From an uncultured Opitutia bacterium (GTDB lineage Bacteria; Verrucomicrobiota; Verrucomicrobiia; Opitutales; UBA953), in NCBI GenBank assembly GCA_903855995.1, contig CAIOAN010000002.1, positions 186,001 through 250,000 of the forward strand: a stretch of DNA of 64,000 nucleotides. The letters are read 5' to 3'. Within the stretch, counting starts at the first letter, position 1. Each line of letters starts with the position of its first letter. The position numbers and the translations under genes were made by a program. Below the pieces are notes generated by a model that worked only from the letters and a program-made list of their open reading frames with translations, ran no database searches and was not told the origin of the DNA. Below, piece after piece: positions 1 to 64,000 of this stretch.

Positions 1-1
1 G

Positions 2-1204
2 GAAGCCGAAGCCCAAACACTCCTCGACGAACTCCATGAGCTCGTCAGCAACGTCGGGGTCGAAATCCGCGGCTCTGTCCTCGCTAAAATCCGCGAAGTG
101 AGCCCGCGCCACCTCGTCGGCTCCGGCAAGATGGAAGAGATCGCCCAGCTGGCCCGCGACAAGGAATGCGGGCTGATTATCTTCGACGACGAACTCACCC
201 CCGCCCAGCAGCGCAACTGGGAACGCGACGCCAAACTCCGGGCCATCGACCGCCAGGAAATCATCCTGGATATCTTCATCACCCGAGCGAAGACGCGCGA
301 GGCGGTGTTGCAGGTCGAGCTCGCACAGCTCCAGCAGATGCTGCCCCGCCTGAAGCGCCTCTGGTCGCACTTGGACCGCCAGCGCGGCGGGGGCACGATG
401 CAGCGCGACGCCGGCGAAACGCAGCTGGAGATGGACCAGCGCAAGATCCGTGACAAGATCGCCAAAGTGCGTCGCGACCTCGCGGAAGTCGTCGCCCAGC
501 GCGCGACCCAGCGCAAGCAGCGCAAACGCGTCCCGCTCCCGACCTTCTCGATCGTCGGCTACACCAACGCCGGGAAATCCTCGCTCCTCAACAAGTTGAC
601 CGGTGCCGAGGTGCTTGCGGCGAATAAACTTTTCGCGACACTAGACCCGACCACCCGCCGACTCGCCCTGCCCTCCGGCCGCGCACTGCTTCTGACCGAC
701 ACCGTCGGCTTCGTGCGTCGACTCCCGCACCGTCTCGTCGAAGCTTTCAAAGCCACGCTCGAAGAAGCCGTGCAGGCCGACTTCCTGATCCATGTCATCG
801 ACCTAGGATCACCCGAACGCGAAAAGCACGCCGAGACGACCCTGCAGGTTCTGACCGAAATCGGGGCCGGCGACCGCCCGATCATCACCGTCCTCAACAA
901 GGCCGACCTCTGCGACGAGGTCCAGCGGGCCGAGGCCTTAGCCGCCCACCCCGACGCCAGGCTCATCAGCACCCGGACGGGCGAAGGCCTCCCGGCCTTG
1001 CTGGAACGCCTCGAAGAATGCGCCTCTAGCCGAGATGAGCACATGACCCTGCTCATCCCCCATGATCAGTATGCCATGCTCTCCAGACTGCACGCAGGGG
1101 CCACGATCCTCAATTCCAAGGCCTTGCCAGAGGGCACCCGGGTCGAGGCCTACATTCCAACCCGCCTGCAGGAGGCCTGCCGGACCTGGACCGTCAAGGA
1201 ATAG
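2..1204 (+). CDS. hflX: Ribosome-associated GTPase HflX (5' partial)
   Basis: The reading frame is open from the first bases of the window, so the true start lies upstream; the first in-window start codon is a GTG at 98, but the codons before it (LLDELHELV...IRGSVLAKIR) already look like the HflX N-terminal domain. The visible 400 residues hold the glycine-rich HflX signature SGKMEEI and a coiled-coil stretch, then a G domain: P-loop GYTNAGKSS at about visible residue 186, DTVGFVRRLP switch II near 233 and NKAD near 299, followed by a short C-terminal domain. HflX binds the 50S subunit and rescues or splits stalled ribosomes, notably in heat stress. The gene ends 66 bases before a small cytochrome gene that appears to be a separate unit. 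Confidence 0.95.
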   Translation, partial: EAEAQTLLDELHELVSNVGVEIRGSVLAKIREVSPRHLVGSGKMEEIAQLARDKECGLIIFDDELTPAQQRNWERDAKLRAIDRQEIILDIFITRAKTREAVLQVELAQLQQMLPRLKRLWSHLDRQRGGGTMQRDAGETQLEMDQRKIRDKIAKVRRDLAEVVAQRATQRKQRKRVPLPTFSIVGYTNAGKSSLLNKLTGAEVLAANKLFATLDPTTRRLALPSGRALLLTDTVGFVRRLPHRLVEAFKATLEEAVQADFLIHVIDLGSPEREKHAETTLQVLTEIGAGDRPIITVLNKADLCDEVQRAEALAAHPDARLISTRTGEGLPALLERLEECASSRDEHMTLLIPHDQYAMLSRLHAGATILNSKALPEGTRVEAYIPTRLQEACRTWTVKE

Positions 1205-1217
1205 CCATTTTTTACTA

Positions 1218-1248
1218 CCCAAGGCTGGAACTTTCCACATACCTTGGG
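1218..1248. repeat. Short inverted repeat in the hflX-cytochrome gap
   Basis: Seven-base arms CCCAAGG (1218-1224) and CCTTGGG (1242-1248) are separated by 17 bases between the hflX stop and the next start at 1271. There is no T-run after the second arm, so it is a weak terminator candidate; it could equally be a regulator site for the cytochrome gene. Function unknown. Confidence 0.3.
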
Positions 1249-1270
1249 GTTTCCCTAATACATACCTCCT

Positions 1271-1648
1271 ATGCGTATCCTCGCCCTCGTCTCCCTCCTC
1301 ACCGCCTCTTCGGCCTTTGCCGCCGTCGACCACGACGCCGCCTTCAAGGCTGACATCGCTCCGATCCTCCAGAAGAGCTGCGTCGGCTGCCACCAGGCCA
1401 AGGAAGGCAAGAAGCCCAAGGGCGGCTTCGACGCCACCTCCCTCGCCAACGTTGTCAAGGGCGGCAAGGAAGCCGGCGCAGGCATCACTTGGGGCGACAT
1501 CTCCAAGAGCTCCCTCTACAAGAGCTGCGAACTCGGCATCAGCAATCCTGATGACGACGCCGCCATGCCTCCTAAGAAGAAGAAGGACCGTGTTGCCCTC
1601 ACCAAGGAGCAGCTCGCCAAGCTCAAGGCCTTCATCGAAGCCAAGTAA
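1271..1648 (+). CDS. Small exported c-type cytochrome (PSCyt1-like)
   Basis: A 125-residue protein beginning with a clear signal peptide (MRILALVSLLTASSAFA, cleavage near residue 18). The mature part has a single haem-binding motif CVGCH at about residues 37-41 and a downstream AMPPKKKKD segment whose Met is the likely distal haem ligand, the arrangement seen in the planctomycete/verrucomicrobial cytochrome domain. It should sit in the periplasm and carry one electron at a time; its partner is not evident from sequence. It is followed at once by a strong terminator, so it is probably transcribed alone. Two related haem modules follow at 1783 and 2714. Family assignment is by motif only. Confidence 0.8.
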   Translation: MRILALVSLLTASSAFAAVDHDAAFKADIAPILQKSCVGCHQAKEGKKPKGGFDATSLANVVKGGKEAGAGITWGDISKSSLYKSCELGISNPDDDAAMPPKKKKDRVALTKEQLAKLKAFIEAK

Positions 1649-1666
1649 GCCCCACCGCTTACCCTC

Positions 1667-1697
1667 AAAAAGCCCGCGGCAACCCGCGGGCTTTTTT
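1667..1697 (+). terminator. Rho-independent terminator after the small cytochrome
   Basis: Stem AGCCCGCGG (1671-1679) with CCGCGGGCT (1684-1692), four-base loop, preceded by A-run and followed by six Ts. Placed 19 bases after the stop at 1648. Confidence 0.9.
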
Positions 1698-1782
1698 GTG
1701 TCTAATTACTAGCCGCCAACGATGTCGGCTTCCGTTTGACGAACCCCTCCGATAGATTACTTCCCAGACACCCCCTCCTCCG

Positions 1783-2709
1783 ATGCGCCACCGCCTCAAA
1801 GCCTTCTTCCAGTCCGTCCAGCACCATGTGCCGCTGACCGCCGCGATCGGCCTAAACCTAATCCTCATCCTTTGCGCTTTCGCGCTGAAGGCCGATGGCG
1901 ACATGCGGAGCTCGGCGCTCCTCTCCGTGGCCGGCAACTTCCACATCCTCGCCCTGCACCTGCCAGCCGCACTGCTGCTGATCGTGCCGCTCCTGGAGTT
2001 CTGGGAGAAACACGAAGTGGCCACCGTGTCGATCCGCCGCCTGTCGCTGATTTGTGCTGGCGGCACTTGGATCGCTGCCCTGCTCGGCGTCTTTCACGCC
2101 CACTTCAACGGATATAGTGGTGATGCCGTCCAACTGCACCTCTGGGGCGGCGTCGCGGCCTCCGTCTTCGCCTCCGCCGCCTGGCTGGCGCTGGACCAGA
2201 GCCGGATCAAGCGGCTCGCCACACAGGCCCTGGCGGTCGGCGTCATGAGTTTCGCCGCACACATCGGCGGCGAACTCGTACACGAAGAAGGCTTCCCCTT
2301 CCGCCCGAATAAGATCGCTGCGAATCACGCCGGAAAACCCGGCGCTAAAGCTACGTACAAAAACACCGGAAATACGTATGCCGATATCATCGCCCCGATC
2401 TTGGAAGCCCGCTGCGTCTCGTGCCACGGCGCGAAAAAAGTTAAAGGTAAACTCCGCATGGACTCGCTGGAGGCCCTGAAGAAAGGCGGCGGCTCCGACG
2501 ACCCCGTCTACACGCCCGGCGATCTGAAAAAGAGCGGTATGTTCACGCGCATCAATCTCGACCCCAAGGATGACGATTTCATGCCGCCCAAAGACGAGAA
2601 GCCCCTCACAAAATCACAGGTGAAGTCCATCGGGCTTTGGATCGAAGGTAAAACCATCCCCGACGACGTGGCCAAGGCCGCCTTCGAGGAAGCCCAGGGC
2701 GGCAAGTAA
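1783..2709 (+). CDS. Membrane-anchored c-type cytochrome domain protein
   Basis: 308 residues. The N-terminal half is a polytopic membrane region (several hydrophobic segments between residues about 18 and 170, including a stretch with conserved-looking HxLALHLPAALLL), resembling DUF2231-type haem-protein membrane anchors. The C-terminal third is a periplasmic PSCyt1-like module: CVSCHG near residue 212, KGKLRMDSLEALKKGG after it and FMPPKDEKPLT near 270. It ends 4 bases before the next cytochrome gene at 2714, with which it is surely co-transcribed. Likely an electron carrier tethered to the inner membrane; substrate unknown. The membrane-domain family name is tentative. Confidence 0.8.
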   Translation: MRHRLKAFFQSVQHHVPLTAAIGLNLILILCAFALKADGDMRSSALLSVAGNFHILALHLPAALLLIVPLLEFWEKHEVATVSIRRLSLICAGGTWIAALLGVFHAHFNGYSGDAVQLHLWGGVAASVFASAAWLALDQSRIKRLATQALAVGVMSFAAHIGGELVHEEGFPFRPNKIAANHAGKPGAKATYKNTGNTYADIIAPILEARCVSCHGAKKVKGKLRMDSLEALKKGGGSDDPVYTPGDLKKSGMFTRINLDPKDDDFMPPKDEKPLTKSQVKSIGLWIEGKTIPDDVAKAAFEEAQGGK

Positions 2710-2713
2710 GCCG

Positions 2714-3178
2714 ATGCGACTGCTCCCTCTTTTTCTGACTTCACTCGCGGTCGCCGCACCGATCGCTCCGAAGAAAGCAGAGCCGCAGAAGCCGCTCACG
2801 GCGGCCCAGAAGGCGGACTTCACCAAGGTAATCCAGCCGATCTTCGACGCCCACTGCATCTCGTGCCACGGGCCCAAAAAGGAGAAAGGCAAACTGCGCC
2901 TGGATACCCTTGAAGCCACGCTCAAAGGCGGCAAGAACCCGACCTTTGTGATGGGCAAGGCCGACAGCAGCATGCTCCTGGCACGGGTCTTCCTCGAACG
3001 CACGGCTGGCGACGTCATGCCCCCAAAGGCCGAGAAACCCATGACTGAGAAGGAAAAAGAGGCGATTTACGCCTTTGTCGAAGGACAGCCTATCCCTGAC
3101 GAGCTATCGAAAGCTGCGCTCACCGACACTAAAACGGCCGTGGCCGAAGCTAAGAACGCCCCTAAGCCCAAGAAGTAA
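2714..3178 (+). CDS. Exported c-type cytochrome (PSCyt1-like)
   Basis: 154 residues with an N-terminal signal peptide (MRLLPLFLTSLAVAAP). One haem site CISCHG near residue 52, followed by KGKLRLDTLEATLKGG and VMPPKAEKPMTEKEKEAI, nearly the same spacing and wording as the haem module of the upstream membrane protein, so the two modules probably arose by duplication. The last 25 residues are Lys/Ala-rich and likely unstructured. It starts 4 bases after the upstream stop. The haem is expected to be His/Met ligated. Partner enzyme not visible. Confidence 0.8.
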   Translation: MRLLPLFLTSLAVAAPIAPKKAEPQKPLTAAQKADFTKVIQPIFDAHCISCHGPKKEKGKLRLDTLEATLKGGKNPTFVMGKADSSMLLARVFLERTAGDVMPPKAEKPMTEKEKEAIYAFVEGQPIPDELSKAALTDTKTAVAEAKNAPKPKK

Positions 3179-3227
3179 GTTTTCTTTTGCCCACCACCGT
3201 CCCCACTCCCTTTATCCCAGACACCCC

Positions 3228-4094
3228 ATGAAACTACGCTCACTCCTCGCGCTGGCACTCCTCGCCGGCCTGACCTCCACGCTCTCCGCCGAGCAGAAGC
3301 CCCTCCGCGTCCTCGTCGTCGCCGGCGGTTGCTGCCACGACTACGGCGCCCAGAAGGACATCCTCAAGCAGGGCATCGAAGCTCGCCTCAACGCCACCGT
3401 CGAAATCGCCTACGTCGACATCAAGGCCAAGGACTTCAAGGGCAAGGCCACCCAGCCGATCTTCGAGATCTATAAGAACGCCGATTGGGCCAAGAACTTC
3501 GACGTAGTCGTCCACGACGAATGCGCCGCCGACGTCACCGACCAAGCCTACGTCGCTAATATCGTCAACGCCCACCGCAACGGCCTCCCGGCCGTGAACC
3601 TGCACTGCGCCATGCATAGCTACCGCTGGGGCAAGTTCCAGGAGCCCGTGAAAGTCGGCGCCGATAACGCCAGCTGGTACGAAATGCTAGGCCTCCAGTC
3701 CACTGGCCACGGCCCGCAACAGCCCATCGCCATCGCCTTCACCGACAAAGAAAACCCGATCGTGAAAGGCTTCGCCGATTGGACCACCGTCAACGAAGAG
3801 CTCTACAACAACGTGCAGGTGCTCACCGGCCACGGTCTCGCCAGCGGCACCCAGAAGATCCCAGAGAAGAAGGACAAGGCCGGCAAGATCACCCCGGCCA
3901 AGGAAGTGACGACCATCGTCGCCTGGACCAATGAGTTCGGCCCGAAGAAGACCCGCATCTTCAGCACCACCATCGGCCACAATAACTCCACCGTCGAAGA
4001 CGCCCGCTACCTCGACCTCGTCACCCGCGGCCTGCTCTGGTCCGTCGGCAAACTCGAAGCCGACGGCAAGGCCACCGCTGGTTTCGGCAAGTAA
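3228..4094 (+). CDS. ThuA-like domain protein, exported
   Basis: The frame is open from further upstream, but the start at 3228 is chosen because it gives a good signal peptide (MKLRSLLALALLAGLTSTLSA). The 288-residue product has the ThuA-like, glutamine-amidotransferase-like fold signature: LRVLVVAGGCCHDYGAQ near the mature N terminus, a FDVVVHDECA strand, VNLHCAMHSYRWG, and HxHGPQQPIAI-type segment before a VNEELYNN motif. ThuA proteins are linked to sugar (trehalose/disaccharide) use and in this phylum often accompany haem-c and Gfo/Idh/MocA proteins. It is followed by a strong terminator. Catalytic activity is unproven for the family. Confidence 0.85.
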   Translation: MKLRSLLALALLAGLTSTLSAEQKPLRVLVVAGGCCHDYGAQKDILKQGIEARLNATVEIAYVDIKAKDFKGKATQPIFEIYKNADWAKNFDVVVHDECAADVTDQAYVANIVNAHRNGLPAVNLHCAMHSYRWGKFQEPVKVGADNASWYEMLGLQSTGHGPQQPIAIAFTDKENPIVKGFADWTTVNEELYNNVQVLTGHGLASGTQKIPEKKDKAGKITPAKEVTTIVAWTNEFGPKKTRIFSTTIGHNNSTVEDARYLDLVTRGLLWSVGKLEADGKATAGFGK

Positions 4095-4113
4095 GCCTTT
4101 GGGCTACGCCACG

Positions 4114-4140
4114 AAAGCCCCGGACCTCCGGGGCTTTTTT
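4114..4140 (+). terminator. Rho-independent terminator after the ThuA-like gene
   Basis: Perfect stem AGCCCCGG (4116-4123) / CCGGGGCT (4128-4135), loop ACCT, followed by a run of six Ts. Confidence 0.9.
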
Positions 4141-4151
4141 GCGCCCGCCCA

Positions 4152-4261
4152 GCCGCCGCATGGTGGCTGCAGGTAGGGGCACGGCTACGACGTGCCCTAA
4201 GCCTCCCGAAGCGGGCGTGACGTAGTCCCGCCCCTACCCCACGTCCGCCATGCGGCGGACG
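4152..4261. repeat. Palindromic intergenic repeat, copy 1 (about 110 bases)
   Basis: The ends are inverted copies: GCCGCCGCATGGTGG from 4152 and CCGCCATGCGGCGGAC ending at 4260. An inner pair is also inverted: GGTAGGGGCACGGCTACG (from 4172) against CGTAGTCCCGCCCCTACC (from 4221). The element could fold into one long imperfect hairpin. A second copy lies at 13138-13233 with the same outer and inner arms but a shorter centre. It sits between the ThuA terminator and the convergent oxidase gene, i.e. in a convergent gap, as REP-like elements often do. No coding potential seen. Confidence 0.8.
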
Positions 4262-4262
4262 C

Positions 4263-6440
4263 TCACTTCAGCGGACAACCGGCCAGGAGTTCGCCGGGGG
4301 CGTCTTTCCAGGCAAGTCTGACGAAAGGCACGCGGCCGAGTTTTGCGATGGTGGTCGAAATCTCCGTCAGTGAGTCGGCATTGTAACCAGGGTAGGCTTT
4401 GGCGATTTTGCCGCCGGGGGCGACGACGGTGACGTAGACGCTACGCTTAGCACCATAAGCGTCGATGACGGCGAAGTGCGGATCAGCGACAACCGGGAAG
4501 CCTGGCTTCACCGCGGCCGCCCACTCCTTGGCGCCGGCTTCGTCGGTATTGATCACGCCGACCACGGAACAGCTGGCTCCGTAGGCGGCCTGAAGCTGCG
4601 AAAGATACGGCGCAGCGTCACGCGAGCACGGACATTCCTTCTCGATAAAGAACAGGACGACAGGTCTGGTCTTCGCGAGGTCGGCGAGCACGAGCTGGTT
4701 ACCGGCGCCGTCAATCTTGACGAAGTCTACCGCGGGCCTCGAAGCCTGCGAGGCCGTGGCGACGATCTCTGCGGCGGGCAATGGGTGCTTCGTCTGCGCG
4801 CGGAAGTTGATCATACCCTTGGCGTCCTTCTTCACCGCGGCGGGATCCTTTGAGACGATGAACTGCCCCATCATGCCGCCGTCCTCGTGGTTCGACATAT
4901 GGCAGTGGAACATGAACGGGTCGGTGTCGCTGGCATAATCATCGAACTTGGCGACGAACGTGACCGCCGCGCCCCGTGGCAGGTAGAAGGTGTCCTTCCA
5001 GCCTTTCTCATATTCGGCGATCTCCCGATCGGTCCGTGAAAGCAGCCGGAACTGCACGTCGTGCAGGTGGAACGAGTGTCCGAAGATATTATTGTTGCGG
5101 ATGGTCCAGACCTCCGTGGCGCCGAGCTTCACGACCATGTTCGTGGAGTGCATGTCGAACGGCTTGCCATCGAAGGCGAAGTGCGGACGGCCGTCGGTCA
5201 CGCTGAGCGTGCGCTTGGTCGTGGCCTCCTTCTCGCTGACGAACACGTTGCGCGTCAGAATCTCAGGCACCTTGGTGATGGCTTTGGCCGTCGGAGCGAT
5301 GACATTGATATGCAGCAGGCGGTAATCGTAATTATTAAGGAAGCTGCCGTTGGCTCCGCCGGTGTCGGGCTCGCCGCCGGGGAAGCCGAACGTCTGATTA
5401 GAATTATAAGCCATCAGGTCGACCGTGCCACCGACCTTATCCGCACCGAGGTCGACGAGGATCTCGGTACGCTCGCCGACCATGAGCGTCAGGCGCTTGA
5501 GCGGGACCGGCTTGTCGACCAGCCCGCCGTCGGTGGCGATCTGGTAGAAGACGCGGTTATCACTGAAGCCTAGGACGTAGCCACGCTCGATTTCCGCATT
5601 GAGAATGCGCAGGCGAACCAGCTGACGGGGGAGCTTCGTCTGGGCGTCGAGCGTACCATTGGTCAGCTGGTAATCGCCGTATTTATCATCATCCCCCGCA
5701 TAGGTGAATTGATTGTCTTTAAAGCGCCGGCTCGTGAGCACGATCGGCAGGTCGTCGACGCCGTAGGTGCGCGGCAAGGCTAGCTTTGCTTCAACCGGAT
5801 CGCGGATGATGATCAGGCCGCCCGCCCCCAGCGCCAACTGCTTCTGGGTGAACTCGTGCAGGTGCGGGTGATACCAATAAGTGCCCGCATTATTCCTCAC
5901 CACGAAGGATGGTGACCAAGTCTTGCCCGCCGCGACGATCTGATGCGGACCGCCATCGGTGGCCGCCGGCAGGTGCAAGCCGTGCCAATGAACCGTCGTG
6001 GCCTCCTTCAGTTCATTCTTCACGTTCATCGTGACCGTCTCGCCTTGATTGAGAATCAAAGTAGGTCCCCAAAAATTCTGCTGGTTGTATCCGTACGTAT
6101 GGGTGGTGCCTTCGAGGAATTTCTTGGTGTTCTGACCAAGTGTGAGATTGAATGTCTTACCTTCGAGTACGGGCGGAATCCAAAGTTCCTGCAGCGGACG
6201 ATTATTGACCGGACGGGCTTTGTTGCCTCCGCCACCAGGCCCCTTCCCCTTGCCCTTGCCACTGGGGCGATCGCCCGGAGGGCCGTCGGGGCGGGGCGGA
6301 CGATCACCGCCTGGACCTTCGCCGTCACGACGGGGCGGACGTTCATCCGGCTGATCGGACTTCGGAGCGCCTTGAGCAAAGAGCGCAGCGGCCATGAGGG
6401 ACGAAGCGACTAACAGGAGGAGGTGACGGAACCAGGACAT
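4263..6440 (-). CDS. Multicopper oxidase fused to a thioredoxin-like domain
   Basis: 725 residues with a signal peptide, then a Pro/Gly/Arg/Lys-rich low-complexity linker (residues about 25-75), then three cupredoxin domains. Copper ligands are all visible: TVHWHGLHLP and YWYHPHLHE in the first domain, HSFHLHDVQ and FMFHCHMSNHEDGGMM in the third; the last contains the type 1 Cys and the axial Met. After the oxidase, residues about 570-725 form a separate redoxin/thioredoxin-like domain (VVLFFIEKECPCSRDAAPYL, then VVGVINTDEAGAKEW and FPVVADPHFAVIDAYG). The product is probably periplasmic and may oxidise metals or phenolics with O2. The fusion is unusual; whether the CPC cysteines are redox-active is unknown. 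Confidence 0.9.
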   Translation of the reverse strand: MSWFRHLLLLVASSLMAAALFAQGAPKSDQPDERPPRRDGEGPGGDRPPRPDGPPGDRPSGKGKGKGPGGGGNKARPVNNRPLQELWIPPVLEGKTFNLTLGQNTKKFLEGTTHTYGYNQQNFWGPTLILNQGETVTMNVKNELKEATTVHWHGLHLPAATDGGPHQIVAAGKTWSPSFVVRNNAGTYWYHPHLHEFTQKQLALGAGGLIIIRDPVEAKLALPRTYGVDDLPIVLTSRRFKDNQFTYAGDDDKYGDYQLTNGTLDAQTKLPRQLVRLRILNAEIERGYVLGFSDNRVFYQIATDGGLVDKPVPLKRLTLMVGERTEILVDLGADKVGGTVDLMAYNSNQTFGFPGGEPDTGGANGSFLNNYDYRLLHINVIAPTAKAITKVPEILTRNVFVSEKEATTKRTLSVTDGRPHFAFDGKPFDMHSTNMVVKLGATEVWTIRNNNIFGHSFHLHDVQFRLLSRTDREIAEYEKGWKDTFYLPRGAAVTFVAKFDDYASDTDPFMFHCHMSNHEDGGMMGQFIVSKDPAAVKKDAKGMINFRAQTKHPLPAAEIVATASQASRPAVDFVKIDGAGNQLVLADLAKTRPVVLFFIEKECPCSRDAAPYLSQLQAAYGASCSVVGVINTDEAGAKEWAAAVKPGFPVVADPHFAVIDAYGAKRSVYVTVVAPGGKIAKAYPGYNADSLTEISTTIAKLGRVPFVRLAWKDAPGELLAGCPLK

Positions 6441-6548
6441 GGGTGAAGTGTAACAGATAAGGTCTTAAGGCGGGATTAAGACCCAAGCACCCCCAATCAC
6501 CCTTTCCAAGCCCTGTACATCCGTTAAACCCAGCCTATCCCCCACCCC

Positions 6549-7409
6549 ATGCGTTCCCTTGCTTTCCTGCTTTTGCTCGGCGTCTCCCACCTAGGCGCCG
6601 AATCCGCCCCCATCGCCTTACCCTTGTGGAATGGCGACGCACCCGAAGGAGACGGCAAATTCTCCGAGTCTTCCAAGGCCAAGCTCACCGTCCATCTACC
6701 TGAAATACTCACCACCGGCGCCGCCATCGTCATCTGCCCCGGAGGCGGCTACGGCGGCCTGGTGACCAAAGGCGAAGGCCACGGCATCGCGACGTGGCTG
6801 AATGCCCACGGCATCGCTGGCATCGTCCTTGAATACCGCCTTCCTGCCGGGCGGCCCTACGTACCGCTGCTCGATGCTCAGCAGGCAATCCGCACCGTGC
6901 GCGCAAATGCGAAACATTGGAAGATTGACCCGAAGAAAGTCGGCATCATCGGCTTCTCTGCCGGCGGGCACCTCGCATCGACCGCCACCGTACACTTCGA
7001 CACCGTCGAGACACGCGCCCCCAACGCCGTCACTGGCCAGAGTAGCCGACCCGACTTCTCGATTCTCATCTACCCCGTCATCAGCATGGAAGAAGGCGTC
7101 CACCGTGGCTCTAAAAAGAATCTCATGGGTGAGAACCCTGCGGCAGGCCTCTCGGATTATTTCTCGTCACAGAAGCACGTGCAGGACAACACCCCGCCGG
7201 CGTTCCTCGCCCATGCGCTCGACGACAAGGTCGTGCCGATCGAGAACAGCCGCATGTTCTACGAGGCAGAGAAGGCGCACAATCTACCGACCCGCCTCCT
7301 CGAGCTGCCCAACGGCGGTCACGGCCTCAACGGCTACAAGGGCCCATCCTGGGACAAATGGCAGGCCGAATCGCTCCTTTGGCTCAAGGAAATCAAGGTC
7401 CTCCCTTGA
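6549..7409 (+). CDS. Exported alpha/beta-hydrolase (esterase-like), copy A
   Basis: 286 residues: signal peptide (MRSLAFLLLLGVSHLGA), then an alpha/beta-hydrolase of the BD-FAE/acetyl-esterase type. The oxyanion-hole region reads VICPGGGYGG, the nucleophile elbow GFSAGGHLAS (about residue 137), an acid residue is likely in HALDDKVVP and the catalytic His in NGGHGLNGYKG near the C terminus. It probably removes acetyl or other ester groups from plant or algal polysaccharide. The next gene is a close paralogue whose mature part is highly similar, and the similarity extends past the stop codon. The signal peptide differs from that of copy B. Confidence 0.88.
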   Translation: MRSLAFLLLLGVSHLGAESAPIALPLWNGDAPEGDGKFSESSKAKLTVHLPEILTTGAAIVICPGGGYGGLVTKGEGHGIATWLNAHGIAGIVLEYRLPAGRPYVPLLDAQQAIRTVRANAKHWKIDPKKVGIIGFSAGGHLASTATVHFDTVETRAPNAVTGQSSRPDFSILIYPVISMEEGVHRGSKKNLMGENPAAGLSDYFSSQKHVQDNTPPAFLAHALDDKVVPIENSRMFYEAEKAHNLPTRLLELPNGGHGLNGYKGPSWDKWQAESLLWLKEIKVLP

Positions 7410-7451
7410 CCTCGATTAAGGACTTCAAATCGCATTATTAATCCGATCCCC

Positions 7452-8306
7452 ATGAAGTCCCTGCTCCTCGCCCTACTCACCACGGCCGTCGCCGCCGAAG
7501 GTATTCCTCCTTCGCAACCCCTATGGAAGGGCGACGCACCCGAAGGTGACGGTAAGTTTTCCGACTCAAGCAAAGCAAAACTCACCGTGTACCTGGCAGA
7601 AAAGCCTAACGGCGCCGCGGCCGTCATCTGCCCCGGTGGCGGCTACGGCGGCTTGAACATCGGCGGCGAAGGCCACGGGGTCGCGACCTGGCTGAATGCC
7701 CACGGCATCACCGGTATCGTCCTAGAGTACCGACTGCCCAAAGGCCGCCCTTACGTCCCCCTCCTCGACGCGCAACAAGCCATCCGCACGGCTCGCGCCA
7801 ACGCTACAGCTTGGAAAATCGATTCGAAGAAAGTCGGTATCATCGGTTTTTCCTGTGGCGGCCACCTCGCCTCGACCGCCACGGTCCACTTCGACACCAT
7901 CGAGACCCGTGCCCCCAGCGCCATCACCGGACAGAGCAGCCGACCTGATTTCTCCATCATGATCTACCCGGTCATCACCATGGACGAAGGCGTGCAGCAC
8001 GTCGGGTCAAAGAAGAACCTGATGGGTGAAAACCCCACTGCCGAACTCATCGCATATTTTTGCAGCCCCAAACAGGTCAAAGACGACACCCCGCCCGCCT
8101 TCCTCGCCCATGCGCTCGATGACAAGTCCGTATCCATCGAGAACAGCCGCATGTTCTACGCGGCCCAGCAGAAAGCTGGCCTGCCCACCCGCCTCATCGA
8201 GCTCCCTAATGGCGGCCACGGCCTCAACGGCTATAAGGGTCCGTCCTGGGACAAGTGGCAGGCCGAAGCCCTCCTTTGGCTGAAGGAAATCAAGGTCCTG
8301 CCCTGA
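7452..8306 (+). CDS. Exported alpha/beta-hydrolase (esterase-like), copy B
   Basis: 284 residues, tandem paralogue of the preceding gene. The serine elbow is GFSCGGHLAS instead of GFSAGGHLAS; the oxyanion region VICPGGGYGG, the acid loop HALDDKSVS and the His segment NGGHGLNGYKG are kept, so it should be active. Its signal peptide (MKSLLLALLTTAVAA) is unlike that of copy A but nearly identical at DNA level to that of the DUF1080 gene just downstream, which suggests how the duplication arose. The gap to copy A is 42 bases and the gap to DUF1080 is 56 bases, so the three are probably one transcript ending at the terminator at 9034. Confidence 0.88.
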   Translation: MKSLLLALLTTAVAAEGIPPSQPLWKGDAPEGDGKFSDSSKAKLTVYLAEKPNGAAAVICPGGGYGGLNIGGEGHGVATWLNAHGITGIVLEYRLPKGRPYVPLLDAQQAIRTARANATAWKIDSKKVGIIGFSCGGHLASTATVHFDTIETRAPSAITGQSSRPDFSIMIYPVITMDEGVQHVGSKKNLMGENPTAELIAYFCSPKQVKDDTPPAFLAHALDDKSVSIENSRMFYAAQQKAGLPTRLIELPNGGHGLNGYKGPSWDKWQAEALLWLKEIKVLP

Positions 8307-8362
8307 GCACCGATTACGGACTTCAAATCCAGCCCTGAACCTCCCATATAAGACCTCCCCTC

Positions 8363-9013
8363 ATGAAATCCCTGCTCCTCGCCCTGCTCGCCACCGGCTC
8401 TCTCTATGCCGGTGAAAAAGTCACCCTCACCCTGGCCGACTTCACCGATGGCAACGGCAACCCACCACCCGCCGGTTGGACCACCGAAGAAGGTGGCGTC
8501 ATCCACCTCACCCCGCAGAAGGGCACCGGCTTCCTCCTCTCCAAGAAGGAATATGCCAGCTTCGAGATGGAGTGGGATTGGAAACTGGCCGACGCCGGTA
8601 ACAACGGCATCAAATATTGGGTCACCAACATCAAGGATGCCAAGGGCAAGGGAGACTGGCTCGGCATCGAGTACCAGATGATCGATGACTTTAAGAACTC
8701 CGATGGCAAACGCGGCGGTAGCCACAACACTGGCTCAATCTACGATCTCGTCGACTCCGCTAAGGACAAAATCCTCAAGCCCATCGGCGAATGGAACCAC
8801 AGCCGGGTCCTGATTAAGGACGGGAAGATTGAACACTTTCTCAACGGTAAGCTCTGCTCGTCCGTCGACACGAAGAGCGACGACTGGAAGGCCGATGTCG
8901 CCAAGAGCAAATTCAAGACGAAGAAGGATTTCGCCCCCGGTCATGGAAAGATGATGCTCACCGAGCACGGCGACCCATGCTGGTTCAAGAATCTCACCGT
9001 CACCGAGCTCTAA
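8363..9013 (+). CDS. DUF1080 (3-keto-disaccharide hydrolase-like) protein
   Basis: 216 residues with a signal peptide (MKSLLLALLATGSLYA). The mature part matches the DUF1080 family, a concanavalin-like beta-sandwich abundant in Verrucomicrobiota and Planctomycetes: FEMEWDWKLADAGNNGIKYWV, GIEYQMIDD, a SIYDLVDSAKDKILKPIGEWNHSRVLIKDGKIE core in several strands, and a final GDPCWFKNLTV strand. Members bind or cleave sugar derivatives; one branch hydrolyses 3-keto-glycosides. Together with the adjacent esterases it suggests an exported carbohydrate-processing set. Exact substrate cannot be read from the sequence. Confidence 0.88.
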   Translation: MKSLLLALLATGSLYAGEKVTLTLADFTDGNGNPPPAGWTTEEGGVIHLTPQKGTGFLLSKKEYASFEMEWDWKLADAGNNGIKYWVTNIKDAKGKGDWLGIEYQMIDDFKNSDGKRGGSHNTGSIYDLVDSAKDKILKPIGEWNHSRVLIKDGKIEHFLNGKLCSSVDTKSDDWKADVAKSKFKTKKDFAPGHGKMMLTEHGDPCWFKNLTVTEL

Positions 9014-9033
9014 GTTTAACTCCGAGCTAAATT

Positions 9034-9061
9034 AAAAGGGCGCCCGCTGGGCGCCCTTTTT
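9034..9061. terminator. Terminator between DUF1080 and the MBL hydrolase gene
   Basis: Stem AAAAGGGCGCCC / GGGCGCCCTTTTT with a three-base loop, A-run on one side and T-run on the other, so it can serve both convergent genes. Confidence 0.9.
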
Positions 9062-9070
9062 CGTGCGTGC

Positions 9071-9865
9071 TTATTCGCCGAGCTTGATCCGCAGGCCGTC
9101 GTAGCACAGGCCGACCTTCGGGTGCTGCTTCTGCAGCTGAGCGGTATAAGTATCGAAGTTGATCTGATACGTCATGTGCGTAATCAATGCACGCTTGGCC
9201 TTCAAATCATGCGCGGCTTGGCAGGCCTCATCGATCGTCATGTGCGTCGGGTGAGGATTCGGACGCAGGCCGTCGAGAATGGCAAGGTCGGCGCCTTCGC
9301 CTAATTCCAGCGAGCGCTCTGTCATGCCCTTGCAGTCGGTGTAATAGGCGAACCGCATGCCCGTCGACGGCTCTTCGAAGACCAGACCGAGCGTGGATTC
9401 GTGGCCGTGCGGCAAAAGCGTCGAATACACGATACCGCCGCCCGGCAGGACCAATCGGGGCGGCATCAGATTGAGGTCTAAGGAAACGTAACCCGAGGCC
9501 TGCGGCTTACCCACGGCGTAAGGGAAGATAGCCTTGATACGCTGCAGCCCGATCTCCGTCGAATACACCGGGATGGCCGCGCCACCCTTATTTGTGCAGA
9601 ACTGGCGGAGATCGTCCATGCCGAGGACGTGGTCAGCATGCCCATGGGTCAGGATGAACGTGTCGACCTCGCGCACATCGTACTTGAGGCACTGCGTCCG
9701 GAATTCGGGCGCGGCATCGACCTGCACATGATGGCCCTCGATGACGACGTGCACGCTGGTCCGGGCGCGCCAGTTGCGCGGATCCTTTAGGTCGAGGCCT
9801 GGATTGTCATGGGCGGGCAAGGGACAGCCCTGCGACGTGCCGCAACCCATGATGAGGATTTCCAT
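9071..9865 (-). CDS. MBL-fold metallo-hydrolase, PhnP-like
   Basis: 264 residues from the ATG at 9865; a TTG three codons further out is possible but less likely. Begins MEILIMGCGTSQGCPLP, typical of the PhnP branch of metallo-beta-lactamase-fold phosphodiesterases, followed by VQVDAAPEF and the metal motif THGHADHVLGMDDLR, with later ligands likely at LLPHGHES, YYTDCKG and ALITHMTY. Such enzymes hydrolyse cyclic phosphodiesters such as phosphoribosyl cyclic phosphate. The gene begins 39 bases after the stop of the Rrf2-family regulator on the same strand, so the two are likely co-transcribed. No other phn genes are nearby, so a phosphonate role is not supported. Confidence 0.85.
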   Translation of the reverse strand: MEILIMGCGTSQGCPLPAHDNPGLDLKDPRNWRARTSVHVVIEGHHVQVDAAPEFRTQCLKYDVREVDTFILTHGHADHVLGMDDLRQFCTNKGGAAIPVYSTEIGLQRIKAIFPYAVGKPQASGYVSLDLNLMPPRLVLPGGGIVYSTLLPHGHESTLGLVFEEPSTGMRFAYYTDCKGMTERSLELGEGADLAILDGLRPNPHPTHMTIDEACQAAHDLKAKRALITHMTYQINFDTYTAQLQKQHPKVGLCYDGLRIKLGE

Positions 9866-9904
9866 GCGGCCCAACGTGGACGGACCGGAGGAAAAGACAA
9901 GCGG

Positions 9905-10339
9905 TCAACCCAGCAACGTCTTCATCAGGCGGGCCCGGTGCGGACCGTTGACGGTGTCGTGTAAGGTATGTCGGTCGAGCACAGCGTAAAATTCCCGGAG
10001 CGCCTGACCAACGATACCCTTCAGCTGACAACTCCCGTTGATCGGGCAGGTATTGGTCGCTGGGTCGAAGCATTCGAGGATCGCGGGTTGCTCCTCCGTT
10101 TCACGGACTAAGCGGCCGATGCGGATTTCTTGGGGTGTCCGGGCTAGCGTGATACCGCCATTCCGACCACGCCGGGTCTCAAGGTACCCCAATTGAGCCA
10201 GACGCTGTACCACTTTGGCCAGGTGATGCCGGGAAATCCCGTAGGCCTTCGTCACTTCATCTAGCTGGAAAGACTCCCCCTTGAGCGCCCCATACATGAG
10301 CACCCGAAGGGAGTAATCACTGAAAAGGCTCAGCTTCAT
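9905..10339 (-). CDS. Rrf2-family regulator, NsrR-like Fe-S sensor
   Basis: 144 residues from the ATG at 10339 (MKLSLFSDYSLRVLMYG, the family's usual opening); a 16-residue longer form from 10387 is possible. A winged helix-turn-helix is visible (FQLDEVTKAYGISRHHLAKVVQRLAQLGYLETRRGRNGGI) and then ECFDPATNTCPINGSC, three cysteines spaced C-x7-C-x5-C as in the cluster-binding loop of NsrR-type nitric-oxide sensors. NsrR represses NO-detoxification genes until its cluster is nitrosylated. Here the divergent neighbour is a truncated globin and a long palindrome covers the shared promoter (10402-10426), matching that model. IscR-like or other Rrf2 function cannot be excluded. Confidence 0.85.
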   Translation of the reverse strand: MKLSLFSDYSLRVLMYGALKGESFQLDEVTKAYGISRHHLAKVVQRLAQLGYLETRRGRNGGITLARTPQEIRIGRLVRETEEQPAILECFDPATNTCPINGSCQLKGIVGQALREFYAVLDRHTLHDTVNGPHRARLMKTLLG

Positions 10340-10401
10340 CAGGCCGCCCCAGCCTGCCCCCTCCGAAAGCCGAGTCAAGGGCCCCATTAGACCCTTGCCT
10401 T

Positions 10402-10426
10402 AAACAAGTATTTATAATACTTGTTT
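10402..10426. promoter_or_regulatory. Palindromic operator over divergent promoters (NsrR-type)
   Basis: Perfect 11-base arms AAACAAGTATT (10402-10412) and AATACTTGTTT (10416-10426) flank a TAT spacer. Counted differently it is an 11-1-11 palindrome with one mismatch, the geometry of known NsrR sites. A perfect -10 hexamer TATAAT for the globin gene lies at its centre (10413-10418), and TATAAA-like sequence reads out the other way toward the regulator. A protein bound here would block both promoters. The site lies 16 bases before the preferred globin start. Confidence 0.75.
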
Positions 10427-10441
10427 ATGTCTACCCATCCC

Positions 10442-10960
10442 ATGCGTTCTCCCTCCCTCCTCCTCGCCCTCTTCGCGGTGCTGTTCCTGACCGGCTGCGG
10501 CCAGAAAGCCTCCGTCACGTATGTCTACGAAGACGTCACTTACTCCTTCGCGGATGAGCCTGCTCGCGCCCAGTTCCAAGCCGAACGTGAAAAGAGTCTC
10601 TATTACCGACTGGGTGGCAAGGCGGCCGTCGAGGCAGCGGTGGATAAATTCTACGTCAAGGTCTTGGCCGATAAGCGTATCAATCACTTCTTCGAAGACG
10701 TTAATATGACGACCCAGCACCGTAAACAGAAAGCCTTCCTCTCCGCCGCTTTCGGCAGCCCAGTCGTCTGGAAGGGTAAGGACATGCGTCGTGCCCATGA
10801 AGATCTCAAACTGACGGAGGCCCACTTCAACGCGGTCGCCGAAGACCTGCAGAAGACGCTCGAGGAAATGAAAGTACCGCAGCCTCTCATCGGCGAAGTA
10901 ATGACCATCGCGGCCAGCACCAAAGACGCCGTCCTTAACCGTAAGCCAGCGGGCAAGTAA
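10442..10960 (+). CDS. Lipoprotein truncated haemoglobin (group I type)
   Basis: 172 residues from the ATG at 10442, chosen because it opens a lipoprotein signal peptide ([19 protein letters not shown], lipobox LTGC); an ATG at 10427 would add five residues. After a 30-residue linker comes a truncated globin: [23 protein letters not shown] (helices A-B), [10 protein letters not shown], then [14 protein letters not shown], where the first His is the likely proximal haem ligand. Group I globins bind O2 and NO and can oxidise NO to nitrate. An exported, lipid-anchored globin is uncommon. It faces the NsrR-like gene across a palindromic operator, which supports a nitrosative-stress role. A terminator follows at 10977. 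Confidence 0.88.
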
Positions 10961-10976
10961 GCGAGCCAGCACTGGG

Positions 10977-11010
10977 AAAGCCGCGATGCCCTTGGGTTCG
11001 CGGCTTTTTT
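10977..11010 (+). terminator. Terminator after the globin gene
   Basis: Stem GCCGCGA (10980-10986) / TCGCGGC (10998-11004) with flanking A-run and six Ts. Confidence 0.88.
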
Positions 11011-11103
11011 GTGCCTTCAAGCCCTTCCCACCCCTACCCATGGCCCGAATGGCCGTTCCTCACTCTTGCCACCCGCCGTCCCGTCCGTTCTCCTTCCCCT
11101 CCC

Positions 11104-12492
11104 GTGTTCGCCAACCTCACCGACAAACTCACCAAGGCCCTTCGTGACCTCCGAGGGCTCTCCAAGCTCTCCGAGGAGAACATCGCCCCGGCGCTCACCG
11201 AGGTGCGATCGGCGCTGATGTCCGCCGACGTCAATTTCAAGGTCGCCAAGGATTTCACCGAACGCGTCAAGGCCGCCTGCCTGGGCCAGGCGGTCATCGA
11301 GTCCGTCAACCCAGGCCAGATGGCCGTCAAAATCGTGTCCGACGAGCTCACGAAGCTCCTTGGCGAAGGCGAACGTCCAATCGACCCTCGCCGCCCACTG
11401 CGCGTGTTGCTCGTCGGCCTCCAGGGTTCCGGCAAGACCACCAGTGCCGCCAAGCTCGCCAAGCACCTCGTGAAGAAGGAAGGCGTCCGTAAGCCCTCCC
11501 TCGTCGCCGCGGACTTACGCCGTCCGGCCGCCATCGACCAGCTCGAGACCCTCGCCAAGATCGAAGGCTTCGATTTCCGCGCCGACCGCGCCGCGACCGA
11601 CGTCGCCGCCATGGTGGGCCGTCTGGTCAAGGAAGCCGAAGCCGCCGCCGCGGACCTTGTCATCGTCGACACCGCCGGCCGCCTGCAGATTGACGGCGAC
11701 CTGATGGAGGAAGTCCGCCGCGTGCGTGACGCCTTCCAGCCGCACGAGGTCTTCCTCGTCGCCGACGCCGCCCTCGGCCAACAGGCCGTCGACGTGGCCG
11801 CCAAGTTTCACGAATCCACGCCTCTCACGGGTATCATCCTGACCAAGCTGGACGGCGATGCCCGCGGCGGTGCGGCGTTGTCGATGAAGTCCGTCACGGG
11901 CGTCCCAATCCGCTACATGGGCACGGGCGAGAAGTCCTCGGACTTCGACACCTTCCACCCGGACCGCATGGCCCAGCGTATCCTGGGCATGGGCGACGTC
12001 GTCTCCCTCGTCGAGAAGGCTCAGGAGGTCGTCGACCACAAGGAAGCCGAACGCCTGGCCGAGAAGATGAAGAAGGCAGACTTCGACCTCGAAGACTTCC
12101 TCTCGCAGATGCAGCAGATGAAGAAGATGGGGCCGCTCGGCGACATCATGAAAATGATGCCCGGCATGGGTAACATCCAGGTCGGTGCCAAGGAGGAGAA
12201 ACAGCTTTCAAAAACCGAGGCCATCGTGCTCTCGATGACTAAGAAGGAGCGTCGCAATCCCGACATCCTCAACGGCTCCCGCCGCCTGCGCATCGCCAAG
12301 GGCTCCGGCACCCAGGTCAGCGACGTCAACGCGCTGATCAAGCAATTCTCCCAAATGCGCGAGATGATGCGCATGATGAAGGGCGGCAAGGGTAAGGAAC
12401 TCATGCGTCGCATGGGCCAGATGGGCGGCGGCCGCGGCGGCATGCCTGGTGGCGGCGGCTTTTCCGGCGGCGGTTTCCCAGGAATGCGCTGA
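11104..12492 (+). CDS. ffh: Signal recognition particle protein Ffh
   Basis: The frame opens earlier, but the GTG at 11104 gives [18 protein letters not shown], the standard Ffh N terminus, and a 462-residue protein of normal length. Domains in order: N domain (1-95), G domain with P-loop GLQGSGKTT near residue 105, DTAGRLQ near 190 and [10 protein letters not shown] near 248, then the Met-rich M domain ([26 protein letters not shown] onward) that binds 4.5S RNA and signal sequences. The tail after residue 430 is Gly/Met-rich. Directs inner-membrane proteins to FtsY and SecYEG. An HAD gene follows 5 bases downstream. Confidence 0.97.
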
Positions 12493-12497
12493 ACAAC

Positions 12498-13106
12498 ATG
12501 TCCCAGATGATTCCCTTCGACCCGGCCCTGCTCTCCCGTCCAGGCTGGATTTTCGACTGCGACGGCACCCTCGCGGCCTCCATGTGGATCCACCACCGCA
12601 GTTGGACGCACATCGTAGGTAAGCAGCTTGGGCGCCCGTTCGACTTCCCCTGGCCTCTCTTCTGCTCGATGGGCGGCATGTCCGCCGTCGACACCTGCAA
12701 GCGCCTCAAGGCTGACTACGGCTTCGACCTGAACGTCGAGCAGCTGCTTGCCGACGGCCATGAATTCCTCGAGGAGCACCTCGCCAAGGACGTCACCGCC
12801 CGCGAAGAGGTCGTCGCCGTCGTTCACCACGTCCGAGGTCTCGGCCACAAGACCGCCGTCGCGTCCGCCGGCCGCCGCGACCACGTCTACACTACGCTAA
12901 AGCAGATTGATATCACGCACCTCTTCGACGCCATCATCACCGCCGAAGACGCCGTGCGCTCCAAGCCGCACCCTGACCTCTTTCTCGCCGCGGCGGACCG
13001 CCTCGGACTGAAGCCCGCCGACTGCGTCGTCATCGAAGATAGCCCGCGCGGCAAGGAAGCCGCCGACGCCGCCGGGATGCCGTGCATCTTGGTGGAGCCG
13101 GCTTAA
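12498..13106 (+). CDS. HAD-superfamily phosphatase (beta-PGM-like)
   Basis: 202 residues. HAD motif I is FDCDGTLAAS near residue 19, motif II is VASAGRRD, motif III Lys is in RSKPHPDLF and motif IV is VIEDSPRGKEAA. The helical cap between motifs I and II is of the subclass I type found in beta-phosphoglucomutase and related sugar-phosphate phosphatases. It begins 5 bases after ffh and is likely read through from it. The exact substrate is not predictable. A palindromic repeat and a terminator separate it from the convergent aminotransferase gene. Confidence 0.88.
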   Translation: MSQMIPFDPALLSRPGWIFDCDGTLAASMWIHHRSWTHIVGKQLGRPFDFPWPLFCSMGGMSAVDTCKRLKADYGFDLNVEQLLADGHEFLEEHLAKDVTAREEVVAVVHHVRGLGHKTAVASAGRRDHVYTTLKQIDITHLFDAIITAEDAVRSKPHPDLFLAAADRLGLKPADCVVIEDSPRGKEAADAAGMPCILVEPA

Positions 13107-13137
13107 TGATAGGGGACACGTGGGCCTGCTTGATTAG

Positions 13138-13233
13138 GCCGCCGCATGGTGGCCTGAGGTAGGGGCACGGCTACGACGTGCCCGGGCGTGGCGTAGCCCC
13201 GCCCCTACCCATGCGTCCACCATTCGGCGGACG
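13138..13233. repeat. Palindromic intergenic repeat, copy 2 (about 96 bases)
   Basis: Second copy of the element at 4152-4261. It has the same outer arm (GCCGCCGCATGGTGGC), the same inner arm (AGGTAGGGGCACGGCTACG) and the matching inverted halves (GCGTAGCCCCGCCCCTACC and CACCATTCGGCGGACG); the centre between the inner arms is shorter than in copy 1. It also lies in a convergent intergenic gap beside a terminator. No ORF or RNA gene is evident in it. Confidence 0.8.
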
Positions 13234-13240
13234 AGGCACA

Positions 13241-13270
13241 AAAAAGGACGGCACCCAGTGCCGTCCTTTT
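13241..13270. terminator. Bidirectional terminator, HAD / aminotransferase
   Basis: Perfect stem GGACGGCAC (13246-13254) / GTGCCGTCC (13258-13266), three-base loop, with A-run before and T-run after; serves both converging genes. Confidence 0.92.
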
Positions 13271-13295
13271 GTTTAGGCGAGATCGCCTAAGGCGA

Positions 13296-14486
13296 TCACT
13301 TCTTGAGTTTAGAACAGAAACGGGCGAGGCGCTCGAGGCCCTGGGCAATCACCTGGTCGGAGGTCGCGTAGCTGAGGCGGATATAACCTTCGGAGCCGAA
13401 CGCGGAACCGGGGACGACGGCCATCAGTTCTTCTTCGAGGAGGCGATCGGCGAACTGAGAGGAGGTCAGGCCGAAGGACTTGATGTTCGGGAAGAGGTAG
13501 AAGGCGCCCTGCGAACGGTAGCAGGTCAGGCCAGGGATGGCGTTGAGGCCGGCGAGGAGGTTGAGGCGGCGCTTGTCGAAGACGGCGCCCATCTCGGCGA
13601 GGGAGGCCTTGGCCTTATCGGGGTGCTGATGCACTGCGAGGGCGCCGAACTGCGCGAAGGTGGTGGCGTTGGACGAAATCTGACTCTGGAGGTCGGCCAC
13701 CGCGGCGACGAGGGACTTGTCGGAGGCGACGAGGGTGCCGAGGCGCCAGCCGGTCATGGAGTAGCTCTTGGCGTAGCCGGAGACGGTGATGGTCAGGCGG
13801 GCGGCTTCAGGCGAGAAGGTCGCTGGGCTGCAGGTGGTCTGGCCGTCATAGACGAGGTTCTCGTAGATCTCGTCGGACATAATCCAGACGTTGGCTTTTA
13901 CGCAGATGGCGATGAGGGCTTCGAGCTCGGCGCGGGAGTAGACGGCGCCGGTCGGGTTGGACGGGCTGTTGATGATGACCATGCGCGTCTTCGGGGTGAG
14001 CGCGGCGGTCAGCTGGGCCGGGGTGATCTTGAAGCCGGTGACGTCCTCGGCGTTGACGACGACGGGCGTACCGCCGGCGAGCTTCACCATCTCAGGGTAG
14101 CTCACCCAATACGGGGCCGGGATGATGACTTCGTCGCCGGCGCTGATGGTGGCGAGGATGGCGAGGTAGCAGGACATCTTGCCACCCGGGGAGACGACGA
14201 CGTTGGCGTCGGCGATGCCGGTGAAGCCGCGACGGGTGTAGTCCTCGGCGATGGCCTTGCGGAGAGCGGGGATGCCCGGCGTGGGCGCATACTTCGTCTG
14301 CCCGTCGGCTAGAGCCTTGGCACAGGCATCCTTGATGAACTGAGGGGTATCGAAGTCGGGCTCGCCGACACCGAAGCCGACAACGTCCTTGCCGGCGGCC
14401 TTGAGGGCCTTCGCCTTGGCATCGACGGCGAGGGTCGGGGACGGGGCAACGTTACGGGCCCAGGAGGAGAGAGCGGGATTCGACAT
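13296..14486 (-). CDS. Aspartate aminotransferase (class I/II, AAT Ib type)
   Basis: 396 residues from the ATG at 14486 ([28 protein letters not shown]); the open frame extends 50 codons upstream but with non-coding-like sequence. Landmarks: [13 protein letters not shown] near the start, [23 protein letters not shown], and [15 protein letters not shown], whose Lys binds pyridoxal phosphate, then a late [11 protein letters not shown] and IRLSYA with the substrate-binding Arg. It matches the Thermus/Bacillus-type aspartate (or prephenate) aminotransferase. Role: transfer of the amino group between aspartate and 2-oxoglutarate. It stands alone between the terminator at 13241 and a holin-like gene upstream. 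Confidence 0.93.
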
Positions 14487-14666
14487 GGCGTAGAGTCCCC
14501 ACGCAAAGGACTCTCGGCGGATTGGCAAGACTGAGTAAAATGGGGACACGAGGTCACGAGGACCGGAGGACCAGAGAATCCAATAGATGCGGGCGGCGGG
14601 TGGCGGGTAATCAATCCTGCCACCCGGGGCCGCCACCTGCCACCTGAAACGACTGCCTTTCTCGCC

Positions 14667-15116
14667 TCAGATATCGATCGCGTCTTCCTTGGCCTTCTGG
14701 GCATTGGCCTTGGCCTCGTTGGCCCGGCGCAGCGGCTTAAGCTGGTCGATGCCGACGGCGGAGGAAATCATCCAGGAAGTGATGGAAATCGTGAGGGTCG
14801 CCATGGCCCAGTTCGTAAGGTGCAAGTCCGGCACGAGTTCTTTCGTCAAATAGAGGATAGCACCGTTGGTCGCAAACAGCACCAAATAGGCCCCGAGCCC
14901 AAGGGTCAGAATAAGGATGGGAATCGAGACAATCATGAAGATCGCCAGCAGGAACGGACGCAGGAAGGAGTTGAACAACCCGAGCACGACGGCAACCACG
15001 GCGAGGGTAACCGAATCACCGTAGGTCAGGAAATGGAAGCGACCGGCCAAGAACACCCCAAGGGCGATTGACGTCCATTCGAGGACCAAGACTCCGAGAC
15101 GACGTGCGACTTCCAT
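14667..15116 (-). CDS. Phage holin-family (4-TM) membrane protein
   Basis: 149 residues with four hydrophobic segments (about 8-28, 33-55, 58-80, 92-115) and a conserved-looking VLGLFNSFLRPFLLAIFMIVSIPILILTLGL core, characteristic of the 'phage holin family 4, superfamily IV' proteins common in non-phage bacterial chromosomes. The C terminus after residue 120 is hydrophilic, Lys/Ala-rich and probably cytoplasmic. Despite the name there is no prophage context. It lies 47 bases downstream of phoU on the same strand and could be read through from the pst operon. Function unknown. Confidence 0.85.
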   Translation of the reverse strand: MEVARRLGVLVLEWTSIALGVFLAGRFHFLTYGDSVTLAVVAVVLGLFNSFLRPFLLAIFMIVSIPILILTLGLGAYLVLFATNGAILYLTKELVPDLHLTNWAMATLTISITSWMISSAVGIDQLKPLRRANEAKANAQKAKEDAIDI

Positions 15117-15172
15117 CCCCGCATCATACCACAGGAAAGCCCCTCGACAAGGGGGGACTTTCCCGACGGCAG

Positions 15173-15826
15173 TTAGCGGGCGTGGCGGATGTCTTCGCCC
15201 GAAAGCAGGAAGATGACCTGCTCGGCGATATTCTTGGAGTGATCACCGATACGCTCCAGGGCCTTGGAGATGAAGATTAGCTCGACGTGCGAGGCGGACA
15301 CCTTGGTGGCGTCGCCCGACTTACCAAAGAGCTCCTCGTAGTTCTTGCGATTGAGGGCATCGATCTCGGCGTCACGGGCAATCACGAGGCGGGCCTTGGC
15401 GATATCGCCTTCAATGAAGCTATCGATTGCCAGCCGCAGGACTTCGCAGGCAATGATGCCTTCGGTCGGCACGTGCAGGAAGTTTTTCAGGGGCCCGCGT
15501 TCAGAAATCACCATCGCGCGCTTGGCGATGACTGAGGCTTCGTCGGCAATACGCTCAAGGTCATGACCGATATCCCGGGCGGCCAGCAGCAAGCGGACAT
15601 CGCTACCCATCGGGCCGAAGAGCGTCAGGTAGCGCATGATTTCACGGTCGACGCGCTTCTCAAGCTCGTCGACGCGATCATCCATACCACGCACCTGCAA
15701 GGCCAGGGAGTCGTCGCCGTTCTCGACGGCGCGGAGCACGAGGCGGGTCATGTCGAGGGAGCGCTCCCCCATTAGGATCAGGTCGTCCCGGAGTTGGCGG
15801 AGTTCGTCGTGGAAGAAACGTTGCAT
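15173..15826 (-). CDS. phoU: Phosphate signalling complex protein PhoU
   Basis: 217 residues, two PhoU three-helix repeats: MQRFFHDELRQLRDDLILMGE...VRGMDDRVDELEKRVDREIMRYLTLFGPMGSDVRLLLAARDIGHDLERIADEASVIAKRA in the first, and a matching EVLRLAIDSFIEGD...LIFISKALERIGDHSKNIAEQVIFLLSG in the second, each with the metal-binding E/D-rich turn. PhoU restrains Pst transport and PhoR signalling when phosphate is ample. It is the last gene of the pstSCAB-phoU operon, 19 bases after pstB. Length and order are standard. Confidence 0.96.
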   Translation of the reverse strand: MQRFFHDELRQLRDDLILMGERSLDMTRLVLRAVENGDDSLALQVRGMDDRVDELEKRVDREIMRYLTLFGPMGSDVRLLLAARDIGHDLERIADEASVIAKRAMVISERGPLKNFLHVPTEGIIACEVLRLAIDSFIEGDIAKARLVIARDAEIDALNRKNYEELFGKSGDATKVSASHVELIFISKALERIGDHSKNIAEQVIFLLSGEDIRHAR

Positions 15827-15845
15827 GGTGGTGTTTATTTGGAAA

Positions 15846-16670
15846 TCAGCCGAAGCGACCCGAGATGTAGGCCTCGGTCTGGGCCTGCGACGGGTTCATG
15901 AAGATCTTCTCGGTGGTATCGTATTCGATTTGCTTGCCGAGATAGAAAAAGGCTGTGCGGTCCGACACGCGAGCGGCCTGTTGCATCGAGTGCGTGACGA
16001 TGACGATGGTGAATTGGTCCTTCAGCTCGTGGATGAGCTCCTCGATCTTACCCGTGGCGATGGGGTCAAGGGCCGAGCAAGGCTCGTCCATCAACAGAAT
16101 CTCGGGGCGATTGGCGATGGCACGAGCGATACAGAGACGCTGCATCTGACCACCAGACAGGCCCAAGGCACTATCATTAAGACGGTCTTTCACCTCGTCC
16201 CATAGGGCGGCCTTACGGAGCGAGGTCTCACATGCTTCTTCGAGCACGGCGCGGTCACGCACGCCCACCACGCGGAGCGCATAAACGACATTCTCGAAGA
16301 TCGACTTCGGAAAAGGGTTAGACTTCTGGAAGACCATGCCGACGCGGCGACGCAGGGAGATAACCTCCAGGCCAGGGTCATAGATCGAACGCCCATTAAT
16401 GGTGATCTCGCCCTCGTGGCGGACGCCATCGACGAGATCGTTCATGCGATTGAGATTACGCAGCAACGTGGATTTACCGCAGCCGGAAGGTCCGATGAAA
16501 GCGACCACCTGGCGTTCCGGGATATCGAGGGAGATCGCGTCGAGGGCCTTCTTCTCGCCATACCAGAAGCCGTAATCGCGGATGCTAATGTAGTCCTTGC
16601 GACCTTCGCGTTCAGCGGCAGGGCGGACCTTGATGCGAGAGGATGAAGGAGGGTTCATGAGTGGGGGCAT
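15846..16670 (-). CDS. pstB: Phosphate ABC transporter ATPase PstB
   Basis: 274 residues if started at the ATG at 16670 ([15 protein letters not shown]); an ATG at 16658 is equally possible and a longer frame overlaps pstA. Neither start has a clear Shine-Dalgarno. ABC motifs: Walker [11 protein letters not shown]-loop [15 protein letters not shown], signature [15 protein letters not shown], Walker [14 protein letters not shown] and the switch His in [13 protein letters not shown]. The Asn-Pro-Phe-Pro of the Q-loop is typical of PstB. It drives high-affinity phosphate import through PstC-PstA. It sits 13 bases after pstA. Confidence 0.96.
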
Positions 16671-16683
16671 GAGTGGGATATTA

Positions 16684-18318
16684 TTAGAAGGATGCACCCT
16701 TGAAGCGGGCGCGGAGGCGATTGCGGATCCAGATCGCACCAATATTAAGGCAGACGACTAGGAAAATCAGCAGGAGCGTCGTAGCGAAGACCATCGGGCG
16801 AGCTGCGTCCGAGTCGGGAGACTGAAACCCGAGGTCATACACGTGGAAGCCTAGGTGCATGAACTTGCGATCCATGTGCAAGAAAGGGGCAGCACCATCG
16901 AGCGGCAACGTCGGAGCGAGTTTCACCACGCCCACGAGCATCAGCGGAGCAACCTCCCCTGCTCCACGGGCCATGGCGAGGATGACGCCAGTCAGGATGC
17001 CCGGAGCCGAGGCGGGCAGGAGGATATCGCGAATCGTCTGCCACTTCGAGGCGCCCGTTGCCAAGGAGGCCTCGCGCATGCCGCGCGGGACGGCGGCCAA
17101 GGCTTCCTCGGTCGCAACAATGACTACCGGCAGCGTCATCAGGGCGAGCGTCAGGGAACACCAGAGCAGGCCACCCGTACCGAAGACCGGCGTATTGTTG
17201 TTATACTTCAGCTGGTCGGCAAAGAAGAGCTGGTCGATCGAGCCGCCGAGCACGTAGACGAAGAAACCCAGGCCGAAGACGCCGAAGACGATGGAGGGCA
17301 CGCCGGCGAGGTTGTTGACGCTGATACGGACGATGCGCAGGACGGGCCCCTGCTGCGCGTATTCGCGGAGGTAGATGGCGGTGATGACGCCGAAGGGAGT
17401 GACCATCAGGCTCATGAAGACAGTCATCACGAGAGTGCCGAAGATCGCCGGCATCAGGCCGCCTTCGGTGTTGGCCTCACGGGGCTCGTCGAAGACGAAC
17501 TCACCGAGGCGGGAGAAGAAGAGTTTCACACGACCCCACGTATCGAGGCGATTGGGGAACCAGGCGCGGATGACCTGGGTGAGCGGGACGACGACTTCGC
17601 GGTTCGACGCGTCCTTGGAAACAAGCGAAGCGACCGCGCCGCCCTCGACGACCTTCTTGGCCTCGGCCTGCAAGGTAGCGAAACGTTCTTCGAGACCGGC
17701 GATCTGGCGACGGCGGGCTTCGACTTCGTCCGCCAGCTTCAGGTCTTCGGCCCGGCGCAGGGCCACGCGGGCCTTGTCCATCTCGCCGTTCACGTCACCG
17801 ATGCGATGACGGGTGATCTCAATCAGCTTTTCGCGGACCACCGCGGCGGCGGCGACTTCGGCCTGGAAGGCGTCTTCGAAGGCCGCATCCGTGGCGGCAA
17901 TGACCTTACCGTCGGACTTGCGCAGGGATTGCGGACGGACGAAGGCCGGGCCGTTCTCGACGCGCTCCAGACCGAGGACATCGGCCGGGAAGCTCTCGGA
18001 TTTGATCTTGGCTTCGTCGACCCAGAGGTAGGAATTGCCGTTCAGTTCGCGCAGGCCCACCTGATACTGAAGTTCGTAGCGGGGCTCACTGGCAAGCGAA
18101 CCCGCCCGGATTCGCCGCTGGGCCAATTGACCAATGATCGTGCGTCCATCGTCCACCTTGGCGACGGGTACCTGCGGCGCCCAGAAAACCGTGATGCCAT
18201 TGAGGATAACTAATGAAAGTAAACCGACGACCATCCCTAGGCCGATGATTAAACCGAGACCGCTAAACCAGACCCAAGCTTCCCCGCGGGGAGTACTGCT
18301 ATCGGAAGATGAGGCCAT
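16684..18318 (-). CDS. pstA: Phosphate ABC transporter permease PstA, extended form
   Basis: 544 residues, well over the roughly 300 of the classic permease. One N-terminal membrane segment (about 16-40) is followed by a 240-residue extracytoplasmic insertion that includes a heptad-rich, probably coiled-coil stretch (about residues 150-220). The permease core (about 285-540) has the family's loop [25 protein letters not shown], which docks onto PstB, and a C-terminal membrane helix. Similar enlarged PstA/PstC pairs are known in proteobacteria. It lies 2 bases after pstC, so translation is coupled. Confidence 0.93.
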
Positions 18319-18320
18319 GT

Positions 18321-20621
18321 TCAGACGACTTTATAGCGCTCACGCAGGCGCTGGCGGAGGACTTCCGCCAAGGTGTTAATGACGAACGTGAGCAGGAAAA
18401 GACAACAGGCGCCAAGGAAGAGCGCCCGGTAATGCGTGTGCCCCGAAGCCGCCTCCGGAAGCTCCACCGCAATATTCGCGGACAGCGTCCGCATCCCGCT
18501 GAAAGGATTAGACTCCATCACCGCGGTATTACCCGTGGCCATCACGACGATCATCGTCTCACCAATCGCGCGGCCAAAGCCAATCATGACACCCGAGACG
18601 ATACCCGAGATAGCGGTCGGAACCACCACGCTCCAAACCGTCTGCCACCGACTTGCCCCGAGGGCCAGCGATCCCGAGACGAGTGAGTTTGGCACGTTGG
18701 ACAGCGCGTCTTCGGCAATGGTAAAGACGATTGGGATAACCGCGAAGCCCATCACGAATCCGACCACCAGAGAATTACGCGAGTCGTAGGTTGCTCCGGT
18801 CGTCTGGCGCCACCATTCACGGAAATCAGCGATGGGCAGGCCGCTCGAGGCATCCTTAACCGTGAAGAAGGCGGCCTCAACGGCCGGGCCTGATTTCCAA
18901 GCGACAATAGCACAGAGTGCAAGGAACGGCAACAGCCAGAGGAACTCCATACCTGGCTTGACCTGACGACGAATAGGCTGAGGAAGCACCGACCAGAGGA
19001 AGCCGGCGGCAAGTGCGGCGGGGGCGAGGATACCGACTGCACAGAAGATGGAGATCAAACGCGGATCAACCAACGGGGCCAGCCAAAGACCAGCCAAGAA
19101 GCCCAGCACCACGGAAGGCAGAGAGGCCATGATCTCCATGACCGGCTTCACGACATTACGGTATTCTGGACGGAGGAACTGCGAGACGTAGATAGCGGCG
19201 GTTAGCGCAATCGGCAGAGCGAAGAGCAGCGCGTAGAACGTCCCCTTCACCGTGCCGTAGAAGAGCGGCACCAGTGAATACTTCGCCTCGAACTCGTCGG
19301 AGCCTGCGCTCGACTGCCAAGTGTAAGCGGGGCCAGAAGCACCTTCATACCAAATCTTGCCGAAGAACGCACCCCATGACGATTCTGGATGATGGTCAAC
19401 AATAGCCCATCGGTGGAGCTTTCCGTCCGCCGAGAGTGCAGTGAACCGATCATAGTTTCCGGCGAAAGCCAGCTGACGAATCGTGCCGCCTGGAGCATCG
19501 CCTTCCCAGCGGAGCGACCCGGTCGTCATATTGCGGAGCTGAAGCTTGCCACCAGCCACAGCGAGGTAGCATTTGTTACCTTCGGCGGCATAGACGCCTT
19601 CGCCGGGTCCAGCGAGTGATTCGCCATCATGGATCTTACCCCAGCGACGCAGGCTCTTGCCGTCGGGCTGAAGCTGCGGATACATTGACCAAACCTGCTG
19701 CGCGCCCGTGCGACCCACGAAGACCACTGAGACGTTACCGAAGATCATGCCCGCCGAGGTGACCCCAGCATCGGTCGATTCCTTAAACGGAGTAAACGAC
19801 TGGAGGAACGAGAAGGTCGTGCCATCATCGGCATAGGTGCGCACTTCACCGGATTTACTGACGACAATGAGCGATTCTGCCGTGGAAGGAAGGAGCACCT
19901 TATCGACCGAAGCCGCATCGGCGGCGACCACGAAAGGGGCGCTGACGGTGACCTTCGCTTTGCCGCCCAGGCCTTTACGTTCCGTCAGGCGGATCGCGGT
20001 GAGCAGGGGTTTGCCGACTTCATCCTGACGCACGAGCATCAGCCGTGACTGCGTACCCTTGGCGTTCCAGATATCCACGCAAGGCAGGCCAGGCTTGCCG
20101 ACCTGCAGCGGCTCTAAAGCTGTCACAATCGGCTCAATCGTACGCTTACCAGCGGAGTCGAAGCTCGAGCGGTAGATGATTCGCAGTTCCTGAACTGAGC
20201 CATCGGATAGACCCAGAAAGACCAAGCCAGAGCGGGGATAGCTCCGGACGGTGGATACGTGGCGATTCGCCAGCGCAGGCGACCACTCAAGCACTTTCGA
20301 ACCATCCTTGGACCGCTGAAAAATCACCCTGCCATCGGCAAGAACGACATAGGGTAAATCGCCGTATTCATCCTCACCGAAGGCAATTGCATTGGCCGGC
20401 ACGGATAAGGCATCGCCAGCTGCAACCTTGGCTCCCGTGAAGAGCGGGAAGACTTGAAAAATCAGGAAGGCCAACATCCCAAAGACCGCGAGCACGACCC
20501 CCACCCCGCCGAAGCGAATGAGACGCCCCATCCACCGGTCAGCAGCGAGGGTCATGGGACTTACCGTAAAACGCGACTCTGGCGCAGGCGCCGCAGAGGG
20601 GTTTTTGTCGGAAGTTTCCAT
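18321..20621 (-). CDS. pstC: Phosphate ABC transporter permease PstC, with large extracytoplasmic domain
   Basis: 766 residues. A first membrane helix (about 33-60) is followed by about 380 residues of repeated beta-strand units (for example VVLADGRVIF, GLVFLGLSDGSVQEL, KLQLRNMTTGSLRWEGD, FTALSADGKLHRW) that read like a WD40/quinoprotein-type propeller, and then by the permease core from about 455, with LVSGSLALGASRWQTVWSVVVPTA as the ATPase-coupling loop and GRAIGETMIVVMATGN. The propeller should face the periplasm and may meet PstS. An intergenic region with strong hairpins separates it from pstS. Confidence 0.93.
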   Translation of the reverse strand: METSDKNPSAAPAPESRFTVSPMTLAADRWMGRLIRFGGVGVVLAVFGMLAFLIFQVFPLFTGAKVAAGDALSVPANAIAFGEDEYGDLPYVVLADGRVIFQRSKDGSKVLEWSPALANRHVSTVRSYPRSGLVFLGLSDGSVQELRIIYRSSFDSAGKRTIEPIVTALEPLQVGKPGLPCVDIWNAKGTQSRLMLVRQDEVGKPLLTAIRLTERKGLGGKAKVTVSAPFVVAADAASVDKVLLPSTAESLIVVSKSGEVRTYADDGTTFSFLQSFTPFKESTDAGVTSAGMIFGNVSVVFVGRTGAQQVWSMYPQLQPDGKSLRRWGKIHDGESLAGPGEGVYAAEGNKCYLAVAGGKLQLRNMTTGSLRWEGDAPGGTIRQLAFAGNYDRFTALSADGKLHRWAIVDHHPESSWGAFFGKIWYEGASGPAYTWQSSAGSDEFEAKYSLVPLFYGTVKGTFYALLFALPIALTAAIYVSQFLRPEYRNVVKPVMEIMASLPSVVLGFLAGLWLAPLVDPRLISIFCAVGILAPAALAAGFLWSVLPQPIRRQVKPGMEFLWLLPFLALCAIVAWKSGPAVEAAFFTVKDASSGLPIADFREWWRQTTGATYDSRNSLVVGFVMGFAVIPIVFTIAEDALSNVPNSLVSGSLALGASRWQTVWSVVVPTAISGIVSGVMIGFGRAIGETMIVVMATGNTAVMESNPFSGMRTLSANIAVELPEAASGHTHYRALFLGACCLFLLTFVINTLAEVLRQRLRERYKVV

Positions 20622-20659
20622 CGCGTTACGGTTAGGTGTCGTTAATTCTAATAAAGGGT

Positions 20660-20680
20660 AAGGCGGGGAGACCCCGCCTT
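20660..20680 (-). promoter_or_regulatory. Strong hairpin between pstS and pstC
   Basis: Perfect stem AAGGCGGGG / CCCCGCCTT with a three-base loop, 39 bases before the pstC start. On the pst transcript it is not followed by a T-run, so it looks more like an mRNA-processing or decay barrier, or a partial attenuator, than a full terminator. A second, imperfect inverted repeat (CGTATCGCC at about 20697 against GGCGACGATACG near 20745) lies between it and the pstS stop. Such structures commonly let pstS be expressed above the downstream transporter genes. Confidence 0.5.
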
Positions 20681-20763
20681 AGGAGGACCCGAGACCGTAT
20701 CGCCGCGCTTTTTAGACCGACCCCGAAGGGCGTGGTGGCGACGATACGATTTCGAGACCAAGA

Positions 20764-21765
20764 TTATTCGGCGCTGTAGAACTTGAGCGCGAGGCGACCT
20801 TCGGCAGCAACGTCGGCTGGCAGCGGGAAGTATCCGTCCTTGATCGTTATTTCTTGGCCCTGCTTCGAGAGCACGAAGGTGATGAACTCGCTCGTAAGCT
20901 TATCCATTTCCTTCGAAGGAGCCTTGTTCACGTAGACATACAAATAGCGGGCGAGCGGGTAGCTACCATTGAGGGCGTTGGCGTAATTAGGCTCAATAAG
21001 AGCAGAACCATCAGCGACCGAGAGCGCAAGGGCGCGGACGCCGGAGGTCTTGTAGCCGATGCCGGAGTACCCAATCGCACCGAGGTCGGAAGCGACCCCT
21101 TGGACGACAGAGGAAGAACCGGGCTGCTCCTTAACGCTGCCCTTATAGTCGCCATTCTTCAAGGCGTTGTCCTTGAAGAAGCCATAGGTTCCGGAAGCCG
21201 AATTACGACCGAAGGCGGAGATGGTCTTACCAGCAAAAGCACCGGTCAGCTTGGCGTCACCCCAGGTGTTGATGTCCTGACCACCGCGCTTACGGGTCGA
21301 GGAGAAGATGGCGTCGACCTGAGTGAGAGAGAGACCCTTAATCGGGTTATCCTTATGGACGAAGACGGCGAGAGCATCAATGGCCACCGGTATCTTGGTG
21401 GGCTTGTGGCCGAACTTAGCAGCGAAGCCAGCGACTTCGGAAGTCTTCATCTCACGGCTCATTGGACCAACCTGAGCGGCACCAGAGATCAGGGCGACCG
21501 GAGCTGTGCCCGATCCCTTACCTTCAACTTGGATGTTCACGTTAGGATACTTGGCCTTGAAGCCTTCGCTCCAGAAAGTCATCAGGTTGTTAAGGGTATC
21601 GGAACCGACGGAGTTCAAGTTACCCGATACGCCGGAAGCGACAGCGTAGTCAGGTAGCTTGGCATCGACGGTGACGACCTCGGCAGCCGCGGGGGCGGCC
21701 GACTGAGCGGAAGCGATTGTCACCGTGAAGGCGAGTAGCGCGAGGGACTTGAGGGAGGTGTGCAT
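20764..21765 (-). CDS. pstS: Phosphate-binding protein PstS
   Basis: 333 residues with a signal peptide ([20 protein letters not shown]). The mature protein shows the periplasmic phosphate-binding signature: [49 protein letters not shown], then [19 protein letters not shown]-type segment ([16 protein letters not shown]) and [24 protein letters not shown]. It captures orthophosphate for PstCAB. First gene of the operon. I looked for a classic Pho box in the 100 bases upstream and saw none matching the enterobacterial consensus; the region does contain GTTGTAACAATTGTAT, whose role is unknown. Confidence 0.96.
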
Positions 21766-21868
21766 GTGGTTGGAAGCAGACCCATCATCCCATACAATTG
21801 TTACAACCCCGTGTCGGAACGGTGTTTCTTGGGCAATAGCACCCCGCCCTCCGAGGCCCTAAACCCCC

Positions 21869-22753
21869 TTATTTCTTGAGAAACTGGGTAACTAGGGCGG
21901 CCGACCGACTTTCCGCCTCCGCCAGGGGCAGGCCTCCGGCAACCCCTGGGCGCTTGTGACCGGTCTGCTTAAGCCAGGCATCCCGCAGCATCGTCGAGCT
22001 CTGCTTGAGCACTTTCAATTTCGGACCTTCGGCAAATGCTGTATCGAGTTTCCATTTCATCATCGGCGCGAGGCCCTCCCAGGCGGCACGCGCCATGAAG
22101 ACGTGCCCCTCCTCTCCGGGATGAAGATTATCTTTCGCGTAGATGAACTTCGGGTCGGCCTGCTTCGCCGCCGCTACGGCCTGATGAAGCTTCGGGTGGA
22201 TATCGACGACCAGCCAGCCGGCCGGGCGTTGCTCGACGAGCCAGGCGCCGTAAGCCTCCATCACTCCGTCGTAGTTGATCGCATCCTTCGGGCGGTTGTC
22301 CGGAGCATAAAGCGGCGGCGTGAGCAGCACCACTTTCGCACCGGCCTTGATGCACGCCTGCCGGAAACGGATCATGCCGTTCTCGTAAGCAAGCTTGCGC
22401 GCGGAATCGAGCGGCTGATAGATGCCGTCGTTGATACCGTAGCAGGCGACGACCAGCGTGGGCTTGAATTGTTCGAGCACGCGGCCGAGACGCTCATGCA
22501 CGTCGGGGCGCGGAAAACTGCCGCCGGCATGACCGGGTTCGGAAAGACCCGAGGTGGTTTCGCTCGAGAGACCCATGTTCACGATTGTCGCGCGTTCCAT
22601 ACCCTTCTGGGCGCGGATCGCAGACTCGACGAGAATCGTCCAGCTGCCTCCGTACGTGATGCTATCCCCGAGAAAAAGCACCCGCGGTTCCATCGTATCA
22701 GCGAAGATCTGGGCGGTGAACAGGCTCAGCAGGCAGAGAAAGAGGCGAGGCAT
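21869..22753 (-). CDS. Exported SGNH/GDSL hydrolase
   Basis: 294 residues with a signal peptide (MPRLFLCLLSLFTAQIFA). SGNH blocks are clear: block I LFLGDSITYGGSW with the nucleophile Ser, block II Gly around LSSETTSGL, block III YGINDGIYQ with the oxyanion Asn, and block V DNLHPGEEGH with the catalytic His (Asp/His spaced D-x2-H). This group acts as lipases, esterases or carbohydrate deacetylases. It is a single gene, divergent from the UvrA-family gene and 103 bases upstream of pstS on the same strand. Substrate unknown. Confidence 0.88.
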   Translation of the reverse strand: MPRLFLCLLSLFTAQIFADTMEPRVLFLGDSITYGGSWTILVESAIRAQKGMERATIVNMGLSSETTSGLSEPGHAGGSFPRPDVHERLGRVLEQFKPTLVVACYGINDGIYQPLDSARKLAYENGMIRFRQACIKAGAKVVLLTPPLYAPDNRPKDAINYDGVMEAYGAWLVEQRPAGWLVVDIHPKLHQAVAAAKQADPKFIYAKDNLHPGEEGHVFMARAAWEGLAPMMKWKLDTAFAEGPKLKVLKQSSTMLRDAWLKQTGHKRPGVAGGLPLAEAESRSAALVTQFLKK

Positions 22754-22870
22754 CCGGGCAAACTTACACTTTGGCCGAGGGGGTAAAAGCGGATTTGTAT
22801 CCGACTTATTAACGGTGGACCGACCACTTCCGCCTTCTCCCTTGGTCCGGACGAGCTATCGTCCGCTGTC

Positions 22871-25705
22871 CTGAACCCGCCCATCCACATCAAGGGAGCC
22901 CGCACCCACAACCTTAAGGACGTGGAACTGACTATCCCGCGCTATCAGCTGACCGTCATCACTGGGGTCAGCGGGTCCGGCAAGTCATCCCTGGCGTTCG
23001 ACACCCTCCACGCCGAAGGAAGCCGCCAATACCTTGAATCCCTTTCAGCGAAGGCCCGGGGGATGCTCGACTCCGCCCCGCGCCCCGACGTCGACTTCAT
23101 CCGGGGCCTCTCCCCCGTCATCGCTATCGCCCAGCGCACCGGAGGCAACACGAACCCCCGCTCGACCGTCGCCACGTTGACCGAAATCGCCGACCACGCC
23201 CGCCCGCTGTGGATCCTGGCCGGCGATCGCCGCTGCCTCAAGGACGGCCACCCCGTTCGCCGCCGGTCGCTCGACGACAATCTCCAATCACTGGAGGAAA
23301 TTCCGGCTGGCACCCGACTCATGGTCGTCGCCCCGATCGCCAGGGACAAATCATCAGTCCTGATGGAAACCGCGGCCGACCTTGGTCGTCGGGGGTTCTC
23401 ACGCGTCCGCGTCGATGGCGTCGTCGCCACGCTCGAAGAAGCCTCGGGCCTGCTCACCGGGCGCGAAGCCAAACAACTGGATGTCGTCGTGGATCGCATC
23501 GTCGCCGGGCCCGATCAACGCAGCCGTCTCGCCGACTCGCTTGAACTCGCCTTCCGCGAAGGTCGCAACCGGGCACTCGTCCTCGCGGAAATCAGCGGTC
23601 AGTGGCAGGAGTTTCCACTCTCCCTGCACCTCTCCTGCGAGCATTGCGGAGAAACCTACGAAACCGTCAGTCCACGCTCCCTTTCCCATAACCACCCCGA
23701 TGGCGCTTGTCCGGATTGCGGCGGACTGGGACGACAACTCCGCTTCCAGGAAGGCCTCTCCATTCGCGACGACTCGCTCTCACTCAACGACGGCGTCGTG
23801 AAGCCCTGGAAGTGCGCGACTCGCAAGACGCTGATTCGCCGCAACGCCATCACCCGCGCGCTCGCCGAACAAGTGCCCTTCGACCTGAAGACCCCTTGGC
23901 GAGACCTGCCCAAAGCGACTCGCGAATTATTGCTCCACGGCGACAAGAAACGGGTCTTCCTGCTGCCGCCCCCCAAAGGCCGCAAGCCCGTCGAGACCGT
24001 CTGGACGGGCATGTTCGCCGAACTCGAGCACGCCTATCGCACCACCACCGGCGAATCCCTCCGCCAGCGCCTACTGCAATTCCAATCAGGCTCCGTCTGC
24101 GCGGGCTGCCAAGGCCAGCGTCTCTCCCCCGCGGCGCTATCGATCCTTTTGGCTGAGAAAAATATGGCCGAGTTCCTCGCCTTGCCGATTCCAGCGGCAC
24201 TCGCTTTCACGCGCCAGCTGGCGGCGCATCCGCGCGTGATGCCAGCGGAAGAAGCGCGGCGCGGACTAGAGCAACGCCTCGCCTTCCTAAACGACGCGGG
24301 CCTGAACTACCTCACCCTCGATCGCGAATGCAGTTCGCTTTCCGGCGGCGAAGCGCAGCGCGTCCGCCTCGCGACCCAACTCGGCCTCGGCTTGGTTGGC
24401 GTGACCTACGTCCTCGATGAGCCCAGCATCGGACTGCACCCGAGCGACCATCAACGCCTCATCGGCTCGATCCGCGGGCTGCGCGACCTCGGCAATACCA
24501 TCGTGGTCGTGGAGCATGACCGCGACATGATGCTCGCCGCCGATCATCTCGTCGAAATGGGACCAGGGGCCGGAGTGGCGGGCGGTCACGTCATCTTCGA
24601 AGGTACGCCCGCGGCCTGCGCAGCGCACACGAGCTCGCGCACCGGGGCGTATCTTTCCGGGCGAGCATCGCTCGCGGGCGTAATCCCCCGCAAGGCCCCA
24701 GGCAAGGCGTTGCTTACGGTCAAAGACGCTACCGAACATAACCTTAAAAACGTCACCGCCTCTTTCCCCATCGGTAATCTCACCGTCGTCTGCGGAGTCT
24801 CTGGTTCGGGCAAGAGCACGCTTGCGATCGATATTCTTTCCGCGGCCGCGGCACGCAAAATCAATGGAGCTAAGATGGTCCCAGGCCGTCACGGCGGCAT
24901 CGAAGGCCTGGAAAAAATGGTCGCCTTCACCGCAGTCGACCAAGAGCCCATCGGCCGCTCCCCACGTTCCAACCCCGCGACGTTCACGGGCATCATGGAC
25001 CTCCTGCGCGACCTCTGGTCCTCGCTGCCACTTGCGAAGGCCCGTGGCTACGGTCCTGGTCGCTTCAGTTTCAACGTCCGGGGCGGACGCTGCGAGACTT
25101 GCGCCGGCGAAGGTTCCGTGGCGCTCGACATGCAATTCCTCGGCGAGACGTTCGTCGACTGCCCCAGTTGTGCTGGCCGACGCTTCAACCGCGAGACGCT
25201 GGAAGTACGTTTCAAAGGCCTCAGCATATCCGAAGCACTGGATCTCGCCGTCACCGAAGCCGCCGAAGTTTTCAAGGCCCAGCCGCGGTTGGCCGAAAAA
25301 TTGCGCACCCTTTCGGAGGTCGGGCTCGGCTATATCAAGCTCGGACAGGCCGCGAACACCCTCTCGGGCGGCGAAGCCCAGCGCCTGAAACTTGCCTCCG
25401 AACTCGCGCGCCGCGATCACTCCGGCCGCCTGTATGTGCTCGATGAACCCACGACCGGCCTGCACTGGGATGACATCGCCAAGCTGCTGGCGTTGCTCGG
25501 ACGACTCCGCGATGCGGGCGCCACGCTCATCGTGATCGAACATCACGCGGACGTGATCATGGCCGCAGATTGGGTCATGGAGCTCGGTCCCGAAGGTGGC
25601 GCCAAAGGCGGCGAACTCGTCTATGCCGGCACGCCCGACGGCTTACTCAAGCTGAAGAGTTCGCCGACAGGACGAGCCCTAGCGGGCGAAGCGCAGCGTT
25701 CTTAG
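22871..25705 (+). CDS. UvrA-family ABC ATPase (excinuclease subunit A or paralogue)
   Basis: The first ordinary start in frame is a GTG at 22922, but the 17 codons before it encode IHIKGARTHNLKDVEL, the invariant UvrA N terminus. No ATG, GTG or TTG lies in frame just upstream; a CTG at 22871 (LNPPIHIKGAR) is the best candidate start. The protein has two ABC modules: P-loops GVSGSGKSS and GVSGSGKST, signatures SLSGGEAQRVRL and TLSGGEAQRLKL, and zinc modules CEHCG...CPDCGGLG and CETCAGEG...CPSCAGRR. The CPxCG pair usual near the UvrB-binding region is absent (ILAGDRRCLKDG). It could be a UvrA2-like paralogue rather than the main repair subunit. Confidence 0.87.
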   Translation: MNPPIHIKGARTHNLKDVELTIPRYQLTVITGVSGSGKSSLAFDTLHAEGSRQYLESLSAKARGMLDSAPRPDVDFIRGLSPVIAIAQRTGGNTNPRSTVATLTEIADHARPLWILAGDRRCLKDGHPVRRRSLDDNLQSLEEIPAGTRLMVVAPIARDKSSVLMETAADLGRRGFSRVRVDGVVATLEEASGLLTGREAKQLDVVVDRIVAGPDQRSRLADSLELAFREGRNRALVLAEISGQWQEFPLSLHLSCEHCGETYETVSPRSLSHNHPDGACPDCGGLGRQLRFQEGLSIRDDSLSLNDGVVKPWKCATRKTLIRRNAITRALAEQVPFDLKTPWRDLPKATRELLLHGDKKRVFLLPPPKGRKPVETVWTGMFAELEHAYRTTTGESLRQRLLQFQSGSVCAGCQGQRLSPAALSILLAEKNMAEFLALPIPAALAFTRQLAAHPRVMPAEEARRGLEQRLAFLNDAGLNYLTLDRECSSLSGGEAQRVRLATQLGLGLVGVTYVLDEPSIGLHPSDHQRLIGSIRGLRDLGNTIVVVEHDRDMMLAADHLVEMGPGAGVAGGHVIFEGTPAACAAHTSSRTGAYLSGRASLAGVIPRKAPGKALLTVKDATEHNLKNVTASFPIGNLTVVCGVSGSGKSTLAIDILSAAAARKINGAKMVPGRHGGIEGLEKMVAFTAVDQEPIGRSPRSNPATFTGIMDLLRDLWSSLPLAKARGYGPGRFSFNVRGGRCETCAGEGSVALDMQFLGETFVDCPSCAGRRFNRETLEVRFKGLSISEALDLAVTEAAEVFKAQPRLAEKLRTLSEVGLGYIKLGQAANTLSGGEAQRLKLASELARRDHSGRLYVLDEPTTGLHWDDIAKLLALLGRLRDAGATLIVIEHHADVIMAADWVMELGPEGGAKGGELVYAGTPDGLLKLKSSPTGRALAGEAQRS

Positions 25706-25746
25706 TTCGTTGTTCTTAGTTCTTCGCCAGAACCTAAGCAGACATC

Positions 25747-26217
25747 CTACAGCCTTGCGGAGATCAAGGCCGCGACGGAATGCAGGTCCGCGACCTCACT
25801 GTCATTGAATTCATAGGGCTGCATCTTACCGATGCCAAGCACGCCGATGACCTTACCGTCGGCACCGCACACGGGGACAGCGAGCGCGCCTTGGACGTTC
25901 GTCTTGCGGGCGTCCGGCTTCGCGACGCCGCCGAGATCTTCCTGCAGATTGCAAAGCTGGACGGCCTCTTTGCGCTGAGCGGCACAGCCAGCGATGCCTT
26001 TGCCGAAAGGAATATTATCAATCTTGGGCAACAGCATCGCCTGGGCCTGCGGCGGGATTCCCGCATGGGCGACCAGGGAAAGCAGTCCCGTCGCTGGATC
26101 GGTCCGGTGAATTGTTCCCGTGACACATTCGAAATTATCCAGCGTGCGGGCGAGCACGTCGTTCCAATCGGGGGCGCCGATGAGCAGGGCCGATAGACCT
26201 AGGGTGCGTTGGGACAT
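25747..26217 (-). CDS. GAF-domain protein
   Basis: 156 residues forming essentially one GAF domain: GTIHRTDPATGLLSLVAHAGIPP, then GIAGCAAQRKEAVQLCNLQED, VQGALAVPVCGADGKVIGVLGIGK and a final EVADLHSVAALISARL helix. GAF domains bind small ligands such as cyclic nucleotides, haem or Fe centres, or sense oxidants; there is no output domain here, so it probably acts with a partner. Several cysteines (residues in VTG-adjacent CV, GCAA, LCN, VCG) may be redox-relevant. It starts 9 bases after the CCA-adding enzyme gene and is likely the last gene of that operon. Confidence 0.8.
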   Translation of the reverse strand: MSQRTLGLSALLIGAPDWNDVLARTLDNFECVTGTIHRTDPATGLLSLVAHAGIPPQAQAMLLPKIDNIPFGKGIAGCAAQRKEAVQLCNLQEDLGGVAKPDARKTNVQGALAVPVCGADGKVIGVLGIGKMQPYEFNDSEVADLHSVAALISARL

Positions 26218-26226
26218 GATGGTTAA

Positions 26227-27645
26227 TTAGACAGCCTCCCGGGACATCCGTTCCTTAAGCCAGACGAGACCCGAGGCTTCATCGCTGAATACACCATCCA
26301 GCTGGGCTTCAAAAGCCTCTTCCAAGATGCGCGAGAACCAGCCGGCGGGCTTGTGACCCAGGGCGATCAGATGACGTCCGAGGACGATTTTCTTCGGGGC
26401 GGAGTCAGCCAGATGGAGGGCGGCGGCGCGTTCGGCCAGCCAGATACCCTGCGGCGAGGCTTCCGTGCGGCACTTGTATGTTTCCGGGTTGAGATCGTTC
26501 ACGCGGGCCTTGCGATCCGCCGAGTCGACGCGGATCAGGCGATCGATGCGGACCACCTTGTTCGCCAGTCGACGGACGGCGGCGTCGCCGGCCTTCGCCT
26601 TATAAAGCTCCCAGGGCTGAGCATGCCAGCGAACCAAGGGGAGCACTGCTTCGATGATCTTCGCTTCGCGCGTGATGCGAGCGAGGAAATCAGGGGTCAG
26701 GCCATGGCTCACCTCTTCATGACCATAGGCATGCCAGCGTTCATCTTTCTCCTTCTTAGTCGTCGTGGCCTTACCGATGTCATGCAAGAGGACGGCGAGG
26801 CCGACGATCAGGTCTTCATCTCGCTCGCCCACACGTTCGGTTGCAAAGATATCCATCGCCTGGAGCGTATGCACCCAGACGTCGCCTTCGGGATGCCATT
26901 CCGGATCCTGCTGAATGCCAATCATCGCATGGAGCTCGGGGTAGAATTTCGTCCAGCCACAGGCCTTGAGAAACCCCAACCCCACCGAGGGCTTCCGGCC
27001 GCGCAAGATAAGCTTTGTCCATTCTTCCAACAGGCGCTCCGGGGGCAGGTCGTTCTGTGACAGCGAGGCGCAAAGCGCGACGGTCTCGGGCGCCACCGTG
27101 AACTCGAAGCGGGCGGCGAACTGCATGGCGCGCAAAACGCGCAACGGATCTTCTGAGAACTTTTCCGAGACATGGCGCAGCACGCCCGCCTGTAGGTCGG
27201 CCACGCCGCCCCACGGGTCGACAATCTCACCCGTGAAAGGGTCCCACATCACCGCATTGAGCGTGAAGTCGCGACGTTCCGCGGCGTCCTTCGGCGTCAT
27301 CGTTGGGTCGGCCTGCACATCGAAATCCGTATGCTTGGCACCCGTGCGGTTCTCGCGACGAGGCACCGAGACGTCGACCGGGAAGTCCTTGAGTTTCGTC
27401 ACGCCGAAAGCGGCACCGACGGTGATGATGCCGAATTCCTTGCGCAGGGCGGATTCGATTTCGCGCGTCCCCAGCCCGTAGACCTCGATGTCCACGTCGA
27501 CGACCTTAGCCCCCAGCAGCGCATCGCGCACGCAGCCGCCAACCATGTAAGGGCGGCCGCCCGCCGCGCGGAGCAATTCGACGACCCGGCGGACCGGCGC
27601 GCGATCGCCGTCGAGACGAATCAGATCTGGCTGCAAGTCTGGCAC
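26227..27645 (-). CDS. cca: CCA tRNA nucleotidyltransferase with HD domain
   Basis: 472 residues from a GTG at 27645. The class II nucleotidyltransferase head reads YMVGGCVRDALLGAKVVDVDIEVYG (G-G-x-x-R-D and the catalytic D-x-D), then RRDFTLNAVMWDP, GVLRHVSEKFSEDPLRVLRAMQFAARF and the neck motif ERLLEEWTKLI. The C-terminal part carries an HD phosphohydrolase motif, LAVLLHDIGKAT near residue 290, as in the multifunctional enterobacterial-type enzyme. It adds or repairs the CCA end of tRNA; the tRNA-Val gene nearby lacks an encoded full CCA, in keeping with need for it. A hairpin-capable stretch lies just upstream. Confidence 0.92.
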   Translation of the reverse strand: MPDLQPDLIRLDGDRAPVRRVVELLRAAGGRPYMVGGCVRDALLGAKVVDVDIEVYGLGTREIESALRKEFGIITVGAAFGVTKLKDFPVDVSVPRRENRTGAKHTDFDVQADPTMTPKDAAERRDFTLNAVMWDPFTGEIVDPWGGVADLQAGVLRHVSEKFSEDPLRVLRAMQFAARFEFTVAPETVALCASLSQNDLPPERLLEEWTKLILRGRKPSVGLGFLKACGWTKFYPELHAMIGIQQDPEWHPEGDVWVHTLQAMDIFATERVGERDEDLIVGLAVLLHDIGKATTTKKEKDERWHAYGHEEVSHGLTPDFLARITREAKIIEAVLPLVRWHAQPWELYKAKAGDAAVRRLANKVVRIDRLIRVDSADRKARVNDLNPETYKCRTEASPQGIWLAERAAALHLADSAPKKIVLGRHLIALGHKPAGWFSRILEEAFEAQLDGVFSDEASGLVWLKERMSREAV

Positions 27646-27694
27646 GAAGAAGACATACCTCGGCGGGGATGCCGAGGCGAGTGGTTTTACGGGT

Positions 27695-28030
27695 TCAAAG
27701 GTTGGTCGTGAAACCTTCCTTCAACAACCAGGCCTTGGCCGTCTCACGACGATCGCCTTGCAGCACGATTTCGCGACCTTCGAGGGCGCCGCCCGTACCG
27801 AGGGCGCGCTTCATCTCCTTGAGCAAGGCTTCGCGCATGCGCATTTCCTGCGACTCAATCCAAAGACCCTTCAAGATCGTCACCTCCTTGCCACCGCGGC
27901 CGGAACGCTCATATTGCAGGATGACCTTGCCGAGCTTCGGCTTGGACTTCGCCACGGGCGCGACGGCCTTGGGTGGCGGGCCGGGCGGCAACGACTGACC
28001 GTCCAGCTTATCGAAAGGATTGCCACTCAT
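27695..28030 (-). CDS. SUI1/eIF1-like translation factor (YciH family)
   Basis: 111 residues. The C-terminal 80 residues match the SUI1 domain: KVILQYERSGRGGKEVTILKG, MREALLKEMKRALGTGGALEGREIVLQGDRRE and TAKAWLLKEGF. Bacterial homologues (YciH) can act like eIF1 or IF3 in start-site fidelity. The first 35 residues are Pro/Lys-rich and disordered-looking. The start overlaps the stop of the upstream small gene (ATGA), showing translational coupling; the CCA-adding enzyme gene follows 49 bases downstream on the same strand. Confidence 0.9.
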   Translation of the reverse strand: MSGNPFDKLDGQSLPPGPPPKAVAPVAKSKPKLGKVILQYERSGRGGKEVTILKGLWIESQEMRMREALLKEMKRALGTGGALEGREIVLQGDRRETAKAWLLKEGFTTNL

Positions 28031-28263
28031 GCGCCGCGACCACAGGTCCCTGCACCCGGCGTGCCACCCTGCAGGAAGAGCAAAGCCTTTTCATAGGAGC
28101 GGCGGCGGAGGTAATGATCGAGGTCGCCCGGTAGGCCCGAGTCCGCCGAGGCTACTTCCGCATCCAGCGAGCTAATGCAGTCCAAAAGCCCCTGCTGGCC
28201 GAGACCCGGGCGGGCCAGGGTGCGGAGGGCCTCAAGGATGCGTTGTTCGCGGGCGGAGTCCAT
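28027..28263 (-). CDS. Small protein of unknown function, coupled to SUI1 gene
   Basis: 78 residues from the ATG at 28263 (MDSAREQRILEALRTLARPGLGQQGLL); an ATG at 28320 would add 19 residues of less gene-like sequence. The protein is predicted mostly helical at first, has no membrane segment or signal peptide, and ends in a Gly/Cys-containing tail. I do not recognise the family. It overlaps the SUI1 gene by 4 bases, so the two are made together. A perfect 10-base hairpin abuts the start codon. The tRNA-Val gene is divergent. Confidence 0.6.
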   Translation of the reverse strand: MDSAREQRILEALRTLARPGLGQQGLLDCISSLDAEVASADSGLPGDLDHYLRRRSYEKALLFLQGGTPGAGTCGRGA

Positions 28264-28285
28264 TGGCCCGCAGATTGCGGGCCAA
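28263..28285 (-). promoter_or_regulatory. Perfect hairpin touching a start codon
   Basis: Arms TTGGCCCGCA (28263-28272 on plus) and TGCGGGCCAA (28276-28285) with a GAT loop. On the minus-strand mRNA the second arm includes the A of the ATG of the 78-residue gene. The structure would hide the ribosome entry region, so it either controls translation or shows that the true start is elsewhere. Confidence 0.5.
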
Positions 28286-28364
28286 ACGGCCCCGGAGCAA
28301 GCCCGCGGGGCGGTTTTCATAGTGGACAAAAGGCGGGGGCCTTCCCTATACCAACCCTTCCTCT

Positions 28365-28438
28365 GGATGGATAGCTCAGTTGGTTAGAGCGTCTGCTTTA
28401 CACGCAGAATGTCGTGGGTTCGAGTCCCTCTCCGTCCA
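28365..28438 (+). tRNA. tRNA-Val (anticodon TAC)
   Basis: Cloverleaf read by eye: acceptor GGATGGA pairs with TCCGTCC (one G-T), D-arm GCTC...GAGC, anticodon stem TCTGC/GCAGA around loop TTTACAC, giving anticodon TAC (valine, GUA codons), five-base variable loop, T-loop TTCGAGT, discriminator A. The terminal CCA is not fully encoded. One oddity: the T-stem GTGGG / CCCTC contains a T-T mismatch at its second pair. It lies directly upstream of ilvN, 27 bases before its start. Confidence 0.93.
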
Positions 28439-28465
28439 CCCCTTCCCTCCCTTAACACCGCCGCC

Positions 28466-28981
28466 ATGACGCCCCTCAAGAAGAAGCACACGCTCTCCGC
28501 CCTCGTCGAAAACAAGTTTGGCGTCCTGGCTCGCGTCGCCGGCATGCTCTCCGGCCGCGGTTTCAACATCGAGACCCTCAACGTCGGACCGACCCACGAT
28601 CCGGCCTACTCACGCATCACCGCGACCGTCGTCGCCGACGACGCCGCCCTCGACCGCTGCGTCAAGGCCCTCGATAAGCTGATCAATGTCATCACCGTGA
28701 ACGACTTCTCTCGCGAGGAAGTCGACCACGTCGCCCGCGAGCTCATCCTCGTCAAGGTGAAGTCCGACAAGAAGACCCGCACCGAGATCCTCGAAATCGC
28801 CGGCCTCTTCCGCGCCAAGGTCGTCGACGTCTCGCACGACTCCCTGCTCATCGAGTTCACGGGCAACGTGACCAAGATTTCCGCCTTCCTCGATCTCATC
28901 GAACATTTCGGCATCATCGAAACCGCCCGTACCGGCGCCGTCGCGCTCAAGCGCGGCCGCAAGAAGGCCTCGGCCGAATAA
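28466..28981 (+). CDS. ilvN: Acetolactate synthase small (regulatory) subunit
   Basis: 171 residues from the ATG at 28466; the longer open frame runs through the tRNA gene and is not real. ACT domain: KKHTLSALVENKFGVLARVAGMLSGRGFNIETLNVGPTHDPAYSRITATV, followed by a second regulatory domain starting VDHVARELILVKVKSDKKTR and ending GIIETARTGAVALKRG. It binds valine and tunes the catalytic subunit in branched-chain amino-acid synthesis. The catalytic subunit gene, usually just upstream, is not in this window; a tRNA-Val gene occupies that place. ilvC follows 27 bases downstream. Confidence 0.95.
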   Translation: MTPLKKKHTLSALVENKFGVLARVAGMLSGRGFNIETLNVGPTHDPAYSRITATVVADDAALDRCVKALDKLINVITVNDFSREEVDHVARELILVKVKSDKKTRTEILEIAGLFRAKVVDVSHDSLLIEFTGNVTKISAFLDLIEHFGIIETARTGAVALKRGRKKASAE

Positions 28982-29008
28982 TCCCCCACCTCTTTCCACC
29001 AAACACCA

Positions 29009-30046
29009 ATGCCTGCCAAAGTGTACACCGACAAGGACGCCGATCTCGGCTTCCTGAAGAACAAGACCCTCGCCGTTCTCGGCTTCGGTTCCCAGGGACA
29101 TTCCCACGCGATGAACCTCCGCGACAGCGGACTGAACGTCATCGTGGGCCTGTACAAGGGTTCCAAGTCCGCCGCCGCTGCGAAGAAAAAGGGTTTCAAG
29201 GTCTATGAGACCGCCGAAGCCGTTCGCCGTGCCGACGTCATGCTCGTGGGCATCCCCGACATGAAGCAGGCCGACGTCTGGGAAAAGGACATCGCGCCTA
29301 ACCTCGGCAAGGGAGGCAAGACCGTCCTCTTCATCCACGGCCTCTCGATCCACTACAAGTTGATCAAACCTGCCAAGAACGTCGACATCGCCATGGTCGC
29401 CCCCAAGGGCCCCGGCCACGTCGTCCGCGCTCAGTACGTCGAAGGCAAGGGCGTCCCCGCCCTCATCGCCATCCAGCAAGACGTCTCCGGCAAGGCCACC
29501 AAGACCGCCCTCGCTTGGGCTAAGGGCATCGGCTCCACCCGCGCCGGCGTCATCAAGACCTCCTTCAAGGAAGAAGCTGAGACCGATCTCTTCGGCGAAC
29601 AGGCCGTCCTTTGCGGTGGTGCCTCCGAGCTCGTCAAGGTGGGCTACGAAACCCTCGTCGAAGCCGGTTACCAGCCCGAGATGGCCTACTTCGAGTGTCT
29701 CCACGAATTGAAACTCATCGTCGACCTGATGGTCGAAGCCGGCATCTCCGGCATGCGCTTCTCGATCTCCGAGACCGCCAAGTATGGCGACATCACCCGC
29801 GGTGCTCGCGTGATCAACAGCTCGTCCCGCAAGGCGATGCGCGAGATCCTCAAGGAAATCCAGTCCGGCAAGTTCACCGCCCAGTGGGTCAAGGAATACA
29901 AGGGCGGCCTCAAGAACTACAATAAGCTGCTCAAGCAGGGCGAAAACCACCCGATCGAAAAGACCGGCCAGCGTCTCCGCGCCCTCATGCCCTGGGTCCA
30001 GAAGCGCAACATCCGCGGCGCCCAGGCCGAGTACACGACCAAGTAA
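29009..30046 (+). CDS. ilvC: Ketol-acid reductoisomerase
   Basis: 345 residues, class I length. The Rossmann motif is AVLGFGSQGHSHAMNLRDSG near residue 20; the knotted C-terminal domain has the metal-binding acidic residues in EEAETDLFGEQAVLCGG and ECLHELKLIVDLMVEAGISGMRFSISETAKYGD. It converts acetolactate to dihydroxy-isovalerate using NADPH and Mg. Co-transcribed with ilvN and ended by a strong terminator at 30067. Length and motifs are standard. Confidence 0.97.
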   Translation: MPAKVYTDKDADLGFLKNKTLAVLGFGSQGHSHAMNLRDSGLNVIVGLYKGSKSAAAAKKKGFKVYETAEAVRRADVMLVGIPDMKQADVWEKDIAPNLGKGGKTVLFIHGLSIHYKLIKPAKNVDIAMVAPKGPGHVVRAQYVEGKGVPALIAIQQDVSGKATKTALAWAKGIGSTRAGVIKTSFKEEAETDLFGEQAVLCGGASELVKVGYETLVEAGYQPEMAYFECLHELKLIVDLMVEAGISGMRFSISETAKYGDITRGARVINSSSRKAMREILKEIQSGKFTAQWVKEYKGGLKNYNKLLKQGENHPIEKTGQRLRALMPWVQKRNIRGAQAEYTTK

Positions 30047-30066
30047 GCGGTCGGCTGACCGCCACG

Positions 30067-30096
30067 AAAGGGCCGACGCGAGTCGGCCCTTTTTTA
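30067..30096 (+). terminator. Terminator after ilvC
   Basis: Stem AAAGGGCCGAC / GTCGGCCCTTT with loop GCGA and a T-run. Confidence 0.92.
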
Positions 30097-30139
30097 TGCC
30101 CAAAAACCAGCCACTCCGGGACGCAGCATCCAAGGGGTT

Positions 30140-30164
30140 GCCAAGCGAAGGCAAAAGGCTTGGC
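30140..30164. promoter_or_regulatory. Inverted repeat upstream of the DUF485-symporter pair
   Basis: Seven-base arms GCCAAGC (30140-30146) and GCTTGGC (30158-30164), 14 bases before the DUF485 start at 30179. It could be an operator or a leader hairpin over the ribosome-binding region. No regulator gene is adjacent. Confidence 0.35.
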
Positions 30165-30178
30165 TGTCCCCACACCCC

Positions 30179-30493
30179 ATGAGCGAGCCCACCTCCCCCA
30201 CCCCGGTCGACATCCATTCGGATGCGTTCTTGGCGCGCATGATGCGCGACCAGCTGAAACTCTCCATCGCCTGCGCCTTGTGCTTCGTCGTGGCGCTCGT
30301 TGCCCTGCCGCTGCTGAACTACTTCCAGCCGGCGTTCATGGCCCAGCGCGTCTTCGGCTTCACGCTGACGTGGTTGATCCTCGGCGTGCTCTTCTTCCCC
30401 TTCGTATGGGTCATCTCCTACGTCTTCATCAAGCGCTCGATCGCGCTGGAGAACGCCGAAGCCCAAGCCGCCCAGGACGGCCAGACCAAATAA
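30179..30493 (+). CDS. DUF485 membrane protein
   Basis: 104 residues with two membrane helices (about 28-50 and 60-85) of the DUF485 type: FLARMMRDQLKLSIACALCFVVALVALPLLNYF and then FTLTWLILGVLFFPFVWVISYVFIKRS. DUF485 genes nearly always precede an acetate-permease-like sodium symporter, as here with a 1-base gap; the pair is thought to form a functional unit, as with YjcH-ActP. Confidence 0.9.
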   Translation: MSEPTSPTPVDIHSDAFLARMMRDQLKLSIACALCFVVALVALPLLNYFQPAFMAQRVFGFTLTWLILGVLFFPFVWVISYVFIKRSIALENAEAQAAQDGQTK

Positions 30494-30494
30494 T

Positions 30495-32342
30495 ATGAAC
30501 GCTCTCCTTCTCGCTGTGGAGGCCTCCAAGGGCATCGATCCGTGGATCGCCATCTGTTCCCTCGCCACCGTCGCCATCACGGTCGGCATGGGTTTCTGGA
30601 CCGCGGGCAAATCCAAAAGCGCTGGTGACTTCTTCGTCGCCGGACGCTCGGTTTCCGTCGGCTGGAATGCTTCTGCCATCTCGGGCGAATACCTCTCCGC
30701 GGCCTCCTTCATGGGCGTCGCCGGCATGGTGATGGCCACGGGTTACGACGCGCTCTGGTATCCGGTCTGCTACGCGTGCGGCTACCTGTTCCTACTGCTC
30801 TTCATCGCCGGCCCGCTGCGCCGCTTCGGTGCTTACACCATTCCGGACTTCGCGGAAGGTCGCTATGATTCACCGGTGTTCCGGAAAATCGCGGTCTGCT
30901 TCGTGCTCTTCATCGGTTTCTTCTACACCATGCCCCAAATGAAGGGCGCCGGCACGACGCTCGCCTATATCTTTCCGGGCCTACCCTATTGGGCCGGCGT
31001 GGTCGTCGTCGGCGCGGTCATCACCCTCAACGTGTCGCTCGGCGGCATGAAGGGTATCACGCTCGTCCAGGCCTTCCAATATTGGCTGAAGGTCTTCGCC
31101 ATCACCGTGCCGATCTTCGTGTTGGCCTCGCTTGTCGGCCACTATCAACAGCACCTCGCCGCCAACAAAACGAGCCAGGAAGCCGTCGCTAGCGCCCCCG
31201 CGGGCATCGAGCGGAAGGCCCTGCCCGCGAAGGCGCCCAAGGATGAGGCTTGGATCGCCCCGTTCGGCAAACTCACCACCAAAGCCCTGGACGCCTCGAT
31301 CATCGCTGCCAAAACGCCCGAGGCGAAAGCCGAACTCGAGGCGAACAAGAAGCCCTATTCGCTCCTCTACACCTATTCACTGATTATTGCACTGGTCTGC
31401 GGTACCGCCGGCCTGCCGCACATCCTGGTCCGCTTCTACACGAATCCGGACGGCGTCGCCGCAAAACGCACGACGATGTGGGTGATGATTCTCATCGGCG
31501 TATTCTACGTCTTCCCGCCCGTCTACGGCGTCATCGGACGTTCGCTGACCCCCGAGCTCTATGACGCCGTCGGCGCCAAGGGCACGGATAAGGTGGTACT
31601 CGAACTCCCTACGCTCCTCGCGGGCCGCGATCATCCGCTCCTCGGATCAATTCTTTCGGGCATCACCTGCGCCGGCGCCTTCGCCGCATTCATGTCCACC
31701 TTCTCCGGCCTGCTCGTCTCGATGTCCAGCGCCCTCGCGCACGACATCTACGGCCGGATGCTGAAGCCCGACGCCTCACCGGAACAGCGCCTGAAGGCCT
31801 TTAAATGGTCGGCCCTTATCGTCGGCCTCGTCGCCGTCGGCCTCGGCTCACAGGTCGAAGCGCTGGAAATCAACTTCATGGTCGGCCAGGCTTTCGCTAT
31901 CGCGGCGGCCAGCTACTTCCCGTTGCTCTTCATGAGCGTCTGGTGGCGCGGTATGACCATGCGGGGCGCGGCCACGGGTATGCTTGTCGGCGGACTCAGC
32001 GCCCTAGCCTCCATCACCTTGACGTCGGTTTCCGATGTTGCCGTCGCCAAGGCGAAGAAGATTACCGATGCTGCGGAACTCTCGGCTTACTGGGCCGACC
32101 ACCCTTTAGCCAAGACTATCGCGGATGGCTGGGTCGCACATCCGCTCGCCCGCATCCTGTGCGAACAGCCCGCCATCTGGGCCGTGCCGCTCTCGATCCT
32201 CCTGATGATTTTCGTTTCCAAGGCGACGGCTTCGACCGTGCCGGCGGACGTCCGCATGAAGATGCTCGTCCTCCATGCGCCCGAAGCCTTGGGCCTGAAG
32301 CAGGAATACATCAAGGAGCACGAAGGCCTCGGCGGCCACTGA
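30495..32342 (+). CDS. Sodium:solute symporter (ActP-like)
   Basis: 615 residues, about 13 membrane helices, of the solute:sodium symporter family in its acetate/pyruvate-permease branch. Landmarks: GKSKSAGDFFVAGRSVSVGWNASAISGEYLSAASFMG near the start, GLPHILVRFYTNPDG after the central cytoplasmic/periplasmic insertion (about residues 215-290, Ala/Lys-rich), and ITCAGAFAAFMSTFSGLLVSMSSALAHDIY, which carries the sodium site. With DUF485 it probably imports acetate or another short monocarboxylate. The long insertion and a second one near residue 510-545 are larger than in E. coli ActP. Confidence 0.9.
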   Translation: MNALLLAVEASKGIDPWIAICSLATVAITVGMGFWTAGKSKSAGDFFVAGRSVSVGWNASAISGEYLSAASFMGVAGMVMATGYDALWYPVCYACGYLFLLLFIAGPLRRFGAYTIPDFAEGRYDSPVFRKIAVCFVLFIGFFYTMPQMKGAGTTLAYIFPGLPYWAGVVVVGAVITLNVSLGGMKGITLVQAFQYWLKVFAITVPIFVLASLVGHYQQHLAANKTSQEAVASAPAGIERKALPAKAPKDEAWIAPFGKLTTKALDASIIAAKTPEAKAELEANKKPYSLLYTYSLIIALVCGTAGLPHILVRFYTNPDGVAAKRTTMWVMILIGVFYVFPPVYGVIGRSLTPELYDAVGAKGTDKVVLELPTLLAGRDHPLLGSILSGITCAGAFAAFMSTFSGLLVSMSSALAHDIYGRMLKPDASPEQRLKAFKWSALIVGLVAVGLGSQVEALEINFMVGQAFAIAAASYFPLLFMSVWWRGMTMRGAATGMLVGGLSALASITLTSVSDVAVAKAKKITDAAELSAYWADHPLAKTIADGWVAHPLARILCEQPAIWAVPLSILLMIFVSKATASTVPADVRMKMLVLHAPEALGLKQEYIKEHEGLGGH

Positions 32343-32424
32343 GGCTGGTCTCCCGGGGCGGAATAATCCCGCCGCGGGAAACTTGAAACTTGGAAGTCCG
32401 GCTAGGGGTGTCTTTGCTGACGGT

Positions 32425-32772
32425 GTGCCCACCGAACTCAGCGAAGACGACTCACGCGCCTATGGCGTCGTGCAGGCGTTCTCGCTGCTCCTGGCCGGCG
32501 GGGCGCTTTACGCCGCCTACCTGATGACCCGCCAAGCCGCTCCGGTCTTTCTGGGGCAGGTCGCGGATCCTTATGACCGCGTGGTATGGGTCGGCGTGGG
32601 CGTCGGCATTCCGACTGCGCTCTGCGGTGCCGTGATTGCCATGATGGCTGCCCAGCAACGCCGCTGGGATTTCCTTCGCATCGCCGCCGCCACCCTGCTC
32701 ATCGGCAATCTCGGCATCCCCCTGACCTGGGGCGTACTCTGGCTGATGCGCAACGGCTACCTCCATCTCTGA
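32425..32772 (+). CDS. Small three-helix membrane protein, unknown function
   Basis: 115 residues from a GTG at 32425 (MPTELSEDDSRAYGVVQAF); the frame is open back to a TTG at 32383. Three hydrophobic helices are visible (about 13-33, 50-72, 85-108), with a polar N terminus. I do not recognise a family. It begins 82 bases after the symporter and ends 1 base before hemC, so it is likely translated with hemC. Start choice is uncertain. Confidence 0.6.
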   Translation: MPTELSEDDSRAYGVVQAFSLLLAGGALYAAYLMTRQAAPVFLGQVADPYDRVVWVGVGVGIPTALCGAVIAMMAAQQRRWDFLRIAAATLLIGNLGIPLTWGVLWLMRNGYLHL

Positions 32773-32773
32773 T

Positions 32774-33628
32774 ATGTCCGGTCCCATCGTCATCGTCACC
32801 CGTGGCAGCCCGCTGGCCCTCCAGCAGGCCCATGACGCCGCCGCGCGACTCAGCCAAGCCCTCGACCGAACCACCGAAGTCCGTATCCTGACCACGACCG
32901 GCGATCGCCAGGCGAGCTGGTCTCTCGAAAAACAAGGCGGTAAAGGACTGTTCACCGCCGAACTCGAGCAAGCCCTCCTACGCGGCGAAGCCGATGTAGC
33001 CATCCATAGTTCAAAGGACCTTCCCACCGAGATGCCCGCCGGTCTCGCCATCGCCGCCTGCCTGCCTCGTCAGGATGCCCGCGACGTACTCGTGCGCCGC
33101 ACCGAAATCATCCGACCAAAAAGCATCGCCACCGGCAGCCCGCGCCGCCGCGCCCAAGGCGCCCTCACCTTCCCGGACGCACAGTGGACCGAACTACGCG
33201 GCAACGTAGACACGCGGCTCAAGAAGCTGGCCAACGGCGACGCCGACGCCTCGTACCTCGCCGCCTCGGGCCTCAACCGACTGGGTATCAAAACCTGGCC
33301 GGGACTCTCCCTCGAGCCGGTCGACCTCGCGCACATGGTGCCCGCCGCCGGTCAAGGCGCTGTCGCGATTCAATCGCGCGCCGCCGACGTCGCGCTGTAT
33401 GCCACCGCTGGCTGTGCCACCACGACCTACTCCGTGACTGTCGAACGCCTGTTCCTGACCAAACTCGGCGAAGGTTGCCACACCGCGTTCGCCTGCCACC
33501 ACGCCGCGGGCCGGGTGCACCTCTTCCGCGCCGACTTCGGTCGATGTGATTTCGAGTTCCCGGTCACCGACCTCGCCGCGGCCTCCGTGCTGGCTGACAC
33601 CCTCCTCCGCCAGATCCTGCCCCGCTGA
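32774..33628 (+). CDS. hemC: Hydroxymethylbilane synthase
   Basis: 284 residues. Porphobilinogen deaminase motifs are GSPLALQQAHDAAARL, GGKGLFTAELEQALLRGEADVAIHSSKDLPTEMP, TGSPRRRAQGAL, LRGNVDTRLKKL, and VPAAGQGAVAIQSR. The dipyrromethane-cofactor Cys lies in LGEGCHTAFACHH. It joins four porphobilinogens into hydroxymethylbilane. The protein is about 25 residues shorter than most, all of it from domain 3 after the cofactor Cys, which here has about 45 residues. First of a hemC-hemD-trpF run; hemD starts 2 bases later. Confidence 0.93.
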   Translation: MSGPIVIVTRGSPLALQQAHDAAARLSQALDRTTEVRILTTTGDRQASWSLEKQGGKGLFTAELEQALLRGEADVAIHSSKDLPTEMPAGLAIAACLPRQDARDVLVRRTEIIRPKSIATGSPRRRAQGALTFPDAQWTELRGNVDTRLKKLANGDADASYLAASGLNRLGIKTWPGLSLEPVDLAHMVPAAGQGAVAIQSRAADVALYATAGCATTTYSVTVERLFLTKLGEGCHTAFACHHAAGRVHLFRADFGRCDFEFPVTDLAAASVLADTLLRQILPR

Positions 33629-33630
33629 AC

Positions 33631-34416
33631 ATGAGTAAACTCCCCCTGCGCGACCGACACATCGTCCTCACCCGCCCCGAAGGGCGCGGGGCCGACTGGA
33701 AAGCCGCGCTCACCGCCGTTGGCGCGGCCGTCTCCGAACTGCCGTTGCTCGAGATCAAATTCGAGCCCGATGATACCGTACTCAGCGAGGTCCTCGACGC
33801 CATGGGGGAATATGACTGGGTCGTCTTCACCAGCCCCAACGGCGTGCGGGGCTTCTTCGACCGCTTCTTCGAGCGCTTCACCGACATCCGTTCCGTCGGG
33901 GGCGTGCGCTTCGCATGCGTGGGCCCCGCGACCGAGAAAGCCCTGCGCCAATACCATCTGGATTCCGACCTCACCGCCACGCAGAACGACGCGCTGAGCC
34001 TCGGCCGCGAACTGATGGCGAAACATGATATTGAAAATCAGAAAATCCTGCTCGTCACCGGCAACCTGAACTCGCCCGAACTTTCCCGCCTCCTGATGGA
34101 CGGCGCCATGGCCATCGTCGACCTGCTCAAGGTCTACGCCACGGAAGAGAAGCATGTCGCCGAATCGCCAGAAGCCGCGGAGTTCCGCCGCCGCGGCGCG
34201 GATATCATCGTCTTCGCGAGCCCCTCGGCAGTGGAATCTTTCCTGCACCAGGCCGCGGCCCTGCGCCCGGACGCCGGGGCGCGCCAGCCCAAGGTTGTGG
34301 CCATTGGCGATACGACCGCCGATGCATTGCGCAAAGCCGGCATCCCCCTTGCGGGCACCGCCGCCGCCCCGACCGCCGTCGCGATCCGCAACGCGGTGAT
34401 CGATGCCCTCGCATGA
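33631..34416 (+). CDS. hemD: Uroporphyrinogen-III synthase
   Basis: 261 residues. Recognisable HemD features: IVLTRPEGRGADWKAAL near the start, YDWVVFTSPNGVRGFFDRF, FACVGPATEKALRQY, then ADIIVFASPSAVESFLHQAAAL and VAIGDTTADALRKAGIPLAGTAAAPTAVAIRNAVIDAL. These match the two-lobed fold that closes hydroxymethylbilane to uroporphyrinogen III. Sequence identity in this family is low, so support is from motif order plus position right after hemC. It overlaps trpF by 4 bases. Confidence 0.9.
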   Translation: MSKLPLRDRHIVLTRPEGRGADWKAALTAVGAAVSELPLLEIKFEPDDTVLSEVLDAMGEYDWVVFTSPNGVRGFFDRFFERFTDIRSVGGVRFACVGPATEKALRQYHLDSDLTATQNDALSLGRELMAKHDIENQKILLVTGNLNSPELSRLLMDGAMAIVDLLKVYATEEKHVAESPEAAEFRRRGADIIVFASPSAVESFLHQAAALRPDAGARQPKVVAIGDTTADALRKAGIPLAGTAAAPTAVAIRNAVIDALA

Positions 34417-35063
34417 TCGGACTAGCCCGCATTAAAGTCTGCGGCATCACGCGGGCCGCCGACGCCGCCTTCGCACTGGGCTTCGGTGCGGACTACCTCG
34501 GCGTAAACTGCTGGAGCGGCTCCGGGCGCTTCGTCGCCCCCGCCCAACGGGATGCATTGCTCCGGGAAATCCCGGCGAACAAGCGCGTGGCCGTCACCGT
34601 GAATCCTTCCGTCGCCGAAGCCACCGAGCTGATCGCGGAAGGCTTCGCGATCGTGCAGGTGCATTTCGACCCGCTCAAAAAAGAGTGTGATCCGGCGGCC
34701 CTCTCAGCCCGACTGGGCCCGGCCAGACTTTGGCTCGCCCCCAAGCTCGCCGATGGCGCTGAATGGCCCGCTGCGCTCATTCCCCTGGCCTCTGGGTTCG
34801 TGCATGACGCCCACGCCAAGGATGCCTTCGGCGGCACCGGCCAGAAGTCGGATTGGCATCGCTTCCAGCAACTCCTGTTGAAATACCCTCAGTCCCAGTG
34901 GATCTTGGCTGGCGGCCTGGGGCCGGAAACCATTGCCGAGGCCCGCCAGTCCGGTGCCAGCTTTTTTGACCTAAATAGTGGGGTGGAACTGTCTCCTGGG
35001 TTAAAATCTGTCGAAAAATTGTCGAACGTGTCGGATGTACTGCTTAAAATTAGCCAATCGTAA
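34413..35063 (+). CDS. trpF: Phosphoribosylanthranilate isomerase
   Basis: 216 residues, TIM barrel. Opening motif RIKVCGITRAADAAFALGFGADYLGVN includes the catalytic Cys of KVCGIT; later WILAGGLGPETIAEARQSGASFFDLNSGVELSPGLKSVEKL has the phosphate-binding loop and the final strand, where the usual D-x-x-S-G-V-E appears as DLNSGVE. It performs the Amadori step of tryptophan synthesis. It is separated from other trp genes and coupled to hemD by an ATGA overlap, an unusual pairing. The last third of the gene becomes more AT-rich than its neighbours. Confidence 0.92.
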   Translation: MIGLARIKVCGITRAADAAFALGFGADYLGVNCWSGSGRFVAPAQRDALLREIPANKRVAVTVNPSVAEATELIAEGFAIVQVHFDPLKKECDPAALSARLGPARLWLAPKLADGAEWPAALIPLASGFVHDAHAKDAFGGTGQKSDWHRFQQLLLKYPQSQWILAGGLGPETIAEARQSGASFFDLNSGVELSPGLKSVEKLSNVSDVLLKISQS

Positions 35064-35087
35064 GTCCCTTCCCCTGTTCTGAGGTCT

Positions 35088-35103
35088 TGGCACGGGGGGT
35101 GCA
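35088..35103 (+). promoter_or_regulatory. Sigma-54-type promoter of glnB
   Basis: -24 element TGGCACG (35088-35094) and -12 element TGCA (35100-35103) with the GG-to-GC distance exactly as in the consensus; only one of the strongly conserved positions differs (G for T before TGC). It lies 48 bases before the glnB start, inside the only gap in this region, and points at glnB. Confidence 0.75.
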
Positions 35104-35142
35104 TAAGTGGACTTGCTCAACCGAACGCCTAACCCAACCTAA

Positions 35143-35490
<348 letters not shown>

Positions 35491-35514
35491 GCACCCCCAG
35501 TTCGGAGCAAGCAG

Positions 35515-35542
35515 AAGGGCATCCACCAGGGTGCCCTTTTTC
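35515..35542. terminator. Terminator between glnB and the cupin gene
   Basis: Stem AAGGGCATCC / GGGTGCCCTT (one G-T pair), four-base loop, T-run after; usable by both converging genes only in the glnB direction for the T-run. Confidence 0.85.
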
Positions 35543-35548
35543 TTTGGC

Positions 35549-36064
35549 TTATTTCGCGGCGGCCTTAGCCGCGGCCTTGGCGGCCTCGCGCTGCGCCAGC
35601 ATGCCGGGCGAATTCCACTTGATGACGTGGTAGGTCGCCTGACCCTCGCCGACATTGCGGATGGCATGCTCGATATTGGCTGCCTGGAAGATAACGGAAC
35701 CGGGGCCGAGTTTGATCCATTCACCGGCGACCAGCGCCTCGACGGTGCCTTCCTTGACGATGAGTAGTTCTTCGTCGGCATGCTGATGAGCCGGATGTGG
35801 CATCTGCCCTTTGTTCAAGGACGTCACATGCATCTCGAGTTCATCCAAGGTCGCGGTGGGCGCGCGGCAGATAGTCCGGGATTCGCCGACCTTGGTCTTC
35901 TTTACGACCAGTTTCTCCCAGTCGAAGGCCGCAGAACCCATGATGGACTTCGGAGTGGCCACCGCGGCGGCGAGATGATCCGACCCAATGAAGCCGAAGA
36001 GCCCCAGGCAGACGGAAGCGGTCAGTGCGGCGACGGCGAGATCGCGACGAGTGGGGGTAATCAT
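35549..36064 (-). CDS. Exported cupin-domain protein
   Basis: 171 residues. The N terminus (TPTRRDLAVAALTASVCLGLFGFIGS) has a twin-Arg followed by a hydrophobic helix, resembling a TAT or ordinary membrane-anchor signal. The cupin fold shows the metal motif HPAHQHADEELLIVKEGTVEAL (H-x3-H-x4-E type) and the second motif FQAANIEHAIRNVGEGQATYHVI. Small cupins may be isomerases, dioxygenases or sugar binders; the metal ligands are intact. The C terminus is an Ala/Lys repeat (AAKAAAKAAAK). Divergent from the OppA-like gene with 87 bases between. Confidence 0.82.
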   Translation of the reverse strand: MITPTRRDLAVAALTASVCLGLFGFIGSDHLAAAVATPKSIMGSAAFDWEKLVVKKTKVGESRTICRAPTATLDELEMHVTSLNKGQMPHPAHQHADEELLIVKEGTVEALVAGEWIKLGPGSVIFQAANIEHAIRNVGEGQATYHVIKWNSPGMLAQREAAKAAAKAAAK

Positions 36065-36151
36065 GACAATGTCCTAGGAAAATCGCCGAGCGGAGTAAAG
36101 AGCCCATCCAGACGCCTTGCCCTCGGGTCGACCTCAGGCCTAATCTACGCC

Positions 36152-37816
36152 ATGCCTTGCCCCCGCCCCCTCTGGACGACCGTCCTGCTCGCCTTGTCGG
36201 CGTTGCTGGCGGGTTGCGGCGACGGCAAGACGACCGCCGAGAAGAAGGCGGCCGAGGGCTACCTGATCATCAATAATATGGCTGAGCCTTCCGGGCTCGA
36301 TCCGCAGACCATCACGGGACTAAGCGAGAGCCATATCATTGGAGCGCTCTTCGAAGGGCTCGTGAACTACGACGCCAAAGACCTGCACCCCATCCCGGGC
36401 GTCGCCGAGAGCTGGGCGATGTCGAAGGATGGCAAGACCTGGACGTTCCACCTGCGAGCCACCGCCCGCTGGTCCAACGGCGACCCGGTGACCTCGGCCG
36501 ACTTTCTCTTCAGTTACGAACGCATGCTCACGCCGAGTTTCGGCGCCGAGTACGCCTCGATGCTGCATAGTATCCGTGGCGCCAAGGATTTCAACACAGG
36601 CAAGAGCAAGGCTTTCCAATCCGTCGGCGTTCGCGCCCCGGACGCCCGCACGCTCGTGATCGAACTCGCGGAACCGGTTCCCTATTTCCTGCAACTTCTC
36701 TGCCACCACAGCTGGATTCCCGTGCATCCGGCGACCATCTTAAAGTATGGTCAAATGGATGCGATGAACACGCCTTGGACCCGGCCGGGCGCGATGGTGA
36801 GCAACGGCGCCTTCACCCTGGAAACATGGGAAGTCGCCCGCCGCGTCGTCGTGCGGCGGAATCCGCTCTACTGGAACGCTAAGGAAGTCTCACTCAACGC
36901 CGTCGAGTTTCGCGCCATCTCCGACCTCTTCGCCGAGGAGCGCGCCTTCCGCGGAGGCGAACTTCACATCACCGGCTCGGTACCGCCCTACAAGGTCGCC
37001 AAACTGCGCGAACAGAAAGCCCCGCAGTTGCGACTCGACCCGTTCTTTTCGACCTCCTTCGTCTGGGTCAACTGCAACATCCAGGGGGTGAAGGATGCCG
37101 ATGTCGCCGCCCGCAAGGCCCTATCGGACCCACGGGTGCGCCAGGCCCTCGGCATGGCAATCGACCGAAATCTCATCGCGGAGAAAATTCTGCGGGCCGG
37201 CGAGTCCCCCGCACTGCACTTCACCCCGCCCGGCACCGGCGGATTCCAGCCAGCCGCACACTGGCGACAAGATACGAATGAAGCGCGCCGCCTGCTCGCG
37301 GAAGCGGGCTATCCGGACGGCAAGGGCCTCCCGAAGTTCGATTACCTTTACAATACATCGGAGGGCTCGCAACTGGTGGCCCAGGCCTACCAGGAGATGT
37401 GGCGACGCGAGCTCCATGTCGAAATCTCGCTGCGGAACCTTGAGTGGAAAGTCTACCTGCAAGCGATGCACAAAGGAGAGTTCCAACTCTGCCGCGGCGC
37501 CTGGGTTGGGGATTATAACGACCCGAACACCTTTCTCGAAATGCTCATCAGCGGAAACGAGTTGAATTTCTCGCAGTGGAGCGACCCCGAATACGACCGC
37601 CTCCTCGGATTGGCCGCGCAGGAGACCAACGCGTCGCGCAGATTCGGTTATTTCCAGCAAGCGGAAGCACGCCTTATCAGCCAGGCGCCGGTCCTTCCCG
37701 TCGTCTTCAATAAGAACAAATTCCTCATCCGTCCGGAAGTCCAAGGCTGGTATCCGACCCTGCTCGACCAGCATCCTTTCACGGCGGTTAAGCTCATCCC
37801 CGCGAAAGGGGATTGA
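36152..37816 (+). CDS. Peptide ABC transporter substrate-binding lipoprotein (OppA-like)
   Basis: 554 residues from the ATG at 36152, chosen because it opens a lipoprotein signal (WTTVLLALSALLAGCGDG). The mature part is a family 5 solute-binding protein: NNMAEPSGLDPQTITGLSESHIIGALFEGLV, AESWAMSKDGKTWTFHLR, ARWSNGDPVTSADFLFSYERML, DPRVRQALGMAIDRNLI and GAWVGDYNDPNTFLEML. It binds oligopeptides or similar ligands for import or cell-wall recycling. No permease or ATPase genes are near, so it is an orphan binding protein in this window. Confidence 0.92.
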   Translation: MPCPRPLWTTVLLALSALLAGCGDGKTTAEKKAAEGYLIINNMAEPSGLDPQTITGLSESHIIGALFEGLVNYDAKDLHPIPGVAESWAMSKDGKTWTFHLRATARWSNGDPVTSADFLFSYERMLTPSFGAEYASMLHSIRGAKDFNTGKSKAFQSVGVRAPDARTLVIELAEPVPYFLQLLCHHSWIPVHPATILKYGQMDAMNTPWTRPGAMVSNGAFTLETWEVARRVVVRRNPLYWNAKEVSLNAVEFRAISDLFAEERAFRGGELHITGSVPPYKVAKLREQKAPQLRLDPFFSTSFVWVNCNIQGVKDADVAARKALSDPRVRQALGMAIDRNLIAEKILRAGESPALHFTPPGTGGFQPAAHWRQDTNEARRLLAEAGYPDGKGLPKFDYLYNTSEGSQLVAQAYQEMWRRELHVEISLRNLEWKVYLQAMHKGEFQLCRGAWVGDYNDPNTFLEMLISGNELNFSQWSDPEYDRLLGLAAQETNASRRFGYFQQAEARLISQAPVLPVVFNKNKFLIRPEVQGWYPTLLDQHPFTAVKLIPAKGD

Positions 37817-37852
37817 AGCGCCACCGCCACCGCCTACACTGTCCGCTTTCCC

Positions 37853-38368
37853 ATGCGCCTACTCGCCCTCTCCCTCCTGGCCTGCCTCGCCGCCGTCAAT
37901 GCTTCCGCCCAGGCCGACCCGCTCGCACCGGCCCGCGGCACCGGCGACGACAAGGCCTTTGCGAAACTCCGCGGCGTGAGCTTCTTCTTCATCGACGTCA
38001 CGACTTCCGACACCCGCCCCGAAGACGCCGACCTGCGCGCCGATATCCGCGACATGCTCGAACTTGAGCTCCGCCGCGCCAACATCACCCCGAAGGATTT
38101 CAGCGGGGCCACCCCCGAGACCGCCACCCCGCTGCTGACGATCGACGTCCGCCTCGATCGCGGACTCGGTCGCTATAACGCCGATGTCGTCCTTTCCGTC
38201 CGCGACAACGCTGTCATCTCCCGCAACAAGGAGGCCGTACTGGCTCAATCTTACGCCTCCTCAAAGCGCGCCATGGGCACTTCGGACAACACCCTTGGAC
38301 GCGAAGTCAAAACCCGCAGCCGCGAACTTATCCTGGAAATCATCGAAGGCCTGAAGCGCGTCAAATAA
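37853..38368 (+). CDS. Exported protein of unknown function
   Basis: 171 residues with a signal peptide (MRLLALSLLACLAAVNASAQA). The mature part has alternating strand and helix segments: GVSFFFIDVTTSDTRP, DMLELELRRANITP, TPLLTIDVRLDRGLGRYNADVVLSVRDNAV and a helical C terminus ending in EGLKRVK. No family recognised and no cysteines in the mature chain. It lies 36 bases after the OppA-like gene and 12 before the HPP gene, all on the plus strand. Confidence 0.75.
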   Translation: MRLLALSLLACLAAVNASAQADPLAPARGTGDDKAFAKLRGVSFFFIDVTTSDTRPEDADLRADIRDMLELELRRANITPKDFSGATPETATPLLTIDVRLDRGLGRYNADVVLSVRDNAVISRNKEAVLAQSYASSKRAMGTSDNTLGREVKTRSRELILEIIEGLKRVK

Positions 38369-38380
38369 GACGCCGCCTGG

Positions 38381-38890
38381 ATGGAACTCATCAAGAAAAT
38401 GCGGGGCGATGGCGGCAGCCCGCCGCCCCGCTCCTCGCTGGGCGTGATCTTCGCCACCGCGCTGGCCGCGACCTTCGTGGTAGCCGCACTTTCGCTACTA
38501 TCCCAGAAACTTGAGGTCATGATGCTGCTGGGCTCTTTCGCAGCCAGTTCGCTGATCGTCTTTGCGTACCCCGACTCCCCTTTCTCACAGCCGCGCAATG
38601 TCGTCATAGGACATCTCATCGGCGCCCTCGCCGGCCTGATTTTCCTTAAGTTCTGCGGGGCCTCCTGGTGGTGCGACGCCTTGGCCGTCGGCTCCGCGAT
38701 CGGCCTGATGAAACTGACCCGCACGGTGCACCCCCCCGCCTGCTCCAACCCGCTGATTGTCTTCGCGCTCAAGCCCGGCTGGTCGTTCCTGCTCTTCCCC
38801 ACCCTGACCGGCGCCGTGCTCATCATCGCCGTCGCGCTGGTTTATCACAACTTGCGCCGCGAAGCCCGCTGGCCCAAATACTGGTACTGA
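38381..38890 (+). CDS. HPP-family membrane protein
   Basis: 169 residues with about four membrane helices and the defining HPP motif, here LTRTVHPPACSNPLIVFAL near residue 120, plus FAYPDSPFSQPRNVVIGHLIGALAGL in the first half. HPP proteins are integral membrane proteins, some of them implicated in nitrite transport in plastids and cyanobacteria; no such role is shown here. It is followed after 5 bases by a RidA-family gene and preceded by an unknown exported protein gene, so the three may be one transcript. Confidence 0.88.
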   Translation: MELIKKMRGDGGSPPPRSSLGVIFATALAATFVVAALSLLSQKLEVMMLLGSFAASSLIVFAYPDSPFSQPRNVVIGHLIGALAGLIFLKFCGASWWCDALAVGSAIGLMKLTRTVHPPACSNPLIVFALKPGWSFLLFPTLTGAVLIIAVALVYHNLRREARWPKYWY

Positions 38891-38895
38891 TTTCC

Positions 38896-39360
38896 ATGCC
38901 CACCATCGAAGCCCGCCTTACCGAACTTGGCCTCACGCTACCGACGCCTCCCGCCGCCGCCGGCGCTTATGTCCCGGCCGTCCGCACCGGCAATCTGCTC
39001 TACCTCGCCGGCACCCTCCCGATGAAAGACGGCAAGGTGATTTCGCATGGCAAGGTCGGCCGCGAGGTCGATCTCGCCCAGGCCGCCGAGGCTGCCAAAC
39101 TTTGCACACTCAACGCCCTGGCCAACGCCAAGGCCGCCTTAGGCTCATTGGATCGCATCAGTCGCGTGGTGATGGTCAATGGCTTCGTCAATGGTATCGA
39201 TGACTTTAGCGACAGCCCCAAGGTGCTCAACGGTGCCTCGGAATTCCTGCTCCAGGTCTTCGGCGACACCGGCAAGCACGCGCGCGCCGCCGTCTCCGTC
39301 AACGGTCTGCCGTTCGGCGTCTCCGTCGAAGTTCAGATCGTGCTCGAAATCCGCGACTGA
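38896..39360 (+). CDS. RidA/YjgF-family protein
   Basis: 154 residues from the ATG at 38896; the longer open frame overlapping HPP is not gene-like. Belongs to the longer RidA subfamily (YjgH-like): GAYVPAVRTGNLLYLAGTLPMKDGK, LAQAAEAAKLCTLNALANAKAALGSLDRISRVVMVNGFVN, and GKHARAAVSVNGLPFGVSVEVQIVLEIRD, which contains the Arg and Glu of the ligand pocket. RidA enzymes deaminate reactive imines; this subgroup lacks proof of that activity. Convergent with the TonB-like gene, 6 bases apart. Confidence 0.9.
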   Translation: MPTIEARLTELGLTLPTPPAAAGAYVPAVRTGNLLYLAGTLPMKDGKVISHGKVGREVDLAQAAEAAKLCTLNALANAKAALGSLDRISRVVMVNGFVNGIDDFSDSPKVLNGASEFLLQVFGDTGKHARAAVSVNGLPFGVSVEVQIVLEIRD

Positions 39361-39366
39361 GCCCGT

Positions 39367-40164
39367 TCAGCCTTCGGACACGCCAACCTTCGGGAAATCG
39401 ATCTTGAACGTTTTCCCGGACGGCGGCTTGCCGCAATTTCCGATCTGAGAACAGGCGCGACGCACTAAGTCGACCATGTGCGTATCCTTGGGGCGATTGA
39501 GCCACCCCGAGAAACTCACATTCCCCGCCGCATCGACGGAGAGCGTGACTCCACAGCTGCCGGCACTCGCGATCGTCCCGCCTTCCGCCGCGATAATATC
39601 CGTCCATGCCGAGCGAAAACGCGCGAGCACCTCGCCGGCATAAAGCTGCTGCTCGGAGGCCGAACCCCCATCGCCGCCATTATCACCCGTGCCATAATTG
39701 CGGCCCTGCTTGACCCCGACACCAACGATGCCGCCGATCTTACCCGAGCCCGACTTGCCGCCCTTGGAATTCAGGAAATCGTTCAACGAAGCTTTCCCTG
39801 TGGCACCGCTGGAGCCGGGCTTCGTCGGCGCCTTACTCATCGGCTTGGCAGCCGGCTCGCTGTGCGCGGCTTGGTCCGCCTTCTCGCGCTCTTGCTCGAT
39901 CTTAGCGACGTCGAGTTTCTTGATATGAACCAAAGGCACGCCGAGTTTGGAGCCATCCTCCTGTCCTTTGGAGACGCCTTCGGTCTTACCGACCTGGCCC
40001 GCCCGCTTGCCCGGAATACCGTTCAAGTCGACCAGCAGAGGGTCTACCGCTTCGGTCGGCGTGCCCGCATGACGCGAAGCATACCACGAGAAGCCCACGA
40101 TCGCACCAAGGATGCCGATGTGCACCGCGATGGATCCGATAACCCCTTTGCCCTGGCCTGCCAT
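39367..40164 (-). CDS. TonB/TolA-like periplasm-spanning protein
   Basis: 265 residues: short cytoplasmic N terminus, one membrane helix (about 8-27), a long polar linker rich in Lys, Ala, Gly and Ser (about 45-170), and a C-terminal domain with DAAGNVSFSGWLNRPKD and two cysteine pairs (SCGVTL, RACSQIGNCGK). This is the layout of TonB/TolA proteins that carry proton-motive energy to the outer membrane. It begins 4 bases after the ExbD/TolR gene and completes a three-gene ExbB-ExbD-TonB-like set. The cysteines may form a disulphide. Tol versus Ton cannot be decided because tolB and pal are absent. Confidence 0.82.
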   Translation of the reverse strand: MAGQGKGVIGSIAVHIGILGAIVGFSWYASRHAGTPTEAVDPLLVDLNGIPGKRAGQVGKTEGVSKGQEDGSKLGVPLVHIKKLDVAKIEQEREKADQAAHSEPAAKPMSKAPTKPGSSGATGKASLNDFLNSKGGKSGSGKIGGIVGVGVKQGRNYGTGDNGGDGGSASEQQLYAGEVLARFRSAWTDIIAAEGGTIASAGSCGVTLSVDAAGNVSFSGWLNRPKDTHMVDLVRRACSQIGNCGKPPSGKTFKIDFPKVGVSEG

Positions 40165-40168
40165 GGTC

Positions 40169-40594
40169 TCAGCGAATTTCGGTATCGAGGCCGACTTTAA
40201 CGAGCCCCTTGGATTTCGCCGTAGACATCACGTCGATCACCTTTTGATAAGGCAGCGTCGAGTCGGCGCGGATGCGCACGACGGGCTGCTCGGCTTCTGG
40301 CAGCGCTGCGATGCCCGCGAATTCGGACTCCAGCTGGGCCAACGTCACGGTGCGATTACCGATCGCATACGAACCGTCACGGGCGATGCTGACGAAACGA
40401 TACTGCACCTTGGCGTCGGCACTCTTGCCCGCACCCTTCTCCGCCTTGGGTAGGTTGACAGCCGTCGTCTGCTCGAGCACCGGCGTGGCGATCATGAAGA
40501 TAATCAGAAGCACGAAGCACAAATCGAGCATCGGCGTGACGTTCAGCTCACTGATCACGTGGAGCCGATTGGGTCTGGAAAAAGAGCGGGTCAT
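40169..40594 (-). CDS. ExbD/TolR-family transport subunit
   Basis: 141 residues. One membrane helix near the N terminus (LNVTPMLDLCFVLLIIFMIATPVLEQTTAVNLPKA) with the functional Asp of the TPxxD motif (VTPMLDLCFVLLI), and a periplasmic domain ending RIRADSTLPYQKVIDVMSTAKSKGLVKVGLDTE. With ExbB it forms the proton-driven stator that powers the TonB-like partner. Between exbB (6 bases) and the TonB-like gene (4 bases), so the order is exbB-exbD-tonB. Confidence 0.93.
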   Translation of the reverse strand: MTRSFSRPNRLHVISELNVTPMLDLCFVLLIIFMIATPVLEQTTAVNLPKAEKGAGKSADAKVQYRFVSIARDGSYAIGNRTVTLAQLESEFAGIAALPEAEQPVVRIRADSTLPYQKVIDVMSTAKSKGLVKVGLDTEIR

Positions 40595-40600
40595 ACGCGC

Positions 40601-41449
40601 TTACTGAGCATCCTCCCAGCCGGGCAGCGCGGCCGGGGGCAGCACGGCGGCTTCCGTGACAGCGGCCGGCGGAGCAGCGCTCGCGGCGGCGGCCGCACGC
40701 AGCAGACGCTCGCGTTCCTGAGCGGCTTCAAAGTTGCGGCGAGCCTCGCCTTCGAGTTCAAGCTCGACGCGGTCGGCCAGCGAGCTCGCATAATTCTCGA
40801 GCTCGGTCGTCATGATCTTCACCTGCGTGAGCAGATAATTGTAACCAAAGGTGGCAGGAATCGCGACCAGTAGACCAAGCGTGGTGGTGACGAGCGCACC
40901 GCAGACGCCGGGAGCGAGCTGCGCGATGCTGGCCTTCTCGGTGAGCGCACCGAAAGTGACCATCACGCCCCAGACCGTGCCGAGCAAGCCAAGGAACGGA
41001 CCGCCGGACACCAGCGAGCTCAGGATCACCATCTTTTCTTCGTACTTCACCATCGTGCGCGCGATGCCGCGCTGGATCGCATTCTCGACGTGACCCATGC
41101 AAAGCGTGACGTCAGAAGGACGGACCATGCGTCCCTTGTGTCGCTGCACGGCCGAGACCGCTTCAGCGACAAGGAATTCATACGGCCCGAGGTTGGAACC
41201 ACGGGGAAAATTCAGGGCGACCACCGATGGCTCGTCGCGCAAGCGTCGCTCGAAGGCGTGATTGCGGCGGCGAAGTTCGTGCACGTCGGTCCACTTCTGG
41301 ATCATGGCACCCCAGCCGATGAAAGAGCAGACGAGCAGCACCCCGGCGACAGCGAGACCCGCGGAGTCCATCTGCTGAAAATACCAGAAGGCGCCCTTTC
41401 CGGTGTCGGCCAGCACCAGCATGAGAACAGGAGAAAGCATCGCTTTCAT
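40601..41449 (-). CDS. ExbB/TolQ-family proton channel protein
   Basis: 282 residues from the ATG at 41449; a TTG two codons earlier is less likely. Three membrane helices: about 22-42, and two after residue 140 in GGPFLGLLGTVWGVMVTFGAL and LAPGVCGALVTTTLGLLVAIPATFGYNYLL, the MotA/TolQ/ExbB core. The C terminus after 230 is a charged, Ala/Glu/Arg-rich helix followed by a low-complexity Ala/Pro tail (residues about 245-280) not found in short ExbB proteins. First gene of the exbB-exbD-tonB-like operon; divergent from the McsA-like gene. Confidence 0.93.
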   Translation of the reverse strand: MKAMLSPVLMLVLADTGKGAFWYFQQMDSAGLAVAGVLLVCSFIGWGAMIQKWTDVHELRRRNHAFERRLRDEPSVVALNFPRGSNLGPYEFLVAEAVSAVQRHKGRMVRPSDVTLCMGHVENAIQRGIARTMVKYEEKMVILSSLVSGGPFLGLLGTVWGVMVTFGALTEKASIAQLAPGVCGALVTTTLGLLVAIPATFGYNYLLTQVKIMTTELENYASSLADRVELELEGEARRNFEAAQERERLLRAAAAASAAPPAAVTEAAVLPPAALPGWEDAQ

Positions 41450-41537
41450 AGGCAATCCGCCTGCGGGTCGGCTTCAACCTGAAAAGGTTCGCTGTCGCAC
41501 TTGAACCCGTGGCGTTTCGCGTGCATGGTGGCAGGCG

Positions 41538-42032
41538 ATGATTCTCCGTCCATCATCCTGCCAAGGCTGCTCCAAGGCCGCCGCCGTGTTCGTCACCCTC
41601 GTCGCCGGGGGCAAGGCGGAGACCCATGCCTGCTGCCAGGACTGCCCGGCCGTCCAGACGGGCTCCTCCGAGGCTATCCTGCCCTCCGTGTCGCTCGGCC
41701 TCAAAATGACTGTCCCCGCCCCGCAGGGCCGTGGGAAGTGCCCCACCTGCGGCTTCCGCTGGACCGATTTCGAACGTGTCCATCGGATGGGCTGCCCCAC
41801 CTGCTACGAAACCCACGAGGCGCAGGCCCTGGCGACGATTGCCCGCATTCAACCCGGATTGGAACATCAAGGACGCCGCCCGCACGACGCCAAGGCCGAT
41901 CGGTTCGCCCTCCTGACCAAAGCCAAGAACCTCCTGAAAGCCGCCCTCAAGGAAGAAGACTACGAAACCGCGGCCGCCCTGCGCGATCAGATCATGGAGC
42001 TAGAGAGCGGCCAGGTCGAGGGGCAGAAATAA
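41538..42032 (+). CDS. McsA-like UvrB/UvrC-motif zinc protein
   Basis: 164 residues. Four CxxC-type pairs (CQGC, CCQDC, CPTC, CPTC) suggest one or two bound zinc ions, and the C terminus is a UVR motif (LLKAALKEEDYETAAALRDQIMELE), a helical hairpin shared with UvrB, UvrC and McsA. In Gram-positives McsA activates an arginine kinase; no kinase gene is next to this one. The start at 41538 gives MILRPSSCQGC directly into the first zinc pair. surE follows 4 bases later. Other frames over the same DNA are shadows. Confidence 0.82.
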   Translation: MILRPSSCQGCSKAAAVFVTLVAGGKAETHACCQDCPAVQTGSSEAILPSVSLGLKMTVPAPQGRGKCPTCGFRWTDFERVHRMGCPTCYETHEAQALATIARIQPGLEHQGRRPHDAKADRFALLTKAKNLLKAALKEEDYETAAALRDQIMELESGQVEGQK

Positions 42033-42036
42033 TCCC

Positions 42037-42807
42037 GTGAAGAAGCCCACCGCCCTGTTGACCAACGACGACGGCATCAACGCCGCGTTCCTGCACGCTT
42101 TGGTCGCCGCTTGCACCGCCCAAGGCTTTCATGTGCTCGTCGCCGCCCCCTCGGGCGAACGCAGTTGGATCGGCCGAGCCTTCAGTCGCCATCGGGAAGT
42201 AACCGTGGCCGAATACCCCAACTTAGGCGACCGTGCCTGGTCCATCGACGGCACCCCTTCGGACTGCGTCAACATCGCCCTGGGCCACCTGCTCCCGGTC
42301 AAGCCCGACGTAGTCCTCTCCGGGCTGAATATCGGCTTCAATGCCACCATGCCACTATGCCTGAGCTCGGGCACCCTCGCGGGCGCGACCGAAGGCACCG
42401 CCTGGGGCTATCCCGCCGTGGCCTGTTCGCTGGACCTTGAACAGTCGATCTTCGAACGCGTCCACCGAGCCTCGAACCTCTGCCCGCCCGAGCTTCGCCC
42501 GCATCTCGAAGCCGCCTGCCGACACGCCGCGCGCTTTGCCCACGGGCTCATCGGCCAGGCCGCCCCCGGACTCCAGGTCCACAGCCTCAACTACCCTTCC
42601 GACGTCAACGACCACACGGGTATGGAACGTAGTGTGCCTGCACTGGTCCGTCATGGCTCGTTATTCAAACGCAATGCCACCGGCTTCCAGTTCAACTGGA
42701 ACGACGGGGTTAACTTCAGCACCGACCAACAAACAGACCTCGCCGTTTTGGAGCGAGGCCTGATCAGTCACACCATCTTCGACTTCGGACGCACCGCGTC
42801 ACTCTGA
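42037..42807 (+). CDS. surE: 5'/3'-nucleotidase SurE
   Basis: 256 residues from a GTG at 42037. Metal site TNDDG at residues 9-13, APSGERSWIGRAFS, GTPSDCVNIALGHLLPVKPDVVLSGLNIGFNA with the Asn ligand, and SSGTLAGATEGTAWGYPAVACS. SurE removes phosphate from nucleoside monophosphates and acts in stress survival. The usual partner pcm is not adjacent; the McsA-like gene is just upstream and co-oriented. Confidence 0.93.
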   Translation: MKKPTALLTNDDGINAAFLHALVAACTAQGFHVLVAAPSGERSWIGRAFSRHREVTVAEYPNLGDRAWSIDGTPSDCVNIALGHLLPVKPDVVLSGLNIGFNATMPLCLSSGTLAGATEGTAWGYPAVACSLDLEQSIFERVHRASNLCPPELRPHLEAACRHAARFAHGLIGQAAPGLQVHSLNYPSDVNDHTGMERSVPALVRHGSLFKRNATGFQFNWNDGVNFSTDQQTDLAVLERGLISHTIFDFGRTASL

Positions 42808-42815
42808 CGCCCGGC

Positions 42816-43424
42816 TCAGTGAGCGTGCTCGTCGTGCTCGCCGTGGCCTTCTCCGGAAAGGAGCGCCGGCAGCAACAGGACGAGACCCGCGATGAACAGA
42901 GGCGCCCAGGATCTACGGAGATCATTGGCCGCCAGAAAGGGGTAGAAAGCAACGTAGCCGGCGAGCAAGACGGCGCCGAGGTGATTGGTGAACAGCCAGA
43001 GACCCAGCAAACCGGCGTCATTGGCGCGGCGCTGGACAAAGACTCCAAGGAAGCCCGCGAAGAACATGGCCGAAAGAATCAGGAGGAAGATGGCGAAGGG
43101 GGCCCAACCTGAGACCGCATGGTGGTGGATCTCTTCGGCCTGTTTGGCGACTTCGGCTTCGGCCGCGTGTTCCGCCTGCTCGGTGGCAGCCTTGACGTCG
43201 TAGGCCTTGCCCTTCGCCGCCGACTTAGCCTTGGCAAGAGACTTCTCCACGAGGCCGGCCTTCACTTCGGCTTCCTTCTGGTGGGCGCCAGATTCCGGGA
43301 GGGTGTGGCTCATGTACTTGAACGAGGCCACGGAGATGCCGTAGAAAATAACGGCTAGGATGAGGGCGTTGATAGCCAGACCGAGGCGGCTGAGGGGCTT
43401 GGTAAGATCCAGGGAGAAGCTCAT
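42816..43424 (-). CDS. His-rich membrane protein of unknown function
   Basis: 202 residues from the ATG at 43424 (MSFSLDLTKPLSRLG); the frame runs further upstream without gene-like sequence. A first membrane helix (about 15-38) is followed by an Ala/Lys/Glu-rich helical stretch (about 45-105, possibly coiled coil) ending in EEIHHHAVSG, then four hydrophobic helices to residue 190 and a His/Glu/Asp tail GHGEHDEHAH. The two His clusters suggest metal binding. No family recognised. It is convergent with surE (8 bases) and divergent from the HAD gene at 43513. Confidence 0.75.
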   Translation of the reverse strand: MSFSLDLTKPLSRLGLAINALILAVIFYGISVASFKYMSHTLPESGAHQKEAEVKAGLVEKSLAKAKSAAKGKAYDVKAATEQAEHAAEAEVAKQAEEIHHHAVSGWAPFAIFLLILSAMFFAGFLGVFVQRRANDAGLLGLWLFTNHLGAVLLAGYVAFYPFLAANDLRRSWAPLFIAGLVLLLPALLSGEGHGEHDEHAH

Positions 43425-43512
43425 GGTGCGAAACCGCACCGTAGGACCGCCCACCTTTCCTTCAATTCCAAACTTGGAAACCCGCCAACAGCCCGCCTGA
43501 TTAGGAACCGAC

Positions 43513-44172
43513 ATGGCCCAACCCCTTCCCGAAACCGTCCTTTTCGACCTCGACGGCACATTAGTCGACAACTTCGAGGCCATCCACCGGTGCTACGACG
43601 ACGTCATGAGCATGATGGGTCTGCCGAGCGTCACCCTCGAACAAATCCGCCGCGCTGTGGGCGGGTCCGTCAATGTAACGGTGGTCAAACTAGCTGGAGA
43701 AGCCAATGCCCCCACCGCCACCCGGCTCTTCCGCGAGCACTTCCCCTCCGTGATGTACCACGGTCTGCGCGTCTACCCAGGCTGCCACGAGATCCTCACC
43801 GACCTGCGCGCCAAGGGCGTGAAGATAGCGGTCTACACCAACAAGGATGACGCCAATTCGAAGAAGATCATGGAGCACCTCGGCCTCGACGGGCTGCTGG
43901 ACGGTATCTACGGCACCAATGTCCACCCTTGGCGCAAACCCCAGCCGGAGTTCACCCAATTCGTACTCTCGTCGCTGAAGGCCGACCCGGCGCGCACGGT
44001 CATGGTCGGCGATTCCCCCTTCGACATCGCCACCGCCCGCAACGGCAGGCTCGCCGCGATCCACTGCGTGACGACCGGCAGCCATACCGCCGAGGAACTG
44101 GCTCCGCATTCGCCTGACACGGTGCACGCTGGGCTGGCCGAACTGGCCCGCGACGCCTTCCGGCTGGGCTGA
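43513..44172 (+). CDS. HAD-superfamily phosphatase (phosphoglycolate phosphatase-like)
   Basis: 219 residues. Motif I FDLDGTLVDN, motif II VYTNKDDANSKKI, motif III Lys in WRKPQPEFTQFV and motif IV MVGDSPFDIATARNG. The cap is subclass I, as in phosphoglycolate phosphatase (Gph), a common homologue that clears 2-phosphoglycolate formed in DNA repair. Equally it could be another sugar-phosphate phosphatase. The RecD2-like helicase gene follows 31 bases downstream. Confidence 0.88.
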   Translation: MAQPLPETVLFDLDGTLVDNFEAIHRCYDDVMSMMGLPSVTLEQIRRAVGGSVNVTVVKLAGEANAPTATRLFREHFPSVMYHGLRVYPGCHEILTDLRAKGVKIAVYTNKDDANSKKIMEHLGLDGLLDGIYGTNVHPWRKPQPEFTQFVLSSLKADPARTVMVGDSPFDIATARNGRLAAIHCVTTGSHTAEELAPHSPDTVHAGLAELARDAFRLG

Positions 44173-44203
44173 TTTTGTTTTCGCCCCCGCCGAGGCGGGA
44201 TGA

Positions 44204-46402
44204 TTGGCTGACAGCATGTCGCCGCCCCGGGAACAACCGCGCGGACCCGAAACCACTCTTTCGGGCGTGGTCGAGCGCATCCTGTGGCTCGACGAGGAGA
44301 CCCATTTTACGATTGCCGAGCTCGCCCCCGAAGCCGGCGAGAAAGTGATCATTCTAGGCAACATGACCGGCTTGCAGTGCGGCGAGACGGTCGATGTCAG
44401 CGGCCACTGGGAACGCCATCATTCCCACGGCCCGCAACTGCGCGTGCGGACTTTCAGTTCCCGCCTGCCCTCCTCGGTGCACGGCATTCGCAAATACCTC
44501 GGCAGTGGCCTGATCAAGGGTATCGGCAAGACTTACGCCGACAAGATCGTCGCCAAGTTCGGCGTCCGCACGTTCGACATCATCTCCAATCAATCCGGCC
44601 GCCTGCGCGAAGTTGATGGGATCGGCCCGGGGCGCGCCAAATCCATCAAGGCAGCCTGGGAGGATCAAAAAGCGCTCCGCGAGGTGATGGTCTTCCTACA
44701 GACCTACGGCGTCACCAACGCGCTATGCGTCCGCATCGTCAAAGCCTACGGACAGGATGCGAAAAAAGTCCTGACCACCGAGCCGTATCGTGTCTGCCGC
44801 GAAGTCGAAGGCGTCGGCTTCAAGACCGCCGATAAGATCGCCCGCAATCTGGGCCTGCCCACCGCCGGCCCGCAACGCGTCGATGCCGGCATCCTGCACA
44901 CCTTAGAAGAACTCGAAGGCGAAGGCCACAGCGCATTCCCAGACGAAGGCGTCCTGGAGAAAGCCACCGAACTCCTCGAGGTGGATCGGGCCATCGTCCA
45001 AGACCGCCTGCGCCGCCTGCAGGATGAGAATGCCATCGGGGTGCTCGACGCGCGGGGCGTGCGACTGCTCCAACTGCGACCGCAGGAGAATGCCGAGAAA
45101 TCGATTGCGGCCTCTATCCGTCGGCTCATCGCCACGCCCTCGGGGCTACCAACCATCGTCGCCGATAAAGCCGTGGAATGGGCCCAATCTCGAGCTGGCT
45201 TCGCTTTCTCCGAAGCCCAATCCGCCGGCGTGCTCATGGCGTTGCAGCATAAAGTCTCCGTCCTGACCGGCGGACCAGGTACGGGTAAAACGACCATCCT
45301 CAAGGCGCTCTGCGATATCCTTTCCGCCAAACGCACCCGCATGGCGCTCGGCGCACCGACGGGGCGCGCGGCGAAGCGCATGACGGAGGCCACGCGCGTG
45401 CCTGCGTCGACTATTCACCGACTATTGAAGTTCGATCCTGCCGCCGGCGGCTTCACCGCTAATGCGGAGAGCCCCCTCGCGGTGGATTTCGTCATCATCG
45501 ATGAATCAAGCATGCTCGATACCAAGTTGGCGGCAGCCCTGCTGCGAGCCGTCCCCGGCACCGCCCACCTGCTCCTCGTCGGGGACGTCAACCAGCTCCC
45601 CTCCGTCGGCGCCGGTAACGTCCTCGGCGATCTCATCGAGTCAGGTGCGGCCGCCGTGACGCGCCTCGATACGGTGTTTCGCCAAGGTGCCCGCAGCGGC
45701 ATCGTCACCGTCGCCCACGGCATTCTCCACGCCGACACGAGCCCGCCGACCCCGGTTGAGGATCCGACCAAACTTGATTTCACCCAGGATATTCACTTCG
45801 TACGCGTCGATGATCCGGAAGCCTGCGTGGCGATGGTTACCAAACTCTGCTGTGACATCCTGCCGAAGGCGCTGCGCTTCGATCCACTACGCGACATCCA
45901 AGTCCTCGCGCCGATGCATAAGGGGACTGGCGGCATCCAGGCCTTCAACCAAGCGCTCCAAGTCCGCCTCCGCGGGCCCGACGCGCGGCCCGGCCGCATT
46001 CAGACGGGCGACAAAGTCATCCAGACACGCAATAACTACGATAAACTCGTCTTCAACGGCGATTTCGGCGTGGTGCTCGGGCAAAACGAAGAGGGCACCC
46101 TGCTCATTGACTTCGACGGCACCCGCATTGAGTTGGAACGCGGCGAACAAGGCGACCTCCACCTCGCCTACGCCGTGAGTATCCATAAATCGCAAGGCTC
46201 CGAATTCCCGGCGGTCGTGGTGCCCCTCCTCCGCCAGCACAGTATCATGCTCGCGCGCAACCTCGTCTATACCGCTGTCACCCGCGGCCGTAAGCAGGTC
46301 ATCCTCGTCGGCGACCCCACCGCCTACGCGATGGCCGTGCGCAACGCGTCAGATTCACGGCGGATCACCGGCCTGCTCCCGCGCCTACGGACGGAGGCGT
46401 GA
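44204..46402 (+). CDS. recD2: ATP-dependent RecD2-like DNA helicase
   Basis: 732 residues from a TTG at 44204; an ATG at 44216 is a close alternative. The N-terminal region has the OB-like SGVVERILWLDEETHFTIAEL and tandem helix-hairpin-helix motifs (SNQSGRLREVDGIGPGRAKSIKAAW and REVEGVGFKTADKIARNLG) that mark RecD2 rather than RecD of RecBCD. The helicase core has Walker A LTGGPGTGKTTILKAL near residue 355, DESSM near 433, LVGDVNQLPSVGAG and the C-terminal SIHKSQGSEFPAVVVPL and LVYTAVTRGRKQVILVGD. It is a 5'-3' helicase of superfamily 1B acting without RecBC, whose genes are not seen here. Confidence 0.94.
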   Translation: MADSMSPPREQPRGPETTLSGVVERILWLDEETHFTIAELAPEAGEKVIILGNMTGLQCGETVDVSGHWERHHSHGPQLRVRTFSSRLPSSVHGIRKYLGSGLIKGIGKTYADKIVAKFGVRTFDIISNQSGRLREVDGIGPGRAKSIKAAWEDQKALREVMVFLQTYGVTNALCVRIVKAYGQDAKKVLTTEPYRVCREVEGVGFKTADKIARNLGLPTAGPQRVDAGILHTLEELEGEGHSAFPDEGVLEKATELLEVDRAIVQDRLRRLQDENAIGVLDARGVRLLQLRPQENAEKSIAASIRRLIATPSGLPTIVADKAVEWAQSRAGFAFSEAQSAGVLMALQHKVSVLTGGPGTGKTTILKALCDILSAKRTRMALGAPTGRAAKRMTEATRVPASTIHRLLKFDPAAGGFTANAESPLAVDFVIIDESSMLDTKLAAALLRAVPGTAHLLLVGDVNQLPSVGAGNVLGDLIESGAAAVTRLDTVFRQGARSGIVTVAHGILHADTSPPTPVEDPTKLDFTQDIHFVRVDDPEACVAMVTKLCCDILPKALRFDPLRDIQVLAPMHKGTGGIQAFNQALQVRLRGPDARPGRIQTGDKVIQTRNNYDKLVFNGDFGVVLGQNEEGTLLIDFDGTRIELERGEQGDLHLAYAVSIHKSQGSEFPAVVVPLLRQHSIMLARNLVYTAVTRGRKQVILVGDPTAYAMAVRNASDSRRITGLLPRLRTEA

Positions 46403-48973
46403 TTAGACCCGCACGCGCATCGTCCCGCGCGTGACGCCGAGCTGATTCAACACCTTCAAGTCATTCCACAGCGCGGTGCCGTCGAGATCCCCCTTCAGCA
46501 GGGCCTGATATTTCTCCAACGTACGCGCGACCGTGGCGGCATCCTCATCGACGAATTCCACGCGGAAGCGGCGGACGCCGAGGGCGAGCAGTTGCGTAGC
46601 GTATTCGGCGCCGGTCTGGGCCCGGGAATTATAGAGCGTATTGCGGCAACCCGCGTCGGCCTTGAGAATATGCTCCGCACCCACGCGATCCCGCAGCTTG
46701 ACGCGGTGCTTCTCGCAGGGACGACCGCAGTCGCGGTAGTCCTTACCCTTCGAAAGGAATGCGCAGAACACGCAATGCTCCATATGGAACATCGGCATAT
46801 GCTGATGGATCGTGACTTCAAACCACTCCGGCGGAGCAGACTGGAACAGCGCCGTCACTTGCTCGGAATTAAGGTCGTAAGAAACCGTCAGGCCTTCGAG
46901 CGCATGCTCGCTCATCAACCATTCGGCGGTGAGGCCGTTGGCGACATTCAGGGAGAAGTCACCCCGGAGTCGCTTGCCCTTGAAGGCGCGGAGATTCTCG
47001 TGATTGCGGACGAGATAGCCGTCGGCCTCGCAGGACAGGACGATCTCGCTGATCCGTTCCTCGCCCTGCTTATGGATGCGCGGACCCATCGCCCAGAACT
47101 CGACCTTACGGCTGGCTTCCTGCTCATAGGCGCGGACTCGGGTGACGGCGGCGCGGAATTTCTTGGGATCTTCAAACTCGGCGTAGATGACGCGCCCCCC
47201 GCTCGCGAGGGCAGGCTCCAGCTGTTCGGGTTCGCGAATGACCACGACGATTTCGGCCTCACCCGGGCGGGCCGGCTCATAGGCCGCCACCTTGGTCGCA
47301 GATTCCTCGTAAGGCAGCAGCGTCCAATGCAGCGGCTGGCTGCGCAACTTCGCGACTTGGTCGGCGAGATCACGGCGCAAGCGGTTGAGTTCGCTGACCG
47401 GAATGATGAGCGCACCCTCGAGGTCGGCTTGCAATTCACCCAGCTCAAAGCCCGTATCACCGAGGCGTCCAAGCTGGTCGCGTAACGTGGTGATATCCAT
47501 CGGACGCTTCTCGGCCGCGGCGCAAGGCATGGTGGTCTCGCCGGCCACGACATGGCCCTCGCCATCGTTAAATTCAACGCGCAGCGGGTGGCCGAGTCGG
47601 CCAATCACCTTGGCATGCAGCGGTCGGCGGTAGTTTGCCTTTTCGCGGTCCCAGGAATCATGGAGACGCTTGTCGAGGTCCTGATCCTTGGTCTTCCAGA
47701 GAATCGCTCCCGGCAACACCTGCGACCAATCCACGTCCTCGCGGCCGAAGCGGATGAAAGTCAAGCCGCCGCGGGCGGGCTCGAGACCGTGGACGAAGCC
47801 GCCCTGTTCGCGTTCGGCGGGCTTGCCTTGATCGAAGACCACGCCATCGCCGGGCTTGAGCGGGCCTTCGAGACGCATCGTGACGCCGTTCGTGCCAACG
47901 TCGACAACTCTGCCTAGGTAGGCTCCGCGCTTCTTACCAAAGCGGGCGTGGACGAGCTGCTGATTATCGATACCCCGCAACCAGCCGGAGTGGAGGCCGC
48001 GCGAGAAAGTCATCTGCATCGCGTAGTCCTCTTCCTGACGAATCTGCAGAGCGGCCCGATCGGCATCCCCACCCCTACCGAAGGCATCCCAGGCGGCATC
48101 TACCGCCCGACGATAGGCCTTCGTGATGGCGGCGACGTATTCCGGCGACTTCAAGCGACCTTCGATCTTCAACGAACGGATGCCCGCGCGGATTAGGTCG
48201 GGGACGACCTCGATACCCGCGAGATCCTGCGGGGAAAGTAAATAGGCCTTGTCGCCGAGATCGCGGACCACGCCGTCGACCACAAGTTCATAAGGCAAGC
48301 GGCAGGCCTGAGCGCATTCGCCGCGGTTGGCCGAACGGCCGCCGAGAGACTCGCTCGTCAGACACTGGCCAGAATAAGCGACGCACAGAGCGCCGTGAAC
48401 GAAGACCTCGAGATCGAGCGATGCGCCCTTGGCAGACTGCTCCGACTGTAATTTCTGCATCTCCGGAAGGGAGACTTCCCGGCCGAGCACCGCGAGCGAA
48501 GCACCTAGGCCGCGGGCATAATCGACACCGGCGCCGCTCGTGACCGTCATCTGCGTCGAAGCATGGATCGGGAAGTCGGGCGAGATACGACGGATCAGGC
48601 GGCAGATGCCGGGGTCCTGGACGATCGCGGCGTCGACCCCGGATGCGATGATCGTGCGGAGCGTGCGGGCGGCTTCGGCCAGCTCGTCAGGGAAAATCAG
48701 CGTGTTGAAGGTCACGTAGCCCTTCACACCGCGGCCATGCAGATAGGCCATCAGCTCGGGCAGGTCGGCCTCCTCGAAATTCTTGGCCCGGACGCGGGCG
48801 TTGAAGCGGCCTACGCCGAAGAAGACCGCGTCGGCCCCGTTCTCGACCGCCGCACGGACGCAGTCCCATTCGCCGGCGGGGGCGAGGACTTCGGGCTTGC
48901 GAAGGGGAGCGATGAGGCTGGTGGCGGACACGAGGACAGGAAGGCACAGTCCGCGCTTCCCTGCAAAGAGCAA
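46403..48973 (-). CDS. U32-family peptidase-like protein (RlhA-like)
   Basis: 856 residues from a TTG at 48973; a GTG at 48931 would give MSATSLIAPLRKPEVLAPAG, also plausible. The N-terminal half is the U32 domain: KPEVLAPAGEWDCVRAAVENGADAVFFG and the U32 signature EVFVHGALCVAYSGQC...GECAQACRLPY with its cysteines. The C-terminal half, with CVFCAFLSKGKDYRDCGRPCEKH cysteines, matches the extended form that includes the RlhA family, which hydroxylates a cytidine of 23S rRNA. Whether this protein modifies rRNA or is a protease is uncertain. Its stop abuts that of recD2. Confidence 0.9.
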   Translation of the reverse strand: MLFAGKRGLCLPVLVSATSLIAPLRKPEVLAPAGEWDCVRAAVENGADAVFFGVGRFNARVRAKNFEEADLPELMAYLHGRGVKGYVTFNTLIFPDELAEAARTLRTIIASGVDAAIVQDPGICRLIRRISPDFPIHASTQMTVTSGAGVDYARGLGASLAVLGREVSLPEMQKLQSEQSAKGASLDLEVFVHGALCVAYSGQCLTSESLGGRSANRGECAQACRLPYELVVDGVVRDLGDKAYLLSPQDLAGIEVVPDLIRAGIRSLKIEGRLKSPEYVAAITKAYRRAVDAAWDAFGRGGDADRAALQIRQEEDYAMQMTFSRGLHSGWLRGIDNQQLVHARFGKKRGAYLGRVVDVGTNGVTMRLEGPLKPGDGVVFDQGKPAEREQGGFVHGLEPARGGLTFIRFGREDVDWSQVLPGAILWKTKDQDLDKRLHDSWDREKANYRRPLHAKVIGRLGHPLRVEFNDGEGHVVAGETTMPCAAAEKRPMDITTLRDQLGRLGDTGFELGELQADLEGALIIPVSELNRLRRDLADQVAKLRSQPLHWTLLPYEESATKVAAYEPARPGEAEIVVVIREPEQLEPALASGGRVIYAEFEDPKKFRAAVTRVRAYEQEASRKVEFWAMGPRIHKQGEERISEIVLSCEADGYLVRNHENLRAFKGKRLRGDFSLNVANGLTAEWLMSEHALEGLTVSYDLNSEQVTALFQSAPPEWFEVTIHQHMPMFHMEHCVFCAFLSKGKDYRDCGRPCEKHRVKLRDRVGAEHILKADAGCRNTLYNSRAQTGAEYATQLLALGVRRFRVEFVDEDAATVARTLEKYQALLKGDLDGTALWNDLKVLNQLGVTRGTMRVRV

Positions 48974-49045
48974 TTAATCCCGCCGAAGGGGTCGGCGGCG
49001 CTTCCGGGATTGCCCCGGAGCGGGCTTCCCACCCTAATTGAAGCC

Positions 49046-49420
49046 ATGTCCGACAAGCTCGAAGAAATCTTCCAAATGCAGCAGGCGCTCAATAAGCGCA
49101 TCGGCGTCGAAACCGCCGGCATGACCGAGGAAGAAAAGATTAAATGGGTCCTCAACTACCTCCGCGCCATGCAGCAGGAGATGGCCGAGCTGACCGACTC
49201 CGTGCCCTGGAAGTGGTGGGCCAAGTATCAGAAATTCGACGAGCAGAACGCCCGGGTCGAAGTCATCGACCTCTTCCACTTCCTCATCTCCATCGCCCAG
49301 GTGCTTGGCATGTCCGCGGACGACGTCTACCAGGCCTACCTGAAGAAGAACGCCGTCAACCACCAGCGCCAGGACTCCGGGTACGTGAAGAAGGACGAGA
49401 ACGACTCCCGCCACATCTGA
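49046..49420 (+). CDS. All-alpha dUTP pyrophosphatase-like (MazG/dUTPase-2 type) protein
   Basis: 124 residues from the ATG at 49046. Helical, with the EMAELTDSVPWKWWAKYQKFDEQNARVEVIDLFHFLIS pattern of the dimeric, all-alpha NTP pyrophosphatases: E-x2-E-type helix, WKWW, then E-x2-D metal ligands in EVIDLFHF. Such enzymes hydrolyse dUTP or related nucleotides. Nothing nearby requires it. The pseudopilin gene starts 9 bases downstream on the same strand. Confidence 0.85.
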   Translation: MSDKLEEIFQMQQALNKRIGVETAGMTEEEKIKWVLNYLRAMQQEMAELTDSVPWKWWAKYQKFDEQNARVEVIDLFHFLISIAQVLGMSADDVYQAYLKKNAVNHQRQDSGYVKKDENDSRHI

Positions 49421-49429
49421 GCCCCTCCC

Positions 49430-50167
49430 ATGCGCCACCCTATCGCACGCCGCTCCGGCTTCACCCTCATCGAGTTACTGATTGTCATCACGATTATCGG
49501 TATTCTCGCCGGCATCACCTTCGGCCTCTTCAAGTCGGCGAATAACGGTCGCAACAAAGCCAAGGCCAAGGGCGACATCCAAGCCATCTCCATGGCCTGC
49601 CAGAGCTACCGAAAAGCCTATGGCGACTTCCCCGGTTGCGCCAGCGGCGCCGACGACAGTTACCGCAAGGACCTGCTGGACCAGTTGCTCGGACGCCGCC
49701 TCATCCGCGCCGCCACCCCAGGTGCCGTGCCGACCCTCCTCCCCTTCGATGACAGCAGCCTGCCAGGCGGCAGCACCCGCAAACAACGCGGCTTCCTCAA
49801 CTACGAAGAAATCACCACCAACGATAACACCAAAATCAGCACCGACGATTGGCGCGGCGGCAATCCCAGCTGCTTCGAATTCCGCGACCCTTGGGATAAT
49901 GCCTACGACTATCGCTACCGCGTCCTAACCGCCGCCAAATATACCGATTGGAAATCCCCCAACTTCCTCTGTGTGTCGTGCGGTATCAATTTCGCCGAAT
50001 CCGCTGGCCCCGGCATCATGCCCGACACGCTCGAGTATTGGGATCCCGCCACCTCCGGAGGCTCTACGATGACCAAGTCGGGTATCGTCCCGGGCACTTA
50101 TTTCGACCAAGGCACCGGTTCGACAGGCCCATTCCGCGCGGATAATATCGTCAACTGGACGAACTAA
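49430..50167 (+). CDS. Orphan type II/IV pseudopilin
   Basis: 245 residues. The prepilin leader and N-methylation site are clear: RRSGFTLIELLIVITIIGILAGITFGLF, with peptidase cleavage before the Phe (G/FTLIE) and the conserved Glu5. The rest is GspG/PulG-like in its first part (AKAKGDIQAISMACQSYRKAYGDFP), then an unassigned domain with CASG, SCFEFRDPWDNAYDYRYRV and CVSCG. Verrucomicrobiota carry many such proteins, often as scattered single genes, so a substrate or fibre role is open. Its stop overlaps the PAP2 gene's stop by 4 bases in convergent layout. Confidence 0.88.
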   Translation: MRHPIARRSGFTLIELLIVITIIGILAGITFGLFKSANNGRNKAKAKGDIQAISMACQSYRKAYGDFPGCASGADDSYRKDLLDQLLGRRLIRAATPGAVPTLLPFDDSSLPGGSTRKQRGFLNYEEITTNDNTKISTDDWRGGNPSCFEFRDPWDNAYDYRYRVLTAAKYTDWKSPNFLCVSCGINFAESAGPGIMPDTLEYWDPATSGGSTMTKSGIVPGTYFDQGTGSTGPFRADNIVNWTN

Positions 50168-50871
50168 GCCTGCGGGGCTCCGGGTTTGATCCAGCGGGCG
50201 AGACCCGCGCACATGAGCCATGCCAGTGCGGCCGTCGCTAGGGTGTGCGATAAGAAATGCTCACCGCGGGCGACTTGGTACAGCCCCATCCAGGAACCTA
50301 TCCCGAGACCAATCGCCAAGCCCAGATTACGGCGCACGGGCGGCAAGGCCCAATAAAGCCCCAGCAAGGCGAAGCCGCCGCTGGCGTGACCGGCGGGGAA
50401 TGCATGACTGGGATAGTTGACCGGCTTGGACTGAAAGAGAAGCAAATGGTCCCACACGCCGCCGTAGAGTTTAAGGTCGATTGGCGTGGCCATGTGCGTG
50501 ACCGTCCGAAGTTGCGTGCAGACGACGGAGACCATCGCGAAACAGGCTAGTAGATAAAGGGAACGGCGGCGTCCGAACGAAGCCGGTACGCGTGCCGGGA
50601 AAATCGCCGAGAACAGCAGATAGACAGCGAAGAGAATAACCAGACCCTTAGGACCGTCATATGCGAGCCACTTACCCAGAGGGGCTTCATGGGGAATCCA
50701 CCAATCCTTACCATTCCAGAAGAGCGATTGAAACACGTGATCCAGACGGTCGCCCCCTGTCCCTGGAAAACCAAAGAAGACCGCCACGGCCGCGACGGCA
50801 AGGGCCGGCCAGAGCAGCGAAGGCCGCTCAGCGGAGGGGGTTGGCAAGGCCTCCATGATTAAAGAGTTCAT
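50164..50871 (-). CDS. PAP2-family lipid phosphatase
   Basis: 235 residues from an ATG at 50871; an ATG at 50856 is possible. Five or six membrane helices. PAP2 motifs: KLYGGVWDHL with the first Lys, PAGHASGGF (in place of PSGH) and RGEHFLSHTLATAAL, carrying the catalytic His. This subgroup includes inner-membrane phosphatases acting on undecaprenyl-PP, phosphatidylglycerol-P or lipid A. It overlaps the sulfatase gene end by about 44 bases and reads from the same strand, so the two products likely act on related lipids. Confidence 0.88.
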   Translation of the reverse strand: MNSLIMEALPTPSAERPSLLWPALAVAAVAVFFGFPGTGGDRLDHVFQSLFWNGKDWWIPHEAPLGKWLAYDGPKGLVILFAVYLLFSAIFPARVPASFGRRRSLYLLACFAMVSVVCTQLRTVTHMATPIDLKLYGGVWDHLLLFQSKPVNYPSHAFPAGHASGGFALLGLYWALPPVRRNLGLAIGLGIGSWMGLYQVARGEHFLSHTLATAALAWLMCAGLARWIKPGAPQA

Positions 50872-52861
50872 CCGTGCCTTGGTAATGAATCACCGCCTCG
50901 TCCACCGCGGCGGTATCAGGCGCAGTCAGCGGCGTCAGCGCACCGGTCGCGAGATCAGCCCGATATTGGGCGGCCTGGCGCACCGGTTTCAACACCGTGA
51001 GCAGGCCGTCTTCATGCAACACGGCAATCTTCTGGTAGTTACTGATGAAGGCGCGGGGGTGATAGCCCGTCCGCAGGACATCGGCGCCGACGAAGCGAGA
51101 TAGGTAAGACGCATTAAGCAAACCCAGCACGGTCGGCGTGGTGTCGATCTGGCTCATCATCGGCTGCACCTGGTGAGCGGGGATATTGCCGGGCGACCAG
51201 ATGAATAATGGGATCTCATATTTACGGATTTCCAGTTCGCGCTTGCCGGCGACCGAGGCGCAGTGGTCGGCGACGATGACGAAGATCGTATCCTTGCACC
51301 AAGGCTTGGCCTGCGCGGCCTTGAGGAAGGCCCCAATCGCAAAATCGGTGTAGGCGACGCCACCGTCGCGATCGACGAGCTTGGGGTCGATCTTGCCGGC
51401 CGGCCAGGTATAAGGCCGGTGATTTGATGTCGTCATCACGAAGTGATGGAAAGGCTTACCGGCGGCGAAGGCCTTGTCGGCCTCGTCCAGCGACCAGGAG
51501 AAGGCATCCTCGTCGCAGGCGCCCCAGGCGTTGCCGAAGGTCATCTTCTTGCCGGCGGCTTCTTGGCGCGGCAGGTCGATGATTCGGTAGCCGTTGGCTC
51601 CGAAGAAGTAATTCATATTATCGAAGAACCCATCGCCGCCGTAGATGAAGGCTGTGTCGTAGCCTTGCGCCTTCAGCACCGACCCGAGCGTGGTCAGATT
51701 TTCGCAGCCGGCGCGGCGGAGCACCGATTGACCAGGAATCGGGGGGATTGAAAGCGTCAAACCCTCCATACCGCGGACCGTGCGGGTGCCGCTCGCATAG
51801 CAATGGCGAAACCACAGCGACTCGCGGGCGATGCGGTCGAGGTTCGGGGTGAGGTTCTTATCTTTATATTCCGGAGCACCGTAGCAGCCCAGAAACTCGG
51901 CGCTTAGGCTCTCCACCGTGATTTGGATGACGTTTAGACGGCGGGCCGGACCGGTCGGCGAGACCTGCCGCGTGATATCATTGTGATCAGCACCGACCGC
52001 GGCACCTCCCTGCTTGAGCAAAAGCTCGCGGAGTTGCGCCACCGCGTCGGGACGCGAAGGATAGAAGCGCTTCCATTCGAGCTGATTGGCCCAGAAGGCC
52101 GCGAGGAAGGCGTATTCGCCGTTCTTGGCGAGCTCGGTGTCGTAGCTGTTCGCCCAGCCTGGCTGCGGGTCACCCATGTGACGCAGGCCGGCCACGATGC
52201 GCTCGCCCGCGCCGGCATGCGTCTGGTCCGCAAGCCGCAGGTCGCGCTGTCCCAGGAAGAAGGCATAAGTCAGCACCAACGCCAGCGGAGCGAGCAGTAT
52301 GACAATGGCGCGCCAGCGAGGCGACGCATCGGCGGACGCCCCCTCCTCCCAGCGGCGCACGCAGCCCAGTCGACGCCAGAGCAGGAAAAGCCCCCCCGCC
52401 AAGGCGAGTACGACCACGAAGATCAGCGGGAGATTATAGGACTCCTTGATATTCTTCACCACTTCCTGCGTGTAGACGAGATAGTCGACCGCGATGAAGT
52501 TAAAGCGGACGCCGAACTCCTCCCAGAAAAGGATTTCGGCAATCTTCCAGAAGGAGAAGAGAAACGCACCGAAGACCCAAGCCGCCCGCAAAGGTAGCCG
52601 GAGCCAACGGTCGCTGTACCAACCTGAAGGCCAGATCGAGCTCAGCAGCCCCATCGGCAAGGTAAGGAACCAAGCCATCAGCAAATCGAAGAGCAGTCCG
52701 ACCACGAGGGCGCCGAGCGTGGGCAGGCCCCAAGAGACTCCGGAGGCGGAAGCAATCAAGAGGCCCAGTCGCAACAAAGTGCCCAAGATGACATAACTCG
52801 CGGCGAGCAACAGCGTGCCGCCCTGACGGGAACCCAGGACCTTTGAACACAGATTCTTCAC
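50828..52861 (-). CDS. LTA-synthase-like sulfatase (MdoB family)
   Basis: 677 residues: four to five N-terminal membrane helices (to about residue 210) and an extracytoplasmic sulfatase-fold domain from about 300. Key pieces: NVIQITVESLSAEFLGCYG, which holds the first metal Glu, YASGTRTVRGMEGLTLSIPP with the Thr nucleophile near residue 364, FIYGGDGFFDN, HHFVMTTSNHRPYTWP and FVIVADHCASVAG with the Asp-His metal pair near 532. Relatives transfer phosphoglycerol or phosphoethanolamine to teichoic acids or periplasmic glucans. Gram-negative context makes an MdoB-like or lipid-decorating role likelier. A T/A-rich promoter-like stretch precedes it. Confidence 0.9.
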   Translation of the reverse strand: MKNLCSKVLGSRQGGTLLLAASYVILGTLLRLGLLIASASGVSWGLPTLGALVVGLLFDLLMAWFLTLPMGLLSSIWPSGWYSDRWLRLPLRAAWVFGAFLFSFWKIAEILFWEEFGVRFNFIAVDYLVYTQEVVKNIKESYNLPLIFVVVLALAGGLFLLWRRLGCVRRWEEGASADASPRWRAIVILLAPLALVLTYAFFLGQRDLRLADQTHAGAGERIVAGLRHMGDPQPGWANSYDTELAKNGEYAFLAAFWANQLEWKRFYPSRPDAVAQLRELLLKQGGAAVGADHNDITRQVSPTGPARRLNVIQITVESLSAEFLGCYGAPEYKDKNLTPNLDRIARESLWFRHCYASGTRTVRGMEGLTLSIPPIPGQSVLRRAGCENLTTLGSVLKAQGYDTAFIYGGDGFFDNMNYFFGANGYRIIDLPRQEAAGKKMTFGNAWGACDEDAFSWSLDEADKAFAAGKPFHHFVMTTSNHRPYTWPAGKIDPKLVDRDGGVAYTDFAIGAFLKAAQAKPWCKDTIFVIVADHCASVAGKRELEIRKYEIPLFIWSPGNIPAHQVQPMMSQIDTTPTVLGLLNASYLSRFVGADVLRTGYHPRAFISNYQKIAVLHEDGLLTVLKPVRQAAQYRADLATGALTPLTAPDTAAVDEAVIHYQGTDELFNHGGLANPLR

Positions 52862-52895
52862 GTTGCTGATTACCCGAAATAGACGTGCTGACGGC

Positions 52896-52915
52896 GAGTT
52901 TATTTATATATACGA
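52896..52915 (-). promoter_or_regulatory. AT-rich promoter-like segment before the sulfatase gene
   Basis: TATATATAAATAAA on the minus strand within an otherwise GC-rich window, 35 bases upstream of the sulfatase start. It could supply the -10 region, separating this gene from rpmH-rnpA-yidD; no convincing -35 was found. Confidence 0.35.
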
Positions 52916-52928
52916 GACCACCTGACCA

Positions 52929-53180
52929 TCACTCCGTCGGCACCTCATCGACACCCGAGCCACCCCAGGGATGACACCGACAAATACGACGGAAGCCCAG
53001 CCAGCCGCCGCGAAACAGGCCGAAGCGCGTCAAAGCCGTCGCCGCATAACAGGAACACGTAGGGTGAAAACGACACCCTGTCCCGGGCATGGCATGGAGG
53101 GGCCGAGAGAGGAAACGCTGATAGAAACGAATCAACCCGAGCACCGGGCGGGCCAGCCAGGGTGGATGCGGTGCGCTCAC
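52929..53180 (-). CDS. yidD: Membrane protein insertion efficiency factor YidD
   Basis: 83 residues: [70 protein letters not shown], split here at its natural features, matches YidD across its length, with the conserved C-R-F-x-P-x-C-S-x-Y cluster and C-H-P-W-x-x-G-G-x-D end. It is a small inner-membrane-associated protein that assists YidC. Overlaps rnpA by 4 bases. yidC, usually next, is absent; the sulfatase gene follows instead. Confidence 0.94.
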
Positions 53181-53533
53181 GACTTGGCGACGGCGGCCAC
53201 GACCCTCATTGCGGCCAAGGCAAAGACCTTGCGCAGTTCCGCCAGCGAGCGGCGCAGCATCCCAGAGCGGATGACGAGAACGATCTCCCAGCCCGCGGGG
53301 AACGCGGCTGCATCCGTCCGAAAAAGCTCCCGCGCCAGCCGCTTGGCCCGATTCCGATCCACCGCCAGCGGCAACGATTTCTTGGCAGCGATCACGGCGA
53401 AGCGCGCAGGCCCCTTCGCCTCAGTCGGGCGGTAATTCAAAAGAAAAGGCCCGCAATCGAGTCGCGAGCCTTCTTGGCGGAGGCGGTTGAAATCGGCCGA
53501 GGCGCGAATTCGACGCTCCCGCGGGAGACGCAT
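53177..53533 (-). CDS. rnpA: Ribonuclease P protein component
   Basis: 118 residues. RnpA signature [30 protein letters not shown] and the RNA-binding RNR motif in [16 protein letters not shown] (here [11 protein letters not shown]). It binds the RNase P RNA for tRNA 5' maturation. Five bases after rpmH and overlapping yidD by 4, the classical rpmH-rnpA-yidD order. Confidence 0.95.
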
Positions 53534-53538
53534 AGGGC

Positions 53539-53676
53539 TTAGGAGGCGCCGAGGCGCTTACGACCAACGCTGCGGCGGTTGGCCAGCACCTTGCGGCCGC
53601 CAGGGGTCTTGGAACGGGCGCGGAAACCGCACTTGCGGGCGCGGCTGATCTTGGACGGACGGTAGGTGGGATGCAT
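53539..53676 (-). CDS. rpmH: Ribosomal protein L34
   Basis: 45 residues beginning [21 protein letters not shown] and ending in [12 protein letters not shown], the standard L34 layout, including the T-Y-x-P-S-x-x-x-R-x-R-x-x-G-F pattern and the A-R-R-R-x-G-R-K-R-L motif (here with [11 protein letters not shown]). It begins at the ATG at 53676. Start of the rpmH-rnpA-yidD group. dnaA is not next to it: the divergent neighbour is a LOG-family gene. Confidence 0.95.
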
Positions 53677-53772
53677 GGGCTTTAAAGGGGACAGCCAAGA
53701 GAGCCCCACCGAGGGTGTCAAGCCCCACGCTTCCCGGCTTGGCAGGACCGTCTTACGGGGAAAGGATGAGGA

Positions 53773-54633
53773 ATGAGCCCCGAAAAAGGCAAACTTAGGC
53801 CCACCCCGCCCCGGGCCTACCAAAATCAGGAGTTCATGCTGAGCCCCCAGGCCCGGACGATTCGGGTGATGGCCGAGATGATGGAGCCCCATCTACGCTT
53901 TAAGAAATACGGCGTCCGCAACACGGTGGTGATGTTCGGTTCTGCGCGGACCCTGCCGCCCGAGGTCGCCCAGAAACAGTTGGCGGAAGCAAAAGCCCTG
54001 GCTACCGCCGGACAGTGCGATGGCGCCGAATGCGCGCTCCGCCTCCGCCTCGCGGAAATCAACCTTCGCAGCTCCGCCTACTACGAAGCATGCCGTGCGC
54101 TTTCCTTCGAGATGACGAAGTGGTCAATGTCCCTCCCTGAATGGCAGCGCTTCCTCGTCTGCTCCGGAGGCGGACCTGGCATCATGGAGGCGGCGAATCT
54201 CGGCGCCCACCAAGCTGGTGGCCGCTCAGTCGGGCTTGGCATCGCCCTGCCCTTCGAGCAGGAACATAATCCCTACATCACACCCGAGCTGGACCTGGAA
54301 TTCCACTACTTCTTCGTCCGTAAATACTGGTTCCTCTATCTCGCCAAAGCGCTCGTGGCCTTCCCGGGCGGTTTTGGCACATTTGATGAACTGTTCGAAA
54401 TGTTGACCCTAATCCAGACCGGCAAGACTAAGAAACACTTTCCGGTGCTGCTGTTCGGTTCGGCCTTCTGGAAGAACGCCGTCAACTTTGAGACCTTCCA
54501 CGAATGGGGCATGGTATCACCCTCCGACCGTGATTTCTACATCCACGTCGACTCCGTCGAAGAAGCGCGCGACCACCTGATCAACATCATCACCGAGCGC
54601 TACCTAAAACCCGACAGCGAAGCGAATGACTGA
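53773..54633 (+). CDS. LOG-family (lysine decarboxylase-like) protein
   Basis: 286 residues. The LOG/TIGR00730-type motif [21 protein letters not shown] is near residue 198, with the nucleotide-binding [20 protein letters not shown] near 134; the opening strand reads [13 protein letters not shown]. The family includes cytokinin riboside monophosphate phosphoribohydrolases and other nucleotide-cleaving enzymes. A 30-residue insertion ([24 protein letters not shown]) between the first strand and the glycine loop is longer than in small LOG proteins. cutA overlaps its 3' end by 8 bases. Confidence 0.88.
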
Positions 54634-54943
54634 AGCCATCGGCATCGCCTGGACCACCCTGCCCTCCCGCGAGGAAGCAGATCGCCTCGCCGAAGGCGCG
54701 GTCGCCGCCGGGCTCGCAGCCTGCGGCCAGGTCGACGGGCCGGTGCGTTCGCATTACACCTGGGAAGGCCAGGTGCAGTGCGAAGATGAGTTTCGCGTGA
54801 CATTCAAATTCGCGGCCCCCAAAGGCAAGGACCTGGAGAGCTGGGTGCACTCGCACCATCCGTACAAGGTTCCGCAGTGGCTTGCCATCGAAGCCACGCA
54901 CGCCTCTTCCAGCTATCTGGCCTGGGTACTTGGCGTGCGCTGA
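54626..54943 (+). CDS. cutA: CutA-family protein
   Basis: 105 residues. CutA features: TTLPSREEADRLAEGAVAAGLAACGQVDGPVRSHYTWEGQVQCEDEFRVTFKF, VHSHHPYKVPQWLAIE with the family's H-P-Y-x-x-P motif, and a final YLAWV segment. A trimeric, ferredoxin-like fold linked to divalent-cation (copper) tolerance and membrane protein trafficking. It overlaps the LOG gene by 8 bases and the CPBP gene begins 4 bases after it. Confidence 0.93.
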   Translation: MTEAIGIAWTTLPSREEADRLAEGAVAAGLAACGQVDGPVRSHYTWEGQVQCEDEFRVTFKFAAPKGKDLESWVHSHHPYKVPQWLAIEATHASSSYLAWVLGVR

Positions 54944-54947
54944 ACCC

Positions 54948-55520
54948 ATGGACCTCACCGCCAGCAAAGCCCTGCTCTACTGCGCCCTCGGCCTGTTCGT
55001 GCTCCTCGCCTGGGCTCGCGAACGGCGTAAGCGCCGCGCCAACGGCGGACCCGAAGGCTTCTGGCCGGGGACGACCTACGCGCCCCGGGCCGCGTACTTT
55101 GCCGCCGCCGCCGGGGCGCTGCTAATCACCGTCGCCGAGGCGGCCGTCGAAAAACGCGCCGGCCTCACCGACCAGCAGAGCGTACTACCGGCAATCTTCA
55201 TCTTCCAACTCATCGGTGCCTCGTTCGTCGAGGAGGCGCTTTTTCGCGGCTTCGTCGCCCCCGGCGAAATGGTGGGTCGCAAGCTACTCGCGATCATCAT
55301 CGTGGGCTCGCTGGTGTTCACACTCATCCACAACTTTGATCTCAGCGAGCCCGAGGGCCGAGTCAGCGCGCTGTTCGCGTTGATCACTTCGCTCTGGCTC
55401 TACGTCGCTCGCTTCAATCCGCTAAATCCGGACCGCTCGCTGCTACCGTGTTTTATGGCTCATACCGTGCGTAATCTGGCGGTCTTCGGGATTAAATGGG
55501 CCCAAGGCTTCATAAGCTAA
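54948..55520 (+). CDS. CPBP-family intramembrane metalloprotease
   Basis: 190 residues from the ATG at 54948. About five membrane helices. The CPBP/Abi motif is present: SFVEEALFRGFVAPG (E-E-x-x-x-R), then FTLIHNFD and FMAHTVRNLAVF with the metal His residues. Relatives are CAAX-processing Type II proteases and bacteriocin-immunity proteins. Last of a LOG-cutA-CPBP run. Substrate unknown. Confidence 0.85.
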   Translation: MDLTASKALLYCALGLFVLLAWARERRKRRANGGPEGFWPGTTYAPRAAYFAAAAGALLITVAEAAVEKRAGLTDQQSVLPAIFIFQLIGASFVEEALFRGFVAPGEMVGRKLLAIIIVGSLVFTLIHNFDLSEPEGRVSALFALITSLWLYVARFNPLNPDRSLLPCFMAHTVRNLAVFGIKWAQGFIS

Positions 55521-55597
55521 ATAATAGACATGGGGCGGGGCAAATCCGTTGCAACCATGCCATAGGTTCGCTGTCTTGAAGTCACCCCTCAAACCCC

Positions 55598-57067
55598 ATG
55601 AGTCACCCCGAGAACTCCCGTCGCGATTTTCTGAAGCTCGGCACCCTCGCAGGTCTCGGACTCGGCATCAACGCCATCCCCTCCGCCGAAGCCAAGCCGG
55701 ACCCGTCTCAACTGAAGCATCGCGCCGCCGCGGACATCGGTGCGCCTCGCCCGCGCCCCGCTGGCAATAAGCCCGTTTGGGACCTGACGACGAAGCCCAT
55801 CGCGAAAGTCCGCGTCGGCATCATCGGCCTGAACCGCGGCTCCTCTCACGTGGCGTCGGTTGCCTCTACGCCTTTCGCCGAAGTCGTCGCGGTCTGCGAC
55901 ATCCTCGATGATCGCGCCAAGGCGCAGGCGGAAGTCGTTCGTAAGAAGACCGGCAAGACGCCCATCATCTATAGCGGTGATGAGAACGTCTGGGAGAAGA
56001 TGGTCGCGCGCGACGACATCGACGTCGTCTACGTCGCCACGCCCTGGGAATGGCATAAGCCGATGGCGATCCGCTCCATGGAGCTCGGCAAGCACGCCTT
56101 CATCGAAGTGAACTGCGGCCTGACGGTCGACGAATGCTGGGACATCGTCGACGCCTCGGAAAAATATCAGCGCCACTGCCCGATCCTCGAGAACTGCTGC
56201 TACGGCGAGGAAGAGCTCTTCGTCCTGAACCTCGCCCGCCAAGGCTTCTTCGGCGACCTTAAGCACGGTGAATGCGGCTACATCCACGACCAGCGCTTCA
56301 GCGGCTCGGGCCCCAAGGGCTTCACCTTCCTGGATGCCCAGCGCGAATGGCGCCGCAACTACTCCACCCTACTCCAGGGCAATGTCTACCCCACGCACGG
56401 CCTCGGCACGATTTCCCAGTACATGGGCATCGGCCGCGGCGACGCTTTCAAATACGCCGTGTCCGTCTCGTCCCCCGAATTCGGCCTGTCCCAGCTGCGC
56501 GAACGCGTGAAGCCGGACCGCGACCGCACCAAGGATCAGAAGTTCATCTGCGGCGACATGAACACCTCGATTGTGAAGACCGAGCTCGGCCGCACCATCG
56601 TCATCCAACACGACAACACCAGCCCGCGCCCCTACACCCGCGGCAATCTACTAAGCGGCTCCCTCGCCACCTTCGCCGGTTATCCGAACCGCCTGGCAAT
56701 CGACACTGACAACGCGAGCCCGCTGCTCGACCCGAAGGAAAAGCGGAATAGCCACTCCTGGACCTACGAAGGCGACAAACTGAAGAAGTTCATGGCCGCG
56801 AACATGCACCCCTTGCTCAAGAAGTTGATGGTCGAAGCCAAGAAGGTCGGCGGCCACGGCGGCATGGACCACGTGATGAGCTACCGCTTCCTCGACTGCA
56901 TCCGCCAAGGCATCACACCTGACCTCACCGTCTACGATGCCGCCTCCTGGTCAGCCTTAGTCGACCTGTCTGACCGTTCCGTCCGCGATGGCAGCATCCC
57001 GGTCGCCTACCCCGATTTCACCCGCGGCGGCTGGAAGACCCTCAAGCCCCTCCCCATTATCTCCTAA
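55598..57067 (+). CDS. TAT-exported Gfo/Idh/MocA oxidoreductase, copy A
   Basis: 489 residues. Twin-arginine signal NSRRDFLKLGTLAGLGLGINA with cleavage near residue 28. The Rossmann domain opens VRVGIIGLNRGSSHVASV and holds AEVVAVCDILDD, DIDVVYVATPWEWHKPMA and GKHAFIEVNCGLTVDECW (E-V-N in place of the usual E-K-P), and the C-terminal Gfo/Idh domain follows (GYIHDQRFSGS onward). Family members reduce or oxidise sugars with NAD(P) and include glycosidase family 109. The next gene is a close tandem paralogue. The same fusion of TAT signal and Gfo domain is widespread in this phylum. Confidence 0.9.
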   Translation: MSHPENSRRDFLKLGTLAGLGLGINAIPSAEAKPDPSQLKHRAAADIGAPRPRPAGNKPVWDLTTKPIAKVRVGIIGLNRGSSHVASVASTPFAEVVAVCDILDDRAKAQAEVVRKKTGKTPIIYSGDENVWEKMVARDDIDVVYVATPWEWHKPMAIRSMELGKHAFIEVNCGLTVDECWDIVDASEKYQRHCPILENCCYGEEELFVLNLARQGFFGDLKHGECGYIHDQRFSGSGPKGFTFLDAQREWRRNYSTLLQGNVYPTHGLGTISQYMGIGRGDAFKYAVSVSSPEFGLSQLRERVKPDRDRTKDQKFICGDMNTSIVKTELGRTIVIQHDNTSPRPYTRGNLLSGSLATFAGYPNRLAIDTDNASPLLDPKEKRNSHSWTYEGDKLKKFMAANMHPLLKKLMVEAKKVGGHGGMDHVMSYRFLDCIRQGITPDLTVYDAASWSALVDLSDRSVRDGSIPVAYPDFTRGGWKTLKPLPIIS

Positions 57068-57185
57068 CCCTATCCCGATACGACCACGGCATTATTTCCT
57101 CATGCCATCAGGCCCTCCGGCCCACGTGTCCTCGACTTCCCCTACCGCCAACCGCTAACCGCCCACCGCTAAATCCTACCCCTCC

Positions 57186-58643
57186 ATGCCCCTCCCCGAA
57201 AACGCCAATCGTCGCGGCTTCCTTAAACTCGGCGCCCTCGCCGGCCTTGGCCTCGGCCTCAACGCCATCCCTTCGGCCGACGCCAAGCCTGATCCCCGCG
57301 ACCTCAAACTCCTCGACGCGCGCGACATCTCCGCGACTCGTCCTCGCCCGGCCGGCAACAAGCCCGTCTGGGACCTGACGACCAAGCCCATCGAGAAAGT
57401 CCGGGTTGCCGTCATCGGCCTCCGACGAGGCCGCTCCCACGTCAACTCGGCTGCCAACATCCCGTTCGCGGAGGTCGTCGCCGTCTGCGACATCGTCGAA
57501 GCCCGCGCCAAGAGCGCCGCCGCGAGCGTGAAGAAAATCACCGGCAAGGAGCCGGCGATGTATTTCGGCGACGAGAACGCCTGGGAGAAGATGCTCGAGC
57601 GCGACGACATCGACGTCGTCTTCGTCGCTACCCCCTGGGAATGGCACGTGCCGATGGCCCTCAAGGCCATGGAAAAGGGCAAGCATGCCTTCATCGAAGT
57701 CTCCCCCGCCGTTACGGTTGACCAGTGCTGGCAGCTCGTGGACATGGCCGAGAAGACGCAGCGCCATTGTTCCATCATTGAGAACTGTTGCTACGGCGAC
57801 GAGGAGCTCTTCGTTCTGAACCTCGCCCGCCAGGGCTTCTTCGGCGACCTCAAGCACGCCGAGTGCGCCTACATCCATAACCTCGGCGGCGGCGTTCTTT
57901 GGAGCCTCGGCAGCGAAGGCGATTGGCGCCGCGACTACCATCGTTTCATGGACGGCAACCTCTACCCCACGCACGGCCTCGGCCCGGTGGCGCAGTACCT
58001 GAACATCGGCCGCGGCGACGCGTTCAAGTTCGTGGTGTCCGTCTCCTCCCCGGAGTTCAACCTCACCCAGTTCCGCGATAAGCACCAGCCGAACGAAGGA
58101 AGGCATAAGGACGAGAAGTTCGTCTGTGGCGACATGAACACCTCGATCATCAAGACGCAGCTCGGCCGCACGATCATGATTCAGCACGACGTGGTGAGCC
58201 CTCGTCCCTATTCGCGTATCAACGCCCTCTGCGGCACCCAGGCGACGTTCTTTGGCTACCCCGGCCGCCTCGCGGTCGACGCCGACAACAAGCACCCGAT
58301 TCTCGACCCGAAGGAGAAGCGCAGCAGCCATGAGTGGACTTACGAGAAGGAAAAACTCGCCAAGTTCATGAAGGAAAATCAGCACCCCCTCATCAAGAAG
58401 ATCGGTGAACTCGGCAAGAAGGTCGGCGGCCACGGCGGCATGGATTTCGTCATGGCTTTCCGCATGCTCGACTGCGTGCGCCAAGGCATCACGCCTGATA
58501 TGACCGTCTATGATGCGGCCGACTGGTCGAGCATCCTCGAGATCTCGGCCCGCTCCGTGAAGGAAGGCAGCATGCCCATCCAGTGCCCCGACTTCACCCG
58601 CGGCGGGTGGAAGACGATCCCGCCCCTCGGCATCGTTTCATAA
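57186..58643 (+). CDS. TAT-exported Gfo/Idh/MocA oxidoreductase, copy B
   Basis: 485 residues, tandem paralogue of the preceding gene and similar over the full length. Twin-arginine signal ANRRGFLKLGALAGLGLGLNA. Rossmann strand VRVAVIGLRRGRSHVNS, AEVVAVCDIVEARAK, DIDVVFVATPWEWHVPMA, GKHAFIEVSPAVTVDQCW (E-V-S where copy A has E-V-N), and the C-terminal domain with DFTRGGWKTIPPL as in copy A. Both should act outside the cytoplasm, most likely on sugars or glycosides. A terminator follows at 58667. Confidence 0.9.
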   Translation: MPLPENANRRGFLKLGALAGLGLGLNAIPSADAKPDPRDLKLLDARDISATRPRPAGNKPVWDLTTKPIEKVRVAVIGLRRGRSHVNSAANIPFAEVVAVCDIVEARAKSAAASVKKITGKEPAMYFGDENAWEKMLERDDIDVVFVATPWEWHVPMALKAMEKGKHAFIEVSPAVTVDQCWQLVDMAEKTQRHCSIIENCCYGDEELFVLNLARQGFFGDLKHAECAYIHNLGGGVLWSLGSEGDWRRDYHRFMDGNLYPTHGLGPVAQYLNIGRGDAFKFVVSVSSPEFNLTQFRDKHQPNEGRHKDEKFVCGDMNTSIIKTQLGRTIMIQHDVVSPRPYSRINALCGTQATFFGYPGRLAVDADNKHPILDPKEKRSSHEWTYEKEKLAKFMKENQHPLIKKIGELGKKVGGHGGMDFVMAFRMLDCVRQGITPDMTVYDAADWSSILEISARSVKEGSMPIQCPDFTRGGWKTIPPLGIVS

Positions 58644-58666
58644 GCGACACGCCAGTCCTCCTCCCA

Positions 58667-58692
58667 GACCCGGCCCCTCGGCCGGGTCTTTT
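58667..58692 (+). terminator. Terminator after the second Gfo/Idh/MocA gene
   Basis: Stem GACCCGGCC (58667-58675) / GGCCGGGTC (58680-58688), loop CCTC, four Ts. Confidence 0.9.
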
Positions 58693-58736
58693 GTTTGCGG
58701 GTTGCCTGATGATAGGCCGCGACAAAGACTGCGGCC

Positions 58737-59186
58737 ATGGGCTCGCCCGACGCACTCGCGACTTGGACCGCCGGTCTCACCACCCGTTCAGGGGAAGAGA
58801 CCGAACGGGCTGCCGCGGCCTTTGCCGCCCTCCTGCCGCCCGACACCCTGCTGGCGCTCTCCGGCGACCTTGGCGCGGGCAAGACGACCTTCGTGCGCGG
58901 CCTAGTCCGGGGCCTCGGCGTCCAGGGCGACATCACCAGCCCTTCCTTCGCATTGCTCAACGTCTACGCGGGCTCACGTCAGATTCTGCACGTCGACGCC
59001 TATCGCCTGACGAAACCTGAATCCTTTGACGACCTGCTGATCTGGGACCTGGCGAAGTCGCCCTGGAACGTGCTCGTGGAATGGCCGGAGAAAGTCGCCT
59101 CGCGACTGCCCCAGGGTCACTGGCAAATGAAAACCGCCATCCTGGCGGATGGCGGTCATCGGTTTCAACTGACCCTCGCGGGCTAG
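58737..59186 (+). CDS. tsaE: tRNA threonylcarbamoyl-adenosine ATPase TsaE
   Basis: 149 residues. P-loop LSGDLGAGKTTFVRGLVRGLG near residue 42, then SPSFALLNVYAG, HVDAYRLTKPESFDDLLIWDL, which carries the Walker-B-like Asp and H-x-D-x-Y-R motif, and VLVEWPEKV (E-W). TsaE drives the TsaBD complex that makes t6A37 on tRNAs reading ANN codons. The tsaB/tsaD genes are not seen here. Convergent with typA, separated by 1 base. Confidence 0.94.
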   Translation: MGSPDALATWTAGLTTRSGEETERAAAAFAALLPPDTLLALSGDLGAGKTTFVRGLVRGLGVQGDITSPSFALLNVYAGSRQILHVDAYRLTKPESFDDLLIWDLAKSPWNVLVEWPEKVASRLPQGHWQMKTAILADGGHRFQLTLAG

Positions 59187-59187
59187 G

Positions 59188-61092
59188 TTACTTGTCGAAG
59201 CGCTTGCGCTCGTTTTCCGTGAGGTAACGCTTGCGCATGCGGATGAAGTTCGGGGTGATCTCGACCATCTCGTCGGACTCGATGTATTCGAGGCAGGCCT
59301 CGAGGGACATCTGGCGCATCGGCTTGATCTTGGCCGCGTCATCGGAACCGGAAGCACGCACGTTCGAGAGCTTCTTGTTGATGACGAGGTTGATCTCGAG
59401 GTCGTTATCCTTGCAATGCTCGCCGACAATCTGACCCATGTAGATCTCGTCGGTCGGCTTCACGAAGAAGTCGCCTCGGTCGTACAGACGGTCGAGGGAG
59501 TAGGCCGTGACGGCGCCTCCTTCTCCGCCGATCATCACGCCAGCGGCGCGGTGAGGGGCTTCGCCGCGAACCGGCTCATAACCGAGAAGATTGTGGTACA
59601 TGACGGCTTCGCCACGCGTGGTGGTGAGCATCAGGGTGCGCAGACCGAAGAGGGCGCGGGAAGGAACCTTGAACTCCATGTGAATCCAGCCGCTGGTGCC
59701 GGCCTTGGCGTCCATCGAACGGAGTTCTCCACGACGGCCCAGGACGAGGGACATCACGTCGCTCTGGGAGGCCTCAGGGCAATCGACAGCCAAGGTTTCG
59801 ACAGGCTCACACTCGACACCGTCGATCTGCTTCATGATCACGGTGGGCTTACCCACGGAAAGTTCATAACCTTCGCGGCGCATCGTCTCGATGAGGACGC
59901 CGAGGTGCATCAGGCCGCGGCCCGAGACCTTCCAGGAGTCATCGCCTGGAACGCGATCGACGCGGAGGGCCACGTTCTTTTCGAGTTCCTTGATGAGGCG
60001 CTCGCCAACCTGGCGGCCGGTGACGAACTTGCCGTCGCGACCAGCGAAGGGCGAATCGTTGACGCGGAAGGCCATAGTCACGGTGGGCTCGTCGACACTG
60101 ACGGGGGGCATGGGACGGGGGTCCTCCTGGTCCGTGATGGTCGCACCGATTTCGACGTGGTCGAGACCGATGACGGCGCAGATGTCGCCGGCGGAGACTT
60201 CTTCAGCCTTCACCCGGCCGAGGGCTTCAAAGACTTCGACTTCAAGGACGCGCTGCTTGAATTGTTCACCATTACGTGTGACCATCATGACAGGCATGCC
60301 AGGGGCGATCTTACCAGCGGTCACGCGACCGACGGCGATACGACCGACGTAGTCGGAGTAAAGCATGGCCGTCACCATGATCTGGAGGGGGTTGGCGAGG
60401 GCCTCGGCACGGGACTTAAAGCCAGCGGCGGCACCACGCGAGGAACCTTCGGCGTAGGGCTCAGGGATCTTGTCGACGATGGTGTAGAAGAGGTCCATCA
60501 GGTCCTTCGGGCGCTGGCCTTCCACGGTCTTGGCGCGATCGAGGGTGCCCCAGCCTTCGCGGCCGGAAGCGTAGATGATCGGGAAGTCGAGGGCGGACTC
60601 CGGAGCGTCGAGAGCGACGAGCAAGTCGAAGACTTCGTCGACGACGGCGTCAGGGCGAGCGGAGGATTTGTCGATCTTGTTGATGACGACGATGGGCTTG
60701 AGGCCGAGGGCGAGAGCCTTTGAAAGCACGAAGCGAGTCTGAGGCATCGGACCTTCAAAAGAGTCGACGACGAGCAGACAGCCGTCGGCCATATTGAGCA
60801 CGCGTTCGACTTCGCCGCCGAAGTCGGCGTGGCCCGGGGTGTCGATCAGGTTGATCTTATATTCCTTCTGATCGCGAGGGTCGGTCCACTTGATTGCGCA
60901 GTTCTTGGCGGTGATCGTGATACCACGTTCGCGCTCGAGGTCCCCCGAGTCCATGATGAGTCCGTGCTGGCCACCGGCGAGCTTGTCGAGGTCCTCGGCC
61001 CGGAACATGCCGGACTGGTAGAGGAGGCGGTCGGTCAGGGTCGTTTTGCCATGGTCAACGTGAGCAATGACTGCGATGTTGCGTAGATTCAT
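59188..61092 (-). CDS. typA: Ribosome-associated GTPase TypA/BipA
   Basis: 634 residues, standard BipA length. G1 [23 protein letters not shown] at the start, G3 [16 protein letters not shown] near residue 78, G4 NKIDK near 135 and G5 YASGREG; then an EF-Tu-like domain 2, the EF-G-like domains and the BipA C-terminal domain ending in LTENERKRF. BipA binds the 70S ribosome and is needed at low temperature or in stress, and in 50S assembly. A hairpin lies 21 bases upstream of its start. Confidence 0.96.
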
Positions 61093-61112
61093 CTGTAAAG
61101 GCCTTACGCATA

Positions 61113-61138
61113 GGAAAATCCCCCCTTGTGCAAGGGGA
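61113..61138 (-). terminator. Hairpin with short T-run between M3 peptidase and typA
   Basis: Perfect arms CCCCTTG / CAAGGGG (61122-61137 on plus) around a two-base centre; on the minus strand the hairpin is followed by GGATTTTCC. It would terminate the M3 peptidase transcript or lie in the typA leader. Confidence 0.5.
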
Positions 61139-61197
61139 ATAAGGCATCGGACCCCACTTAATGCAGGTTTTAAGGCATCCCGCGGCCCGGGAGAGGC

Positions 61198-63303
61198 TCA
61201 GGCCAGTCCATCCCGGACCAACAGGGCCTCGGGATCGAGGTCCCGGCCCATGAAATCACGGAAAAGTTCCTCGGCTGGCTTGGAATTGCCCTTTGAGAGG
61301 ACTTTGACCCGGAGCTCCCGACCGACAAGGGGGTTGAGTACCCCCTCCTTCAGGAAACGGGTGAAGGCGTCGGCCTCCAGGGCTTCCGCCCATTTATAAG
61401 AATAATAGCCCGCCGCGTACCCCGTGGCGTCCGAGAACAGGTGGTTGAACCGACGGGCCATAGCCGGGCCGCGGCGGGTAGTCCGGGACTGCCATTCGGC
61501 GAAGTCCTCGTTCCAATGGGAGTCGAGATCCCGCCCCTTCAGTTCCTCGGCCCGGATATGCAAGTCGAGGTCGAGTTTGGAGAAGGCCAGCTGGCGCATG
61601 CACGTCGAGGCGGAACGGAAATTGGCCGAGGCATCGAGCTTGGCGAGAAGCTCGCCCGGCAGCGGCGCTCCCGTCTCGTGATGGCGGGCGAAGAGCGCGA
61701 GCGACTCCTCCTCCCAGCACCAGTTTTCCAGGATCTGCGAGGGCAGTTCGACGAAGTCCCAGGCGACCCGCACCCCGGAGAGAGATTCGACCTCCACTTC
61801 GCTGAGGAGATGATGCAGCAGATGGCCGAACTCATGGAAGACGGTCGTGACCTCATCGTGATTAAGCAGCGCCTGCTTGCCCGCGACGGGCGGGGTGAAA
61901 TTGCCGCACATCAGGCCGAGGTGCGGAGTGAAGGAGCCGTCGGGCCGTGGGCCGCCGGTGCGGAAGAAATTCATCCACGCCCCGCCCCGCTTGGATTCAC
62001 GCGGAAACCAATCGGTATAAAACGAGCCCAGCAGACGATCACCGTCGCGCACCTCATAGAAGCGCACCTGCGGATGCCAGACATCGACCGGAGCACCTTC
62101 CACCCGCGGAGCCGCGGCGCGCACCAAGGTCTTTTCTCCGCTGACCTGGTCCACGAAGATCGTGTCGCGCGCGACGACTTGGATACCGAAAAGGCCGCCG
62201 AAAAGATTGAACATACCCGCAATGACGCCGTCGACCGGGAACCACGGGCGCAGGGCTTCGTCGTCGAAGCCGTGCTGCTCACGGCGCATCTTCTCGGAAT
62301 AGTATCCAAATTCCCAAGGATGCAACGAACGCAGCTTGTCGCCCACTTTGGCGGCTCGATACTGCTCCAGCTCGACGCCTTCGGCCTGGAATTTCGGGCG
62401 AATCCGTCGGCCGATGTCTTCGATGAATTTCAAGGCGGTCTCGCCGTTGCGGGCCATGCGCCGGGCGGTGGTGAAATCAGCGAAGTGCTGCTTGCCGAGC
62501 AGGCGGGCCTTCTCGTGACGCAGGGCGAGAATCTCGCCGACGAGCGCGGTGTTATCCCATGCACCCTTCAGGCCGACCTCGCCGAGGCCTTCCCAGCAGA
62601 GGCGACGCAGGTCCTCGTCGTCCGCATACTGCAACACAGGGAAGACCGAGGGTGAATGCAGCGTGAAGCGCCAGGCTTCCGGGCGGCCTTTGGCGGTTGC
62701 GGCCTGCTTGGCGGCGGCGAGCGCACTGGCGGGAAGCCCCGCGAGTCGATTCTCCTCGTCGATGAAAAGCTCCCAGGCATTCGTCGAATCGAGGACGTTC
62801 TCGGAATACTTCTGCGTCTTGGCGGCGAGTGCGGCATTGAGCACGGCGAGGCGCTCCTTGCCGGCGGGCGGAAGATCGGCGCCGTTCTCCTCGAAATCAG
62901 CGAGGGTCTCCTGCAAGAAGCGACGCCGGACGCCGCTGAGCGCCTCCGCATCCGGGGTGCCCGCATAAGCCTTGAAGACGGCCCAGAGTTCGGGGTCGAG
63001 CGTGAGCGAGGTGAAGAATGCCGTGACCTCCGGCATCATCGCGTTGTAGGCCTTGCGCAGTTCAGGCGAGTTCAACACGGCGTCTAGATGCGAGACCAGA
63101 CCCCATGCACGGGAGAGTTCCTTGGTCGTCGCTTCAAATCCCAGCAGCACCTGCGCATAGGTCAGGTCGGCGCCCTTCGTCAGCTTAAACGCATCGACGT
63201 TGGCGCGCGCGCGGTGCAGGGCCTCGCGGATGTCAGGCTCGACGGCTTCGGCCTTAAGGCTGCTCCAGTCGAAAAGAAACTCGTCGGCGAGGAAAGGGTG
63301 CAC
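61198..63303 (-). CDS. M3-family metallopeptidase (oligopeptidase A-like)
   Basis: 701 residues. Zinc motif TTVFHEFGHLLHHLLSEVEVESLSG (H-E-x-x-H near residue 490, Glu ligand downstream) and FYTDWFPRESKRGGAWMNFF before it are typical of M3 peptidases of the PrlC/OpdA type, which digest short peptides and signal-peptide fragments in the cytoplasm. No signal peptide. The N-terminal helical domain is normal for the family, about 680 residues overall. Divergent from the bifunctional-nuclease gene. Confidence 0.94.
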   Translation of the reverse strand: MHPFLADEFLFDWSSLKAEAVEPDIREALHRARANVDAFKLTKGADLTYAQVLLGFEATTKELSRAWGLVSHLDAVLNSPELRKAYNAMMPEVTAFFTSLTLDPELWAVFKAYAGTPDAEALSGVRRRFLQETLADFEENGADLPPAGKERLAVLNAALAAKTQKYSENVLDSTNAWELFIDEENRLAGLPASALAAAKQAATAKGRPEAWRFTLHSPSVFPVLQYADDEDLRRLCWEGLGEVGLKGAWDNTALVGEILALRHEKARLLGKQHFADFTTARRMARNGETALKFIEDIGRRIRPKFQAEGVELEQYRAAKVGDKLRSLHPWEFGYYSEKMRREQHGFDDEALRPWFPVDGVIAGMFNLFGGLFGIQVVARDTIFVDQVSGEKTLVRAAAPRVEGAPVDVWHPQVRFYEVRDGDRLLGSFYTDWFPRESKRGGAWMNFFRTGGPRPDGSFTPHLGLMCGNFTPPVAGKQALLNHDEVTTVFHEFGHLLHHLLSEVEVESLSGVRVAWDFVELPSQILENWCWEEESLALFARHHETGAPLPGELLAKLDASANFRSASTCMRQLAFSKLDLDLHIRAEELKGRDLDSHWNEDFAEWQSRTTRRGPAMARRFNHLFSDATGYAAGYYSYKWAEALEADAFTRFLKEGVLNPLVGRELRVKVLSKGNSKPAEELFRDFMGRDLDPEALLVRDGLA

Positions 63304-63411
63304 ACCCTCAAGGTGCGACTTGGACGGCTGATTTCAAGGCAACCCTGTGTAAAAGCCCGTCGGGATGCACCGTGGGCTTGCGAAACGGGCCTGGGCGACA
63401 CACTTTGCGGC

Positions 63412-63855
63412 ATGAGCAAGTTGGAGGCAGTACCCGTCACCGGCATCGAAGTCGTCCCCACCAAGGGAGGTACGGCGGTATTCCTCGTGACCGAGCACAA
63501 GACCATGGTCATCCAGGTCGACCCCTCCGTCGGCGAATCCCTGCAAGGCGCCCTGGCCGGCAAGACGCCGGACCGCCCCCAGTCGCATGACCTGATGCTC
63601 CACCTTTTGCTGGGCCTGGACGCCGCGGTCATCCATATCGTAATCGTTGATGTCAAAGACGGCGTCTTCTTCGCCCGGATCCTGCTCGGTCAGGACGGTC
63701 CGGTGGCCCGCAAGATCGCCGAAGTTGACGCCCGCCCCAGCGACGCGCTCGTTCTCGCCGTGAAAGCCAAGCGACCAGTGTTCATCGCGAAATCCGTCCT
63801 GGAGTCGTGCGATGACATGGCGGAAATGCTCGCGCGCCTGCGCAAGCAGGCGTGA
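63412..63855 (+). CDS. Bifunctional nuclease (DUF151) domain protein
   Basis: 147 residues from the ATG at 63412; the frame extends upstream without a gene-like beginning. DUF151 features: TAVFLVTEHKTMVIQVDPSVGESLQGALAGKTPDRPQSHDLMLHLLLGLDAAVIHIVIVDVKDGVFFARILL and IAEVDARPSDALVLAVKAKRPVFIAKSVL, including the A-R-P-S-D-A core. The family was named for nuclease activity in plants; bacterial roles are unclear. It overlaps the dus gene by 4 bases. Confidence 0.9.
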   Translation: MSKLEAVPVTGIEVVPTKGGTAVFLVTEHKTMVIQVDPSVGESLQGALAGKTPDRPQSHDLMLHLLLGLDAAVIHIVIVDVKDGVFFARILLGQDGPVARKIAEVDARPSDALVLAVKAKRPVFIAKSVLESCDDMAEMLARLRKQA

Positions 63856-64000
63856 GCGGACCGCTGCCAGTCCCGGCCATCGCCGGCACGCACCCATCGG
63901 TACTCGCGCCGATGCAGGACGTGACCACGACCGGCTTCATGCGCGTCATCGGACGCCGCGGCGCTCCAGATTGGTTCGTGACGGAATATTTCCGGGTGCA
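63852..64000 (+). CDS. tRNA-dihydrouridine synthase (3' truncated by window end)
   Basis: Only the first 49 codons, from a GTG at 63852 overlapping the previous stop (GTGA). They encode VLAPMQDVTTTGFMRVIGRRGAPDWFVTEYFRV, split here at its landmarks: the A-P-M flavin-binding opening of Dus enzymes and a T-E-Y-F in the place of the usual T-E-M. Dus enzymes reduce uridines in the D-loop using FMN. Subfamily (A, B or C) cannot be told from this fragment. Confidence 0.82.
   Translation, partial: MSGPLPVPAIAGTHPSVLAPMQDVTTTGFMRVIGRRGAPDWFVTEYFRV

Follow-up and report, generated by a model that had tools for sequence, protein, structure and literature searches.

Within the window, the whole stretch of 64 000 nucleotides that was analysed here, a gene for an Rrf2-family regulator and a gene for a truncated globin stand back to back with a palindrome in the gap between them. 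The question raised by this locus is whether the regulator is of the NsrR type and, acting through the palindrome, controls a globin that deals with nitric oxide (NO). An earlier note on the same DNA had proposed self-repression of the regulator, NO-induced expression of the globin, a −10 hexamer built into the palindrome and coexpression of an MBL-fold hydrolase with the regulator. The reading favoured here, to which a probability of about 0.72 was assigned, is that the unit is an NsrR-controlled NO response in which an exported globin would remove NO. The features of the locus are listed in Table 1.

Table 1. Features of the regulator–globin locus, in window coordinates.
Feature	Position	Strand	Evidence
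MBL-fold hydrolase, 39 bp downstream of the regulator, judged to lie outside the module	9071..9865	−	Present in 43/57 genomes
Rrf2-family regulator, NsrR-like, 144 amino acids	9905..10339	−	Pfam, translation, alignment to NsrR 5n07
Cys90, Cys98 and Cys104 codons (C-x7-C-x5-C), predicted [Fe-S] ligands	10028..10072	−	Translation, 5n07 alignment
Asp8 codon, counterpart of the Streptomyces NsrR cluster ligand Asp8	10316..10318	−	5n07 alignment; PMC9338935 (accessible part)
Putative NsrR-type operator TAAACAAGTATT-TAT-AATACTTGTTTA, half-site CAAGTAT, N5, ATACTTG	10401..10427		Perfect arms, conservation in sister loci
TATAAT at the palindrome centre, weakly supported candidate for the globin −10	10413..10418	+	Sequence; variable in sister loci; no −35
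Predicted exported group 1 truncated globin, 172 amino acids, alternative start 10427	10442..10960	+	Pfam, alignments, models
Lipobox Leu-Thr-Gly-Cys of a putative lipoprotein signal peptide	10487..10498	+	Read by eye
N-terminal beta-beta-alpha module, probable YHS-like remnant	10514..10594	+	AlphaFold2; outgroup comparison
Globin domain with haem-pocket residues	10595..10936	+	Pfam PF01152; cyanoglobin alignment

Regulator

That an Rrf2 regulator diverges from a truncated globin was confirmed by Pfam for both families, the Rrf2 domain being matched with E = 1.5e-29 and the Bac_globin domain (PF01152) with E = 2.6e-17. The regulator scored 94.1 bits with the rrf2_super model, above its cut-off of 73.3, as a member of the Rrf2 winged-helix family. 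Its start is most likely 10339 rather than 10387; the N-terminus M-K-L-S-L-F-S-D8 aligns with NsrR 5n07 from residue 1. Among solved structures NsrR 5n07 was the best match (E = 2.3e-22; best non-NsrR entry 8.1e-7), far ahead of IscR, CymR and RsrR, and Asp8 and the three cysteines, the predicted cluster ligands, align with those of 5n07.

The scores with the NCBIfam equivalog models remained below the cut-offs for both NsrR (107.7 bits, cut-off 182 bits) and RirA (112.8 bits, cut-off 193), with RirA slightly higher. A Planococcus regulator encoded beside Hmp (flavohaemoglobin) also failed with the NsrR model (124.0 bits) and also scored higher with RirA, which indicates that the NsrR equivalog model is narrow and that the two models do not separate the two types here. 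For the regulators of loci L045, L107 and L007 the NsrR model outscored that of RirA.

Asp8 was found in 56 of the 72 regulators that were compared; the remaining 16 carry Asn8, and all come from records titled as alphaproteobacterial. Among these Asn8 regulators, L086 adjoins cytochrome bd subunit I (Pfam) and has the same C-x7-C-x5-C spacing. A cytochrome bd neighbour like that of L086 was also seen by eye in L089 and L098. The spacing is near-uniform (71/72), a figure that is partly a product of the search, since the peptide patterns used to find the loci spanned the cysteines. The earlier note had taken the spacing as a mark of NsrR; it is present, but, as L086 illustrates, it does not by itself discriminate NsrR from other [Fe-S] Rrf2 regulators. 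The regulator is NsrR-like and likely of the NsrR type, for which a cluster and NO sensing are predicted.

Palindrome and promoter

The palindrome was described in the earlier note as 25 bases with 11-base arms (10402–10426). It is real and slightly longer, with arms (10401–10412 and 10416–10427) of 12 nt that are 100% complementary and a 3-nt spacer, TAT. It was also said to lie exactly between the two genes, which does not hold: with the regulator starting at 10339 instead of at 10387, where the ORF opens, the palindrome is off centre and close to the globin, 14 bp being left to the start of the globin and 61 bp to that of the regulator. Four places in the 64-kb window have perfect arms of at least 12 nt and a spacer no longer than 10 (six entries, compared with a mean of 0.083 in 60 dinucleotide-shuffled windows). 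The other three places (about 1667, 9034 and 13242) are GC-rich with A/T runs alongside and look terminator-like by eye, and the palindrome studied here is the sole AT-rich one of that size. Shuffling of the 102-bp gap gave such a palindrome in 0 of 20 000 cases, and a terminator scan of 9850–11050 detected none.

The idea of a conserved palindrome accompanying the divergent pair was checked in relatives and survived. In six sister loci (seven aligned rows with the window) the arms are kept, with 10–12 of 13 symmetric positions paired, and the centre varies. Seven MBL–ffh gaps that lack the pair contain no palindrome above 7/11.

The hexamer TATAAT is present at the centre, but its role as a conserved −10 element was not borne out. 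The exact hexamer occurs in one of the seven aligned rows, that of the window; the six sister rows read TAGAAT, TACAAT, TAAAAT, TTAAAT or TCATAT. Three of its bases (AAT) belong to the palindrome arm, and neither a sigma-70 pair nor a −35 partner passed the scan of 9850–11050. TATAAT was therefore rejected as a demonstrated built-in promoter; it may still act as the −10 of the globin.

The sites were scored against the published NsrR consensus gATGyAT-N5-ATrCATc (PMC1274295, accessible part). The window site and the six sister sites reach just 10/14 because of their half-site CAAGTAT, a match that is weak alone (equalled by 12 of 500 shuffles for the window and by 4 to 18 of 500 across window and sisters). 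Outgroup sites scored 14/14 in L045, 13/14 in L043, L048 and L107, and 12/14 in L049, L110 and L007, the last with no globin beside it; these seven were equalled by 0 or 1 of 500 shuffles. A 12–14/14 site was present in 7 of the 18 gaps scored. The pair loci L046, L047 and L108 gave no clear consensus site (26, 60 and 172 of 500 shuffles, respectively, equalled the observed score), and L069 has a 10/14 site (11/500 shuffles). Counted from the centre by hand, C+6 and T+10 are kept in the window site; both bases are discussed for the ScNsrR complex in the accessible part of PMC9338935. A scan of the window's own genome with a degenerate pattern and three mismatches returned two further sites besides the known one, and the control gave one match per strand; in view of the control matches a second operator target is not claimed, and weaker sites may have escaped.

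A possible covariation between recognition helix and half-site was seen when L163, L166, L169, L181, L185 and L188 were compared with L165, L170, L182 and the window (the helix of L181 was not cleanly read): SLNH goes with AGGTAT, SKHH with GAAGTAT and SRHH with CAAGTAT (window). The SRHH helix was also found with ATG-type sites (L049, L107), which speaks against strict covariation.

Globin

Globin residues were numbered from the ATG at 10427, although the conserved start is 10442; the ATG at 10427 occurs in the window and L037 alone among the seven aligned rows. In profile searches the top matches were to cyanoglobin (E = 1.6e-42). The best Foldseek match of the window globin model was 1dly, on which the L045 globin model was superposed with Z 21.8 and rmsd 0.9 over 120 residues; Foldseek and VIA-align put group 1 truncated globins first, in agreement with a group 1 2/2 fold. 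Across 13 rows Tyr76, Gln97, Gln101 and His124 do not vary, and Lys100 hardly does. In helix notation these residues are B10 (Tyr76), E7 (Gln97), E10 (Lys100), E11 (Gln101) and F8 (His124), so that the proximal histidine, the B10 tyrosine and a distal glutamine of group 1 truncated haemoglobins are all present.

The globin is very likely exported, as judged from signals read by eye; Leu-Thr-Gly-Cys was taken as a lipoprotein signal by the lipobox rule. Downstream of it, AlphaFold2 predicted two strands (30–34 and 37–41) and a helix (44–56). By eye the outgroup globins carry a Sec-type signal, after which comes a module CP[IV][ST]GKPxxPxITxxYEGxTYAF, usually with a later Cys; in the window genus the beta-beta-alpha core is kept and the CPISGK segment and the later Cys are missing. 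Six of eight outgroup modules matched Pfam YHS (PF04945) at E 0.1 or better, the best (24.1 bits, E = 3.6e-5) staying below the gathering score of 30.3 bits. With hhalign the outgroup modules matched three YHS segments of the window's genome (one over the Pfam cut-off, one below it and one recognized by eye) at 89.9% over 26 columns. A PDB sequence search with the N-terminal module returned nothing relevant and in the fold searches the globin domain took up the matches, so that the link to YHS is one of sequence. We therefore describe the outgroup globins as probable exported fusions with a module that is labelled YHS-like and no more, and the module of the window globin as a probable remnant of a YHS-like domain that has lost its cysteines. 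Across the phylum, 15 of 387 genomes gave a match to the globin alignment at 1e-8, and only three matches, the window included, cover the N-terminus. No reductase gene was seen beside the globin.

Regulator–globin pair in relatives

Among the 69 loci found by the regulator, 15 have a globin match, which lies upstream on the opposite strand in 14 (L037–L043, L045–L049, L069 and L075) and on the same strand in L055. Where the regulator is most similar (57% or more; 18 loci, L037–L054), the globin is present in 12 loci and absent from six. L040 and L041 are near-identical and were counted as one lineage; L006, in which regulator and globin share a strand, was excluded from alignments A1 and A3. 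The other full-length globins found in the 387 genomes of the phylum, L107 and L108, have an Rrf2 gene upstream on the opposite strand with one gene between.

More distant regulators adjoin RIC, Hmp, NnrS, a NosZ-propeller protein and a truncated haemoglobin (trHb) plus reductase. Nine regulator neighbours were scanned, among which that of L051 was a methyltransferase, that of L086 cytochrome bd and that of L056 gave nothing; as they were picked by eye, they show that NO genes occur there and not how often. In L050, L051, L053 and L054 a thiopurine-methyltransferase-like gene lies upstream of the NsrR-like regulator and there is no globin (Pfam TPMT was obtained for L051 only). The window's genome gave no match to the Hmp-type globin family (PF00042); it encodes two COX1 proteins, one of which matches ccoN below the cut-off.

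Globin-led search

In a separate search, loci of another family in the same class were chosen by the globin alignment regardless of any regulator. At 1e-50 the alignment matched 35 of 68 genomes at 45 places, and 30 loci were examined, one per genome (L107 and L108 were re-encountered as L160 and L163). All 30 carry CP[IV][STN]GK in the N-terminal module. A consensus site of at least 12/14 was present within 250 bp upstream of the script-chosen start in 19 of the 30; the 250 bp that follow the gene gave one in 0/30, and shuffled sequences in 13/3000. The 30 loci are not independent, 25 of them coming from one genus. An Rrf2 gene was matched in the examined flanks of 11/30 loci, and for 15 of the 19 site-bearing globins there was none in these flanks. 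Of the 11 loci without a site, seven have a regulator further off and four have neither site nor Rrf2 gene. In six of those seven another globin-like gene lies between, and a 9–11/11 palindrome with an AGGTAT half-site was found, post hoc, next to the regulator.

Two or three copies of the YHS-globin are present in 7/35 genomes, and a second globin, labelled group III-like by eye, lies near the YHS-globin in 19/30 loci. It stands between regulator and YHS-globin in L163, L166, L169, L181, L185 and L188; in L168, L171, L173–L178, L180, L184 and L186 it lies upstream in divergent orientation, and an NsrR-consensus site separates it from the YHS-globin. In Pfam the second globin of L108 matched Bac_globin (6.4e-5) and that of L056 gave no match at 1e-3; neither matched an NCBIfam model.

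Gene neighbourhood and exchange

The pair is flanked by a core gene on either side, the MBL hydrolase and ffh. Homologues of the MBL hydrolase were identified in 43 of the 57 genomes examined, the window's own among them, and the regulator is mostly absent from these genomes; the outgroup loci L043–L105 gave no MBL match. The proposal that it is coexpressed as part of the system was given up on these grounds.

The full-length regulator or pair occurs in 4 of 37 genomes of the genus, many of which are incomplete; a fifth (G029) has a piece of the regulator where a contig ends. In the four genomes with the full pair, it lies in the gap between MBL and ffh. In seven other loci MBL and ffh face each other with 123–268 bp between them and no pair, and the gap is about 740 bp with another insert in four (L127, L129, L132 and L135). 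In nine further loci the two genes are on one strand about 1.65 kb apart. These distances were taken between the starts of tblastn matches, and the remaining loci had no ffh in the flanks. The inserts of L127 and L132 encode the same short protein, which by eye resembles the 23S rRNA intervening-sequence family. The MBL–ffh gap (9866–11106 in the window) behaves as an insertion spot; in L040 and L041 the pair is present among different neighbours.

Over 9837–11141 the window and L037 show five differences in about 1300 bases, one of them at 10415 in the operator centre (TATAAT to TAGAAT), and the flanks are more diverged. L038 is a mosaic. The near-identity within diverged flanks and the mosaic indicate that the pair block was exchanged by recombination, and on this comparison repressor, operator and globin are one unit that is exchanged as a block.

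Elsewhere in the window, 4263–6440 (−) encodes a CueO-like multicopper oxidase that carries an AhpC/TSA thioredoxin-fold domain as a C-terminal fusion. Two tandem related genes, 6549–7409 (+) and 7452–8306 (+), encode what by eye are exported alpha/beta hydrolases, and the hydrolase-like tandem (6549–8306) is followed by a gene for a protein with a 3-keto-disaccharide hydrolase domain.

Discussion

The type of the regulator, the operator, its conservation and its occurrence upstream of globins with no adjacent regulator are supported by sequence comparison. NO induction of an exported globin, as the earlier note had proposed, is made probable by the combination of an NsrR-like regulator, a putative NsrR-type operator and a divergent globin that is very likely exported. 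In the absence of NO a dimer of the [Fe-S] NsrR-like protein would sit on 10401–10427, which ends 14 bp before the start codon of the globin, and would block transcription of the globin and probably that of its own gene. NO would attack the cluster, the repressor would be released and the globin would be made, exported and anchored as a lipoprotein. Its haem, outside the cytoplasm, would most likely remove NO, by dioxygenation to nitrate while O2 is present, and NO would thus be met at the envelope. In this scheme the presence of a cluster, its response to NO, repression by the regulator, the loading of the globin with haem and the reaction itself are what we infer. NsrR-type repression of the globin through this site is likely. 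The removal of NO outside the cytoplasm, derived from regulator and fold, is probable, and self-repression of the regulator is plausible from the position of the operator.

Should the regulator respond to NO, the globin could nevertheless bind O2, relay haem or electrons, or act as an envelope peroxidase during nitrosative stress. The missing reductase neighbour, the redox or metal partner suggested by the YHS-like module and the cable-bacteria trHb–cytochrome fusions, proposed as oxidases in the accessible part of PMC11976967, would suit such a role; the targets of NsrR are mostly nitrosative-stress and denitrification genes (PMC1274295, accessible part), and the distal residues resemble those of NO-dioxygenating THB1, which leaves a function other than NO consumption as a rather unlikely one. 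It is less likely still that the regulator senses iron or the general redox state, as RirA or IscR do, with a globin responsive to iron or O2. The slight lead of the RirA model and the occurrence of the same cysteine spacing in L086, an Asn8 regulator next to cytochrome bd, point that way, and against it stand Asp8, the NsrR geometry of the operator and the lead of the NsrR model for L045, L107 and L007. As to the palindrome, an origin by chance or as a structural element (e.g. an RNA hairpin or terminator) and not as an operator would agree with its closeness to the globin start and with the long perfect terminator-like palindromes elsewhere in the window. The AT-rich arms, the negative terminator scan, the conserved position in the sisters, the absence from empty gaps and the consensus matches in the outgroups make this highly improbable. 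An NsrR-controlled, NO-removing exported globin is thus retained as the preferred reading.

To our knowledge, globins under NsrR control, Hmp among them, are cytoplasmic and have a reductase either as a domain or as a partner. In fold and haem-pocket pattern the globin resembles Chlamydomonas THB1, Synechocystis GlbN and Mycobacterium HbN, none of which, as far as we know, is exported or has a YHS-like N-terminus. The Gln and Lys three residues apart correspond to Gln50 and Lys53 of THB1, an algal protein reported as an efficient NO dioxygenase (PMC4439042). The comparisons in this and the following paragraph refer to the accessible parts of the cited papers. A truncated globin domain outside the cytoplasm is shared with the pentahaem cytochromes of cable bacteria (PMC11976967); there, unlike here, the trHb domains are fused to multihaem cytochromes and proposed to be oxidases, and no link to NsrR is described in that part of the paper.

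NsrR control of a glbN-type globin is already known from Legionella pneumophila, where the target is glbN-lpg2536, encoding a cyanoglobin and a hypothetical ferredoxin reductase (Rodionov et al., 2005; PMC1274295). There the globin is the sole predicted target, and the own-genome scan here similarly gave one convincing site. In contrast to the Legionella operon with its reductase partner, the present globin is probably exported, has a YHS-derived N-terminus and no adjacent reductase that could be seen, and is divergent from the regulator. NsrR of Streptomyces coelicolor targets hmpA1, hmpA2 and nsrR through a 23-bp site (PMC9338935), and has in common with the present system the Rrf2 fold, Asp8 and three cysteines, a 23-bp site and C+6/T+10. 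It differs in cysteine spacing (Cys93/99/105, C-x5-C-x5-C, versus C-x7-C-x5-C), in the half-site, which is CAAGTAT here, and in its targets, the globin here having no reductase domain. Genes for glbN were described in Verrucomicrobia MAGs of one microbial mat, in which nsrR was assigned to two other phyla only (PMC10866078).

The literature searched (without subscription papers and preprints) yielded no exported YHS-like globin controlled by NsrR and no paper on a YHS domain with a globin, hemoglobin or truncated hemoglobin. Among the matches listed, no title indicated a study of an NsrR regulon or of NsrR and a globin in Verrucomicrobia, and none was relevant to a truncated hemoglobin as a lipoprotein.

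The pair, together with the globins of relatives behind the same kind of site, suggests a little-noticed NO defence of the envelope. Somewhat tentatively, an extracytoplasmic NO defence of the Verrucomicrobiota can be envisaged in which an exported YHS-like and group 1 globin would be under NsrR, the half-site having drifted between lineages (GATGCAT, GAAGTAT, CAAGTAT, AGGTAT), perhaps with the recognition helix; the window genus would hold a lipoprotein version without the cysteines of the YHS module, passed from strain to strain as a block of repressor, operator and globin. If exported globins are indeed under NsrR control, the removal of NO would be placed in the envelope, and the question would arise of where the globin obtains haem and electrons and whether the YHS-like module is the answer. 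The operators found here can be used for the prediction of NsrR targets in Verrucomicrobiota.
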